A stretch of 51,948 bases of DNA, taken from Desulfocapsa sp. Its GTDB lineage: Bacteria > Desulfobacterota > Desulfobulbia > Desulfobulbales > Desulfocapsaceae. Below are positions 1 to 51,948 of the stretch, in pieces (the stretch's first letter is position 1; each line of letters begins with the position of its first letter). The stretch covers positions 1 through 51,948 of the forward strand of contig JAQYVF010000029.1 of the NCBI GenBank assembly GCA_030145625.1. Reading direction: 5' to 3'. A model generated the notes under the pieces. That model was not told where the DNA came from. It ran no database searches and saw nothing but the letters and a program-made list of their open reading frames with translations. The translations under genes and the position numbers were made by a program.

Positions 1-52
1 AATAGGCCCTGTGACTTCGAACATTCACGGGTTCTCCGTCGCAGGGCCTATT
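1..52. repeat. Perfect 11-bp inverted repeat at the window edge
   Basis: AATAGGCCCTG at 1-11 is repeated exactly, inverted, at 42-52 around a 30-nt centre. It may be a stem-loop or terminator of the gene cut by the window start, or the end of a mobile element. The left context is missing, so the role cannot be decided. Confidence 0.4.
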
Positions 53-170
53 CCGCCGAACTCCGTGCTGAAAATAACCTGCCGGGTAGGCTGGAACACA
101 GGAAATCTCCGTTTTCCACTTGACTTTACTTATCATAGATGCCCCCCGAACTCCAAACCTTAGATGTTTC

Positions 171-344
171 CTAATGCTCTTCAAATCTGCTCAGTTCCGG
201 TTCAGGGGGGATTTGTTTACTTTCGAGATTGGGCTTCAGACGAGCGATGTAGTAGAAAGGTATGGCCGGGCAGTATGGTGAGGAGTCAACTACCTTCGTC
301 AATGCATCCATCTGTGGATTGATGCTCTCAACCTGAGAACGACC
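171..344 (-). pseudogene. 3' fragment of an unrecognised minus-strand gene
   Basis: An open stretch of 57 codons on the minus strand ends with TAG at 171-173 and begins just after an in-frame TAG at 345-347. An internal ATG lies at 309-311 without a clear Shine-Dalgarno sequence. The translation is well mixed and protein-like (it contains PYCPAIPFYYIARLKPN) and ends in SRFEEH, but I do not recognise the family. It may be the remnant of a gene lost when the toxin-antitoxin module was acquired, or chance. The remaining 1-440 sequence holds only the flanking inverted repeat and the hip promoter palindrome. Confidence 0.25.
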
Positions 345-346
345 CT

Positions 347-364
347 ATTATTCTTGAGAATAAT
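347..364. promoter_or_regulatory. Palindrome upstream of hipBA, candidate operator
   Basis: ATTATTCTTGAGAATAAT is a palindrome with two 8-bp arms and a 2-bp centre, about 75 bp before hipB. HipB-type antitoxins repress their own operon by binding palindromes in the promoter, so this is a reasonable operator. The E. coli HipB box sequence itself is not present, so this rests on position and symmetry. Confidence 0.35.
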
Positions 365-439
365 TCAAATATGCAATATATTAACATTAGGCTCTAGATA
401 GGTGAATTTCGCTACTAGATATTAATACTAAGGTATAAT

Positions 440-736
440 ATGCTATATTTTGCAATGACAGATAAGGCTATCGCAAAAGAGATTGGGGGGCGCTTAAAAG
501 CTTTGCGATTAAGATCCAACAAAAAGCAGAAAGATATAGCTGAGTCTGCAGGTCTTTCCATCACAGCTATTCAAGGGGCTGAGAAAGGTGAGACAACATT
601 TCTTACGTTTATCAAAGTGTTGAGAGCCTTGGATGCTCTTGACAACCTGGATTCTTTTTTACCTGAAATTGAAATAAGCCCTCTGCAACTTGCAAAACTT
701 GAAGGACGTAAACGTAAGAGAGCTTCCGGGCAATAA
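440..736 (+). CDS. hipB: HipB-like antitoxin, XRE-family DNA-binding protein
   Basis: A 98-residue protein with a helix-turn-helix of the Cro/CI type at about residues 15-65 (KQKDIAESAGLSITAIQ is the HTH core). The C-terminus is short, charged and Lys/Arg-rich. The start at 440 is preferred over ATG 455 because AAGG lies 6 nt upstream. It sits 18 nt before hipA, the usual order for a type II toxin-antitoxin operon in which HipB neutralises HipA and represses the promoter. The assignment rests on the HTH and the neighbour; the antitoxin role is inferred. Confidence 0.8.
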   Translation: MLYFAMTDKAIAKEIGGRLKALRLRSNKKQKDIAESAGLSITAIQGAEKGETTFLTFIKVLRALDALDNLDSFLPEIEISPLQLAKLEGRKRKRASGQ

Positions 737-754
737 CAGTGAAAGGAGAATCCT

Positions 755-2092
755 ATGGATAGCACAGCATATGTAAAATTGTGGGGAGAAACTGTTGGGG
801 CTGTCTCATGGATGAGTGGCAGAGGATATGCTGCATTTGAGTATGAACCCTCTTTCTTAACCCATAACCTGGATATTTCGCCTATTCACCTGGGGCTGAC
901 CAAAGCTCGTTCCGGTCATACTTTCACTTTTCCGGGTATTGATCGTGAAACATTCAAGGGATTGCCCGGGTTGTTGGCCAGTTCTCTTCCTGACTATTTT
1001 GGCAATAGTGTCATAGATGCTTGGTTAGTGCGTGAGGGGCGTGATCCCAGTTCCTTCAACCCTGTTGAACGTCTTTGTTATATTGGAACCAGAGGTATGG
1101 GGGCATTGGAGTATTCACCGGTGAACGCCCCGGCAAACTTGAAGGATTCGGTCAGTGTTGAGGTAGCAAAATTGATGGAGCTAGCCCATGATGTTTTGAC
1201 CGAACGTAAAAAACTTGATGTCGATGTCGGAAGAGGTGGTCGTGAAAAGGCCGCAGCTATGCTTGATATTTTACGTGTTGGTGTGTCAGCTGGTGGCATG
1301 GTGCCAAAAGCGGTTGTTGCTATAAATGGTGCTAACCATGTGCTCTCTGGTCAGGCTGACGTCCCTGAAGGTTACGATCATTGGATTATAAAATTTGATG
1401 GGCTTTCCGAAGATGCTCAAAAGAATCTTGGAAAGCCAGTGGATAACTGTAAAATCGAGTACGCTTACAGTCTGATGGCAAAAGAAGCAGGCATTAATAT
1501 GACGGATTGCCGGCTGCTGGAAGAAAATGGTAGAAGCCACTTTATGACCAAGAGGTTCGACAGAGATCATAATGAAAAAATACACGTTCTTTCACTTGCC
1601 GGCATGGGGCATTTCGGGTGGAACCCTGTCGGTACTGTCGGCTATGAAAGTGCTTTTCAGATCATGCGCCTGTTAAAACTTCCCTATCAGGAGCAGGAAC
1701 AACAGTTTCGTCGAATGGTTTTCAACGCTATCTCCAGAAACGTCGATGACCATGTAAAAAACATCAGCTATACGATGGACAAATCAGGTAAGTGGAGGCT
1801 GTCTCCTGCTTACGATATTACTTTTTCAGTTAATCCATTAGATGCTTTAGGCGAATCTCACAAGATGACCATCAATGGCCGGCAAGATGAGTTCACTTTC
1901 GATGACTTCATAGATGTAGCTCATAATGTGGAGATCAAAAAAGCTGAAGAGATAGTAGATGGAATTCTTGATGTGGTGAGCAGATGGCCGGAGTTTGCAA
2001 AGGAAGCCAACGTCTCACCAGAAGCTATAAGGTATGTGAGCACCTTGCACTTGGATGAGCAGAGTCTTGCAGGAGGACTATCCATGAGCTAG
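755..2092 (+). CDS. hipA: HipA-family serine/threonine kinase toxin
   Basis: 445 residues, the normal length for a full HipA. Visible signatures: a glycine-rich P-loop-like segment around residues 176-185 (GVSAGGMVPK), the catalytic-loop motif NVDDHVKN at 329-336 with its conserved Asp and Asn, and the metal-binding LSPAYD at 349-354. HipA kinases phosphorylate a translation component (glutamyl-tRNA synthetase in E. coli), causing growth arrest and persistence. AAAGGAG lies 6 nt before the ATG. All catalytic motifs look intact, so the kinase is probably active. The region to 2285 shows no further gene. Confidence 0.9.
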   Translation: MDSTAYVKLWGETVGAVSWMSGRGYAAFEYEPSFLTHNLDISPIHLGLTKARSGHTFTFPGIDRETFKGLPGLLASSLPDYFGNSVIDAWLVREGRDPSSFNPVERLCYIGTRGMGALEYSPVNAPANLKDSVSVEVAKLMELAHDVLTERKKLDVDVGRGGREKAAAMLDILRVGVSAGGMVPKAVVAINGANHVLSGQADVPEGYDHWIIKFDGLSEDAQKNLGKPVDNCKIEYAYSLMAKEAGINMTDCRLLEENGRSHFMTKRFDRDHNEKIHVLSLAGMGHFGWNPVGTVGYESAFQIMRLLKLPYQEQEQQFRRMVFNAISRNVDDHVKNISYTMDKSGKWRLSPAYDITFSVNPLDALGESHKMTINGRQDEFTFDDFIDVAHNVEIKKAEEIVDGILDVVSRWPEFAKEANVSPEAIRYVSTLHLDEQSLAGGLSMS

Positions 2093-2284
2093 GCCATTTT
2101 AGCAAATGGAGTGAAATAGTAGCGGTGAACAAAGACAGAACAAAAGACTCGAAACACATTAGTAACAACACGAACAGATACAATTAACAGTACTCCTCTT
2201 AACATATTGACATTAATGCTATATGAACACATTAGTAACTTTTGAATCTCCCTTATAACTCAGAAAAATCCGACATCACCTCTC

Positions 2285-2596
2285 CTAACTCTTTTTCTTT
2301 CCCCACAGGGGATCCTGTCCGAACCGATCCATCCACCAATCCTCCGGCTCAAGCATATCACTATCTGTGGGTACCAGCGGTATCCTGAACTGATCATAAT
2401 GGCGCAGAAGTACATCATAGGCCCTGGTCAGCTTGCGCATCATATTTCCTTTTTCCTTGTCGCTTCCCACAAGATCCGGATGATACTGCTTGCATTTGTT
2501 ACGATAACTGCGCTTGATTTCCCCCAGAGTGGCTCTGTCTCCAAGACCAAAAAGTTCCTTGGCCTCAAAAATGGCCTGCCATTCCGACTTGGTCAT
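2285..2596 (-). CDS. Small J-domain protein (DnaJ-like co-chaperone)
   Basis: A 103-residue protein that is essentially one J domain: helix II (GEIKRSYRNKCKQ), the invariant HPD tripeptide in YHPDL at about residue 39, and helix III (NMMRKLTRAYDVLL). There is no Gly/Phe region, zinc finger or client-binding domain, so it is a minimal type III J protein that would stimulate an Hsp70 ATPase. A Trp-rich tail (EDWWMDRFGQDPLW) follows. Its ATG overlaps the plsY stop by 4 nt (ATGA), so the two are translationally coupled. The partner Hsp70 and client are unknown. Confidence 0.85.
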   Translation of the reverse strand: MTKSEWQAIFEAKELFGLGDRATLGEIKRSYRNKCKQYHPDLVGSDKEKGNMMRKLTRAYDVLLRHYDQFRIPLVPTDSDMLEPEDWWMDRFGQDPLWGKKKS

Positions 2597-3204
2597 GGTG
2601 AGCTCTTAGTTTTCCAACTCGTTTCCTCTCCCCTGACAAGCCTGCCGATATTGGAACTGTGCTTGATCCAGATCAGCACAGCAATCACAAAAGCAGGAAG
2701 GAGTATAGAGGTGTTACCACCAAGGAACCAGATACAAAAAGGAATCAGACCTGCTGCGGCAAGCGATCCTGCCGAGACAAAACCAGTGACAGCCACCACT
2801 GCCAGGAAGACAAACAGACCAATGAGGATAGACCAAGGTGAAAAACAGAGAAAAACTCCCAGGGCAGTGGCCACCCCCTTACCTCCTCTAAAACCAAGAT
2901 AAAGAGGGAACATATGACCTATCACTGCAGCCAGCCCGCATAGACCAATAAAGAATTCCCGGTTCTCTCCCTGGGGCAGAAGGATGGAAGCGAGAAAAAC
3001 AGGTAAAAATCCCTTGGCCACATCGCAGAGCAGGGTCAGGATGCCAAGTTTTTTCCCCAACACGCGATTTACATTAGTGGCCCCGATATTCCCGCTCCCC
3101 TCCCGGCGCACGTCCTTCCCGACTGCCCGGCTAAAGAGCAGGCCAAAAGGAATGGCCCCGATCAGATAGCTCAAAAAAAATACTGCTAAAAACGTTATTG
3201 CCAT
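2593..3204 (-). CDS. plsY: Glycerol-3-phosphate acyltransferase PlsY
   Basis: 203 residues, typical for PlsY. This integral membrane enzyme transfers the acyl group from acyl-phosphate to glycerol-3-phosphate, the first step of phospholipid synthesis. Conserved motifs are visible: SYLIGAIPFGLLFSR near the N-terminus, GSGNIGATNVNR at about 37-48, and GFRGGKGVATALG at about 105-117. Several hydrophobic helices follow the family pattern. The overlapping downstream J-domain gene forms a two-gene operon. GGGAGCAGG lies upstream of the ATG. Confidence 0.95.
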   Translation of the reverse strand: MAITFLAVFFLSYLIGAIPFGLLFSRAVGKDVRREGSGNIGATNVNRVLGKKLGILTLLCDVAKGFLPVFLASILLPQGENREFFIGLCGLAAVIGHMFPLYLGFRGGKGVATALGVFLCFSPWSILIGLFVFLAVVAVTGFVSAGSLAAAGLIPFCIWFLGGNTSILLPAFVIAVLIWIKHSSNIGRLVRGEETSWKTKSSP

Positions 3205-3378
3205 GCCTGCCTGCTCCCAAAGGACTTTTTTTTATACCCCCAATAAAGAAGGTAAAATGTTTTAACAGTAAAGAATAACTCTCAAAATTATACTGTTTTT
3301 AAATTTGTTGTTACAACAGATAAGAACAATAGGTATAAGACCATAAACTCTCTGCAGCGTATTGATAGGGGGTACATA

Positions 3379-3573
3379 TTGACTGAGACAACATTACTGC
3401 ATATTATTTGGAAAAACAACGAAGCAGAAGGAGAGTTTCACGCAGTTATCCTGAAATTCAACTTTAATGGCGGAAAGGATGTGCCTGTGGTACATTTCTC
3501 CAAATTTTTCATCAGCCATTCCCATTTACCCATAGACCCAATTATTATCCATGAGCCTGCGTACCATTCATAA
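3379..3573 (+). CDS. Possible small ORF overlapping the start of def
   Basis: A 64-codon frame beginning with TTG and preceded by AGGGGG at a 6-nt spacing, a strong ribosome-binding site. It ends 23 nt inside def, whose own ATG has no recognisable Shine-Dalgarno sequence. It could be a translated leader coupling ribosomes into def, or chance. The protein matches nothing I know. The rest of 3205-3550 is AT-rich and presumably holds the def promoter. Confidence 0.2.
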   Translation: MTETTLLHIIWKNNEAEGEFHAVILKFNFNGGKDVPVVHFSKFFISHSHLPIDPIIIHEPAYHS

Positions 3574-4063
3574 ATTTCCAGACCCGATCCTTCGTCTGAA
3601 GGCAAAAAAGATCACCGAATTTGACGACTCCCTACAGAGCCTGGTCTCCGACATGGTCGAAACCATGTACGATGCCCCGGGCGTCGGCCTGGCAGCCCCT
3701 CAGATTGGGGAATCCATACAACTGATAGTGGTTAATATCTCCACAGAAGAAGACGAACAAAAATCCATGGCCATGATCAACCCGGAGATCACCTTCCACG
3801 AAGGCACTCAGGTCGATGAAGAGGGATGTCTCTCTGTACTCGATCTCACTGCTTCGGTGAAAAGAAGCCAAAAAATCACAGTTACCTTTCTGGACCTCTC
3901 CGGTCAGGAGCATGAACTGACCACCGAAGACCGTTTTGCCGTGGTACTCCAGCATGAGATCGATCACCTCAACGGCATCCTCTTTATTGACCACCTCAGC
4001 TCCCTGAAACGTGCACTGTATAAGAAAAAAATCAAAAAGATGTTGACCTCCAAAACGAGGTAG
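3551..4063 (+). CDS. def: Peptide deformylase
   Basis: 170 residues. Removes the formyl group from the N-terminal formyl-methionine of nascent proteins. The three active-site motifs are intact: GVGLAAPQ at 44-51, EGCLS at 91-95 (Cys93 metal ligand) and HEIDH at 135-139 (two His ligands and the catalytic Glu). It is followed 4 nt later by fmt, the enzyme that adds the formyl group, the classic pairing. No clear ribosome-binding site precedes the ATG. Confidence 0.97.
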   Translation: MSLRTIHKFPDPILRLKAKKITEFDDSLQSLVSDMVETMYDAPGVGLAAPQIGESIQLIVVNISTEEDEQKSMAMINPEITFHEGTQVDEEGCLSVLDLTASVKRSQKITVTFLDLSGQEHELTTEDRFAVVLQHEIDHLNGILFIDHLSSLKRALYKKKIKKMLTSKTR

Positions 4064-4067
4064 CTCA

Positions 4068-5048
4068 ATGACAAAAAAATTATTTCGTATCATTTTCATG
4101 GGTACCCCGGATTTTTCCGTCCCTGCCCTCCAAGCCATGATAGACGGACCAGATCAGGTGGTGGCCGTGGTCACCCAGCCAGACCGGCCCAAGGGTCGCG
4201 GGAAGAAGCTGACTCAACCACCGGTGAAAGTCCTGGCTGAATCTGCAGAGATTCCTGTACTCCAGCCCACGAAAATACGAACTGTGGAGTTTGCAAACGA
4301 ACTCCGTTCCTACCAGCCCGATCTCATTGTAGTCGCGGCCTATGGCCGAATCCTGCCGCCAAGCATCCTGGATCTTCCGCCTTTGGGCTGTATCAACATC
4401 CATGGATCACTCCTCCCTCGCCACCGTGGAGCAGCGCCCATCCAGTGGGCCATTCTCAGCGGTGACAAGGAGGCCGGGGTTACTATCATGCAGATGGACG
4501 TAGGTATGGACACCGGAGCCATGCTCCTGCCTGCCTCTATCCCAGTGGCAAATGAGGAGACTGCCGGAAGCCTTTTTGCCAAGCTCTCACAACTGGGCGG
4601 CACTACTCTCATGCAGGCCCTTGACCTTCTCCACGAAGACAAGCTGCCCCCCATTGAACAGGACCATAGCCTTGCCACTGAGGCCCCACCCCTGAAAAAA
4701 GAAGATGGTTGTATTAACTGGAACAGACCTGCAGAGGAGATCCATTGCCAGATCCGGGGGTTGGATCCATGGCCCACAGCCTACACGTTCCTGGACGGAA
4801 AACGATTTCGCCTCTTTTCCTCTGAGTTGCAGGGAAGCACACCCCAGAAACCTGGGACTGTGGTTCGAGTTGACCGAGGTGGGCTCCTCCTGGCCACGGG
4901 CAACGGAGGACTTCTAATAAAGGAAATTCAACCGGCAGGAAAAAAACGTATGAGCATTGAGGCCTATCTCTGTGGCCACCCCCTTCAACCCGGACAATGC
5001 TTCGCCTGTGAGTTGCAGCCACTACCAGTTGCCGAAAAGAGTGATTAA
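4068..5048 (+). CDS. fmt: Methionyl-tRNA formyltransferase
   Basis: 326 residues. Transfers formyl from 10-formyl-tetrahydrofolate to initiator Met-tRNA. The N-terminal Rossmann-like domain begins with IIFMGTPDFSVPAL; catalytic residues fall in INIHGSLLPRHRG (Asn110, His112) and DVGMDTG (Asp148). The C-terminal OB-like domain starts after about residue 210. Its 3' end overlaps the proposed larC start by 8 nt, so def, fmt, larC and pgpA are likely co-transcribed. Confidence 0.96.
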   Translation: MTKKLFRIIFMGTPDFSVPALQAMIDGPDQVVAVVTQPDRPKGRGKKLTQPPVKVLAESAEIPVLQPTKIRTVEFANELRSYQPDLIVVAAYGRILPPSILDLPPLGCINIHGSLLPRHRGAAPIQWAILSGDKEAGVTIMQMDVGMDTGAMLLPASIPVANEETAGSLFAKLSQLGGTTLMQALDLLHEDKLPPIEQDHSLATEAPPLKKEDGCINWNRPAEEIHCQIRGLDPWPTAYTFLDGKRFRLFSSELQGSTPQKPGTVVRVDRGGLLLATGNGGLLIKEIQPAGKKRMSIEAYLCGHPLQPGQCFACELQPLPVAEKSD

Positions 5049-6225
5049 CAACAAGACCATAGCCTACCTGGACTGTTTCTCAGGGGTCAGCGGCGATATG
5101 TTCCTGGGCGCCCTTCTCCATGCAGGCCTGGATCAGAAAGTTCTTTTGAAAGAGCTTCATCGACTCGATGGAGTGGATTTTCAGCTCACCGTCAGCAATG
5201 AACTCCGCTGCGGCATCAGCTGTCAGCACGTCACCATCAGCTCCCCCTCCAAGCAGCAATTTCGTCACCTGGGAGACATCCTTTCACTTCTTGACAAGAG
5301 CAGACTCGCCCCAGAAATCATCCACAGGGCCGGGCAGATCTTTACCCGTCTGGCTGAAGCAGAGGCCAAGGTTCATAACGTGGCTCTGGAAAAGATCCAC
5401 TTCCATGAAGTGGGAGCCGTAGACACCATAGTCGACATTGTGGGCACCCTCATCGGCTTGCATCACTTGGGTATCGGTAAACTCGTCTGCTCTCCCCTGC
5501 CCATGGGCAGCGGCTTTGTACGCTGTGCGCATGGAAAACTCCCTCTGCCTGCACCTGCGGTATGCGAATTACTTACAGGGGTGCCGGTATACGGTGTGAA
5601 ACAGGAACTGGAACTGGTCACTCCCACAGGCGCCGCCCTGGTCACTGGCCTGGCTGACGATTTCGGTCCCATGCCCTCCATGACCGTGCAAAGTTGTGGC
5701 TACGGAGCCGGCAGCCACACTCTGGCCGGAGACCAGCCCAACCTTCTCCGCCTCCTTATCGGCCAGACAAAGCCTGGAAAAGAGAGCCAACAGGTGGAGA
5801 TCATCGAGACTCACCTGGACGACTGGAACAGCGAAGGCTTTCCCTACCTCTGCGACCTCCTCTTCGGTCAAGGAGCCCTGGATGTCTCTCTCTCCCCCCT
5901 GATCATGAAGAAGGGGCGGCCAGGTCAACTGCTGCGGGTCATTGCCGATCCTGCCCACACCCTGGAACTGAAGCAGACCATCCTCTCCGAGACCACTGCC
6001 ATTGGCCTGCGTTTTCGCCGGGAAGAGAGAATGACCCTGGAACGGGAAACTGTCATGGTCTCCACCCCCTGGGGAAAAATTGCGGCAAAAAAGGTGCAAA
6101 CGCCAAAAGGCACAGTTATCTATCCGGAATACGAAGCCTGTAGACAAGTCGCGGAAAAAAACAACATACCACTCTCCCGGATATACCAGACTGTCTCCAG
6201 CGCAGCAGAGAACAAGGAAAAATAA
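5041..6225 (+). CDS. larC: Nickel-pincer cofactor biosynthesis protein LarC
   Basis: 394 residues from GTG 5041. An upstream in-frame ATG at 4957 would add 28 residues buried in fmt, and the family normally begins at about YLDCFSGVSGDMFLG, so GTG is preferred. LarC is the CTP-dependent nickel-insertion enzyme that completes the nickel-pincer nucleotide cofactor of lactate racemase LarA. Motifs: DCFSGVSGDMFLGALL, HFHEVGAVDTIVDIVG and GSGFVRCAHGKLPLPAPAV. It is one continuous frame, unlike the frameshifted larC1/larC2 of Lactobacillus. LarA is not in the window, but a lactate oxidation block lies about 17 kb downstream, which fits a role in using both lactate enantiomers. Confidence 0.88.
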   Translation: MINNKTIAYLDCFSGVSGDMFLGALLHAGLDQKVLLKELHRLDGVDFQLTVSNELRCGISCQHVTISSPSKQQFRHLGDILSLLDKSRLAPEIIHRAGQIFTRLAEAEAKVHNVALEKIHFHEVGAVDTIVDIVGTLIGLHHLGIGKLVCSPLPMGSGFVRCAHGKLPLPAPAVCELLTGVPVYGVKQELELVTPTGAALVTGLADDFGPMPSMTVQSCGYGAGSHTLAGDQPNLLRLLIGQTKPGKESQQVEIIETHLDDWNSEGFPYLCDLLFGQGALDVSLSPLIMKKGRPGQLLRVIADPAHTLELKQTILSETTAIGLRFRREERMTLERETVMVSTPWGKIAAKKVQTPKGTVIYPEYEACRQVAEKNNIPLSRIYQTVSSAAENKEK

Positions 6226-6689
6226 TGGACCGTCTCATCATCTTTCTGGCCACAGGTTTTTACAGCGGCAAAATCCCGAAATGCCCAGGAACCTGGGGCT
6301 CGCTTGCGGCCCTTGTCCCCTGGTACTTCCTCCGTAACCTGCCACTGCCTTCTTACCTTGCCATGATGGCTCTGGTCTTTGTGGCAGGTTTTTTCCTGGC
6401 CGGATCTGCTGAAAAAATCCTTAATCATGCCGACGCCGGACCCATTGTCATCGACGAATTCCTCGGCATGTTCATCACTCTGACCGCTGCTCCCAATCAC
6501 CCGGCAGCCTGGTTCCTGGGGTTTCTCCTCTTCCGCCTCTTTGATATCCTCAAGCCCTTTCCGGTCTCCTGGTTTGACCAACGCATCCACGGCGGCATCG
6601 GAATTATGATGGACGATGTCATTGCCGGACTCTACGCCCTCATCAGCCTCCAGATCCTCTGGGCACTTGGTTCACGCTTTGCGGGATAA
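6225..6689 (+). CDS. pgpA: Phosphatidylglycerophosphatase A
   Basis: 154 residues. Dephosphorylates phosphatidylglycerophosphate to phosphatidylglycerol in the inner membrane. Family motifs: ATGFYSGKIPKCPGTWGS near the N-terminus, IVIDEFLGMF at about 75-84 with the acidic active-site residues, and RLFDILKPFPV plus DDVIAG in the second half. The start overlaps the larC stop by 1 nt (TAATG). Together with plsY it makes this a small phospholipid neighbourhood. Confidence 0.93.
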   Translation: MDRLIIFLATGFYSGKIPKCPGTWGSLAALVPWYFLRNLPLPSYLAMMALVFVAGFFLAGSAEKILNHADAGPIVIDEFLGMFITLTAAPNHPAAWFLGFLLFRLFDILKPFPVSWFDQRIHGGIGIMMDDVIAGLYALISLQILWALGSRFAG

Positions 6690-6700
6690 GAGAGCAAGAC

Positions 6701-6739
6701 CTTCCCTTGCTGAGGATCATAAAGCATTAGCAAGGGAAG
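6701..6739 (+). terminator. Stem-loop after pgpA, possible terminator
   Basis: CTTCCCTTGCT at 6701-6711 pairs perfectly with AGCAAGGGAAG at 6729-6739 across a 17-nt loop, 12 nt after the pgpA stop. There is no T-run, so it is a weak intrinsic terminator or an mRNA-end-protecting hairpin. The rest of 6740-7050 shows no gene. Confidence 0.4.
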
Positions 6740-7059
6740 AGATTGGCCGGAAAACCAAGTACACAGCTCGCACAGATAAACAAACTGCACCAAACCCTGT
6801 TCGCGAATAAATTCGCACCTACTGTTAAAGCACAACTTCTTTCCCTCTTCGCTCTCTTTCCACACCTAAACTAAGTTAGGATTCAGACAGACACCAAGCC
6901 CATAATTTTCCCTGAATGTCAAACTACCGCTCCCCCCGACACAGCCAGAGCGAGGGACTAACTCAAAATATTTCAGCATCCTTTTTCAGCCAGGGCACTG
7001 AGCTAATGTCTAAATATCATTTCATTTCACCTTCCTTATCAACAACTCTGATTTGCTAT

Positions 7060-7080
7060 TGTATCATTGTTTCAGATACA
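7060..7080 (+). promoter_or_regulatory. Inverted repeat before the sigma/sensor gene
   Basis: TGTATC and GATACA form a perfect 6-bp inverted repeat separated by 9 bp, ending 14 bp before the ATG of the sigma-factor fusion. The position suits an operator or a stem occluding the ribosome-binding site. This is inference from symmetry only. Confidence 0.25.
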
Positions 7081-7094
7081 CTTGCAGGTAGCTT

Positions 7095-8516
7095 ATGGGT
7101 TCACGTAATGATGAAAAATGCTCAAGATCCTATCTTGATTCGCTGTATAAAAAACTGCTCAAGCGTACCCTGACCGGTGACAGGAACTCCTTCGGAGAAG
7201 CGGCAGAGTTGATAAGCCCTCAACTCCTGCGACGAGCCGTGTCAATTCTTAACTGCACCGCTTCGGCCCAGGATGCCGTGCAGGAATCACTCCTGATCGC
7301 TTACCGTCAACTTTCAACACTTCGTGATCTCAGCAAATTTCCTCCTTGGATGAATTCTATTGTTGAGTCACAATGTTTTCGTATCATCAGACTGCGTAAA
7401 AAAGAGATCCACCTGTCGGCTTTCTTCGAAGACAAGCTCCTTGCTCCCAAAAGACAAAATCCGGAAAATGCTTATGAGCACCTCTGTTTTAACGCCGCTT
7501 TTGATCAAGCCCTGACAAAACTCTCCCCTGCTCAGCAGCTGACTTGTAACCTGTACTATCGAGAAGGATATTCAATTGCTGAAACGGCAGATCGCCTGGG
7601 GCTTCTTACCGGTACGGTAAAAAAACGACTCCATGATGCCAAACCGATATTGGCAAGAGTCTTTAGCGAAGTGAGGGGAAAAAAGGTTATGAAGGTCGGT
7701 TTCCTGCCAATCTCCGACCATCTCCTGGGCATGATGGCCCAACGGCTCCACACGAGCAGTAAGTCACATGTCCAGATGCAACGTTTCCTCTCCTGGCAGG
7801 CCTTGAGCGAGTCTTTACAGTACGGCCATATAGATGCTGCCTTTATCATGGCTCCCCTGGCGATTCGCCTGCTTCTCTCCGGCACCCCGCTTTTTTACAT
7901 TCTAGACGCACATCACGACGGCAGCTCCCTGGCAACATCCAGCAAAAGCCTTCAAGGGAAAAAAATTGGTATCCCGGATCATTTCTCCACTCACAAGGCC
8001 TTGCTGCATCCATTGGCAAAACAATTTCATCTGGTACCGGGAGATATTGACACCATCAATATCAACCCTTCCTATGTCATTCGTTCCATGCAGAACCGTT
8101 TGATCGACGGCTTCTTTTGTGCTGAGCCATGGGGGACAAAATGCGAAAGCGAAGGAAGCGCAAAAATCATTATCCGCTCAAACAATATCTCACCCGGTCA
8201 TCCCTGTTGTATCCTCGCCGTTCGTCAAGAATTTGCAGTTGAACACGGCGCACTTGTCAAGACCTACGTGCAGACCCTTATCAAAGCGCGAGATCGACTT
8301 ATCACAGACCCGCAATTTGGTGCTGAAGCTCAGGCCCACTACACCGGCATTGACCAACAACTGGCTCTCAAGGTCATTGAAGAGGGTCATGTCACCTTTG
8401 ACGACCTCAATCCTGACAGCAACCGCCTGCTCGACTTTATGACGCTGACCATGAACAGCGGTGTCTTCCCCTCTGATTGCGATCTGCAAAAATTTGTCTG
8501 TTCAGATTACTGCTGA
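7095..8516 (+). CDS. ECF-like sigma factor fused to an ABC-type solute-binding domain
   Basis: 473 residues in one uninterrupted frame. Residues about 30-105 look like sigma-70 region 2 (QDAVQESLLIAYRQLSTLRD) and about 135-190 like region 4, with an HTH in YSIAETADRLGLLTGTVKKR. From about residue 198 to the end the protein resembles the periplasmic-binding fold of the NMT1/SsuA/NrtA family (MKVGFLPISDHL, GKKIGIPDHFSTHKALL, CAEPWGTKCESEG). No signal peptide or membrane segment is present, so the sensor domain would be cytoplasmic. Inference: a one-component ligand-responsive sigma factor. The downstream molybdopterin oxidoreductase is the natural candidate target. The ligand is unknown; the related binding proteins bind nitrate, sulfonates, bicarbonate or thiamine precursors. 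Confidence 0.75.
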   Translation: MGSRNDEKCSRSYLDSLYKKLLKRTLTGDRNSFGEAAELISPQLLRRAVSILNCTASAQDAVQESLLIAYRQLSTLRDLSKFPPWMNSIVESQCFRIIRLRKKEIHLSAFFEDKLLAPKRQNPENAYEHLCFNAAFDQALTKLSPAQQLTCNLYYREGYSIAETADRLGLLTGTVKKRLHDAKPILARVFSEVRGKKVMKVGFLPISDHLLGMMAQRLHTSSKSHVQMQRFLSWQALSESLQYGHIDAAFIMAPLAIRLLLSGTPLFYILDAHHDGSSLATSSKSLQGKKIGIPDHFSTHKALLHPLAKQFHLVPGDIDTININPSYVIRSMQNRLIDGFFCAEPWGTKCESEGSAKIIIRSNNISPGHPCCILAVRQEFAVEHGALVKTYVQTLIKARDRLITDPQFGAEAQAHYTGIDQQLALKVIEEGHVTFDDLNPDSNRLLDFMTLTMNSGVFPSDCDLQKFVCSDYC

Positions 8517-8602
8517 CCTTTTTTCACGTCCCCCCCACATTTCTCTTTCAAATCAAAACCTTTCCCCCCGTCAAAACAAGGCAGCAAAGCCACGCTCCAG
8601 TC

Positions 8603-8751
8603 TTAAGGCCACCTTGCAAAATTGCCTTTCCGCCCAAACTCTTCGTTATGAGTAAAATTTTATCCTCGGAATATCAATTATATGCCTGTGGTAAAATTTT
8701 ACTCATGCCTCGACTTTGAACGAAAATTCTAATTTTTCAAGGTACCCTTAA
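8603..8751 (+). mobile_element. MITE-like repeat, copy 1 (long form)
   Basis: A 141-bp core (8607-8747) runs from GGCCACCTTG to CAAGGTACCC and is flanked by a perfect TTAA duplication (8603-8606 and 8748-8751). The ends are imperfect terminal inverted repeats. Inside lies a second palindrome: ATGAGTAAAATTTTA (8648-8662) pairs exactly with 8692-8706. Nearly the same sequence recurs at 11183-11323, and shortened reverse-oriented copies lie near 21.9 and 36.8 kb. It encodes nothing. It sits between the sigma-factor gene and the oxidoreductase gene. Confidence 0.8.
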
Positions 8752-8877
8752 CAAAGAGGAGCGATTAATTTTTTTTCTTTTCCAGGTAACTTTTTTCCGA
8801 CCTGTCGCCTCATAACTCTTGAAAGCAACATATTGAGAGAGAATTATTACCAACTTTTTCCCTCAGGAGACGCAAAA

Positions 8878-8979
8878 ATGCCGCTGAGCCCTGAACAGCA
8901 CATTTTTGAGGTAGCCGATCTCTGCAGCAAAAAAATGGGGGTAACAAAATGGTCCTGTCTCATGAGCAGGATCATGTAG
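8878..8979 (+). CDS. Small ORF upstream of the molybdopterin oxidoreductase
   Basis: 33 codons starting at an ATG preceded by CAGGAG at a good spacing, ending in TAG. The peptide contains EVADLCSKKMG and has two Cys. It lies 66 nt before the oxidoreductase gene, and a hairpin (TCCTG pairing with CAGGA, about 8952-8970) falls at its 3' end. It could be a regulatory leader peptide or a small accessory protein. The family is unknown. The rest of 8752-9045 shows no other gene. Confidence 0.3.
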   Translation: MPLSPEQHIFEVADLCSKKMGVTKWSCLMSRIM

Positions 8980-9045
8980 AATAGATAAGGCTTCATCCTG
9001 AATCTCAGTGAATGACGCAAGGCAATTTAACAGTGGGAGAATACT

Positions 9046-11181
9046 ATGTACGAAGATGGCTGGATTCCAACCGTTTGTTATCAATGTAAGGCTGAGTGCA
9101 GTATCTTAGCACATGTCCAAAACGGGATTGTCCAGGAGGTGAAAGGAAATCCGCGGGCACGCGGCAAGATGTGTGTCAAGGGCATGGCTGGTATTACCTC
9201 CCTCTATTCAAAAGAACGTCTTACCCATCCCATGAAACGGGTTGGCGAGCGAGGAGAAGGAAAATTCGAACAGATCAGCTGGGATGAGGCCATGGAGATA
9301 ATGGAGACAAAGCTGCGAGCACTCCATGAAAAAGGTGAAGGACATAAATTCACCTACTCCATGTTCCCACACTCCGCATCTGATCCGAAATGGCGTTTTG
9401 TCAACGCCTACGGCGGATTCATATCCACCGGACTACCGCACTGTGATTCGGGAAAAATCATGGCCCACCTGCACACCTTCGGCTGTTTTCCCAATCACCA
9501 TATCGCCCCTATCTATTATTCAGTCCCCAAAGACGGCCTGATGATACTCTCCGGCAGACATCCGTTCGGCTGTATGGATGATGCCTGTGTGGCCAAAGAT
9601 ATTCTCGATGCCAAGGAGAGAGGTGCCAAGCTCATCGTCATTGATCCCATCTTCAGGCCTGAGGCCGCCAAGGCCGATTGGTGGATTCCGATCAAGCCGG
9701 GCGGCGACGCCTCTTTCTTTCTCGGGGTATGCAATTACCTGCTGCTCAACAATCTGTACAACAAAGAATTTTGCGACAAGTGGGTCCGTGAAGGCGATAT
9801 GGAAAAATTGCTGGACTTTATCGTAGACAAGACTCCGGAAAAGATGAGCAGTATCTGTGAAGTGCCGGCAGCTGACATTATCAAGCTTGCCAAGATGGTG
9901 GCCGAGGCACCATCGGCCTGCATCGACGCCTTCAAGTCCATTATGTACGGGAATGCCATGGACTGGGGACAGGTCTGGTCCATCTTTCTGGTTATCACCG
10001 GAAACCTCGACAATCCCGGCGGCCAGCCCATGCCTGAACTAACACCCATGGCCCCGGTCAATCCAGTACCAACCCCACCAGATCTGAAAGAGCTGGGCTA
10101 TCATCGAACCGGACCGAACAGGGAAAAATTTGATCATTATAATTTTATTCTAGAGCCGACCTGGTATGCAGCCCAAGCCATAAAGGAAGGAAATCTCAAA
10201 ATTTTCTTCGCAACTGAATGTAACCCTGCCTTGAGTGAAATGGGTGCCGCAGCCTGGAGAGAGGCCGTTTCCATGAAAGACGACGACGGCAATTACATGC
10301 TGGACTTCTTCATGGTTTCGGAAATTCTACCGTCGGAAACCATGAAGTGGGCCGACCTGGTATTGCCGGATCAAACCAATTACGAACGATGGGAACTACT
10401 CTACATGCCCTGGTGGTACAATTACAGTCATGGCGCGGCACTCTGTCGGCCGGTAGTAAAACCTGTGGGGGAGGCCAGGCATACCAACAACGTGATAATA
10501 GAACTCGGCAAACATATGTTCCCTGAATTTTTTGCCTTTAAGGATGATGTCGAATATTACGACATCGAACTGGGCGGAGTCGGCATGTCTATTGACAAAC
10601 TCATGGAGAACGGTGGCATGTGGTCCCCAGGCACTGCTGGTTTTTATAAGTATAAGGATAAGAAAAAATTTGACACGCCATCCGGAAAAATTGAACTTGA
10701 CTGGAATATGTACGCAGACATTAACCAGCAATGGCCAAGCCCGGAACTGCCGCTTGAATACAGAAAAGATGAAGAAAAATTTCCATTTATCCTTGTTAAT
10801 TTCCGTACCATATTCCTGAACAATACCGGGGCCTGGTCACATAATAATGCTCAATTGAGAGATCCTGTCTCGGGCCTTGACTCCAATCCGATCATGATCA
10901 ATCCGGTGGATGCCAACAAACTGGGCATCAGTGAAGGGGATACCGTTTTCCTGGAATCTGCCACAGGAAAAGTCAGTTCAATAGTGCAACTCACTGAAAA
11001 GATAAAACCAGGTTGTATCGGCATAATCCATGGCTTCGGCCAGACGGTGGGCCAGGTTGCAACACTATGTTCCAGCTTTAACGACAATGAACTCATAGCG
11101 GATGCCGGATCGCATTTGGACGAGCAGGACCTGCGTGGCGGTGAGGCTCATGTATCTACACGAGTTACCATTTACAAGTAA
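9046..11181 (+). CDS. Molybdopterin oxidoreductase, DMSO reductase family, catalytic subunit
   Basis: 711 residues. A bis-molybdopterin-guanine-dinucleotide enzyme with an N-terminal [4Fe-4S] site: Cys11, Cys14, Cys18 and Cys43. The segment GLPHCDSGK places Cys133 at the usual Mo/W-ligand position, as in polysulfide/thiosulfate reductases and formate dehydrogenases, and not selenocysteine. The C-terminal cofactor-binding domain begins at about residue 590. There is no twin-arginine signal, so the enzyme should be cytoplasmic. The substrate is unknown: polysulfide, thiosulfate or another oxyanion is possible. The next gene encodes the likely electron-transfer partner, but no membrane anchor (PsrC/NrfD type) is nearby. 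The stop codon TAA is part of the target duplication of the repeat that follows. Confidence 0.88.
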   Translation: MYEDGWIPTVCYQCKAECSILAHVQNGIVQEVKGNPRARGKMCVKGMAGITSLYSKERLTHPMKRVGERGEGKFEQISWDEAMEIMETKLRALHEKGEGHKFTYSMFPHSASDPKWRFVNAYGGFISTGLPHCDSGKIMAHLHTFGCFPNHHIAPIYYSVPKDGLMILSGRHPFGCMDDACVAKDILDAKERGAKLIVIDPIFRPEAAKADWWIPIKPGGDASFFLGVCNYLLLNNLYNKEFCDKWVREGDMEKLLDFIVDKTPEKMSSICEVPAADIIKLAKMVAEAPSACIDAFKSIMYGNAMDWGQVWSIFLVITGNLDNPGGQPMPELTPMAPVNPVPTPPDLKELGYHRTGPNREKFDHYNFILEPTWYAAQAIKEGNLKIFFATECNPALSEMGAAAWREAVSMKDDDGNYMLDFFMVSEILPSETMKWADLVLPDQTNYERWELLYMPWWYNYSHGAALCRPVVKPVGEARHTNNVIIELGKHMFPEFFAFKDDVEYYDIELGGVGMSIDKLMENGGMWSPGTAGFYKYKDKKKFDTPSGKIELDWNMYADINQQWPSPELPLEYRKDEEKFPFILVNFRTIFLNNTGAWSHNNAQLRDPVSGLDSNPIMINPVDANKLGISEGDTVFLESATGKVSSIVQLTEKIKPGCIGIIHGFGQTVGQVATLCSSFNDNELIADAGSHLDEQDLRGGEAHVSTRVTIYK

Positions 11182-11327
11182 AGGCCACCTTGCAAAATTG
11201 CCTTTTCGCCCAAACTCTTCGTTATGAGAAAAATTTTATCCTCGGAATATCAACTATATGCCTGCGGTAAAATTTATCTCATGCCTCGATTTTGAACGAA
11301 AAATCTAATTATTCAAGGTACCCTAAA
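11179..11327 (+). mobile_element. MITE-like repeat, copy 2 (long form)
   Basis: A 141-bp core (11183-11323), about 90 percent identical by eye to copy 1 and in the same orientation. The flanking TAAA (11179-11182) is duplicated exactly at 11324-11327, and the left copy supplies the TAA stop of the oxidoreductase gene. The right end lies just before the Shine-Dalgarno sequence of the Fe-S gene, so the element separates two genes that would otherwise be adjacent. Confidence 0.8.
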
Positions 11328-11338
11328 AGGAGTTCATA

Positions 11339-11896
11339 ATGAAACAACTAAGCATCATGGTGGATATGGATCGTTGTATCGGCTGCAAGACCTGTGTGGT
11401 TGCCTGTCGAAATCATCATAACCTGGTCAATCATCGCTCACACATGCCTGGAGAAATTCCTTTCTACATCAAGGTGGAGTCGCAGGCAGAAGGGACCTTT
11501 CCACACCTAAAAGAAGATTTCTGGGTATCGCCCTGCAAGCATTGCAAAACAGCACCCTGTGCCACAGCATGTGAGTCAGGAGCTATCCGAAAAGATGCGC
11601 AGACCGGTATTGTCCTGATTGACCAGGATAAATGCACGGGAGCAAAAAAATGTATAGAAAAATGTCCCTATGACGTCATCCAATTCAATGCTGAAAAGAA
11701 TTACGCCCACAAGTGCAACATGTGCTATGACAGAGTGATCCATGGTCAAGAGCCTGTCTGTGTTGAGATCTGTTTGACCGATGCCTTGAGTTTCGGTGAA
11801 AAAGAGATCCTCAAAATGCAGGCCCAGGCCAAGGGGAAGGAGATCATAAAGAAAATGAGCAGTCAATCGATTATCTATGTTAAATCAGCGCCCTAA
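11339..11896 (+). CDS. Polyferredoxin-type Fe-S subunit (PsrB/DmsB-like)
   Basis: 185 residues with four cysteine motifs of the DmsB/PsrB/NarH type: CIGCKTCVVAC, CKHCKTAPCATAC, CTGAKKCIEKC and CNMC/CVEIC. It would pass electrons to or from the upstream molybdopterin subunit. In the third motif the second Cys is replaced by Ala, giving CxxAxxCxxxC. In NarH, loss of the same Cys (to Trp) gives a [3Fe-4S] cluster, so a [3Fe-4S] centre is predicted here. AAAAGGAG lies upstream of the ATG. No membrane subunit follows, so the complex is probably soluble or borrows an anchor. Confidence 0.88.
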   Translation: MKQLSIMVDMDRCIGCKTCVVACRNHHNLVNHRSHMPGEIPFYIKVESQAEGTFPHLKEDFWVSPCKHCKTAPCATACESGAIRKDAQTGIVLIDQDKCTGAKKCIEKCPYDVIQFNAEKNYAHKCNMCYDRVIHGQEPVCVEICLTDALSFGEKEILKMQAQAKGKEIIKKMSSQSIIYVKSAP

Positions 11897-11921
11897 CTGA
11901 ACATCACATAAAACATTTCAC

Positions 11922-11950
11922 TCACAGAGTGATCACAGAGTGATCACAGA
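11922..11950. repeat. Short tandem repeat, 11-bp unit
   Basis: TCACAGAGTGA occurs twice in tandem followed by a partial third unit, just after the Fe-S gene and before the decayed lipA copy. No function is evident. Confidence 0.6.
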
Positions 11951-11954
11951 CCCA

Positions 11955-12012
11955 AAAAGGTGGCAAGAAGACTTTCCGGATTTTACCTGTCCATAAAATC
12001 TCTTGCCGCCTT
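11955..12012 (-). terminator. Duplicate of the lipA terminator
   Basis: AAGGTGGCAAGA (11957-11968) pairs with TCTTGCCGCCTT (12001-12012). The sequence between the arms is nearly identical to the real lipA terminator at 13422-13481. It is part of the duplicated lipA 3' segment and faces the same direction. Confidence 0.6.
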
Positions 12013-12066
12013 CAGCAATATGCCTCAGGAGCTAGGTGTCGAGGCACTCTCTCCTGACACCAATGG

Positions 12067-12297
12067 TCATGCCAGCGCTCTGCCTGAGAAAAGAGCTTCG
12101 GCCTTATAACTACTGCGAAGCAGGGGACCGGCCTCAACCTTCGGAAGCCCATAGCAAGTGTTTTTCTCTTGAATTACTGGAACCTTGCCGGCCGGACAAT
12201 GGTTTTCCCCCGGGCTGAAACATTGTCCCAATGTCAACAGTTGGCAACCGACTTCTCTCAGCTCTGTCATGACCATCCAGCTTTCCGCATGCTTGGC
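12067..12297 (-). pseudogene. Decayed duplicate of the lipA 3' end
   Basis: Read on minus, this segment matches the last roughly 85 codons of lipA (13570 onward), including WMVMT, VGCQLLTLGQ, KVEAGPL and RSSYKAEALFSG, and ends at an equivalent TGA. It has lost about 20 bp in the middle and all of the radical-SAM core. Similarity stops near 12297. With the duplicated terminator it forms a direct repeat flanking the HPP-family gene. The segment 12300-12474 carries no recognised gene, although a plus-strand frame there (MNVDPDPVKMIMISDFKEA) looks weakly protein-like. Confidence 0.85.
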
Positions 12298-12474
12298 TCT
12301 TGTATGAACGTGGATCCAGATCCGGTAAAGATGATCATGATCTCGGACTTCAAGGAAGCAAGAAAGAAGCTTGGCTGGGAAGAACCCTGTTCGGGAAAAA
12401 GACAAAGAGGATGGTACCGGGCCGGATTATTCCGGACCGATGTTTTGGCTTAAAAGCATCCGGCGGAGAAAACT

Positions 12475-13263
12475 GTGCATAAAAAACTAAATTCAGTACA
12501 TATACGGCTCGGCTCCATCAATAAGAGAGAATTTGAGCGGGACGTCTATCGTCCCGGCGTTATTTCGTTGTCACGCATCATCTGGGGCTCGCTCGGTGGC
12601 GGACTATTGCTGACCACCATCGGTATCTTATCCAACTTCACAGGAATTGCAGTGCTGTATCCACCTCTGGCCGCCACCTGTTTTATCAATTCCACCTGCG
12701 TATACTTGCGTGTCGCCCGCCCCAAACCCGTCATCGTCGGTCATTTTGTCGCGTCAATAGGTGGGCTGGCAGGAGTCTGGGCAGGAGAATTCCTGGCCGG
12801 GGGAACGGACTTCGCCGTTTCACTGAAACTCGGTCTGGCCGTTCTTTTTGCTGCTGTACTGATGCAGGTCTTTGACGCGGATCATCCTCCGGCTGCGGCC
12901 ACCGCCGCCATCCCCGCTATCTTGCCATTACCTATGCCTGTACATCTGTTTCCAGTGTACATGGCCTGGGGCGCAACGATCACAGTGCTTTTCGCTTTTG
13001 CTTGGAATAGGGTCTGGTTTGAGTTTCCGGCAAAAGATGACGATCATCGCATCAAACATGCCGGACTGTTCATGGATAGATCGCAGATTTTAGGCTTGGG
13101 GTTTTGTGCGCTGAGTTTTGTTTTGATGTGTTGCAAGCAGATTTCACCGACGCTTCATTACATTGGAATTTGGATTATGACACTTGGTGTTCTCATCTTA
13201 GGATTACATCATTTGTATGAATTTTTTAGTGCTGATAGGGTCATCTTACATAAAGGTACGTAA
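12475..13263 (+). CDS. HPP-family integral membrane protein
   Basis: 262 residues from GTG 12475, preceded by GGCGGAG. It shows four to six hydrophobic segments and the family signature in VFDADHPPAAATA at about residues 133-145. Some HPP proteins transport nitrite in cyanobacteria and chloroplasts; most are uncharacterised. The gene is flanked by direct repeats of the lipA 3' end, which suggests it arrived or was duplicated at that locus. The nearby oxyanion-type molybdopterin enzyme makes an oxyanion transporter thinkable, but this is inference. Confidence 0.82.
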   Translation: MHKKLNSVHIRLGSINKREFERDVYRPGVISLSRIIWGSLGGGLLLTTIGILSNFTGIAVLYPPLAATCFINSTCVYLRVARPKPVIVGHFVASIGGLAGVWAGEFLAGGTDFAVSLKLGLAVLFAAVLMQVFDADHPPAAATAAIPAILPLPMPVHLFPVYMAWGATITVLFAFAWNRVWFEFPAKDDDHRIKHAGLFMDRSQILGLGFCALSFVLMCCKQISPTLHYIGIWIMTLGVLILGLHHLYEFFSADRVILHKGT

Positions 13264-13421
13264 CGCTACATAGGATCTTCAGTAACCAGCCAATAATACA
13301 GAATTATTTGACAATTCATCTCTTCTAAATCTAACCGTTACAACTCGTGCTAACTTGGAAGCAGAAAAATGGCTTAACTGCACCAACAACAGGATTTTCC
13401 TTTCATAGAGAGGCCGCAGAC

Positions 13422-13481
13422 AAAAAAAGGCGGCAAGAAGACTTTCCGGATTTTACCTGTCCAGGAAATCTCTGCCGCCTT
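13422..13481 (-). terminator. Rho-independent terminator of the pdh-lip operon
   Basis: On minus, AAGGCGGCAGA pairs with TCTTGCCGCCTT, one base bulged, and is followed by a TTTTTTT tract, 89 nt after the lipA stop. The loop is about 32 nt. The remaining sequence from 13264 to 13569 holds no gene. Confidence 0.8.
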
Positions 13482-13569
13482 CACCATTCACCCACATAAA
13501 GGATTACCGATAGCTATAACTATGGCCTCAACGGCAAGATGTCGAAGAGCTCTATCTTGGTTCCAATGG

Positions 13570-14466
13570 TCATACCAGCGCCCTGCCGCTGCCGGAGAAA
13601 AGCGCTTCGGCCTTATAACTGCTGCGAACCAGGGGACCAGCCTCAACCTTCAAGAAGCCCATGGCAAGTGCTTCTCTCTTTAATTGTTGAAACCTCTCCG
13701 GCCATATATAGCTGACCACCGGATAATGGTTTTTCCCCGGGCTGAGATATTGTCCTAATGTCAATAGTTGGCAACCGACTTTTCTCAGGTCTGTCATGAC
13801 CATCCAGATTTCCTTGGTGGATTCTCCCATTCCCAGCATCAATCCGGACTTTGTCAATATGCTGCTGTTGCCTTTTGCTGCCCATTCCAGGAGGTCCAGG
13901 CTTTGCCGATAGTCGGCTTTGGGACAGATCCTCGGATATAAACGGGGGACTGTTTCCAGGTTATGGGCTATCACCTCCGGCTTTGCCTGCAGGACAATTT
14001 GCAGTGATTCATTGTTCCCCATAAAATCAGGGACCAGCACCTCAATGGTACAGAAGGGAACAAGCTTCCTGATTTTCCCTATAGTCTCAGCAAAGAAGGC
14101 TGCCCCACCATCAGCCAAATCATCACGGGTAACCGAGGTGATAACTGCGTGTCTCAGGCCCAGATCACAAACCGCTTGCGCAACGCGCAGGGGTTCTTCT
14201 TTGTCTGGAGGTATGGGACATCCTGTTTGAATCGCGCAAAAACGGCAGTTCCGGGTGCAGATTTCTCCCAGGATGATAAAGGTGGCTGTCCCATTTGACC
14301 AGCACTCGCAGATATTCGGACACCTGGCCTTGTCGCAGACAGTGTTGATATTTTTTTCCCGTATCAGGGCTCGCAGTTTTTGATACCTATTCCCATGGGG
14401 AAGTGAAACCCGAAGCCAGGATGGTTTTTTCATCTGTGAATTTTTCCTCTCAGACAGGCTCGACAT
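13570..14466 (-). CDS. lipA: Lipoyl synthase
   Basis: 298 residues from ATG 14466, chosen because AAGGAG lies 6 nt upstream; a longer frame reaches 14532 inside lipB, and ATG 14433 is a weaker alternative. This radical SAM enzyme inserts two sulfurs into octanoyl-lipoyl domains. The auxiliary cluster motif CDKARCPNICEC (Cys44, 49, 55) and the radical-SAM motif CTRNCRFC (Cys70, 74, 77) are intact, and the C-terminal RSSYKAEALF is present. It overlaps lipB by 17 nt and closes the PDH operon. A decayed copy of its 3' end lies at 12067-12297. Confidence 0.95.
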   Translation of the reverse strand: MSSLSERKNSQMKKPSWLRVSLPHGNRYQKLRALIREKNINTVCDKARCPNICECWSNGTATFIILGEICTRNCRFCAIQTGCPIPPDKEEPLRVAQAVCDLGLRHAVITSVTRDDLADGGAAFFAETIGKIRKLVPFCTIEVLVPDFMGNNESLQIVLQAKPEVIAHNLETVPRLYPRICPKADYRQSLDLLEWAAKGNSSILTKSGLMLGMGESTKEIWMVMTDLRKVGCQLLTLGQYLSPGKNHYPVVSYIWPERFQQLKREALAMGFLKVEAGPLVRSSYKAEALFSGSGRALV

Positions 14467-15157
14467 CAAAAACTCCTTGAAAGGCCAATTCGACTCTGTC
14501 CATAACCTCCTCCATTGCCACCTGCTTGCCAAGGATGTGAGATAGTGAGGTCACGCTTTTCCCCTCGATTCCACACGGTATAATCTTATTAAAGTAGGAA
14601 AGATCGGTATGGACGTTCAGTGCAAAACCATGATGGGTCACCTGGTTGACATCGACCTTGATGCCGATTGCCGCAATCTTTTCCCCTGCCACCCATACAC
14701 CTGTGTAATACCCATGGCCGGAAGGTTTTTTGAGCCTTGTGCCTCTAATCCCCCAACACTCCAGGACGCTGATAAGCACTTTTTCCAGTCTTCGTATATA
14801 GGAAACCACCTCCCTCGGACCTTTTGCAGCAAGCCGGATGACCGGATAGCCGATGAGTTGTCCAGGGCCGTGAAAAGTCACATCGCCACCACGGTCCACG
14901 TTATACACAGCAATATTATTTTCTTCGATCCACTGGTTAGAGGCTAACACATTTTTGCTATTAGCATTGTATCCCAGAGTATAGGTGGGAGGATGTTCCA
15001 GCAACAGCAATGTATCCGGTGAATGATTTGCACTTCGAGCTCCGGCAAGTTGTTGCTGCAATGCCCGTGCACTCTTGTATTCGACGGTTCCAAGCCGTCT
15101 AAATCGACAGCGTCTCGGAACTCCATGAGTGACAACTTGCTCGGGTAGAATTGGCAT
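14450..15157 (-). CDS. lipB: Octanoyl-ACP:protein octanoyltransferase
   Basis: 235 residues. Moves octanoate from ACP to the lipoyl domain of E2, the substrate for LipA. The motif RGGDVTFHGPGQLIGYP (89-105), the catalytic Lys167 in AAIGIK and the catalytic Cys195 in IIPCGIEGKSVTSL are all present. It lies 46 nt after lpd. Having lipB and lipA in the PDH operon ties cofactor assembly to the enzyme that needs it. Confidence 0.95.
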   Translation of the reverse strand: MPILPEQVVTHGVPRRCRFRRLGTVEYKSARALQQQLAGARSANHSPDTLLLLEHPPTYTLGYNANSKNVLASNQWIEENNIAVYNVDRGGDVTFHGPGQLIGYPVIRLAAKGPREVVSYIRRLEKVLISVLECWGIRGTRLKKPSGHGYYTGVWVAGEKIAAIGIKVDVNQVTHHGFALNVHTDLSYFNKIIPCGIEGKSVTSLSHILGKQVAMEEVMDRVELAFQGVFDVEPV

Positions 15158-15203
15158 CTTTTCTCTGGTGAACGATTCTCACCCCCTGTGGACTTTTGAC
15201 AAA

Positions 15204-16622
15204 CTACTTATTGATAAAATGTGTTGCACTGCCAAGAAAAATATCTGCTGCTTCTCCTTCAGTCTCGGAAAGTGTGGGGTGGGGATGTATGGAGAGGGCT
15301 ATGTCCTCTGCCAGGGCTCCCATCTCAATGGCCAGGACACTTTCCGCAATCAATGCCTCTGCATTGCGCCCGACTATTCCAGCTCCGAGGATGCGACCTG
15401 TCTCAGCTTCCAAGATCAACTTTGTCAGTCCATCCGGGCTTGCCATGGTCGCCGCACGTCCTGATGCGCTCCATGGAAAGCGTGTGATCTTTACATCGAT
15501 ATGTTCCCGCCGGGCTTCTTCTTCACTCAAGCCGCACCAGGCTATTTGTGGATCGGTATACACGACTGCCGGAATCGCCCTGTTATCAAAGGCGGAAGGC
15601 AATCCGTTAATCACTTCAGCTGCAACCTTTCCCTGACGAATGGCGCGATGAGCAAGCATGGGACTGCCTGTCACATCACCAACCGCATAAATATTGGGAA
15701 CCATGGTCTGCTGTTTTTCGTTCACTGGCAGGAATCCTTTTTCATCTCTCTTGACACCGACTTTTTCAAGTCCCAGGTCTGCGCTGTTAGGGGATCTGCC
15801 CACGGCAACCAGTACCTTGGCAAATCGCTGTTCTGTTTTCTTTCCTTCTTGTGATGTGAGGACAACATCCACCCCCTCTTCTTTTTCCTGCAAGGATGAT
15901 ATTGTTGTGTGCTCATACACCTGCTCGCAGATCTCTTTCATCCTTCTCTGCAGGGGGAGGACCAGGTCCCGGTCTACCTTGCGCAGCAGTTCACTGCGTA
16001 CTACCAGGCTCACTCGGCTTCCCAGGGAGGCATATACCTGCCCCAGTTCAAGACCGATATAGCCGCCACCGATCACCAAGAGCGATTCAGGGACCTCTTT
16101 ACACTCCAGGGCTGTCGAGGAGTCGATGATATTGCCGCCGGGTTTCCCTTGGCTATCGGGGGAAGAAAGCGGAGATGAACCGGTGGCAATGATAGCGTTT
16201 TTAAATCGTATATGGGCCACATCAGCGCCAAGAAGTCTCACTGTATCGGGGCCTTCAAATACAGCCTGTGCTTTAAGCCACTGAATATCGCGTTTCTTGG
16301 AGAGGTCTGTCAACCCCTTTGCCAGCCTTGTAATAATTGTTTCTTTCCAGCTCTTGATACCCTTGATATCGATTTTTGGATGTTCAAATAAAACTCCCAT
16401 GGTCTTGGCTCTGGCGGCGTCGTAGATCAGTTCGGAGAGGAAAAGTAGAGCCTTTGAAGGTATGCACCCTTCAAAGAGACATACGCCACCAGGCTGCTCT
16501 CTTGTATCCACCATGGTAACATCAAGGCCCAAGTCGGCAGCCCGAAATGCGGCGGCATATCCACCCGGACCTCCGCCAATGACCAGCAGATCCGTACGTT
16601 GGGTTATTTCTCCTACAACCAT
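15204..16622 (-). CDS. lpdA: Dihydrolipoyl dehydrogenase (E3)
   Basis: 472 residues. Reoxidises dihydrolipoamide with NAD+. FAD-binding IGGGPGGYAAA near residue 15, the redox-active pair Cys48/Cys53 in GGVCLFEGCIPSK, a second Rossmann motif (VIGGGYIGLELG), and the C-terminal catalytic HPHPTLSE are visible. It begins 2 nt after the E2 stop, with GAGG upstream, so it is tightly coupled to E2. Confidence 0.96.
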   Translation of the reverse strand: MVVGEITQRTDLLVIGGGPGGYAAAFRAADLGLDVTMVDTREQPGGVCLFEGCIPSKALLFLSELIYDAARAKTMGVLFEHPKIDIKGIKSWKETIITRLAKGLTDLSKKRDIQWLKAQAVFEGPDTVRLLGADVAHIRFKNAIIATGSSPLSSPDSQGKPGGNIIDSSTALECKEVPESLLVIGGGYIGLELGQVYASLGSRVSLVVRSELLRKVDRDLVLPLQRRMKEICEQVYEHTTISSLQEKEEGVDVVLTSQEGKKTEQRFAKVLVAVGRSPNSADLGLEKVGVKRDEKGFLPVNEKQQTMVPNIYAVGDVTGSPMLAHRAIRQGKVAAEVINGLPSAFDNRAIPAVVYTDPQIAWCGLSEEEARREHIDVKITRFPWSASGRAATMASPDGLTKLILEAETGRILGAGIVGRNAEALIAESVLAIEMGALAEDIALSIHPHPTLSETEGEAADIFLGSATHFINK

Positions 16623-16624
16623 AG

Positions 16625-17863
16625 CTATTCCTCTTCCTCAAACAGCAGTGCCACCGGATCTCCAAGGACTTTCCGGACAATATTAAGAAAGCGTGCTGCC
16701 TGGGAACCATCAGTAACCCGATGATCAAAAGCCAGAACCAGAGGAAGGATCAAGCGCGGCACAATGCTGCGGTTTTTTTCATCGTCTTCCACCACCACGG
16801 GTTTCCAACGCGCCTGGCCCAGGCCCAGGATGGCGGTTTCAGGATAATTGATAATCGGGGTAAAGGATGTGCCGCCAAAGGCCCCGATGTTGGTCAGGGT
16901 AAAAGTCCCCCCCTTGATCTGTTGAATGGTCAGTGTTGCCTCGCGTGCCTGGCGACTCAGCCTGGGAAGTTCAACGGCCAGCTCTGCCAGGGATTTTTTG
17001 TCGACATCATTGATCACTGGAACAATGAGACCCCGCTCCGTATCAGTGGCCACACCAAGATTGTAATAATGGTTGAGGATTATTTCCTGGCGTTCAAGGT
17101 CCAGCCGACCATTAAAGAAAGGGTAGGCCTTAAGGGCCATGACCGCAGCCTTGAGGGCAAAAGTGGTCAGAGTTAACGTGCCGCCGTGCTCTGCCACCTG
17201 TTTTTTATACTTTTTCCGCTCTACTTCCAGATGCGTAATGTCAGCTTCATCCATGTGGGAGACATGTGGAATCTGTTCCCAGGAAAGTGCCATCTGGCGG
17301 GCGATGACACGACGCACCGAGTGCAAGGGAACCCGCTCTTCACGGTCCATTGCCTGTGCTGCCTGTTCAACCTGTTTTTGATGCTCGGCAGCGATGCGCA
17401 CGTCTTCGGGAGTTACCAGGCCCCCAGGTCCAGTACCTTTGATATCTGTAAGCTTTACATCGAGCTCCCTAGCCAGCCGCCGGGTTGCCGGTGAGGCCGG
17501 AACAACCCTACCTTGTTTTTCTTCGAATGAGACAGATTCTGAAATCGATTGAGATGTCGGGATTTCCTGAACAGGAGAAGTTGCTGCGCTCGTTTTTCTT
17601 TCTTCCTCTCCCGCCTCATCCTCCCGGCCTTCTATGGAAAATTCCATCATGCTGTCTCCCACATGAACAATGTCATGGGCCTTCACATGAATAGCCGTAA
17701 TAATTCCTGTAAATGGAGAGGGGATTTCCACGGCAGCTTTGTCGGTCTCAACGATAAGAATAGCTTGGCCTTCGATGATATTGTCGCCAAGAGAAACCTG
17801 GACCTCGATAATTTCCCCTTCATGGATGCCTTCGCCGAGATCTGGTAGTTTAAATACGCGCAT
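16625..17863 (-). CDS. pdhC: Pyruvate dehydrogenase E2, dihydrolipoamide acetyltransferase
   Basis: 412 residues from ATG 17863, which has GAAGAG 7 nt upstream; GTG 17878 and ATG 17869 are alternatives with poorer spacing. Domains: one lipoyl domain (1-80, lipoylated Lys42 in ETDKA), an acidic linker, a peripheral subunit-binding domain (about 120-160, PASPATRRLARE), and the acetyltransferase core ending with the catalytic FDHRVTDG. Only one lipoyl domain is present, as in many Gram-positive-type complexes. Confidence 0.94.
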   Translation of the reverse strand: MRVFKLPDLGEGIHEGEIIEVQVSLGDNIIEGQAILIVETDKAAVEIPSPFTGIITAIHVKAHDIVHVGDSMMEFSIEGREDEAGEEERKTSAATSPVQEIPTSQSISESVSFEEKQGRVVPASPATRRLARELDVKLTDIKGTGPGGLVTPEDVRIAAEHQKQVEQAAQAMDREERVPLHSVRRVIARQMALSWEQIPHVSHMDEADITHLEVERKKYKKQVAEHGGTLTLTTFALKAAVMALKAYPFFNGRLDLERQEIILNHYYNLGVATDTERGLIVPVINDVDKKSLAELAVELPRLSRQAREATLTIQQIKGGTFTLTNIGAFGGTSFTPIINYPETAILGLGQARWKPVVVEDDEKNRSIVPRLILPLVLAFDHRVTDGSQAARFLNIVRKVLGDPVALLFEEEE

Positions 17864-17912
17864 ATTCATTCTCTTCACAATTTATTGTGTTAAAAAGCAT
17901 TCCAGAAACCTG

Positions 17913-18893
17913 TCAGGAAGCCAATGTTTCTCGAACAGCTCGAACAATTCGTTTCGCATTCGGCATGTATGCATTCTCCCTGGCAAAAAGAGGATAAATA
18001 ATATCATATCCCGTTACTCTTTTTACCGGTGCTTCAAGGTAAAAAAAGGCCTCTTCCATCAGGCGGGCCATGATCTCCGCTCCCGGACCGAAACTGCGAT
18101 GGGCCTCATGCACAACAACCGCGTGTCCTGTTTTACGAACCGACTCGGCTATGAGAGTGACATCAAGCGGTGAGATAGTCAAAAGATCAAAGACTTCTAC
18201 TTCTATTCCATGGTTTGACTTGAGAGCTTCTGCCGCCTCAAGCGAGGGCGGAATCATTGCTCCATAGGCAACAAGAGTCATATCGCCTCCCTCTCGAACC
18301 TTTACAGGAACACCCAGAGGAAGTATTTCCTCTTCTTCCGGAACCTCTTCTCTGAAGGCTCGATACAGTGACTTTGGCTCAAAGAATATTACAGGGTCAG
18401 GGTCACGGATGGCACTGACCATCAGGGCACGACTATTTCTCGGTCCTGACGGGATGACCATTTTCAGACCGGGTGTGTGAGCATAATAGGCCTCTCGACT
18501 TTCCGAATGATGTTCTAAGGCGCGAACACCGCCGCCGTAGGGAGCGCGTAATACCATCGGCACATGGTATTTCCCCTGGGAGCGATGGCGCAGACGGGCC
18601 GCATGGGATTCCAGCTGATGAAAGTTAAAATAGGTGAAGCCGGAAAACTGAATTTCACATACCGGGCGAAGTCCATAGACCGCCATGCCTATAGCAGCAC
18701 CAACAATGCCGGATTCAGCAAGGGGTGTATCAATAACACGCTCTGCACCAAATCTATCTATAAGCCCATCGCTTACTCTGAAAACTCCCCCATCGACTCC
18801 CACATCTTCGCCAAGGAGTATGACCCGATCATCTTTTTCCATCTCCTGTCGCAGGGCCAGATTCAAGGCCTGAACCATTGTCATTTTAGCCAT
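17913..18893 (-). CDS. pdhB: Pyruvate dehydrogenase E1 component, beta subunit
   Basis: 326 residues from ATG 18893, preceded by AGGAGGAGG; the open frame extends to 19004 but only inside the alpha gene. The sequence LGEDVGVDGGVFRVSDGL and the mid-region APYGGGVRALEHHSES are characteristic of the alpha2beta2-type E1 beta subunit. It overlaps the alpha gene by 8 nt. A branched-chain or acetoin dehydrogenase is possible, but the pyruvate assignment is favoured by the lipA/lipB neighbours and the lactate metabolism nearby. Confidence 0.93.
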   Translation of the reverse strand: MAKMTMVQALNLALRQEMEKDDRVILLGEDVGVDGGVFRVSDGLIDRFGAERVIDTPLAESGIVGAAIGMAVYGLRPVCEIQFSGFTYFNFHQLESHAARLRHRSQGKYHVPMVLRAPYGGGVRALEHHSESREAYYAHTPGLKMVIPSGPRNSRALMVSAIRDPDPVIFFEPKSLYRAFREEVPEEEEILPLGVPVKVREGGDMTLVAYGAMIPPSLEAAEALKSNHGIEVEVFDLLTISPLDVTLIAESVRKTGHAVVVHEAHRSFGPGAEIMARLMEEAFFYLEAPVKRVTGYDIIYPLFARENAYMPNAKRIVRAVRETLAS

Positions 18894-19992
18894 GCTTTTC
18901 CTCCTCCTGATCAAGTCTCCACTGGTCAAGCATCTCTTCGCGCTGGCGCAGGAGGTGTGGCGGAAGCTCATCGTACTGGTGGGCAAACATATCCTCAGGG
19001 GCACCCAGTTCAGTCATCAATTCTTCCGAACGTTCCACTACACCCTGAATCTCCGTCTTAATTTCTTCTTCATACTGTTGGCTCTTTTTATTTGAAAGAA
19101 CCCCTTTGTTTAAAAGATATGTCCGGAAACGACTGATGGGATCACGAGATTCCCACATTTTTACCTCTTTATTGTCCCGATATTTAGTCGGATCATCGGC
19201 GGTGGTGTGGAGACCCATACGATAGGTAAGGCATTCAATCAAACTCGGGCCTTCTCCGGAACGAGCTCGTTCAATGGCCTTCAAGCTTGCCGAATAAACG
19301 GCAAGAATATCGTTGCCATCAACTTGAATGCCTGGAAAACCATAACTGGCAGCCTTTTGGGCAATAGTTTCAGATCGAGTCTGTTTTGCAAGTGGTGTTG
19401 AAATCGCCCATTGATTATTCTGGCAGACAAAAATAACCGGCACCTGAAAAACACCGGCAAAATTTAATGCCTCATGGAAATCACCCTCAGACGTCGCTCC
19501 ATCGCCGAAAAAAGTCATGGCCACATCCGGCTGGCCACGATATTTTATTGCCATTGCAATGCCGACTGCATGAAGGGTCTGGGAAGATACAGGAATTGCC
19601 AGAGGCAGGTCATTGCGACTCTTTTCAATAACCCCTCCCTCATCATATCCCGCGTAATAGAGGATGGTATTTTCCATGGACTTTCCTCGCCAGATCTCTG
19701 CCAAAGCTTCTCGGAAAGCCGGTGCCATCCAGTCAGATGGTTTTAAGGCGGCAACAGCTCCCAGTTGGGATGCCTCCTGACCGATCAGAGGTGGGAAAGT
19801 GCCTATCCTTCCCTGACGCTGAAGATTCAACATCCGTTCGTCAAAACGTCGCCCTAAAAGCATATACCAGTATAGTTTTAGCAAAAACTCTTCAGGCAGC
19901 TCAGGTTCCAGTGCTTTGTCAACATTGCCATTCTCATCGAGTATGGACAGGTATTCCGATTGGTGGGAAAAAGGAAGGGGTGTTTTTGGCAT
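18886..19992 (-). CDS. pdhA: Pyruvate dehydrogenase E1 component, alpha subunit
   Basis: 368 residues from ATG 19992, with AAGGAG 6 nt upstream (a TTG at 19998 is less likely). The thiamine-diphosphate motif starts with GDGATSEGDFHEALNFA and ends in CQNNQW. The RMGLHTTADDPTKYR phosphorylation-loop region near residue 265 is conserved. First gene of the six-gene operon; the 368 bp upstream hold several palindromes. An anaerobe of this type would usually use pyruvate:ferredoxin oxidoreductase, so a PDH complex is notable. Confidence 0.94.
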   Translation of the reverse strand: MPKTPLPFSHQSEYLSILDENGNVDKALEPELPEEFLLKLYWYMLLGRRFDERMLNLQRQGRIGTFPPLIGQEASQLGAVAALKPSDWMAPAFREALAEIWRGKSMENTILYYAGYDEGGVIEKSRNDLPLAIPVSSQTLHAVGIAMAIKYRGQPDVAMTFFGDGATSEGDFHEALNFAGVFQVPVIFVCQNNQWAISTPLAKQTRSETIAQKAASYGFPGIQVDGNDILAVYSASLKAIERARSGEGPSLIECLTYRMGLHTTADDPTKYRDNKEVKMWESRDPISRFRTYLLNKGVLSNKKSQQYEEEIKTEIQGVVERSEELMTELGAPEDMFAHQYDELPPHLLRQREEMLDQWRLDQEEEKHG

Positions 19993-20088
19993 CTTCAACT
20001 CCTTGGTCTATTGTTCACGGTACAAACAGGGAGTGCAAACAGTCGCCGTCGCCATAAAGGCGTTGTGTAACTCTTTGGCAATACTCTG

Positions 20089-20114
20089 CAGAAGCATAGA
20101 TCCGTATGCTTCTG
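20089..20114 (-). promoter_or_regulatory. 26-bp palindrome upstream of pdhA
   Basis: CAGAAGCATA and TATGCTTCTG are perfect 10-bp arms around GATCCG, 97-122 bp before the pdhA start. On the minus strand a TTGACA-like -35 element (20113-20118) overlaps its edge. This is a strong candidate operator or mRNA leader hairpin. It does not resemble the PdhR box found near lldP. Confidence 0.5.
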
Positions 20115-20143
20115 TCAAGCGGAAGCGCTTTTGAGCCGCTACG

Positions 20144-20177
20144 GAATAGTTACGACGTTATTTTTTAGTAACTATTC
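20144..20177 (-). promoter_or_regulatory. Second inverted repeat upstream of pdhA
   Basis: GAATAGTTAC at 20144-20153 is repeated inverted as GTAACTATTC at 20168-20177. A related half-site, GCTGAATAATTAC, lies at 20218-20230. Repeated half-sites suggest a dimeric or multimeric regulator. Confidence 0.4.
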
Positions 20178-20257
20178 AGCTAATGCCTAATAACTGGCGA
20201 ACAACCACTCTGTAACTGCTGAATAATTACATTTTTTATAACGCTTAGTGAGCAGAC

Positions 20258-20290
20258 GAGTAGCTACATGGTTTCTTGAGTAGCTGCATG
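20258..20290. promoter_or_regulatory. Direct repeat with 20-bp period
   Basis: GAGTAGCTACATG (20258-20270) and GAGTAGCTGCATG (20278-20290) are spaced by exactly 20 bp, about two helical turns, as expected for tandem protein-binding sites. It lies between the pdh operon and the zinc-ribbon gene. Confidence 0.35.
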
Positions 20291-20360
20291 TGAACTCCTG
20301 CCGGATAATTGACAAGAAAAAGGAGGAGTAACTGACCGCTCAACGACAATCCAATGGCTC

Positions 20361-20543
20361 TTATTCTTCTATGAATCCAATCCCCTTACAGGTTGGGCAT
20401 GGCAAATCCGGACTGCATTGGCAGTCGTTCCAGTCACTACCATCTTGAGTTCCTCGCCACTCACTGTTACACTCACAGGTCCCTGGGATTATTTTTTCGC
20501 CGCAACATTCAGGACATTCTTTTTTGGTCTTCTTCTCGGTCAT
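20361..20543 (-). CDS. Small zinc-ribbon-like protein
   Basis: 60 residues from ATG 20543, preceded by GGAGG at 6 nt. Cysteines occur in CPECCG, CEC, CQC and CPTCKGIGF; the last resembles a DnaJ zinc-finger CxxCxGxG repeat. Eleven Cys in 60 residues suggests one or two bound zinc ions. No function is known. The promoter region holds an 11-bp perfect inverted repeat. Confidence 0.7.
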   Translation of the reverse strand: MTEKKTKKECPECCGEKIIPGTCECNSEWRGTQDGSDWNDCQCSPDLPCPTCKGIGFIEE

Positions 20544-20570
20544 AATATACCTCCAATAAGAAAAGTATAC

Positions 20571-20609
20571 GAGAGTATCAGCCAAACAATAACGTTACCT
20601 GATACTCTC
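20571..20609 (-). promoter_or_regulatory. Inverted repeat upstream of the zinc-ribbon gene
   Basis: GAGAGTATCAG (20571-20581) and CTGATACTCTC (20599-20609) are perfect 11-bp arms 17 bp apart, 28 bp before the ATG. It may be an operator or a 5'-UTR hairpin. Confidence 0.45.
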
Positions 20610-20695
20610 ATAATATTGTTCATTCTCAGCAACAAAATACGTAATTGAGAACTGTCAAAACCCCACGAGAACGTTATATAAAAAATGATTCACAA

Positions 20696-21268
20696 TTACT
20701 TAATCAAACGATACGGATAAGCCCGTTTTGTCCATGGACTTGCAGGAAAATCCTTCTGCAAGTGCTCATATGCCTCTTTAAGTGGTTTCGGGTCATTGCT
20801 GCTCTTGTACTGACTGACTCCGACCTGAAATATCGCTTCAGGCGCTGTATCACTTTCAAGATGGTCAACAAGAATTCTCTCGTAGTTGCTGAGTGCCTCC
20901 TTGAACTCATTTTTATGAAAGAACATATTGCCAATGCCAAGCAATATTGAAGGAACCAGTTCTTCAGGGTTTAAAAAACCGATGGTTCGATGATGTTCAT
21001 TCCCTTCCTGATCAAGAATAAGGAGAGCAGGTGTCCACTGAATGTTGAAATCCGAAGAGATGGGGGCCAGATCAGAGGAAATCTTTAAAGGAATAACAGT
21101 CTTATTCAGGAATTCAATCACTCTTTCTGTTGGATACGTAACTGCATCCATCTGTTGGCAACCAATTCATTGTGGATTAAAAAAATCCAGGAAAATTGGC
21201 TTATTTTGTGCCCTTGAACAGGACAAGGCATCGTCTAATTCTGTTTCCCAATTAATTTTTGCGTTCAT
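20696..21268 (-). CDS. Thioredoxin-like selenoprotein with UxxC motif and TPR-like tail
   Basis: A 190-residue protein read through an in-frame TGA at 21167-21169. A start at ATG 21268 has AGGAGG upstream. Residues 1-33 match the start of a thioredoxin fold (PIFLDFFNPQ); TGA is codon 34 and is followed by IGC, giving U-x-x-C exactly where the catalytic CxxC stands, then QQMDAVTYP as in thioredoxin-like DUF255/TlpA types. About 24 nt after the UGA a 7-bp stem (21131-21137 with 21144-21150) closes a 6-nt loop AGUUAC with G at position two, the features of a bacterial SECIS. Residues about 95-190 look like a TPR-type helical repeat. A standard gene caller would report only the part after the TGA (20696-21151). 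Confidence 0.82.
21131..21150 (-). promoter_or_regulatory. Bacterial SECIS hairpin
   Basis: On minus, TGGATGC pairs with GTATCCA (one G-U pair), loop AGTTAC. The loop begins 24 nt after the UGA; published bacterial SECIS elements need a short stem with a G in the first two loop positions about 16-37 nt from the UGA. It would bind SelB to direct Sec insertion. Confidence 0.75.
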
Positions 21269-21284
21269 GAGCGAACCTCCTAGT

Positions 21285-21485
21285 TTAGTTCAAGGAAAAA
21301 AGTGCAGTTATCTGACCTTTAGCTGTAAAGCTTGACACTGCTATCCCTGTTACATAAACAAAATAATATTGGCCATTAATTATGAAATCCTCCATTGTCT
21401 TCCATCGCTCCTCATGAACAGAAAAGCAATTCATCTTTCGTATCATCTGAAAAATGGTGCCCTGGTAATTATTAATGCAAAACAC
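21285..21485 (-). CDS. Possible small ORF just upstream of the selenoprotein
   Basis: A 66-codon frame from GTG 21485 ending 16 nt before the selenoprotein ATG. The translation (FSVHEERWKTMEDFIINGQ, then QYYFVYVTGIAVSSF) looks protein-like, and the frame stays open about 14 codons before the GTG. No good ribosome-binding site is visible and the family is unknown. It may be a remnant or a real operon partner. Confidence 0.25.
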   Translation of the reverse strand: MFCINNYQGTIFQMIRKMNCFSVHEERWKTMEDFIINGQYYFVYVTGIAVSSFTAKGQITALFSLN

Positions 21486-21718
21486 AAAGGCCTCGGCAGA
21501 AATATGAAACTTCCTGCAAAAGCTTTTTTAATGTCAGCTACCAAAGCTTGTCATTCATTTCGACGCTCTTACGTTTAAAGACAATAAGAAAGACGTTATT
21601 TTCGACAGATCGCCACCAGTCCATACTACACTGTAGGACAGGCAAGTGGATTTTGCAACAGGAATCACTCTTAAAATTTTGAGAAACGACTTCTGAGGAA
21701 TTTTTTTGAAACATTTAC

Positions 21719-21746
21719 TTGATCGTGCCACATTGTGGCATATATT
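21719..21746 (+). promoter_or_regulatory. Promoter-like site with an internal palindrome
   Basis: TTGATC and TATATT are 16 bp apart and enclose the perfect palindrome TGCCACATTGTGGCA (21726-21740). This is how a repressor site sits between -35 and -10. The likely target is the 84-codon gene at 22054, about 300 bp away. A short stem, ATCCTC with GAGGAT, follows at about 21771-21785. No gene is seen in 21486-22053. Confidence 0.35.
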
Positions 21747-21932
21747 AGTAAGAGAGGAGATTGAATATCCATCCTCAAGGAGGATTGTCAGATAAAAGCT
21801 AAAATAATAGAATTTAGCTTTGGTTAGTAAAAGCAATTACACAGGATAATGGACTAGAAAACTTATCCAACTCCAAGGGGATTTTGTTATAGAATAATAA
21901 TGTTAGAAAGAAAAGAAGTGGTTGGAATAGAC

Positions 21933-22023
21933 AAAAGGGCACCTTGAAAAATTAGAATTTTCGTTCAAAATCGAGGTATGATAAAAGTTTGAGAGAAAAG
22001 GAAATTTTTCAAGGTGGCCAAAA
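21933..22023 (-). mobile_element. MITE-like repeat, copy 3 (short form)
   Basis: An 83-bp core (21937-22019) from GGGCACCTTG to CAAGGTGGCC, in the opposite orientation to copies 1 and 2 and lacking their internal palindrome. It is flanked by AAAA on both sides (21933-21936, 22020-22023), a perfect 4-bp duplication. It lies in the 5' leader of the 84-codon gene. Confidence 0.75.
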
Positions 22024-22053
22024 GACAAAATAACAGTCTGCAGGAGGGTCGCA

Positions 22054-22308
22054 ATGCATGATAAAAAAGAACTGTGCAATAAAATTGTAAAAATGTACCC
22101 GGAAATAGGTCAATGTGAAATCGATATCATGGTGAATTGGAATGACAAGAAAAATGTCTGGGTTGTTGATTTAAAAAAAGACAATCATGAACTCCAACAT
22201 TACCTGGAGGAGTCGGATGCTGATGCCTGTATGGAGAACAAACAGTGTGTCTCTCTGGGCCTCGAGATCGCACAACTTGTTAACAATATCAAAGGGGAAC
22301 AATATTAA
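22054..22308 (+). CDS. Small conserved-looking protein of unknown function
   Basis: 84 residues, with GGAGGG upstream of the ATG. The sequence is acidic, with three Cys (CNK, DACME, QCVSLG) and no signal peptide or membrane segment. The segment NVWVVDLKKDNHELQHYLE followed by DADACM suggests a compact alpha/beta fold. Similar short proteins seem to occur in sulfate reducers, but I cannot assign a role. A possible regulated promoter and a MITE copy lie upstream. Confidence 0.6.
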   Translation: MHDKKELCNKIVKMYPEIGQCEIDIMVNWNDKKNVWVVDLKKDNHELQHYLEESDADACMENKQCVSLGLEIAQLVNNIKGEQY

Positions 22309-22604
22309 TTGTTCTTTCTATTGCGGGACAAGAAGTTCACTGCAGCAAAAAGTAACTCACCCTTTGATTGACCATCTATTCTCTACTTGTTCATCAGGAG
22401 GTAAAGCTAATTTCTGCTCAATAAAAAAACAATTGATCTCGAATAAAAATTCAAAAAACTTGTCATCATCGGGAGTTACTTTTCTGGGTTGAACGATGCC
22501 AAGGAGCTGCTAAGACAGAGCCCCAGGGATCACTCTCGTCAACAAGTGACCTACGTTTTCAAAACTCCTTGTTGGCAACTATTCCTTCAACTGAGAGGTG
22601 CAAC
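22309..22604. other. Intergenic region with an 11-bp inverted repeat
   Basis: AAAAGTAACTC (22348-22358) recurs inverted as GAGTTACTTTT (22473-22483). A shorter pair, CAACAAG/CTTGTTG, lies closer to the DsrC-like gene. No gene is seen. Confidence 0.3.
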
Positions 22605-22961
22605 ATGTCTACTATTGAATGTGCTGGAAAAATGATTGAAACTGATAACGACGGATTTCTTTCTCATCTTGATGATTGGAACGAGGATGTCGCTCAAGTA
22701 CTGGCATCGCGAGAAGGTGTTGATACCTTGTCTCGGGAACAGATGGAAATAATATCCTTTATGCGCAGTTATTATTTAAGAAACAAGGTATTTCCCATCT
22801 TGAATCAATTATGCAAAATTGTTCATCAATCGAGGAAATGTGTCAATGAACAATTCATCAATCCTGAAAAGGCGTGGAAGATAGCAGGACTCCCCAAGCT
22901 CAGCGGTATTCATTTTATAACCATGGATGGGGTGAATTATAAAATGGAAGAATGCTGTTAA
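22605..22961 (+). CDS. DsrC/TusE-family protein lacking the canonical cysteines
   Basis: 118 residues from ATG 22605, which has AGAGG upstream (a longer frame starts at 22569). The fold signature is clear: DGFLSHLDDWNEDVA near residue 17-31 and KAWKIAGLPKLSGI near the C-terminus. DsrC proteins end with two redox cysteines in ACK...GLPKPTGC; here they are Trp and Ile. Instead a 16-residue extension ends in the vicinal pair CysCys. A canonical DsrC carries the trisulfide in sulfite reduction; this paralogue may have moved its thiol chemistry to the new tail or act as a regulator. A gap of 268 bp follows. Confidence 0.85.
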   Translation: MSTIECAGKMIETDNDGFLSHLDDWNEDVAQVLASREGVDTLSREQMEIISFMRSYYLRNKVFPILNQLCKIVHQSRKCVNEQFINPEKAWKIAGLPKLSGIHFITMDGVNYKMEECC

Positions 22962-23152
22962 GTGCACAGGATCGACGCAGCTGGACTCCTCGGCCGGCCG
23001 GCCCGCCGCCCTGATAGAGCCGGTGGCCATCCTGATCAACGATACTGCATGGTTTCCTTCCGTCTTGGTTCCAGGTTCCAATGCAGCAGGTTTCAAGTTT
23101 ACCAACTCGCTTCTGAGCATCGATCCGCTGTTAACGTCCCCTGCAACAAAGC

Positions 23153-23183
23153 CACGCTGACAAGCATCGAGCCTGTCAGCGTG
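23153..23183. terminator. Strong hairpin between the DsrC-like gene and lutB
   Basis: CACGCTGACA (23153-23162) pairs perfectly with TGTCAGCGTG (23174-23183) over an 11-nt loop, between two convergent genes. No T-run follows on either strand. The 22962-23150 segment before it is GC-rich, and one plus frame is protein-like (ALIEPVAILINDTAWFPSVL), but no start is evident; it may be a gene relic. Confidence 0.4.
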
Positions 23184-23229
23184 ATGGATGAACCGGCGGT
23201 CTGGCCGTAAAAACGCCGTTATTGTTTTT

Positions 23230-25392
23230 TTACTTCTTCCGATCGGCCAGGGCCTCAGCTATGTGCCGCACCCGCAAAGCATCCTTACGCACATCAGCTC
23301 CACCCCGCAGCTGCATGACGCAGCCCGGGCAGTCAGTAACCAGTTCACCTGCCCCGCTGGCCTTGACATTGTCAAGTTTCTTGTTCAACAGCTCCCGGGA
23401 CTCCTCCGGAAATTTCATGGAAAAGGTACCACCGAAGCCGCAGCACACATCTTCCTCAGCCGACGGAGCATAATCCATACCTGCTTTCCTGAGCAGCTGC
23501 CGAGGAGCCTCAGTCACCCCCAAACCCCGGCAAAGATGACAGGGGGAGTGATAAGCGATTTTTCCCTGCCCGCCCTGTTCCTTGAAATCGTCCTTATCCA
23601 CTCCAAGGACATCGTGGACAAAAGAACTGAAGTCGATGACCTTTTCGGCAAAAACACGGGCCCTCTCAGCCAGCTCTGGATCATCCCCCAGCATTCTGGG
23701 ATAGGTGTGCTTGAGGTGTGAGGCGCAGGAGGCACACATGGTCATAATATAATCAACTTTTTCAAGATCAAAAGCCTTGACGTTCTGCTCAGCCACGTCG
23801 CGGGCCGACTCGCTCTCGCCCATCATCACCAGCGGCAGACCACAACAGGATTGTCCCATGGGATAGTCCATATCCACCCCATGACCATCAATCACCCGCA
23901 CCCCGGCTTTCATCTGCTCCGGGTAAACAAAGTCCTGCACGCAACCTGAAAACAGGGCCACCCGAAACCTGGGATTGTCCACCTTTTTCGGCCTGAGCTC
24001 CGGCCACTCATCGCGAAAGGCCTTATCAGCCACGACAGGCAGAGCACGGAAATCCTGCTCCTTGCCAAAGATCATGGGCAGATGTCGAATGTAGCCGGTA
24101 CTGCCGTCCTTGATCGGTTTCTGTCCCCACTTGGCAGTTTTCAGCAAGGTATGAAACAGCTTGCGATTACTCATCACCTTCCCGAGAAGGACACTGGGCA
24201 GAGCGTGTCCTTCCTCATCCTGAATACGGGCATGAATCTTCTTAATCAGTCTGGGTAGGTCAATGCCTGCCACGCAGGCCTCCTTGCATGCCCCACAGTT
24301 AATACAGTTCTGTACCAGATTTTTGGCCTTTTCACGGCCATGGAAAAAATAGGTCAGCAGCAAACCGATGGCACCGATATAAATATGCCCCATTCGGTGG
24401 CCACCCACCAGCCGATACACCGGACAGACATTGGCACAGGCTCCGCAACGCACACAGCGCAGTATCTGCCTGAAATCCGGGTCCTGAGCCATAGCCAGAC
24501 GGCCATTGTCCAGAAAGACAATATGATACTCCTTTTTTCCTTCCGGGCCGGTTGCACAGGCGTTGGCACCTGTAATCCAGGTCACGTAAGAGGTAATTGC
24601 CTGACCCGTGGCGTTTCGCGGCAGGGCCTTGATGATACGCAGGGCGTCATGCAGGGTGGGGGTAAGCTTGTCCACGCCGCACAGAGCGACATGCACCCGA
24701 GGCAGTGTTGTCACCAGACGGGCATTACCCTCGTTGGTAACAAGGCCGATAGCACCGGTCTCTACCACAGCGAAATTGGCACCGGAAATACCCATGTCCG
24801 CCTCAATGTACTTGCCGCGCAATTCACGACGGGCCACCTTGACCAGCTTTTCTATGTCCGAATCCTGCTGCTTCTTGGTCACATCGGTGAACAGTTCCGC
24901 CACCTGATAACGCGACAGATGGATAGCAGGCATGACCATATGGGAAGGTCCCTCATGACGCAGCTGGATAATCCACTCACCCAAATCGGTCTCAGTGACC
25001 TCCAGACCATCCGCCTCCAGCCGGTGATTGAGCAGCGTCTCCTCAGCAGTCATGGACTTGGACTTGACGATCTTTCTACAGCCATTGTCCTTGGCGATTT
25101 GGCAGATGATCTCATTGGCCTCGGCCGCAGTCTTGGCCAGGTGCACATGCACCCCGGCCTGTTCGGCCTTGACCCGGAACTCTTCATACAATTCAGGAAG
25201 ACGGCTGATGGCCCCGTCCTTTGCCGCAGCAATCTCGGCGATCAAGGCCTTTTCATTTATTCCGGCAAAGGCGTTGACCCGGTTGGTACGGTAGGCCTTG
25301 GCAAAGGCATCCATGGCCTTGCGCAAAAATTCATCGTCAAGAGCCTCCTGGCACTGATTCCTATATTCTTTTAAGGTATTAGTATCCTGCAT
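23230..25392 (-). CDS. lutB: Lactate utilisation protein, LutB-LutA-type fusion
   Basis: 720 residues from ATG 25392 (GGGAGG upstream; an ATG at 25410 overlaps that site). Domains: an N-terminal LUD/DUF162 domain (about 60-310), two [4Fe-4S] motifs CVRCGACANVCP and CINCGACKEACV, then two CCG domains (SCCGLP and VCCGFGG) of the heterodisulfide-reductase type. It combines LutB with LutA. With LutC it forms an NAD-independent L-lactate dehydrogenase. It is the last gene of the block and starts 2 nt after lutC. Confidence 0.88.
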   Translation of the reverse strand: MQDTNTLKEYRNQCQEALDDEFLRKAMDAFAKAYRTNRVNAFAGINEKALIAEIAAAKDGAISRLPELYEEFRVKAEQAGVHVHLAKTAAEANEIICQIAKDNGCRKIVKSKSMTAEETLLNHRLEADGLEVTETDLGEWIIQLRHEGPSHMVMPAIHLSRYQVAELFTDVTKKQQDSDIEKLVKVARRELRGKYIEADMGISGANFAVVETGAIGLVTNEGNARLVTTLPRVHVALCGVDKLTPTLHDALRIIKALPRNATGQAITSYVTWITGANACATGPEGKKEYHIVFLDNGRLAMAQDPDFRQILRCVRCGACANVCPVYRLVGGHRMGHIYIGAIGLLLTYFFHGREKAKNLVQNCINCGACKEACVAGIDLPRLIKKIHARIQDEEGHALPSVLLGKVMSNRKLFHTLLKTAKWGQKPIKDGSTGYIRHLPMIFGKEQDFRALPVVADKAFRDEWPELRPKKVDNPRFRVALFSGCVQDFVYPEQMKAGVRVIDGHGVDMDYPMGQSCCGLPLVMMGESESARDVAEQNVKAFDLEKVDYIMTMCASCASHLKHTYPRMLGDDPELAERARVFAEKVIDFSSFVHDVLGVDKDDFKEQGGQGKIAYHSPCHLCRGLGVTEAPRQLLRKAGMDYAPSAEEDVCCGFGGTFSMKFPEESRELLNKKLDNVKASGAGELVTDCPGCVMQLRGGADVRKDALRVRHIAEALADRKK

Positions 25393-25394
25393 GA

Positions 25395-26024
25395 TTATTT
25401 GTCCTCCCATAGCAAAATATGGAGCTCCAGCGGCCCATGTACTCCCAGCGCCAACACCCGTTCAATATCTGCGGTACGGGATGCACCTGTGATAAAAGAG
25501 AGATAGTTCGGGGTGCTGCCCATGAATTGCAGCAGCTCCGGCTCGGCGTCATATGAAGTGGCACGTAATTTCGATTGAGGCAGTACCGCCACATGGGTTT
25601 CGCAGACCATGGTGGCCAGACGCACCTCTTCACTGGAGGAGTTCAAAACCAAAGTGCCGGTTTCAGCAATACCCAGATCACAAACCGTAAAACCAACATC
25701 AATGCCCCCCAGATGCCGGCGCAGGCCATCATCAATTAATTCAAGACCCTTGTATTCACACAGGGTCCGTAGCGATGCGAACTGCTCCTTATCCAGTCCC
25801 GGCGCAGCAATGATCTTACTGGTTTTTTCCTTACACAGCTGCACTGAAGGCTCGGAGAGGTTCAGCTCGCAGCCGGAAACCAGTAGCGGACAACTTTCCT
25901 TACCGTCACACAACACTGCTGTATAAGCAAAAGCCTCTTCCAAGGTCTTGACCTGAGACACCTTTGCGGATACCAGTCCCGCCTTCTCAATAAACGTACC
26001 TAACATCTCCTGGTTTATCTGCAT
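25395..26024 (-). CDS. lutC: Lactate utilisation protein LutC
   Basis: 209 residues from ATG 26024, with GGGAGG 6 nt upstream. A single LUD domain: GIDVGFTVCDLGIAETGTLV and the ending FITGASRTADIERVLALGVHGP are typical. It works with LutB in L-lactate oxidation. The spacing to lutB is 2 nt. Confidence 0.88.
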   Translation of the reverse strand: MQINQEMLGTFIEKAGLVSAKVSQVKTLEEAFAYTAVLCDGKESCPLLVSGCELNLSEPSVQLCKEKTSKIIAAPGLDKEQFASLRTLCEYKGLELIDDGLRRHLGGIDVGFTVCDLGIAETGTLVLNSSSEEVRLATMVCETHVAVLPQSKLRATSYDAEPELLQFMGSTPNYLSFITGASRTADIERVLALGVHGPLELHILLWEDK

Positions 26025-26044
26025 AACCACCCTCCCTGTATTTT

Positions 26045-26671
26045 TCATAAAGCCATGCAAGACCGATGGATTACGGCCCCAACTGGGTTTGCCGTAACAA
26101 CTGACGCCTTGCTGAGCATCTCAACAGTCTGCCGGGCAATTTCAAGCTCCTCGTTGGTGCGCACCAGCAGCACCTCTACCCTGCTCTCCGGCGCGCTGAT
26201 ACGCAGCCAGTCATCTAAATGCCAAGTGTTGGCCATTCGATTCAGGACTATCCCCAAACCTTCCAGTCCGGAAAGAACACCCTCACGCACCTCCTTGTCA
26301 TTCTCACCAATACCGGCAGTTAAGACCACGGCATCCACCCGGCCCAGCACGGCAAAATAGAAGCCGATGTACTTCTTGATACGGTAGACAAACATGTCAA
26401 ATGCCAGTTGAGCCTTCTTATCACCATTCTCACGGGCGGCATGAATGTCGCGCATATCATTCATGCCACACACTCCCTTAAGTCCTGAATATTTGTTGAG
26501 CATGACATCAATGTCTTCGATATCCATCCCTCTATTGCGGTGGAGAATGGCATGAAGGGACGGATCAACATCACCGCAACGTGTACCCATGACCAATACG
26601 CTTTCCGTATCCATATCCAGCAACTGATATTTGATGGAGGAACTCCCCGAATTAATAACCAAGATCTTCAT
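26045..26671 (-). CDS. ackA: Acetate kinase with the central half deleted
   Basis: 208 residues, whereas acetate kinase is normally about 400. The start is normal (MKILVINSGSSSIKYQLL, with Asn7, Ser10, Ser12 and Lys14). At residues about 25-29 it jumps directly to MGTRCGDVDP, which in other family members lies near residue 240, and continues to the true C-terminus (TAGIGEND, TNEE). About 190 residues are missing, including the equivalents of Arg91, His123, the catalytic Asp148 and His180, so the protein should be inactive. The frame is kept across the junction. It may be a real deletion or an assembly collapse. The preceding pta is also broken. Confidence 0.88.
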   Translation of the reverse strand: MKILVINSGSSSIKYQLLDMDTESVLVMGTRCGDVDPSLHAILHRNRGMDIEDIDVMLNKYSGLKGVCGMNDMRDIHAARENGDKKAQLAFDMFVYRIKKYIGFYFAVLGRVDAVVLTAGIGENDKEVREGVLSGLEGLGIVLNRMANTWHLDDWLRISAPESRVEVLLVRTNEELEIARQTVEMLSKASVVTANPVGAVIHRSCMAL

Positions 26672-26675
26672 ATTA

Positions 26676-28789
26676 CTATCCTCTATCCGCCTGGGCCTGG
26701 ATGGCGGTAATGGCCACAGTATTGACAATATCAGGCACGGTGCATCCGCGAGACAGATCATTGACCGGCTTTTTCAGCCCCTGAAGGACCGGACCGATGG
26801 CCACAGCATTTGCGGCCCGCTGAACTGCCTTGTAAGTATTGTTGCCGGTGTTCAGGTCAGGAAAGATAAACACGGTGGCATGGCCCGCCACATCGGAACC
26901 TGGCATCTTGATGGCTGCCACCTCCGGGTCGATGGCGGCATCGTACTGCAGCGGCCCGGCGATTGGTACATCCAGGCCACGTTCATCAATGAGCTGCCTG
27001 GCAATGGCCGTGGCCTCAACCACCTTATCCACATCTTCTCCCTTACCGGAAGTGCCGGTAGAATAACTGAGCATAGCCACCCGCGGTTCGATGCCGAAGA
27101 TACGGGCCGTCTCCGCCGAACTGATGGCAATCTCGGCCAGACCGCGGGCATCGGGGTTGGTGTTTACGGCGCAATCCCCGAAGACCAGGATGCTGTCCTT
27201 GAGACACATGAGAAAGACCGAGGAAACGATTGATGAACCGGGTTTAGTCTTAATAAACTCGAAGGCCGGGCGAATGGTCTGGGCCGTGGTTGTCACCGAA
27301 CCGGAAACCATCCCGTCGGCCAACCCCTTATAGACCATCATGGTGGCAAAATAGGTGGGGTCCGACATGCGGTCACGGGCAGTATCCTCAAGGATCCCCT
27401 TGTGCCTGCGCAATTCACCATAGGTTGCAACAAAATCCTGCAGGTGCTCGGATTCGCTGGGATTGATGACATCAGCCCCTTTGATATTGAGGCCGAAAGC
27501 AGAAGCCCTGGTGCGGATCTCCTCTTCACGGCCAAGCAGGATGATATCGGCCACACCCCGGCGCAGCAGGATATCGGCAGCACGAAGAATGCGCTCCCCG
27601 GACCCTTCGGGCAGGACGATGCGCTGACGGTATCGGGCCGCTTTCTCCACCAGGGAGTACTCAAACATTTTGGGTGTGACCTTAGATGAACGCCGGGTAA
27701 CCACCCGCTGCCGCAGTTCAGGCACATTGACAAACCTGGCAAATCCGCCCAGAGCAGATGCAATACGCTGACTGTCTTCCACTTCGATGCGGCCATAGAG
27801 CTTGTTCAACAGCTGAATGGTCTGATAGGTGTTGCCCTCAACAGAGATCACCGGCACAGGTACACCGGTCCATCCCTCAATGAGCCGATGCTCGCTCTCG
27901 CCCAGCTGCAACCCACCGGTGAGGACAATACCGGATATATCCGGGTACAGACTGGAGAGACGGGAAGAGAGGCTGGCCAGTATGATGTCCGAACGATCGC
28001 CGGAATGATGATCAGGCTGCCAGCCTTGATGTACTGGAGAAAATTGCAGATCTGCATGGCTGCGATCACATAGTCGTCCACCACTGTGCTCAACCCGCTG
28101 TGTCCGTAAAGCACCTGACCGTTGAGCCAGCGTTTGACGTCGATAATCGTCGGCTTACCCAGAGTTTCGTTCTCCGGAATACTGTAGAAATGTATAGACT
28201 GTTTGCAGTGCACCTTGCCCTGCAGTTCAGCGATCATATCCTCGGTGAATCCAGCAGGTGCCCGATTGATCACACAGGCCACCAGATCTACCCCCTTTTC
28301 CTCCAGGGTATCGATATTCAGCTGGGTGGAGCTGGTCACCTCTTCCGGCGTCTTTTCCCGGCCGGAAGACACCACCAACACAGGCGCGCCGATGTTTGCC
28401 GCGATATCCGCGTTGATATTGAACTCGAAGGCTCCGTCCTTGCCCTTGAAGTCAGTGCCTTCGCAAAGGACAAAATCATACTTGGCTTCCAGCTGCTTGT
28501 ACCTGTTCAGGATGTTTTCATGGAGAAAGGCCTGCTGGCCTGAATTGATTAATTCTCTGGCCTCGGTCAAGGTATAGGCATACGTCTCTTCGTAAGGGAC
28601 ATCAAGGCGAAAATGAGTGAGGACCAGATCGATATCATGATCCCTGTCACCAGTACAGGGATCATTGATGATCGGTCGGAAAATGGCCACCTTATTGAGT
28701 TCGCGCAGGATCATCTGCAGGACCCCGAGCACCACTGCGGACTTGCCGCTCAGTTCTTCTGTCGCCGTTACATAAAGATTTTTGGACAT
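26676..28789 (-). pseudogene. pta: Phosphate acetyltransferase, frameshifted
   Basis: Two frames together make a full-length Pta of about 700 residues. The upstream half (from 28789, SD GAGG) carries the N-terminal DRTGG-like nucleotide-binding domain (FVLCEGTDFKGK). The downstream half, to 26676, carries the catalytic PTA_PTB domain (RIVLPEGSGERILRAA, GLADGMVSGSVTTTAQTIRP). The switch is at about 28000-28003, where CGCC on plus needs one more C (the minus reading becomes IIIPGDRSDIILA). Without that base the first frame stops at 27848. It is either a real mutation or a missed base in a C-run. Confidence 0.88.
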
Positions 28790-28810
28790 GGCGTTTACCT
28801 CGCGGTGCAG

Positions 28811-30103
28811 TTATCCCTGGTTTTTCATAGAGTCGGCATACAGCTCGATGATGTGTTTGACTTCCATGCCCGCTTTTTTACGGGACAGCATGTCCGTGAT
28901 ATGGAGCATGCAGGCCGGACAGCTTGTGGCCAGGGTGTCCGTGCCGGAATCGATAATGTTTTCAGCCTTACGGGTACCGATTTTTTTGGAAAGGTCATAA
29001 TGGGCAACGTTAAAACTGCCGCCACAACCGCAGCAACTGCCGGCTTCCCGCATTTCCTTGAAGGTGCAGCCCGCAGCCTTGATCATGGTCCGTGGTTGGC
29101 TGGTAATGCCCAGGGAATTCTTCAGATGGCATGGGTCGTGATAGGTGACATTTCTGCCGCTTGTAGCCGCTGCTTCCTTTACCTCCAGAATATCGACGAG
29201 AAATTGGCTGATATCCATCGTTTTGTCGGCCAACACTTTGATATCGGCACTGAGGGCAGGATCGCCTTTGAACATACGCGGCCACAGCTCCTTGATAGTC
29301 GATGTACAAGTGGCACAGGTGGTAAGCAGATAATCGAACTCAGCTGTGGTAAACCTTTGCAGATTCAGTGCCACCAGCTTATCGAATGTTGCCCCGTCCC
29401 CACTGGACAGAGCCGGAATACCGCAGCAACCCTGATTGGAGGGAAGAAAAACCCCAACCCCCTTCTTTTCCAGGACCTTCAGCGCCGCCTCGCCCACATG
29501 GGGGAAAATTTTATCAATGACACAGCCGGTAAAGAAGGCAACCCTGATGCCGCTGGCCCCGGCCGGGGTATCGAGCTCCGGTACAATCTTATGCAGAGGA
29601 GTGGCAGCCAGGGTATTGAAATGACGATCACCCACAAGGGGCGCATTGAAACGGGCGCATGAGGAACCGAGCATATCGTCCACTTTTTTGGTAAACAGAC
29701 CCTGGAAAGTGGCGCCCATCCCGGTGAGGACATTAAAAAGCCTGGGATTGGCCAGCATGCCGTGGAAAATGGCCTGTTTGGTCTTTGACAGGCCAAAATA
29801 ACCAGTCATTATGGCCCGGGCCTTGAGAAAGATATCCATGATCTTGACGCCGCTGGGACAGTTGGACTGGCAGGTCCCGCACATCAGGCAACGGTTCAGC
29901 TTTTCATTGACACCGGCCGCATCCGTTAGCATCTCGCGGGCCAGTCCGTCCAGCAGGGCCAGCTTGCCGCGGGTGACGTCGGCCTCGCGCCCGGTCTGGG
30001 CAAACACCGGACACACCGCCTGGCACATGCCGCAGCGCATGCAGCTCACCAACTGGTCATCCAGCTCTTTGAACAGCTGAGCAAGTTCTTGTAAATTAGC
30101 CAT
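28811..30103 (-). CDS. Lactate/glycolate oxidase Fe-S subunit (GlcF-like)
   Basis: 430 residues from ATG 30103 (GGGGGAGG upstream). Two [4Fe-4S] motifs, CMRCGMCQAVCP and CLMCGTCQSNCP, are followed by two CCG domains (GCCGIP and SCCGCGG). It accepts electrons from the flavin subunit encoded by the gene before it. The two start 12 nt apart. The order matches the organic-acid oxidation region of Desulfovibrio. Confidence 0.9.
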   Translation of the reverse strand: MANLQELAQLFKELDDQLVSCMRCGMCQAVCPVFAQTGREADVTRGKLALLDGLAREMLTDAAGVNEKLNRCLMCGTCQSNCPSGVKIMDIFLKARAIMTGYFGLSKTKQAIFHGMLANPRLFNVLTGMGATFQGLFTKKVDDMLGSSCARFNAPLVGDRHFNTLAATPLHKIVPELDTPAGASGIRVAFFTGCVIDKIFPHVGEAALKVLEKKGVGVFLPSNQGCCGIPALSSGDGATFDKLVALNLQRFTTAEFDYLLTTCATCTSTIKELWPRMFKGDPALSADIKVLADKTMDISQFLVDILEVKEAAATSGRNVTYHDPCHLKNSLGITSQPRTMIKAAGCTFKEMREAGSCCGCGGSFNVAHYDLSKKIGTRKAENIIDSGTDTLATSCPACMLHITDMLSRKKAGMEVKHIIELYADSMKNQG

Positions 30104-30114
30104 GATGCCTCCCC

Positions 30115-31491
30115 CTATCCGATGATTTTGCCGGGATTGAGAATATTCTTTGGATCCAGAACGGATTTCATGCGGCGACAATAATCCAGTGTCCCGCGGT
30201 TGGTCTCAAGCACGAGATACTTGGCCTTGGCCAGACCGATGCCGTGCTCGCCGGACAGAGTGCCGCCAAGCTCGAGAGCACGTTTAAATATTTCGTCAAT
30301 ACCCTTTTCCACACGCTGCCACTCCTTTGCGTCACGTCTGTCTGTCAGGATAGTCGGGTGGAGGTTGCCGTCACCGGCATGGCCGAAGGTGCCGATGGTC
30401 AGTTGAAATTCCCGGCTGATCTCATCCAGGGCCTGGATCATGGCCGGAATCTTTGATCGCGGCACGGTGGCATCCTCAAGCACGCAAGTCGGTTTGAGTT
30501 TTGCCAGTGCAGGCAGGGCATCGCGCCTGGCCTGCCAGATCACATCACGCTCAGCTGCATCACTGGCAACTTTCAGTTCGCTTGCCCCATGCTGCCGACA
30601 TATCTGCTCAACAAGAGCAGCCTCTTCCTCCACCTGACCCGGATGACCATCCACTTCGATAAGCAGCAGGGCAGCCGCCTCGGTGGGCAGTCCGGCGTGA
30701 CGAAAATTCTCCACGGTGCGGATGGTAAAATTGTCCATGATCTCCAGGGTAGCCGGAATAATTCTGGAGGCAATAATGGCAGACACCGTTTCGGAGGCGG
30801 CCTTCATGGAACTGAAAATGGCCATCATGGACTTAGACGACTTGGGAGGCGGTATGAGCTTAAGAATGAGCTTGTCGAAAACACCGAGCGTTCCTTCGGA
30901 GCCAACCATCAGCCCTGCCAAGTTGTAACCCGAGACACACTTGACGGTGCGTGAGCCGGTCTTGATCAGATTGCCGTTCACGTCCCAGAAATCGACGCCC
31001 ATGACATAGTCTTTGGTCACGCCGTATTTGAGACCACGCAGCCCTCCGGCGTTTTCAGCCACATTGCCGCCCAGGGTAGATACCGTCTGACTGCCGGGAT
31101 CCGGAGGATAAAAGAGGCCACAGGCCGCCGCTTCCGCCGCAAACGTTGCGGTAATCACGCCTGGCTCCACTACGGCGTACAGGTCTTCCTCATTGATCTC
31201 CAGAATACGGTTCAGTCCGTTGGTGAGCACTACCACGCCACCGGGATGAGGAATCGTACCACCGGAAAGGTTGGTTCCCGCCCCACGCACGGTCAGGGGC
31301 AGGCCATTGTCGTTACAGAGCTTGACAGTCTTTCCCAACGCTTCACTGTTGTCCGGCCGGACAACCAGAGACGGCATTGCCGTATCAAGAACAGCCGCAT
31401 CATAAGAATAGGTATGGCGGTCTGTTTCGCTGGTCATGACATTTTCATCTCCAACGATGGCGGTGAATTCTTTTATGATGGATTCATTCAT
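30115..31491 (-). CDS. glcD: FAD-linked D-lactate/glycolate dehydrogenase
   Basis: 458 residues, with AAGGAG 7 nt upstream of the ATG. It is a VAO/PCMH-type flavoprotein: FAD-binding VRGAGTNLSGGTIP, NAGGLRGLKYGVTKDYVM and GSEGTLGV; the C-terminal domain carries the His-rich GTFGHAGDGNLHP and GEHGIGLAKAKYL. It oxidises D-lactate (or glycolate) to pyruvate, passing electrons to the neighbouring Fe-S protein. Substrate choice is inferred from the permease. Confidence 0.92.
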   Translation of the reverse strand: MNESIIKEFTAIVGDENVMTSETDRHTYSYDAAVLDTAMPSLVVRPDNSEALGKTVKLCNDNGLPLTVRGAGTNLSGGTIPHPGGVVVLTNGLNRILEINEEDLYAVVEPGVITATFAAEAAACGLFYPPDPGSQTVSTLGGNVAENAGGLRGLKYGVTKDYVMGVDFWDVNGNLIKTGSRTVKCVSGYNLAGLMVGSEGTLGVFDKLILKLIPPPKSSKSMMAIFSSMKAASETVSAIIASRIIPATLEIMDNFTIRTVENFRHAGLPTEAAALLLIEVDGHPGQVEEEAALVEQICRQHGASELKVASDAAERDVIWQARRDALPALAKLKPTCVLEDATVPRSKIPAMIQALDEISREFQLTIGTFGHAGDGNLHPTILTDRRDAKEWQRVEKGIDEIFKRALELGGTLSGEHGIGLAKAKYLVLETNRGTLDYCRRMKSVLDPKNILNPGKIIG

Positions 31492-31599
31492 TACGGTACT
31501 CCTTTATACTGACTTTCGTTTTGTTAACTGTCTGAATAGATCTCAACTCTGTCAATCTGCCTCTTTTCTCTGCTCCTCAGCTTATAAGAGCGGGAAACG

Positions 31600-31623
31600 G
31601 GCGACCTGATCTATCCGGTCGCC
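31600..31623 (-). terminator. Hairpin between lldP and glcD
   Basis: GGCGACC and GGTCGCC pair perfectly (7 bp) around 10 nt, 16 nt after the permease stop. There is no T-run, so it may trim the mRNA or reduce read-through rather than terminate. Confidence 0.4.
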
Positions 31624-31638
31624 TCGTCCTGCCCCGAG

Positions 31639-33348
31639 TTAAAAGAGAGTCGGGAAAAACACAAAACACATCATGGTTGCCACAAGTCCAACGACCGTTC
31701 CATAGAGGAGGAAGGGCCAGACCGTTCTCTTCAGGATAGTGCCTTCCATACCGGACAAGCCGACCACGGCACAGACCGCAACGATATTGTGAATACAGAC
31801 CATGTTGCCCATGGCCCCGCCAACTACCTGGGCAGCGATGATGATCTGACGAGGCAAATCAAGTTGAGCGGCAACGCCCCACTGAAATTCGGCAAACAAG
31901 AGATCGGATACAGTATTGGAACCGGTTATAAAGGAACCGAGACCGCCCACAAATGAGGCGAACATGGGCCAGGCATTACCGGCAATGGCAGCAACACTCT
32001 TGGCCATGGCCAGGGGCATTGACGGATAGGTATTGGGGTTGAGCAAAGCATCAACAACGCCTGAGCCACGGAAGATGGAAACAAGCCCAACAGCAAAGAA
32101 CAGAGCAATGGTCGGGTTTTTCATCTTGGCAATTGATTCACCCCACGCCTTCTTTACCGCCTCACCCTTCATACGGTGTAACAGGATGGTCAGCAGGGCA
32201 ACCAGGGTAAAGGGGATAGTGCCAGGCAGATACAGGTATTTAACAGAAGCACTGACATTCTCATAACCAAGGATGCCGTTCCAGCCAATATTCTGCGCGG
32301 CCAATATGCTCTTTAGGCCCAGTTCTGGAATGCGGGTAATGACAAGAATTAAACCAATCAGAATGTAGGGAAGCCAGGCACGGAACTGACTCATATGACA
32401 TTTGAATTCACCGGAGTTGGAGGCGGAGATATCACCGGTCCATTCCGGATCCCATTTGCTCTCGTCCCCGAAATCCCAGACATCTTCAGGAACGCAGAAA
32501 CCCTTTTTCGCGCCGTAGACAAGAACACCAAGACCGATGAGACCACCAATCAGAGCCGGAAACTCGGGACCGACGAACCAGGCGAAACCCAGGTACGGCA
32601 CGGAGAAGGAGACAGCGGCAAAGACACAGAATTTCCAAGCCCGGAACCCCTCACGCCAACTACGGTTGGCACCGAAAAAGCGTGTAATAAAACCCAGCAT
32701 GAAAATGGGTAGAATAAAGACCATACCGATATGCATGACCGTGGCCCACTGACCGATGACGAGATTAAACTGTTCAACGTTTGTATAGTTCAGTCCGGGG
32801 ACATCGGTAACCGCCTGATTGACGAGGGGATGGAGAAACTTGAGGCCGAGAATGATGGGTGTGCCCACCGCTCCGAAAGTAACAGGAAAGGAGTTAAAGA
32901 CCAGACAGAGCACAGCGGCAGCCAGTGGAGGAAAGCCCAGGGACAACAGCAACGGAGCTGCCAGAGCAGCCGGGGTGCCGAAACCGGCCGCACCTTCAAT
33001 AAAAGCTGCAAACATGTAGCCGATAATAATGGCCTGAACCCTGCGGTCACGGGATATATTCTGCATACCGTGCTGGATGGTCTCCATGCCACCGCTGTAT
33101 TTCAGCGTATAGAGAATGATAATGGCGCCAAAGACAATGATCAGGATACCAATGGCCGTCACAAATCCCTGCAGAGTCAGGGCGGCAACATACTTTACGG
33201 GGAGACCCCATACGAAAACCGCAGCAACAGCAGCGGTGAGCCAGGCAAGAGGCATGGCTTTGGTTGCAGGCCAGCGCAAGCCGACCATGAGAATGAGAGC
33301 CACCAAAATCGGCAGCATTGCAACCAATGCTAGTATTTCAATTGACAT
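31639..33348 (-). CDS. lctP: L-lactate permease (LctP family)
   Basis: 569 residues from ATG 33348 (GGGGGAGG upstream; the frame reaches 33399 without a better start). At least twelve hydrophobic segments and the family motif [19 protein letters not shown] at about residues 110-128 are visible. It carries lactate with protons. First gene of the lactate block, just after a predicted FadR-type operator. Confidence 0.94.
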
Positions 33349-33429
33349 AACCTTACCTCCCCCGATGTTTTTTGAAAAATGAAGCCCATTCGGCCTCATT
33401 CAAAATCTACAAACAGGAAAAATGGCTGA

Positions 33430-33484
33430 TGGTCTTACCACTTTCCATTCTTCTACTATGTGTGACCAGGGCAACCATTGTCAA
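33430..33484 (-). promoter_or_regulatory. Promoter and FadR/PdhR-type operator of the lactate block
   Basis: On minus, TTGACA (33479-33484) and CATAGT (33455-33460) are 18 bp apart. Downstream, TGGTAAGACCA (33430-33440) matches the TGGTnnnACCA core of PdhR/LldR boxes. A further half-site, TGGTTGCC, lies in the spacer. The regulator is encoded next door. The rest of 33349-33961 shows no gene; a CTGAC/GTCAG repeat lies at 33708-33721. Confidence 0.6.
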
Positions 33485-33961
33485 GAAATTTCCACAAGAA
33501 ATGCGATTAATTTCTATTGATGCAACTCTGACGCACAGACAAAACAAACATAACTGACTGATATAATACAATTGCAATTACAATCAGTGCTCCATCGAGC
33601 GCTATTAAAAAAAGGATTTTTAAGGCTGTAAAAATGAGAGAAACTTGATTTTTCTTTGACATGCCGGGGTTACTCACAGCAACATTCCGGTAAACTACAC
33701 GAATGGACTGACCATTGTCAGCATTGTGATACGCGGCTTGAATCGAAAAAACGAACCCGATTCATCCACTGACGGCAGAAGAGGCGAATAAACAGGCAAA
33801 CCGAGACAATCCTAATAGGCAATCCTCCGCATGACAGGCGAAACTCAGACTGACTGCCACAGGAAAGCTTAGGGGAGTTGAGGAGTCTGACACAGAGGGG
33901 AAATTGAAGAAAGATATGCGAACTGGCAGGGGCAGACCACTACCAGTGTGTCCGACTTTTT

Positions 33962-34669
33962 TTACTCTAAACGGGGCAAGGTTGCCTGCACCCATTCGAG
34001 ATGCTCGCCCATGGCGCGACGCGCTGCATCGCCATCCCGGTCGGCAATGGCTTGATAAATAGCCCGATGCTGCCCCAGTAGGACTTCGATATACTGGGGC
34101 TGGCTGTAAAGCTTGGTCAGGGCAACATCAATGGTGGCCAGAAAGAGACCATGAATCGTATTAAGGACATGGAGCTGCATGGTATTATGGGTTGCCGTGG
34201 TAATAGCATAATGAAAACGGGAATCCACCTCTGAACTCCAGCCGCCGCTCACTGCCTGAGTGGCCATCTCCTCAACACTATCTCCTATCTTTTGGATCTC
34301 CTTGTCCGTGGCACGACTTGCCGCCAGATAAGCGGACCAGCACTCCAGTCCCATGCGCACCTCCAGCAACTCTTCCAGAAGCTGCGGATTATCTTCAAGC
34401 AGGGCGGCCAGGGGCGCCATAGTGCCGTCAGTAAGAGAACGAACGTATGTACCGCCGCCTTGCCGGGATTCCAACAGCCCCATGGTCTCAAGTACCATGA
34501 TAGCCTCCCGCACAGAAGGACGGCTGACTCCGAGGAGCGAGGCCAGCTCCCGCTCCGATGGGATTTTTTCACCCGGCTTCAGTTCCCCGTCGGTTATGAG
34601 TGTTTTAATCTGTTCAACGATTTCTTCTGACAGCTTCTTGGGACGAATCGGCTTAAATAAAGTGGTCAT
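33962..34669 (-). CDS. GntR-family regulator, FadR/LldR subgroup
   Basis: 235 residues, with GGAG before the ATG. A winged HTH (about 10-78, GEKIPSERELASLLGVSRPSV) is followed by an all-helical FCD domain (about 95-225) with metal/ligand-site residues Asp148 and His152 in DSRFHYAI and the later GQHRAIYQAI. Members control lactate (LldR), pyruvate (PdhR) or glycolate (GlcC) operons. It lies upstream of and in line with the lactate block. Confidence 0.88.
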   Translation of the reverse strand: MTTLFKPIRPKKLSEEIVEQIKTLITDGELKPGEKIPSERELASLLGVSRPSVREAIMVLETMGLLESRQGGGTYVRSLTDGTMAPLAALLEDNPQLLEELLEVRMGLECWSAYLAASRATDKEIQKIGDSVEEMATQAVSGGWSSEVDSRFHYAITTATHNTMQLHVLNTIHGLFLATIDVALTKLYSQPQYIEVLLGQHRAIYQAIADRDGDAARRAMGEHLEWVQATLPRLE

Positions 34670-34690
34670 GCCATTACTCCATATTTAGAA

Positions 34691-34703
34691 TTGGTATGAC
34701 CGC
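34691..34703 (-). promoter_or_regulatory. Possible autoregulatory operator
   Basis: TTGGTATGACCGC, 21 bp before the regulator's ATG, resembles the TGGTnnnACCA box at lctP with the last base changed. It may mediate autorepression. Confidence 0.35.
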
Positions 34704-34812
34704 ATTGATTACCACCACCCCAGCAAGAAGTCAAGCATCGGAATGGCAACAGACAACGGCTGATCCTCTATTCTGCCCACTACCTCCCTTTTGGCACCGT
34801 CATGAGACATGG

Positions 34813-34974
34813 TTACAGCGACGATCTACTTTTCCCTCCACATTCCTGCAATACTATTTTCCTTTTATTTTCAACAGGTGCAAGGATGGCCAAAAAATTG
34901 ATCCGGCCATCGGGTCGCCGAACAACCATCAGTTCGTTGCCACCTTTCTGCAATTCGCAATAAACTTTTCTCAT
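34813..34974 (-). CDS. Possible small protein upstream of the DUF2202 gene region
   Basis: A 53-codon frame on minus from ATG 34974. The sequence (NELMVVRRPDGRINFLAIL) is protein-like, but no good ribosome-binding site is visible and an open frame continues upstream. Family unknown. Nothing else is seen in 34704-35255. Confidence 0.22.
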   Translation of the reverse strand: MRKVYCELQKGGNELMVVRRPDGRINFLAILAPVENKRKIVLQECGGKSRSSL

Positions 34975-35255
34975 CGGAATCAACGAAGAAATGCTGCCAC
35001 AATGTAATTTCCCCCGGGACCACGAATATTGACCCGAGGACATGCAGGCGAGATTTGTTTCTTCTTGAGTTGAAACAACCTGTGAAGTTAGGATGTTGCA
35101 CAAACAAGAACACTTAAGGAAAAACCATACTGTATCAATGCACTCAATGCCGAACATCAGAGCCTGGCAGTATCAAACATCCTTAGCTTGCTAAAATGAA
35201 CCACCCCGCAACACTATGCCACGGGGCGGCAAACAACTAAGAAAGAAAGCTTAAC

Positions 35256-35918
35256 TCAACGACCCAAAATATCATCGACTTCTTCCTGGGTAAGAATCTG
35301 AGCAACGTAATTCCCTTCGCCAATAATTATTTCAATATTTTTCACATAGGCCCGTAAGTGATCTTTTGAGCCTTCGACCAGGTGGGTGTACATGATCTGT
35401 AACGCCGCCTCATCAGTATACTCGAGTCCGCATTCATCTTCGCCAATACCATTATCGGTCTGGACTATCACTTTCGGACACTTGATAATATCAACCATAT
35501 CGAGCTCCTCAATAAATGCCCCCACATATAAGCCATCCAACAGAGTTGTTGAACCCCAGTTCACTAGGTAATCAAACTTTTCCGTGAAGTACCAGCCGTA
35601 ATCAGCGCCTGTGAAAACACCAATGCTGTCCGGTAGATTGTTGGCATCGGGGTTGGGATCGGGAATATCATATTTTGCCAACATATCGCGCACGGTATCC
35701 GTATGAGTCTGCTCAGAACCTTCTGCGATGTTTGAAAATTCCTGTTCATCCGGATAAACGGCACTTAAGGTGAGATAGACGTCACGGGCCAGTTTCTCCT
35801 CTTCCCGCATAAAAACCAGATGGGTTTCTTCTCCCAAGTCCAGCGTTGCAGCTTGACCAGAAAGGGGTGTACTCACTACTATTGCACCAAGAACCAATAC
35901 TGCCATAAAATATTTCAT
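35256..35918 (-). CDS. Secreted DUF2202 (ferritin-like) protein
   Basis: 220 residues. A signal peptide spans about residues 1-23, ending at GQAA. The mature part matches the DUF2202 family: EEEKLARDVYLTL (about 40-52) and FSNIAEGSEQTHTDTV (about 61-76) resemble metal-binding helices of the ferritin-like fold. There are two Cys in the second half. Function is unknown. It is a monocistronic gene with no close same-strand neighbour. Confidence 0.85.
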   Translation of the reverse strand: MKYFMAVLVLGAIVVSTPLSGQAATLDLGEETHLVFMREEEKLARDVYLTLSAVYPDEQEFSNIAEGSEQTHTDTVRDMLAKYDIPDPNPDANNLPDSIGVFTGADYGWYFTEKFDYLVNWGSTTLLDGLYVGAFIEELDMVDIIKCPKVIVQTDNGIGEDECGLEYTDEAALQIMYTHLVEGSKDHLRAYVKNIEIIIGEGNYVAQILTQEEVDDILGR

Positions 35919-36425
35919 TGTCTCTCTCCATTGGTAATTTTTTTGTGATTACGAATGCACAGTCAACAAAAGGTCATTTCTTCCCGTGTATCACCTCCTC
36001 TTTTTACGAACTATTACGTGACGACTCACTTCATAAATGGAGCCCTTGCCCTACTAACAGAAAAACTCTAACTATCCTAGTTAACAGATTCAGCCAATAA
36101 AGGTTACATGTATTTGAAGAAAATTCACATTCCAACCAGGCAGCCCGAGCCCCTCACAGGTGTCGCCCCGCAACAAAATTGGGAACAGACTGGGCACATT
36201 TCGACGACAAAACAAAGAGAAAGTCACAACATAGACAGGCCCGAAAGAATCAAAGACAAAAAAGGGGACAGCAATGGCTAAAATGACAAAAATATCACAA
36301 CCGACAACGGCACTCCGCCTTGGAAACAAGCATTCATAGGAAATGAGAAGAAGCAAAGAAAGGGACCATTTTCAGGACACAGCTGCCAGATTCCCTCCGC
36401 CCAGCATCACAAAAGATGGAAAAAT

Positions 36426-36466
36426 CGTCTTGCGAAAGCACAAGAACTGCCACCGCTGGCAAGACG
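36426..36466. other. Stem-loop in the 1-kb intergenic region
   Basis: CGTCTTGC (36426-36433) pairs with GCAAGACG (36459-36466). This lies in the gene-free segment 35919-36951, which also holds a 19-bp hairpin and a MITE copy. Open frames here (for example 36090-36356 on minus) have no ribosome-binding site or family resemblance. Confidence 0.35.
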
Positions 36467-36547
36467 CCCAAAGAGCAGCACCACAATCTTACCTAGGCAG
36501 GTGAATCACTCCTTACCCGTAAGAAGTGTCGCAGGTTTTCCTAACAA

Positions 36548-36588
36548 AGTAATTCCCCGTTCCCTCAGGGAGGGAACGGGGAATTACT
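36548..36588. terminator. Perfect 19-bp hairpin
   Basis: AGTAATTCCCCGTTCCCTC (36548-36566) is repeated inverted at 36570-36588 with a 3-nt loop. It is the strongest hairpin in the window. Neither side has a good T-run; on minus only ACTTTGTT follows. It may stop transcripts from thiC (about 360 nt downstream of its stop) or be a REP-type repeat. Confidence 0.55.
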
Positions 36589-36845
36589 CAGCAATAGATC
36601 TCTACAAGAAGAAAAATCCGGCAAGGTCTAATTTCTAAGGAGAAACGATAAGTGACAGAATAATAGCAGCTGTGTTTAGCGCCTTGGCCTATTCTAACCC
36701 CTGTATATCGTCTTCCCGTATTGCTTGACAATGAAGGCAAGGTAGAGACAACTGTAGAAACAATTTATCCTGCACCCTTTCCTTTCATGACAAGGAAAAA
36801 ATGACACTCAAAAAAGTTGGTAGAGCAACCAGATACGCTATCGAC

Positions 36846-36934
36846 TTAAGGGTACCTTGATAAATTAGAATTTTCGTTCAAAATCGAGGCATGAAGAGGT
36901 TGGGCGAAAAGGCAATTTTGCAAGGTGGCCTTAG
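36846..36934 (-). mobile_element. MITE-like repeat, copy 4 (short form)
   Basis: An 81-bp core (36850-36930), GGGTACCTTG to CAAGGTGGCC, in the same orientation as copy 3. Flanks are TTAA (36846-36849) and TTAG (36931-36934), a near-perfect duplication. It lies 18 bp beyond the thiC stop. Confidence 0.75.
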
Positions 36935-36951
36935 CAGAGATCTCTCCCTGA

Positions 36952-38805
<1,854 letters not shown>

Positions 38806-38987
38806 TTATTGTTTACCAATAGGATGATCACGAATGCTCTGCCTGTAAAAATGACACACCACTCTCGCAGGAACAGTGTTTTCTCTTAAAGAGCAGACAC
38901 CGTGATCATTATATGGATTTTTGTTGATACTACCGGGGAAAGATATGCCGAATATGGCACAGAATGGCTAATAGTTCCGTTCATGAT

Positions 38988-39069
38988 GACTTTCCCTACG
39001 ACTTTATTACAAGTATCAGGTTCAAGGGGTCTACTCTCAGCCGGAACTCATTTCCGGCACCCCCAAGTC
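38988..39069 (-). promoter_or_regulatory. TPP riboswitch
   Basis: On minus the conserved order is seen: GGGGGTG, CTGAGAGTAGACCC, TTGAACCTGAT and GTAGGGAA, closed by a GACTT/AAGTC P1 stem. It lies about 195 nt before the thiC ATG. In the leader between, ATGATCACG (38824-38832) pairs with CGTGATCAT (38901-38909), which may belong to the expression platform. High thiamine diphosphate would reduce thiC expression. Confidence 0.93.
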
Positions 39070-39269
39070 TACGGTTTTCAATTTCAAACCGTCAATTGCA
39101 TTACAGACAAACAATTCCATCAAAGTAAGGTGCCGACGGAACACTCTTCCTGGAATAGTTGTCAGGGATACATCTTCCAATCCCTCACAAAGGCAAAATT
39201 TTTCATCTCCTCATAACAGGAGATTTTAAACGCAAACGAGTTCATTTCTTAGCGACACAGCCATTAAAG

Positions 39270-39461
39270 TCAAGCAAAAAGCTTGATAATGAATGGGTAT
39301 TCAGTTATTGTTCCGACGAAATCATATGGTGCCGTACTGGATGCAACATTTGCTCCATACCATTTTGCACGAAAATCTACCACAATAAAACTGAAGCCTT
39401 CCCCATTTCTATGTTGTTGTAACTGGCTAACGGGATCATCCACACCGATTATATTTGCCAT
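39270..39461 (-). CDS. Possible small protein antisense to the gap before the LCIB-like gene
   Basis: A 63-codon frame on minus from ATG 39461. The translation (GFSFIVVDFRAKWYGANVA) looks like real protein, but no ribosome-binding site precedes the ATG and no homologue is recalled. It could be a remnant. Otherwise 39070-39493 holds no gene. Confidence 0.22.
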   Translation of the reverse strand: MANIIGVDDPVSQLQQHRNGEGFSFIVVDFRAKWYGANVASSTAPYDFVGTITEYPFIIKLFA

Positions 39462-39493
39462 TTTAATAATTTCATTCTGCTGGAGGAGTACAG

Positions 39494-40672
39494 ATGTTCA
39501 ACCCATATCGAGAACCTTACGTCATAAGAGAGGTTGCGCCCTTTAAGATTGACGGCCTGGCCATACCTTATCCGGAATTTGTCCCCAGACTCTATAATTT
39601 CTGCAAAGAACTCGGTTTTCGCAAAGGGTATATCATGCCCTCCCGGGCCTTTTGCTCCGATGAGAATCAGGGCCTCCCCATCATTCTTCTCACTAAACAT
39701 TTCGGCACCTTCCCCTTCAATCACGGCCGGGTCGGCGGACTGCTGTCTGTCAACCGAAACGGCCCCCATTCCCACCATGGAGACGACTTGGTAATCGTTC
39801 AGGCCAGTCACGTCGGCTATAACCCGGATACCGGCGAGTATGGTATCTACCGCAGGCCACAGGTATCCGGTGATAATACGTGCGTCTCCTGTGGTAAACT
39901 CACCCATGTTATCACACCCTATGTCGATCGCTATCGTTTTGCCCGCGACCGTATCTTCCTGCGACGGGACGAAGAGGGACATTATCTGATCACGGCCAAA
40001 AATACCTTTATCGACTTTGGCTCCCACCCTGTGGATCAGGGACTTGTCCTGAAACTCTCAAATATTGTCGAACAGGACGAGCAGAGAATTATCCGTCCGT
40101 TCTCCCAAGCAAGCACGACCCAAACCTACGAGGTCTCCCCTGCCTTTAAAAAACGGCTCGACGAACAGGGATATGAATGGAAATCAGGTGAGGGTGAAAG
40201 AATTGGCAAGCTGTTAACAGCTGATCTTTTCTTTTTCAAGGACCAATTTCATGAAATTGACGACTCTCTCGCTCTGGAAAGAAGCCTGATCGAATTCATG
40301 CCCGACATTGTCAGTGCCGAATATCCGTCTCTGCGAGCGGCACAGGCCAATGTCCAACTGGAATTTTCCCGAGTGGTCCAATCGATCCGACGTGGGAACG
40401 ATTACACAGGGCGCAGCTTGCTTTATATTGGCGGACTCAATATCGACATCGCGGAATATGAGGGTTTTCCCCCAACCAACTATTTTGTTCCCTGGGCCGC
40501 CCACGTACAACTCAAAGAAAACACTCCCGAGGAATACACCCATCCCATTGAACAGGAAAAGCTGTTTGCCAAGCTCATGTCCCAAAGTCCAGAGAACCCG
40601 GATCAAACGGACTTGAAGGAGAACATCCGGCGCATGCTGAAGGCACCGCTCGTTGATATCAGATCCCACTGA
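39494..40672 (+). CDS. LCIB-like protein, possible carbonic anhydrase
   Basis: 392 residues; GGAGGAG lies upstream of the ATG. The middle region resembles the LCIB/LCIC family: CSDENQ at Cys54, HGDDLVIVQASHVGYNPDTG (His106) and NTCVSCGKLTHV (Cys130/133). In the family a Cys, His, Cys set binds zinc in a beta-carbonic-anhydrase-like site. The second half is an unassigned domain. No signal peptide, so it is cytoplasmic. It could aid bicarbonate/CO2 balance for pyruvate or CO2 metabolism. Zinc binding and activity are inferred. Confidence 0.62.
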   Translation: MFNPYREPYVIREVAPFKIDGLAIPYPEFVPRLYNFCKELGFRKGYIMPSRAFCSDENQGLPIILLTKHFGTFPFNHGRVGGLLSVNRNGPHSHHGDDLVIVQASHVGYNPDTGEYGIYRRPQVSGDNTCVSCGKLTHVITPYVDRYRFARDRIFLRRDEEGHYLITAKNTFIDFGSHPVDQGLVLKLSNIVEQDEQRIIRPFSQASTTQTYEVSPAFKKRLDEQGYEWKSGEGERIGKLLTADLFFFKDQFHEIDDSLALERSLIEFMPDIVSAEYPSLRAAQANVQLEFSRVVQSIRRGNDYTGRSLLYIGGLNIDIAEYEGFPPTNYFVPWAAHVQLKENTPEEYTHPIEQEKLFAKLMSQSPENPDQTDLKENIRRMLKAPLVDIRSH

Positions 40673-40679
40673 ATCAATC

Positions 40680-40720
40680 CCTGAACATGGGAAATCGTTG
40701 TACGGTATCCCATGTTCAGG
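40680..40720 (+). terminator. 13-bp hairpin after the LCIB-like gene
   Basis: CCTGAACATGGGA (40680-40692) pairs perfectly with TCCCATGTTCAGG (40708-40720), 8 nt after the stop. The loop is 15 nt. A T-run is lacking, but the position suits transcript-end formation. Confidence 0.55.
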
Positions 40721-40976
40721 CGCACATGCATTGTATCTCGCTATAATAAAAAAAAGGGTCTATCCATTTCGCTGGCCTCTTTATTTTTACGATTGCCGCT
40801 AATAGCTGAAATATATTGCTTTTATAAATTTTATAGTTGTATGTTGTTGTTTTTAATGGGCTTCAATCGGTTCACGAAAGCACAATACATAAACATAACA
40901 TACTGACAATACTTGGAAATATTATTGCAATCAAAGGTCAGACCGATAAAGTGTATACCCCGTATGAAAAATTATA

Positions 40977-41005
40977 TTGACTTTTTCTAAACAGAAAACC
41001 ATACT
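40977..41005 (+). promoter_or_regulatory. Promoter candidate for the Ehr operon
   Basis: TTGACT and CATACT are separated by 17 bp, about 230 bp upstream of the first Ehr gene. A run of nine C at 41107-41115 lies between. The rest of 40721-41235 is AT-rich with no gene. Confidence 0.35.
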
Positions 41006-41235
41006 TCAATAAGTTATGATATCAGCAGCCGCAGAAACTACTTTTCAACATTTTCTCATGACCGACGATAATGACAATGTCTTTTGGGACAAGTCAGTTG
41101 CGTGAGCCCCCCCCCTCCATTTTATGTTGGACAAACCACAAAGCCATTAGTGAAATCCACGTAATCACTACAATATTTTTTCTGCAATAAAAGCCAAAAG
41201 CTCACCCCTTTTATCGACATGACACAAGAGGACGT

Positions 41236-43194
41236 ATGAATCTATTTTTTCTCGCTTTACTACTCATTAGTGCCGGCGGAACACAAGCACTTGCTACCTT
41301 CAGACTTTATTCATTGATGAAAGTCGGCGCAGTCACGGCCATCATTGGTGGCTGTGCCCTTGGTGCCTGTAATGCGGTGTGGCGACTTCTCCAGCATGCC
41401 GACCCGGTGAGTTATAGCCACAGCTGGCTGCAGACTTTTTCCTTCTCTCTTAAAATCGATGCCATTTCCGCCTTTTTCCTGGTACCTGTTTTTATCATTT
41501 CTGCCGTAGCCGCACTGTACAGCTTTCAATATCTGAATGACGCAAAACGCGGAGCAGGCACTGCTATTAACTATTTCTTTTATGCACTGCTCATCATCTC
41601 AATGGCCCTTGTCGCCTGTGCCGACAACCTCATTACCTTCGCCCTGGCCTGGGAGCTGATGTCTGTCTCATCATTTTTTCTGGTTATCTATGATGTTCAA
41701 AAAAAGGCCACCAGAGATGCCGGGTATATCTATTTTCTCTTTACCCAGGCCGGAGCCCTGTTTATTTTTGCCGGTTTCGGTTTTCTCTACTCACACACAG
41801 GCAACTTTGGCTTTGAAGCACTTGCATCCATTCCTGACTCTGCTAAACTTATTGCCTTTATTCTTATCCTCATCGGCTGTGGATCCAAGGCAGGTATCAT
41901 GCCACTCCACATCTGGCTGCCCTATGCCCACCCTGCCGCACCGAGTCATGTTTCCGCTGTTATGTCCGGCGTGATGATCAAGATGGGTATATACGGTATT
42001 GTCCGTTTCTACCTCTTGCTGGAACCGACATCTGCCCTTTTTGGCCAGATCATTATTACACTCGGGACCATCTCTGGAATCCTCGGTGTTGTCTATGCCA
42101 TCGGTAAACACGATATCAAACGACTGCTGGCCTATCACAGTGTCGAAAACATCGGCATCATCCTGCTGGGCTTAGGTATCGGCATGTTGGGTACAGCCAC
42201 CGGCAACAAGACTATGGCAGCGTTTGGTTTTGCCGGTGGCCTGCTCCATGTATTAAACCACTCCCTGTTCAAATCATTGCTCTTCATGGGTGCCGGCGCG
42301 GTCATCCAACAGACCGGATCCGCTTCGATTGACCAACTCGGCGGTCTGATGAAAAAAATGCCCGTTACCGGCCGTTCCTTTCTCATCGGTTCCATCTCCA
42401 TTTCCGGCCTGCCTCCATTCAATGGTTTTATCAGTGAATTTCTTATCTATTATGGCGCCTTTCATGGCCTGCACCTGCAGGGGACATCGTTTTTGTTCTC
42501 CGTCCTGGCAATTATTTCTCTGGCCACCATCGGTGGTCTGGCCGCCGCCTGTTTTACAAAGGTCGTAGGAGTTGTTTTTCTTGGCGAACCCAGGAGCGAT
42601 TTTGCTGCCCGGGCATCCGAGGCCGGTTTCTTCATGGTCCTGCCCCAGCTGCTCCTCGCCGCTCTTTGCCTTGGCATCGGCATCTGGCCTGCTCATTTTG
42701 TTCAGGTAGCCTTCGAGGCAAGCCGGGCAATTCCTCTGCTGGCCAATTATGAACCCACGCAGTTTATGCCAATCATGACCAATATATCGAGGACGGTTAT
42801 CCTCTTTTTCCTGCTGTTTTTTGGCATCACCCTCCTCAGAAAACTTTTCTATGTCGGCAAGGAGGTCACCAGCTCCGGAACCTGGGGCTGCGGTTTCACT
42901 CAACCCACTGCCCGCATGCAGTACACAGGAACATCTTACGGAGACAGCATAGTTGATTTTTTCCGACCTTTTATTCGGGTAGAGAAAAAATACTCCGAGA
43001 TAGATAAAATTTTTCCCGGCAAGACAACCTACAGTTCCCACGTTCATGACAGCTCTGAAATCGGGATGAATACCTTCCTTGTCCGCCCGGTGTTATATCT
43101 CTTGAACAAGCTACGCTGGATACAACACGGCAACATCCAGCTCTATATCGGTTACATCGTGCTGGCCATTGTGGTTATGCTCATCTTTATATAG
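41236..43194 (+). CDS. hyfB: HyfB-like antiporter subunit of an Ehr complex
   Basis: 652 residues with about sixteen hydrophobic segments. It belongs to the NuoL/N/Mrp antiporter family (WELMSVSSFFLV, MPLHIWLPYAHPAAPSHVSA, KRLLAYHSVENIGIILLG). It is expected to pump H+ or Na+. First gene of a six-gene cluster. The start has AAGAGGACGT upstream. Confidence 0.9.
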   Translation: MNLFFLALLLISAGGTQALATFRLYSLMKVGAVTAIIGGCALGACNAVWRLLQHADPVSYSHSWLQTFSFSLKIDAISAFFLVPVFIISAVAALYSFQYLNDAKRGAGTAINYFFYALLIISMALVACADNLITFALAWELMSVSSFFLVIYDVQKKATRDAGYIYFLFTQAGALFIFAGFGFLYSHTGNFGFEALASIPDSAKLIAFILILIGCGSKAGIMPLHIWLPYAHPAAPSHVSAVMSGVMIKMGIYGIVRFYLLLEPTSALFGQIIITLGTISGILGVVYAIGKHDIKRLLAYHSVENIGIILLGLGIGMLGTATGNKTMAAFGFAGGLLHVLNHSLFKSLLFMGAGAVIQQTGSASIDQLGGLMKKMPVTGRSFLIGSISISGLPPFNGFISEFLIYYGAFHGLHLQGTSFLFSVLAIISLATIGGLAAACFTKVVGVVFLGEPRSDFAARASEAGFFMVLPQLLLAALCLGIGIWPAHFVQVAFEASRAIPLLANYEPTQFMPIMTNISRTVILFFLLFFGITLLRKLFYVGKEVTSSGTWGCGFTQPTARMQYTGTSYGDSIVDFFRPFIRVEKKYSEIDKIFPGKTTYSSHVHDSSEIGMNTFLVRPVLYLLNKLRWIQHGNIQLYIGYIVLAIVVMLIFI

Positions 43195-43203
43195 GAAAAC
43201 AGG

Positions 43204-44139
43204 ATGGATTTTACTTTTTCTTTTACGTCATTTCTTTCGCTACTAACTGCCGTTAGCCTGGCGCCCCTGTTTATGGGTGTCATTTTGAAGGTAAAGGCCT
43301 TTTTCGGCGGCAAACAGGGCCCGCCATGGCTGATAAAGTACTACACACTGATCAAGCTGTTACGGAAGGGCTCTGTCTACTCGACCAGTACTACTTTTAT
43401 TTTCAAGCTGGGACCGATTATCTCCTTTGTCACCGCCTTCATGCTGTTGCTCTTCTTTCCCTTTGCCGGCCTGCCGCCTGTCCTTTCATTTCATGGCGAT
43501 GTTATCATCCTCTTTTATCTGCTTGGCCTGGGACGTTTTTTTACCGTGCTTGCCGCTCTGGATACCGCTTCTCCTTTTGAAGGAATGGGTGCTGCACGAG
43601 AAGTTTTTTTCTCAACCCTGGCCGAGGCCACTATCTTTGTTATTCTGGCCCTCTTTTTTCGACTCAGCGGCAGTTTAAGCTTTGCTGAATATTTTACAGG
43701 CGACCAAATTGTCAATCTCTGGTCACAGTCCGCAGCCCTGATCTTATTAGTTCTGATTGCCCTGTTCATTGTTCTGCTGACAGAAAACTCTCGAGTACCG
43801 GTTGATGACCCAGCTACCCACCTTGAGTTGACCATGATCCATGAGGTCATGATTCTTGATCACAGCGGTCCGGATCTGGCTCTTATTGAAATGGGTGCTT
43901 TCTGTAAAATGCTGTTTTACTCTGCCTTTATCTCCTCCCTCCTCTACCCCTTTCACACAGGATCCGGCCTATACAACGGTCTCATATTTTCCATCATCAT
44001 GACCCTGATTTACGCAGTGGTGGGCTTAGTCGAATCAATCACCGCACGTTATAAAATGGATATGGTCCCCAATTTTATCCTGACCTCCTTTGCCCTGGTC
44101 TTTTTTGCAACTATTTTAACCATGGAGTTTGTCCAGTGA
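43204..44139 (+). CDS. hyfC: HyfC-like membrane subunit (NuoH family)
   Basis: 311 residues with eight or so membrane helices. NuoH-family features: GKQGPPWLIKYYTLIKLLRK near the N-terminus and TENSRVPVDDPATHLELTM near residue 195, the acidic quinone/ion path region. It anchors the peripheral arm to the antiporters. Starts 9 nt after hyfB. Confidence 0.9.
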   Translation: MDFTFSFTSFLSLLTAVSLAPLFMGVILKVKAFFGGKQGPPWLIKYYTLIKLLRKGSVYSTSTTFIFKLGPIISFVTAFMLLLFFPFAGLPPVLSFHGDVIILFYLLGLGRFFTVLAALDTASPFEGMGAAREVFFSTLAEATIFVILALFFRLSGSLSFAEYFTGDQIVNLWSQSAALILLVLIALFIVLLTENSRVPVDDPATHLELTMIHEVMILDHSGPDLALIEMGAFCKMLFYSAFISSLLYPFHTGSGLYNGLIFSIIMTLIYAVVGLVESITARYKMDMVPNFILTSFALVFFATILTMEFVQ

Positions 44140-44789
44140 TACATATATCCGATATCTTCTTGGCGCTGATTCTCCTGTCGGTACTACTTTCCCTGCGATC
44201 CAACCGCCTTATGGCCCTGGTCAAGCTCATGGCCTTTCAGGGAATCGTCGTTTCTGCAGTTCCCCTTATACTGGACACAGCCCATGGCATCACCTTCAAA
44301 CTGATCATGTTTTTCCTCCTCCTCGTTTTTGTAAAGGGCATCCTCATCCCCGGCATGATGTCTGTCGCTGTCAATAAGGTTGTGGTCAGCACGGAAATAG
44401 AGCCGATTATCGGCTATCATGCCTCCCTCTTTGCCGGATTAATCCTGATTATTTTCTCCGTATACATAACTAACCACCTCCATTTGGCCATGGCGGTACA
44501 GTACAAAATGCTCCTGGTGACAGGGATCACGACAATGGGCGCTGGATTAATCCTGCTCATGGCACGCCGAAAGGCAATTACCCAGGTTATCGGTTACCTG
44601 ATGATGGAAAATGGTATCTATCTCATCGGTACAGCCCTGGCCAAAGAGGTTCATACCCAATATGTAGTGGAGTTTGCCGTTCTCCTCGACCTTCTTGTTG
44701 CTGTACTGGTAATGGGTATTGTCTTAAATGATATCAACCATACCTTCGATGATGTTGACACTGCCCTCCTTGGACAACTAAAGGATTGA
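44136..44789 (+). CDS. hyfE: HyfE-like membrane subunit (NuoK-like)
   Basis: 217 residues from GTG 44136, overlapping the previous stop by 4 nt (GTGA). About seven hydrophobic segments; YLMMENGIYLIGTALAKE in the second half is the NuoK-like core. Couples redox energy to antiporter modules. Confidence 0.85.
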   Translation: MIHISDIFLALILLSVLLSLRSNRLMALVKLMAFQGIVVSAVPLILDTAHGITFKLIMFFLLLVFVKGILIPGMMSVAVNKVVVSTEIEPIIGYHASLFAGLILIIFSVYITNHLHLAMAVQYKMLLVTGITTMGAGLILLMARRKAITQVIGYLMMENGIYLIGTALAKEVHTQYVVEFAVLLDLLVAVLVMGIVLNDINHTFDDVDTALLGQLKD

Positions 44790-44793
44790 AACC

Positions 44794-46224
44794 ATGCTCC
44801 AATTTGTTTTTTTTATTCCACTTATTGTAGGAATTGCCGTTTTCTTTCTTCCTGCCAAAACTGGTAGGCTGGCCCTTTTCAGCACCGCTGTCATTCATGC
44901 ACTGTTCACAGCACTGGAGTGGTTCAAGCTAAGCGGACCTCTGCACACCAAATACTTCACTAATACTCCTGACGGCATGCTGGTCCTTGCCATCCTCTCC
45001 TTTCTCTTTCTTTTCATCTCCCTGTATACTGTCTTTTACATGGGTGAAGTGGAAATGAGCAAGGAGCCAATTTTTAACGGGAGTATGCTGCTCTTTCTTT
45101 CAGCCATGTCCATGGTTGCGATTGCTGATCATATCATCATGCTCTGGGTAGCCGTGGAAGCAACCACCCTGATGAGTGCACCACTTATCTTTGTTCATCG
45201 CTCCAAAGAATCCCTGGAAGCCACCTGGAAATATGTCCTTATCTGCTCCGTAGGTATCGCCCTGGCACTGCTGGGCTGTTTTTTTGTTATCTTTTCCATG
45301 GAGATGAGTAACATCCAAGTGCCTATCAGTTTTACTTCATTAACCACTGTGGCCTCGCAGCTCAATCCGGTCTGGCTGAAAGCAGGTTTTATATTTTTTG
45401 TTATCGGCTTCGGCACCAAAATGGGACTTGCCCCCATGCATACCTGGCTGCCTGATGCCCACAGTGAAGCCCCCAGCCCTGCCTCAGCCCTGCTCTCAGG
45501 CGCATTACTCAACTGTGCCTTTCTTGCCGTGTACCGTTGCCACCAACTGATGTTCGCGGCCGGATTAGGTGAATATTCAAGTAATGTCCTTATCGCCTTT
45601 GGCCTTGCCTCCATGCTTGTTTCGGCCGTGTTCATTCTCAACCAGACAGATTACAAACGGATGCTGGCCTATTCCAGTATTGAAAATATGGGCATCATCG
45701 CCGTAGGCATCGGCATTGGCGGCTTGGCCGCCTTTGGCGCTTTGCTCCATATGATCCATCACTCGCTTGTCAAATCTTCACTCTTTCTTTCCACCGGCAA
45801 CATCCTGCTCGCCTACGGCACCAAGGTAATTGACAAGACAGGAGGGATGCTGCAGCTGATTCCTAAAACCGGTGTTACTTTTTTTGCCGGATTTGCCGGT
45901 ATTTCCGGATTCCCGCCATTCGGTCTCTTTGTTAGTGAACTCCTTATTATTCTCGGAGCCATCAAGGCTGGTCGCTACGTGGCGATCAGTATCTTTATCT
46001 TCAGTCTAATCCTTATTTTTGCAGGCGCCTCAAGGCTTGTCATGCAGATGGTTTTCAACGAAAGAGAAAATAATGAGATCCTTATTCCGGAAAAATGGAC
46101 ACGGACACTTCCATCCATTCTTCTATTATTGACATCACTGGCCTTAGTTATCTGGCTACCGGATAGCATCTACCAAACAATTCAGAATTCGATTTCATCC
46201 ATTGGAGGCACAGTAAATGGATAA
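44794..46224 (+). CDS. hyfF: HyfF-like antiporter subunit
   Basis: 476 residues, second NuoN/NuoL-type antiporter: WVAVEATTLMSAPLIF, APMHTWLPDAHSEAPSPASA and KRMLAYSSIENMGIIAVG are family features. About fourteen helices. Starts 4 nt after hyfE; its stop overlaps hyfG by 8 nt. Confidence 0.9.
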   Translation: MLQFVFFIPLIVGIAVFFLPAKTGRLALFSTAVIHALFTALEWFKLSGPLHTKYFTNTPDGMLVLAILSFLFLFISLYTVFYMGEVEMSKEPIFNGSMLLFLSAMSMVAIADHIIMLWVAVEATTLMSAPLIFVHRSKESLEATWKYVLICSVGIALALLGCFFVIFSMEMSNIQVPISFTSLTTVASQLNPVWLKAGFIFFVIGFGTKMGLAPMHTWLPDAHSEAPSPASALLSGALLNCAFLAVYRCHQLMFAAGLGEYSSNVLIAFGLASMLVSAVFILNQTDYKRMLAYSSIENMGIIAVGIGIGGLAAFGALLHMIHHSLVKSSLFLSTGNILLAYGTKVIDKTGGMLQLIPKTGVTFFAGFAGISGFPPFGLFVSELLIILGAIKAGRYVAISIFIFSLILIFAGASRLVMQMVFNERENNEILIPEKWTRTLPSILLLLTSLALVIWLPDSIYQTIQNSISSIGGTVNG

Positions 46225-47737
46225 CCTCCTGCAGATACAAAACGGTCAGGCAGTGTCCCGCGCCGATATTCCTGACCTGGACTTTACAGTCTTTCAACAG
46301 ACGGTGCTTGACGCAACGCTGCACGGAGGCTTTATTGTTCAGTTTTTTGCTTATGAAGACGAACAATCCATGCTCAAACTGATCGCTGTCATTCGCTCCG
46401 GACTGAAGCTCTATGTTGCAGGATGCTCACTTGCTGAAGAGTATCCCTCGCTCACCCCTCAATGTGAAAAATTTCACATGTTCGAACGTGAGATTGCCGA
46501 GCAATTCGGTGTCCGCCCCAAAGATCATCCCTGGTTGAAGATGGTTCGCTACCATAAAAACTATCGGGGAAAAGAGGATATATTCGGTAATGACTACAGT
46601 CAGGACATTCCTGGCAACTATCCCTATTTCACCGTTGACGGGGATGCCATCCATGAAGTTGCAGTTGGTCCGGTCCATGCCGGCATCATCGAACCGGGCC
46701 ATTTTCGTTTTCAATGTGCCGGTGAAAAAGTCTTCAGCCTTGAAATCCAACTTGGCTACCAGCATCGCGGCGCAGAGAAACTTTTGGAACAAGCAGGACT
46801 TCCCCGGAATCGCCTACCGATCATTGCCGAATCCATTGCCGGCGACACAGCAATCGGCCACAGTCTCTGCCACTCCCAGGCTATTGAAGCCCTTGCCAAC
46901 CTTGAGGTTCATGAGGGCGCAAAGATTGTACGGACCATTGCCCTGGAGCTTGAACGTATCGCCAATCACATCGGTGATCTTGGCGCCTTGAGTGGTGACG
47001 TTGCCTTTAATCCACCCCTGGCCTATTTCGGCCGAATCCGTGGCGAATTCTTAAACCTAACCTTGACCATGGCAGGCAACCGTTTCGGCAAAGGATTAAT
47101 CAGACCCGGCGGAATTGCTTTTCCGGTGCTCGCTGAACACCGCCAGATCATGCGGAACAAGATTACAGATGAAACTCCTGGTCTAACCAATGTCTGTGAT
47201 CTTCTTTTCTCTGCGCATACAGTGCTGGCCCGTTTTGAACACACGGGAACAGTTTCCCGCGATATTGCCGAAAAACTGGGTCTTGTCGGCTATGCCGGAA
47301 GAGCCAGCGGACTGCCCTATGATAGCCGGATCACCTTTCCTACAGAAGCGTATGATCAGGTTGAGTCAAACAGCAATGAACGGACCGTTGGTGATGTCCT
47401 CAGTCGAGCCAGTGTCAGACGTGAAGAAATTATGCACTCGCTACAAGCCATTCCTAAATTACTTGCAAAAGAGGTAGACGCTGAACCGATCTCGGTTCCA
47501 CCCTCCTACACCCTTGCTCCCGATTCTTTTGTAGTCACCATTAATGAGGCATGGCGTGGTGAAGTATCTCATTGCCTGTTGACCGATAAAGAGGGTTCGA
47601 TACTTCGCTATAAGGTCAAAGACCCATCATTCCACAACTGGACAGGACTGGCCATGTCCCTGCGCAACCAGGGCATTTCAGACTTCCCCCTCTGCAATAA
47701 GAGTTTCAATCTCTCTTATTGCGGATTTGACCTGTAA
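46217..47737 (+). CDS. hyfG: HyfG-like large subunit (NuoC-NuoD fusion) without Ni-Fe ligands
   Basis: 506 residues, with GGAGG upstream of the ATG. N-terminal third is NuoC-like (FHMFEREIAEQFGVRPKDHP), the rest NuoD/hydrogenase-large-subunit-like (YQHRGAEKLLEQ). The L1 motif that should read CGICxxxH is IAGDTAIGHS, and the C-terminal L2 motif is NLSYCGFDL, so the four Cys that hold Ni-Fe are missing. This is the Ehr (energy-converting hydrogenase-related) type. It cannot be a hydrogenase; the real substrate is unknown. Confidence 0.88.
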   Translation: MDNLLQIQNGQAVSRADIPDLDFTVFQQTVLDATLHGGFIVQFFAYEDEQSMLKLIAVIRSGLKLYVAGCSLAEEYPSLTPQCEKFHMFEREIAEQFGVRPKDHPWLKMVRYHKNYRGKEDIFGNDYSQDIPGNYPYFTVDGDAIHEVAVGPVHAGIIEPGHFRFQCAGEKVFSLEIQLGYQHRGAEKLLEQAGLPRNRLPIIAESIAGDTAIGHSLCHSQAIEALANLEVHEGAKIVRTIALELERIANHIGDLGALSGDVAFNPPLAYFGRIRGEFLNLTLTMAGNRFGKGLIRPGGIAFPVLAEHRQIMRNKITDETPGLTNVCDLLFSAHTVLARFEHTGTVSRDIAEKLGLVGYAGRASGLPYDSRITFPTEAYDQVESNSNERTVGDVLSRASVRREEIMHSLQAIPKLLAKEVDAEPISVPPSYTLAPDSFVVTINEAWRGEVSHCLLTDKEGSILRYKVKDPSFHNWTGLAMSLRNQGISDFPLCNKSFNLSYCGFDL

Positions 47738-47767
47738 GAAACAGGATACATATAGAGGTTCACGTAC

Positions 47768-48511
47768 ATGTTAAAGGTTATACAAAATAGACGGGAACAG
47801 GGATACAGGACGACGAACTATCCCAAAGAACCGATTACTCTTTATTCCCGTTACCGAGGATTACCAACGGTCCATCAGGAGTGCGACAAAGAGCTTGCCA
47901 GGCAATGTGCAGAGGCCTGCCCCCAGCAGGCCATTGATGCCGACAAGATGCTTATCGACATTGGCCGCTGCACCTTCTGTGGTCAATGTGAAATCCAGTC
48001 TCAGGGAGAACTTGTCACCTTCAGCAACAATTTCGAGTTAGGCACCTCCAGCAGAGAGGCCCTGTTTACCAGCGGTTCTTTACCAGCCCTGGCTGAACAC
48101 TCCAAGCAGCACTTTAAGAGTCTCTTTGGACGATCCCTGCAGCTCAGGCAAATCTCCGCTGGAGGCTGCAACTCCTGTGAGGCAGATACCAACGTTCTCG
48201 GCACCCCCTTTTTCGACCTGCAGCGTTTTGGCATTGATTTCGTGGCCTCTCCCCGCCATGCGGACGGTATCCACGTTACCGGCCCGATTTCCAACAACAT
48301 GAAGGCGGCTGTGCTTTCGACCTATGAAGCGGTTCCGTCGCCCAAGGTAGTTATTGCCAGCGGCTGTTGTTCCATCTCCGGAGGCCCGTTCTGGGGCAGC
48401 AAGGATGTCGTAGGAGACTTGAACAGTCTGATACCCGTCGACCTTTATATTCCAGGTTGTCCTCCACATCCCATGACTACCCTGCATGCACTGTTACATT
48501 TTTTCAAATGA
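47768..48511 (+). CDS. hyfI: HyfI-like small subunit fused to a ferredoxin-like domain
   Basis: 247 residues. N-terminal ferredoxin domain (about 35-75): CDKELARQCAEACP and CTFCGQCEIQSQG. The second motif lacks its fourth Cys and the first motif is spaced unusually, so probably only one [4Fe-4S] cluster forms. The C-terminal NuoB-like domain keeps the four Cys of cluster N2 (GGCNSCEAD, ASGCCS and PGCPPHP). Last gene of the operon; electrons would go through it to HyfG. Confidence 0.86.
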   Translation: MLKVIQNRREQGYRTTNYPKEPITLYSRYRGLPTVHQECDKELARQCAEACPQQAIDADKMLIDIGRCTFCGQCEIQSQGELVTFSNNFELGTSSREALFTSGSLPALAEHSKQHFKSLFGRSLQLRQISAGGCNSCEADTNVLGTPFFDLQRFGIDFVASPRHADGIHVTGPISNNMKAAVLSTYEAVPSPKVVIASGCCSISGGPFWGSKDVVGDLNSLIPVDLYIPGCPPHPMTTLHALLHFFK

Positions 48512-48574
48512 TAAAAAAAATCGTTAGCGCTGCAACAGTAACTCCTAGAAATCCACTGCCAAGAGAAGAGTTAC

Positions 48575-48600
48575 AAGGGGGCTCCTGCCCCTTCTTTTCT
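48575..48600 (+). terminator. Terminator of the Ehr operon
   Basis: AAGGGG pairs with CCCCTT around GCTCCTG, followed by CTTTTCTTT. 63 nt after the hyfI stop. A typical intrinsic terminator; it also lies tail to tail with the dienelactone-hydrolase gene. Confidence 0.75.
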
Positions 48601-48612
48601 TTATTATTTTAT

Positions 48613-49353
48613 TTATTGCCTGAGCGTGGCAGCAAGAAAACCGACAAAGCGATCCCACGATTTCTTATCCGCGTCTTCACGATACCCTAGTGAATCATAC
48701 ACTGTAAAGGCATGGGGAGCACCGCCATAGGTGATCATCTCATGTTTCACATCCTCTTCCTCAAGGGCCGTAGCCAGCTCTGCGAAATCGTCCATGGGCG
48801 ATACGCTATCAGCAGAGCCATGCAGAACCAGCACCTGTCCCCTGGTCTCTGAATAATCCTGCCCCTCCGGTATGGCCAGACCACCATGAAAGGCGACAAA
48901 ACCTTTCATCTCCCTTCCGGTGCGTGCAAGTTCAAGCACCACCGTCCCACCAAAACAGTATCCCATGGCAACCGCATTCTCAAGATGCGCCCCCTGGGCT
49001 TTGGCCGCAGCCAGAGCACCGCTGAGCAGGGCGCGCATCCGCGAACGATCCGCATACAATCCCCTGGTGAGTTTTTTCTTCTCTTTTTTCTCCGTTGGAC
49101 GAATGCCTGTCCCATACATATCTGCGCAAAAGACCGCATACCCAAGCTTTGCCAGCATGGAGGCCCGCTTGACCTCATACTCCGTCAAACCATCCCAGTC
49201 ATGCACCAGAAAGACCAGAGGAGCATCCGGCGCAGGAGTGATATAATACCCCTCAAAAACCTCCCCATCGACCATATAGGAAACATTGGTCCCTGCCGCA
49301 GCATAAGCAGCAGTCGAGACCAAAACCAACACCAATGACATAAGAACTCGCAT
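48613..49353 (-). CDS. Secreted dienelactone-hydrolase-family protein
   Basis: 246 residues from ATG 49353 (AAGGAGG upstream; an open frame extends to 49398). A signal peptide covers about residues 1-20 (ending AAYAAA). Catalytic triad: nucleophile Cys133 in GYCFGG, Asp182 in GSADSVSP and His214 in GAPHAF, as in dienelactone hydrolase. Substrate unknown. The protein should act outside the cytoplasm. Confidence 0.88.
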   Translation of the reverse strand: MRVLMSLVLVLVSTAAYAAAGTNVSYMVDGEVFEGYYITPAPDAPLVFLVHDWDGLTEYEVKRASMLAKLGYAVFCADMYGTGIRPTEKKEKKKLTRGLYADRSRMRALLSGALAAAKAQGAHLENAVAMGYCFGGTVVLELARTGREMKGFVAFHGGLAIPEGQDYSETRGQVLVLHGSADSVSPMDDFAELATALEEEDVKHEMITYGGAPHAFTVYDSLGYREDADKKSWDRFVGFLAATLRQ

Positions 49354-49667
49354 ACCCCCCTCCTTTCGATACTGTTTTCTGCAGTTATCCCTTGGCACTG
49401 CAGGAGTTCACCGGCTCCAAAGAGTCAATGTAATCTATGGCAAAATCTATGGCGCTGCAGGCCAGGGATTCACAGGGGTGCGGAGGATTGTTAGGATGAA
49501 ACCCCTAGGGCCGTAGCTGACGACACAGAAGCGATTTAAAATGATGTTCAAATTGACTGCTATAAGTATAGCAGGCTTCAACAATACCTTCCTCGGGAAT
49601 TAGTCATAAATGTGAAAATATTTTTTTACAGCTCGTTCTACTGATTTTCGCAGAACTGATTTTTATA
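49354..49667. other. Intergenic region without recognised features
   Basis: About 314 bp between the hydrolase start and the end of the methyltransferase-like gene. I see no open frame with a start site, no T-rich terminator and no repeat. Confidence 0.4.
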
Positions 49668-50255
49668 TCAAAAGTTAAAAGATGGGCGCTGGCCGGAACA
49701 GAGGTACCGCCCATGGGAGAGTCTGTGCTCCGCAATTTTACCCAAGCCTGCCTGTAAGAGCATTCCTGCTGCAACGGTTCTTCTCCTCGCCCTGAACATC
49801 TCCATCCCTATGTTCTCTGTTTCGTTTTCCACGAAAACAAAGACCATCCCTCCCGGTTTGAGCAGCATCCGACAATAACAAAGATCCTCAAGAATTTTGT
49901 CCGTACCGCCTTCGACGTGTAAGAGGGAACAGAAAACCAGATCAAAATCCGCCTTTGCTCTAAATAAACGCAGATCACTCTCTATGAGAAGAAGCCGGTG
50001 CCGCTCTTCCTCTTTTAACCCGTACTGCCCTTTTGAAACAAGACAAACAAGTTCCGGCGAACGACACACCTCCAGCAGAGGAGCAATCAACTCCTTTGCG
50101 AGGTAAGGAAATAAAATTTTACATCTTTTCTGGGCAGGAATCTGTCTCGTGAGGACTCGGCAAAGCGAACGGTCTGTCCCATCACTTTTTTCAGTTCTTG
50201 TATAATTGAAGACGGAATAAATATCCTCTTGAATTGTCGTCAATAATTCTGACAT
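49668..50255 (-). CDS. Methyltransferase-like protein with degenerate SAM motif
   Basis: 195 residues, AAGGAG upstream of the ATG. The second half looks like a class I methyltransferase (DFDLVFCSLLHVEGG, then CRMLLKPGGMVFVFVEN as the family's post-II/III region). The N-terminal motif I that binds SAM (a glycine-rich loop) is not visible; KILFPYLAKELIAPLLEVC stands there. It may be inactive or bind differently. Other function possible. Confidence 0.5.
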   Translation of the reverse strand: MSELLTTIQEDIYSVFNYTRTEKSDGTDRSLCRVLTRQIPAQKRCKILFPYLAKELIAPLLEVCRSPELVCLVSKGQYGLKEEERHRLLLIESDLRLFRAKADFDLVFCSLLHVEGGTDKILEDLCYCRMLLKPGGMVFVFVENETENIGMEMFRARRRTVAAGMLLQAGLGKIAEHRLSHGRYLCSGQRPSFNF

Positions 50256-50625
50256 ATCGTTTCTCCTTTATGCATCTGTTCTGGTACCAACCGGCAATAC
50301 AGAAAAAAACGACTAATTCAGATTGCCGATCAAGAGACAGAATACCAAGGAGAGGCAGTACCAAAAACCCACCTTGACGAGATTCAACAACCACCAGGGC
50401 ATCGTTAGGTGCCAACACCGGTAACCCCCTTCCTCATTGCTGTTCTCAGGACTGAGCAACCAACAACAGAAATTCATGGCTCTCTTCATTTTTCCCTTCC
50501 TCCCTATTCTTTTCTTCCTCTTTTTCTTTACTTCAGCATAGCAGAGCTGTTAAATAAGAACAGATTCAGAACAGAAGAAAAATATGCATAACAGTTTCCT
50601 TCAGAGCAACCCGTGGAGGTGCAGA
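50256..50625. other. Intergenic region between divergent genes
   Basis: Lies between the methyltransferase-like gene (minus) and the MocR-type regulator (plus), so it presumably holds both promoters. Pyrimidine-rich tracts occur from 50485 to 50535. No operator was identified. Confidence 0.35.
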
Positions 50626-51948
50626 ATGGAATATCAATATGTGAGGATGGCCAACGAACTGGAACAGCAAATATTGTCAGGAAAATACAGTGCAGGAGAA
50701 AAACTCCCGTCATTGCGTAAACTTCATGCCAGCACAGGCCGCTCCATCTCTACAGTGTATCAGGCCTATGAAGAACTTGAGAATCGAGGTGTTGTAGAAG
50801 TTCGTGAGAAATCTGGGTTCTATGCACGCCCCCTGCAAAGTAATATTCTTCCATTACCCGCCAGGGGGCAAAAACAGGTCAAACCGCATAAGGTCACTAT
50901 CAATGCCTTATCGGCCATGCATAAAAGATCACTGAACAAGCCGGAGATGCTTCCCTTCGGTGCAGCGATGGCCTCCGCCGAACTGCTTCCCGGCAAACAA
51001 TTGGCAGCAGCCATACGCACAGTCGCTGCCAACTACCAGCACTCCGATCGTCTCGGCTATGGTTTTCCATCAGGAGAACCGGAACTACAAAAAGAGATAG
51101 CCAAGCGCTCTCTTGGCTATCAGGAAAAAGGTGACGGGGAAGAAATTATCATCACTCAAGGCTGCATGAACGCCATTGATCTCTGCCTGCGCAGTGTGGC
51201 CAGACCCGGCGACACTATCCTTCTTGAATCACCAACCTTTCTCTGCTATCTCCAGCTCATTGAAGATCTCAATATGCAGGCCCTTGAAGTTCCGGCAGAC
51301 CCAAGTAAAGGATTGAACATTGATATCCTCCGCCAGGTACTGGACGAACATGATGTCCGGGCAGCCCTGCTCAATTCCACATTCCACAACCCCCTGGGTT
51401 ATGAAATGGAGGAAAGTATGAAACAAATACTGGTTAAGATGTTTGCGAAACGTGGAATTCCTATCATTGAAGATGATATCTATGGTGAACTCTACTTTGG
51501 AAAAACCCGGCCCACACCGCTTAAAGCCTTTGATCAGCAAGGTGGCGTCTTATTCTGCTCCTCCTTTTCAAAATCCCTTGCCCCTGACTTGCGGGTGGGA
51601 TGGACCATGCCCGGTCGCTTCAGAGAAAAGGTCAAACGACTCAAATTTAATGCCACCATTTCCTCCTGCCAGCTCAATCAGCTTATCATAGCCGAATTCC
51701 TTAGCAATGGCGCCTATGACAGACATCTGCGCAGAATGCGAAATATTCTGAAAAAACAAGCCTCGGAAATGGCCCATGCCATAGCCAGACACTTTCCGGA
51801 AGCAACCAAAATTTCAGCACCAAAAGGAGGGCTCTGTCTCTGGGTCGAACTCCCTGACTCTGTAGACAGTCTTCAGCTTTTTCGCCTTGCGGAAAAAAAG
51901 AATATTTCAATTCTACCGGGAGCACTCTGTTCGGGAATGGGACAGTAT
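50626..51948 (+). CDS. MocR-family regulator (GntR HTH plus aminotransferase domain), cut by the window end
   Basis: 441 codons to the window end with no stop; ATG is preceded by GGAGG. Residues 1-75 form a GntR-type winged HTH (EKLPSLRKLHASTGRSISTVYQ). From about 110 on it is a fold-type I aminotransferase domain with PLP Lys316 in SSFSKSLAPDLRVGW, and DDIYGELYF upstream of it. MocR proteins sense PLP-linked metabolites (PdxR, GabR, TauR). Full length is usually about 470-500 residues. The targets are not visible; the divergent gene is a candidate. Confidence 0.88.
   Translation, partial: MEYQYVRMANELEQQILSGKYSAGEKLPSLRKLHASTGRSISTVYQAYEELENRGVVEVREKSGFYARPLQSNILPLPARGQKQVKPHKVTINALSAMHKRSLNKPEMLPFGAAMASAELLPGKQLAAAIRTVAANYQHSDRLGYGFPSGEPELQKEIAKRSLGYQEKGDGEEIIITQGCMNAIDLCLRSVARPGDTILLESPTFLCYLQLIEDLNMQALEVPADPSKGLNIDILRQVLDEHDVRAALLNSTFHNPLGYEMEESMKQILVKMFAKRGIPIIEDDIYGELYFGKTRPTPLKAFDQQGGVLFCSSFSKSLAPDLRVGWTMPGRFREKVKRLKFNATISSCQLNQLIIAEFLSNGAYDRHLRRMRNILKKQASEMAHAIARHFPEATKISAPKGGLCLWVELPDSVDSLQLFRLAEKKNISILPGALCSGMGQY

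Follow-up and report, generated by a model that had tools for sequence, protein, structure and literature searches.

The window, by which we mean the whole stretch of DNA analyzed here, comprises 51,948 nt from Desulfocapsa sp. (GCA_030145625.1, contig JAQYVF010000029.1, positions 1-51,948). On its minus strand lies a gene of 190 codons (20696..21268), one of them an in-frame UGA, which runs from an ATG at 21268-21266 to a TAA at 20698-20696 and, when TGA is translated as selenocysteine (Sec, U), aligns with its relatives over nearly the full length. The UGA is codon 34 (21167..21169, minus strand) and falls at the first Cys position of a CxxC motif, as a preliminary description of this DNA had proposed. 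The active-site center of the 190-residue read-through protein reads NPQ-U-IGC, and Cys37 (21158..21160, minus strand), the predicted resolving residue of the UIGC site, is invariant in a 44-row family alignment (A1) and lost in eight divergent relatives. The same description had pointed to a good Shine-Dalgarno sequence and start, and we find AGGAGG at 21276..21281 on the minus strand, 7 nt 5' of the ATG; of 55 family genes, 46 have GGAG no more than 18 nt from the chosen start and 30 have AGGAGG. It had also held that ordinary gene calling misses this gene. Indeed, the mechanical list of open reading frames (ORFs) contains in its place only a 151-aa ORF (20696..21151, minus strand), which starts at an ATG after the UGA. 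No signal peptide or membrane stretch was seen by eye in the window protein.

Several other features of the window were recorded. Just downstream of the UGA-containing gene is a 60-aa Cys-rich ORF (20364-20543, minus strand) with no Pfam match. On the plus strand, positions 22054-22308 encode an 84-aa protein with no Pfam family over the cut-off, whose relatives lie near family genes in 11 of the 187 loci described below, the window copy not being counted. Divergent from the UGA-containing gene is a gene for a DsrC-like protein (22605-22961, plus strand; PF04358, 72.6 bits), which ends in MEECC and in this differs from the usual DsrC arm. This gene, 1.3 kb away, prompted us to consider a link with DsrC, which we rejected because a DsrC-like relative is found near family genes in only 6 of the 187 loci, the window's included. 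Farther along, an acetate kinase gene (26117-26674, minus strand) lacks its middle, with profile positions 3-29 adjoining 241-403, a gap that reflects either decay or an assembly error; a full-length copy is present elsewhere in the genome (contig C75). A pta-like sequence, assigned by eye, adjoins it in two overlapping frames (26676-28789). A TPP riboswitch (RF00059, 70.3 bits) occupies 38976-39074 on the minus strand, just upstream of an ORF at 36952-38793 named by eye as ThiC-like.

We assessed the in-frame UGA by comparison with relatives. A search of 193 genomes of the order yielded 55 places at E <= 2.6e-41, 54 with one TGA and one with no stop, and a search of 395 genomes of the phylum yielded 91 places at E <= 6.5e-36, of which 80 have one TGA and 11 have no stop. 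An in-frame TAA or TAG occurs in none of the 55 and 91 strongest places. The 48 genomes searched from the family of Geobacter sp. AOG1 contributed 40 places, spread over 39 genomes: one TGA is found in 19, none in 20, and two in a single Geobacteraceae gene (G602). We then searched 279 loci again and obtained 243 matches at 1e-20, which reduce to 187 unique genes, including that of the window, once duplicates are removed. The TGAs of 174 of these genes all share one alignment column, and the remaining 13 genes carry TGT or TGC there. The alignment of relatives thus extends through the TGA and places Sec or Cys at the same position, an outcome on which the preliminary description had made its reading depend. 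Adding 20 places at a looser cut-off expands the set to 207 unique genes, with one TGA in 183 and none in 24. Eight of the 24, all from one family code (L299, L301, and L303-L308; f72), have lost the CxxC motif, with CxxS or an active site devoid of Cys in its place, and retain their match along the length of the thioredoxin domain plus tail. The terminal stop of the 181 typed Sec genes is TGA in 65, TAA in 62, and TAG in 48, with six running off the end of the locus; UGA is therefore not reassigned at large. The sequence is protein-like on both sides of the UGA, as previously described: in comparisons with six near relatives, dN is 0.28-0.41 for the part preceding the UGA and 0.18-0.28 for the part following it, well below a dS that exceeds 1 throughout and is saturated twice.

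The hairpin downstream of the UGA (21131..21150, minus strand) has the sequence UGGAUGC-AGUUAC-GUAUCCA in the order 21150-21131, and these 20 nt fold at -8.0 kcal/mol. Its loop, AGUUAC (21143-21138), begins at the 24th nucleotide after the UGA. A review (PMC13188914) sets the limits of a bacterial SECIS at a loop of 3-9 nt, an upper stem of 4-16 bp, a G in the first two loop positions, a distance of 16-37 nt from the UGA, and a minimum free energy of <= -7.5. With a 6-nt loop, 6-7 bp, a G at loop position two followed by U, a distance of 23 nt, and -8.0 kcal/mol, the window hairpin falls within these limits, and the 7-bp stem, loop, and 24-nt position given for it earlier are accurate. An Rfam scan returned nothing at the hairpin, its one match overall being the TPP riboswitch. 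Folding of the window sequence by itself also gave a result not beyond chance, as 26 of 200 shuffles of an 81-nt stretch were equally stable (z = -1.18). We thus relied on the comparison across relatives.

The ratio of observed to background codon entropy averages 0.94 over the 96 columns outside 0 to +14, and at the hairpin it is 0.36 for Asp +7, 0.76 for Ala +8, 0.56 for Val +9, 0 for Thr +10, and 0.65 for Tyr +11. Low ratios also occur elsewhere (Gly +2, 0.56; Gln +5, 0.69; Ser +149, 0.37; Ser +111, 0.45; Glu -26, 0.51). The synonymous codon freeze is thus strongest over the hairpin, though not confined to it. The Thr +10 codon is ACG in all 147 cases (149 of 150 in the larger set), and when Ser and Ala residues are included, the codon at this position is xCG in 176 of 178 genes; its fixed third base, G, is paired to the C that tops the stem. 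Among 152 distinct Sec 42-mers, the inner six of the seven pairs are kept in 94-100%, and the outermost (U-A) is kept in 40%. The pair 22-35 is A-U in 139 of the 178 Sec genes, G-C in 21, G-U in 6, and unpaired in 12, with at least 12 changes of type on the tree, or 10 when unpaired rows are left out. Sec hairpins average -8.8 kcal/mol, compared to -3.5 kcal/mol in synonymous shuffles that use each gene's own codons, and the median fraction of shuffles as stable is 0.03. The -7.5 kcal/mol level was reached in a 26-nt stretch by 130 of the 178 Sec genes and missed by 48. In 12 of the 178, at least one of the six pairs is lost; a similar hairpin forms by refolding in 10 of these, but not in the other two (L313 and L315). 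Codon freeze, pairing, and covariation together indicate that the hairpin is under selection. In the 13 Cys genes, 12 of which form one clade and so make a narrow control, the top stem pair never forms, two other pairs form in 15-23% of the genes, and the remaining three do so in 77-92%. Their hairpins average -5.3 kcal/mol against -4.1 kcal/mol in synonymous shuffles, with a median fraction as stable of 0.50. The SECIS stem is broken where Cys replaces Sec.

Residues 1-106 (20951..21268, minus strand) form the thioredoxin-like domain. In Pfam, Thioredoxin_2 (PF13098) scores 35.9 bits against a cut-off of 27, and Thioredoxin_7 and Thioredox_DsbH are also over their cut-offs. An AlphaFold model built from 44 rows (mean pLDDT, 97.1) shows a thioredoxin domain followed by a short TPR tail, and the thioredoxin part matches DsbD-gamma, DsbH, and thioredoxins with VIA Z scores of 12-15 over 100-132 aligned residues. 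The preliminary description had the protein fused to a TPR-like tail, which we place at residues 107-190 (20699..20950, minus strand). Pfam TPR matches remain under the cut-off (17.7 versus 27.8 bits), but structure-profile and fold searches do return TPR proteins. The sequence profile search of solved structures found an engineered TPR at 1.9e-10 and CpoB at 2.4e-10. Modeled alone, the tail reaches a pLDDT of 97.2 and aligns with BamD and the YbgF (CpoB) TPR at VIA Z scores of 12.6-13.3 and an rmsd of 2.2-2.8 over 84-92 residues, values that helical folds can reach by chance; Foldseek with the tail alone found no match at E <= 0.001, the best being YbgF at 2.7e-3. The invariant residues of alignment A1 include the active site and W78-T79-P80 as well as E144, G150, W179, A183, and P185-Y186 in the tail, which is conserved equally with the whole protein (mean column identity of 63% in both).

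The preliminary description had asked whether the genome carries selA, selB, selC, and selD, and all four are present. We detected SelB (374 bits), tRNA-Sec, the product of selC (73 bits), SelA (491 bits; truncated where its contig ends), and two SelD genes over the cut-off, each with one in-frame TGA (C120:48950-49891 and C211:62964-63893). Among 40 chosen genomes, SelB occurs in 20 of the 21 with a Sec form and in 15 of the 19 with a Cys or other form; the one Sec-form genome in which SelB was not found (G156) is a draft of about 310 contigs. SelB hardly separates Sec from non-Sec genomes, so that loss of the machinery mostly does not explain the Cys replacements, and the replacement of Sec is mostly a gene-by-gene change. 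We constructed a FastTree phylogeny of 202 rows (178 Sec, 16 CxxC, and 8 neither), having dropped 5 of the 207 genes as short. The tree requires six state changes (two to three forced by starred branches, depending on the state), with the non-Sec genes in five groups, a rough count because long branches meet in the tree.

These observations bear on how the UGA is read. That a thioredoxin gene is decaying here, its TGA being a nonsense mutation or a sequencing error, might be argued from an in-frame stop where relatives have Cys and from a hairpin that is not significant in the window by itself. We regard this as vanishingly improbable given that 174 of 187 unique genes share the same TGA, also beyond the names usual for the phylum, and that dN stays well below dS on both sides. 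It is also extremely unlikely that a 33-aa leader peptide and the 151-aa protein, the latter translated from the ATG beside the hairpin, are the products of two coupled genes. The downstream ORF does begin with an ATG, but in the Cys relatives a single ORF runs through the site without interruption, the codons preceding the UGA specify thioredoxin-like sequence under constraint at the protein level, and neither TAA nor TAG ever serves as the stop in the strongest places of the order and phylum searches. The inserted residue is not visible from sequence data, which leaves room for suppression, in which the UGA would be read as Trp or Cys and the hairpin would stimulate the readthrough. Against this very unlikely reading stand the presence of SelA, SelB, SelD, and tRNA-Sec, the fit of the hairpin to the bacterial SECIS model, the replacement of Sec by Cys in the other 13 genes, and the use of UGA as a normal stop in 65 of 181. 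It is thus highly likely that the gene encodes a selenoprotein with Sec at residue 34, a thioredoxin fold, and a TPR tail, belonging to a family predicted in 2004.

The preliminary description recognized a selenoprotein of the thioredoxin fold and left its family unmatched, a point that we now amend. Reviews list a predicted “Thiol:disulfide interchange protein” selenoprotein with PF13098 and UxxC (WP_011366075.1; PMC13188914 Table 1 and PMC9312934, as far as their text is available), and the available text of the former credits it to Kryukov and Gladyshev in 2004. In the accessible part of an earlier study (PMC1794560), the family is reported from Geobacter metallireducens, G. uraniireducens, and Syntrophus aciditrophicus, with three Sec sequences counted in 2006, compared to the 174 unique ones in our analysis. 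The window protein shares the Pfam family, the UxxC motif, and the kind of host, and it very probably belongs to this family, matched by description rather than by alignment to the reference sequence. Genome G603, which is probably G. uraniireducens Rf4, contains 11 PF13098 places over the cut-off, one of which has a TGA and is of the same family as the window gene; another TGA-bearing place lies below the cut-off. Neither TPR nor tetratricopeptide is mentioned in the available text of the two reviews that name the family (PMC13188914 and PMC9312934), and we did not find the TPR-tailed architecture among selenoproteins in the open-licence literature. The window family was likewise not seen in the portions available of PMC8318568, PMC1914089, PMC1088965, and PMC12013277. 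Within the parts of the literature surveyed, we have thus not seen the TPR tail, the frozen SECIS codons, or the spread to metagenome-assembled genomes (MAGs) named Nitrospirae and Planctomycetota. The window protein stays under the cut-off of every one of 18,950 NCBIfam models, and the NCBIfam matches of 44 scanned members likewise include no model of the family. With no fitting model, it is probable that many family genes have been annotated as truncated thioredoxin-like ORFs, although one RefSeq Sec record is cited in the reviews.

The window protein shares the thioredoxin fold with the C-terminal domain of DsbD, DsbH, and the Thioredoxin_2 and Thioredoxin_7 families, and solved DsbD-gamma and DsbH structures are among its best matches. 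In contrast to these known proteins, which have CxxC, it has Sec and a TPR tail and no visible membrane domain or signal peptide, and it scores 37.9 bits against a DsbD cut-off of 330 (NF001419). TsoB and VPGUxxT, which are also seleno-thioredoxin-like and among the best NCBIfam matches, differ in motif and lie far under their cut-offs (NF045694, 37.5 versus 805 bits; VPGUxxT, 24.1 versus 350 bits).

The chaperedoxin CnoX (YbbN) has the same domain order, thioredoxin then TPR, and the YbbN/CnoX structures 3qdn and 3qou rank 2 and 4 in Foldseek, with a TM-score of 0.43 by query length and an rmsd of 11-20. The window protein could accordingly be a genuine selenoprotein that acts as a CnoX-like holdase instead of a disulfide reductase, which we consider unlikely. 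In the accessible text of PMC8129009, the TPR domain of CnoX consists of two five-helix subdomains, and a surface Cys63 traps clients. The tail of the window protein is shorter, being one short helix block at residues 101-188, and the absence of any Cys after residue 37 leaves it with no counterpart of Cys63. Its UxxC active site also provides a pair that is absent from E. coli CnoX (SxxC). Overall, the window protein would work like thioredoxin or DsbD-gamma, and on the features compared it falls outside DsbD, TsoB, and CnoX.

The recoding signal of the family is conserved across many anaerobic bacteria. A DNA pattern with TGA identified at least 119 loci, three of which (L147, L152, and L229) have no tblastn match at 1e-20; a contig scan with a pattern spelling Cys at the active site found no relative. 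Among the matches listed, most are records named Deltaproteobacteria and its groups, including Geotalea, Geobacter, and Syntrophaceae. The listed matches also include MAGs named Nitrospirae, Nitrospinota, Planctomycetota (also Brocadia and Jettenia), and two actinobacterial classes, for which binning errors are possible. None of the 971 neighbor ORFs around the 187 genes represents a universal operon partner. Among 90 cases in which a gene follows on the same strand at no more than 250 nt, the commonest neighbor is cardiolipin-synthase-like (28 of 90; PLDc domains in the one scanned). In total, this neighbor is found at 30 loci, 28 with Geobacter, Geotalea, Geomobilimonas, or Geobacteraceae names or that family code and two named Deltaproteobacteria. 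A cluster of flavin disulfide oxidoreductases takes the same position in 9 of the 90 cases, eight of them in one family code and one of the nine scanned with Pfam, and no flavin oxidoreductase lies beside the window gene. Desulfoferrodoxin is encoded near three loci, and rubrerythrin-like clusters comprise eight and five loci, with one member per cluster scanned with Pfam. The flavin oxidoreductase, desulfoferrodoxin, and rubrerythrin-like neighbors are weakly consistent with thiol repair under oxygen stress.

We propose that SelB carrying Sec-tRNA recognizes the hairpin, which lies 23 nt downstream of the UGA, and places Sec at residue 34, a step for which the comparative evidence argues. The product would be a cytosolic protein of 190 residues with a thioredoxin fold, a U34-I-G-C37 center, and a TPR tail. 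The U34 selenolate would attack a substrate disulfide or an oxidized thiol, C37 would resolve the mixed bond, and the resulting U34-C37 selenenylsulfide would be reduced again by a flavin reductase of the thioredoxin-reductase type, while the TPR tail may dock a substrate or partner. The likely role of the protein is therefore that of a putative cytosolic selenothiol disulfide reductase. More speculatively, and in our view improbably, the family may represent a selenium-based chaperedoxin of anaerobes, in which a cytosolic UxxC thioredoxin with a TPR tail that holds clients or a fixed partner would protect the thiols of proteins upon exposure of sulfate reducers, iron reducers, and anammox bacteria to oxygen. 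The family, with its 174 Sec forms, several replacements by Cys, and a stem disrupted in the Cys genes, is well suited as a natural experiment on the requirements of a bacterial SECIS. Should the redox role be true, it would extend the cellular repertoire of sulfate- and iron-reducing bacteria by a selenium-dependent thiol reductase.
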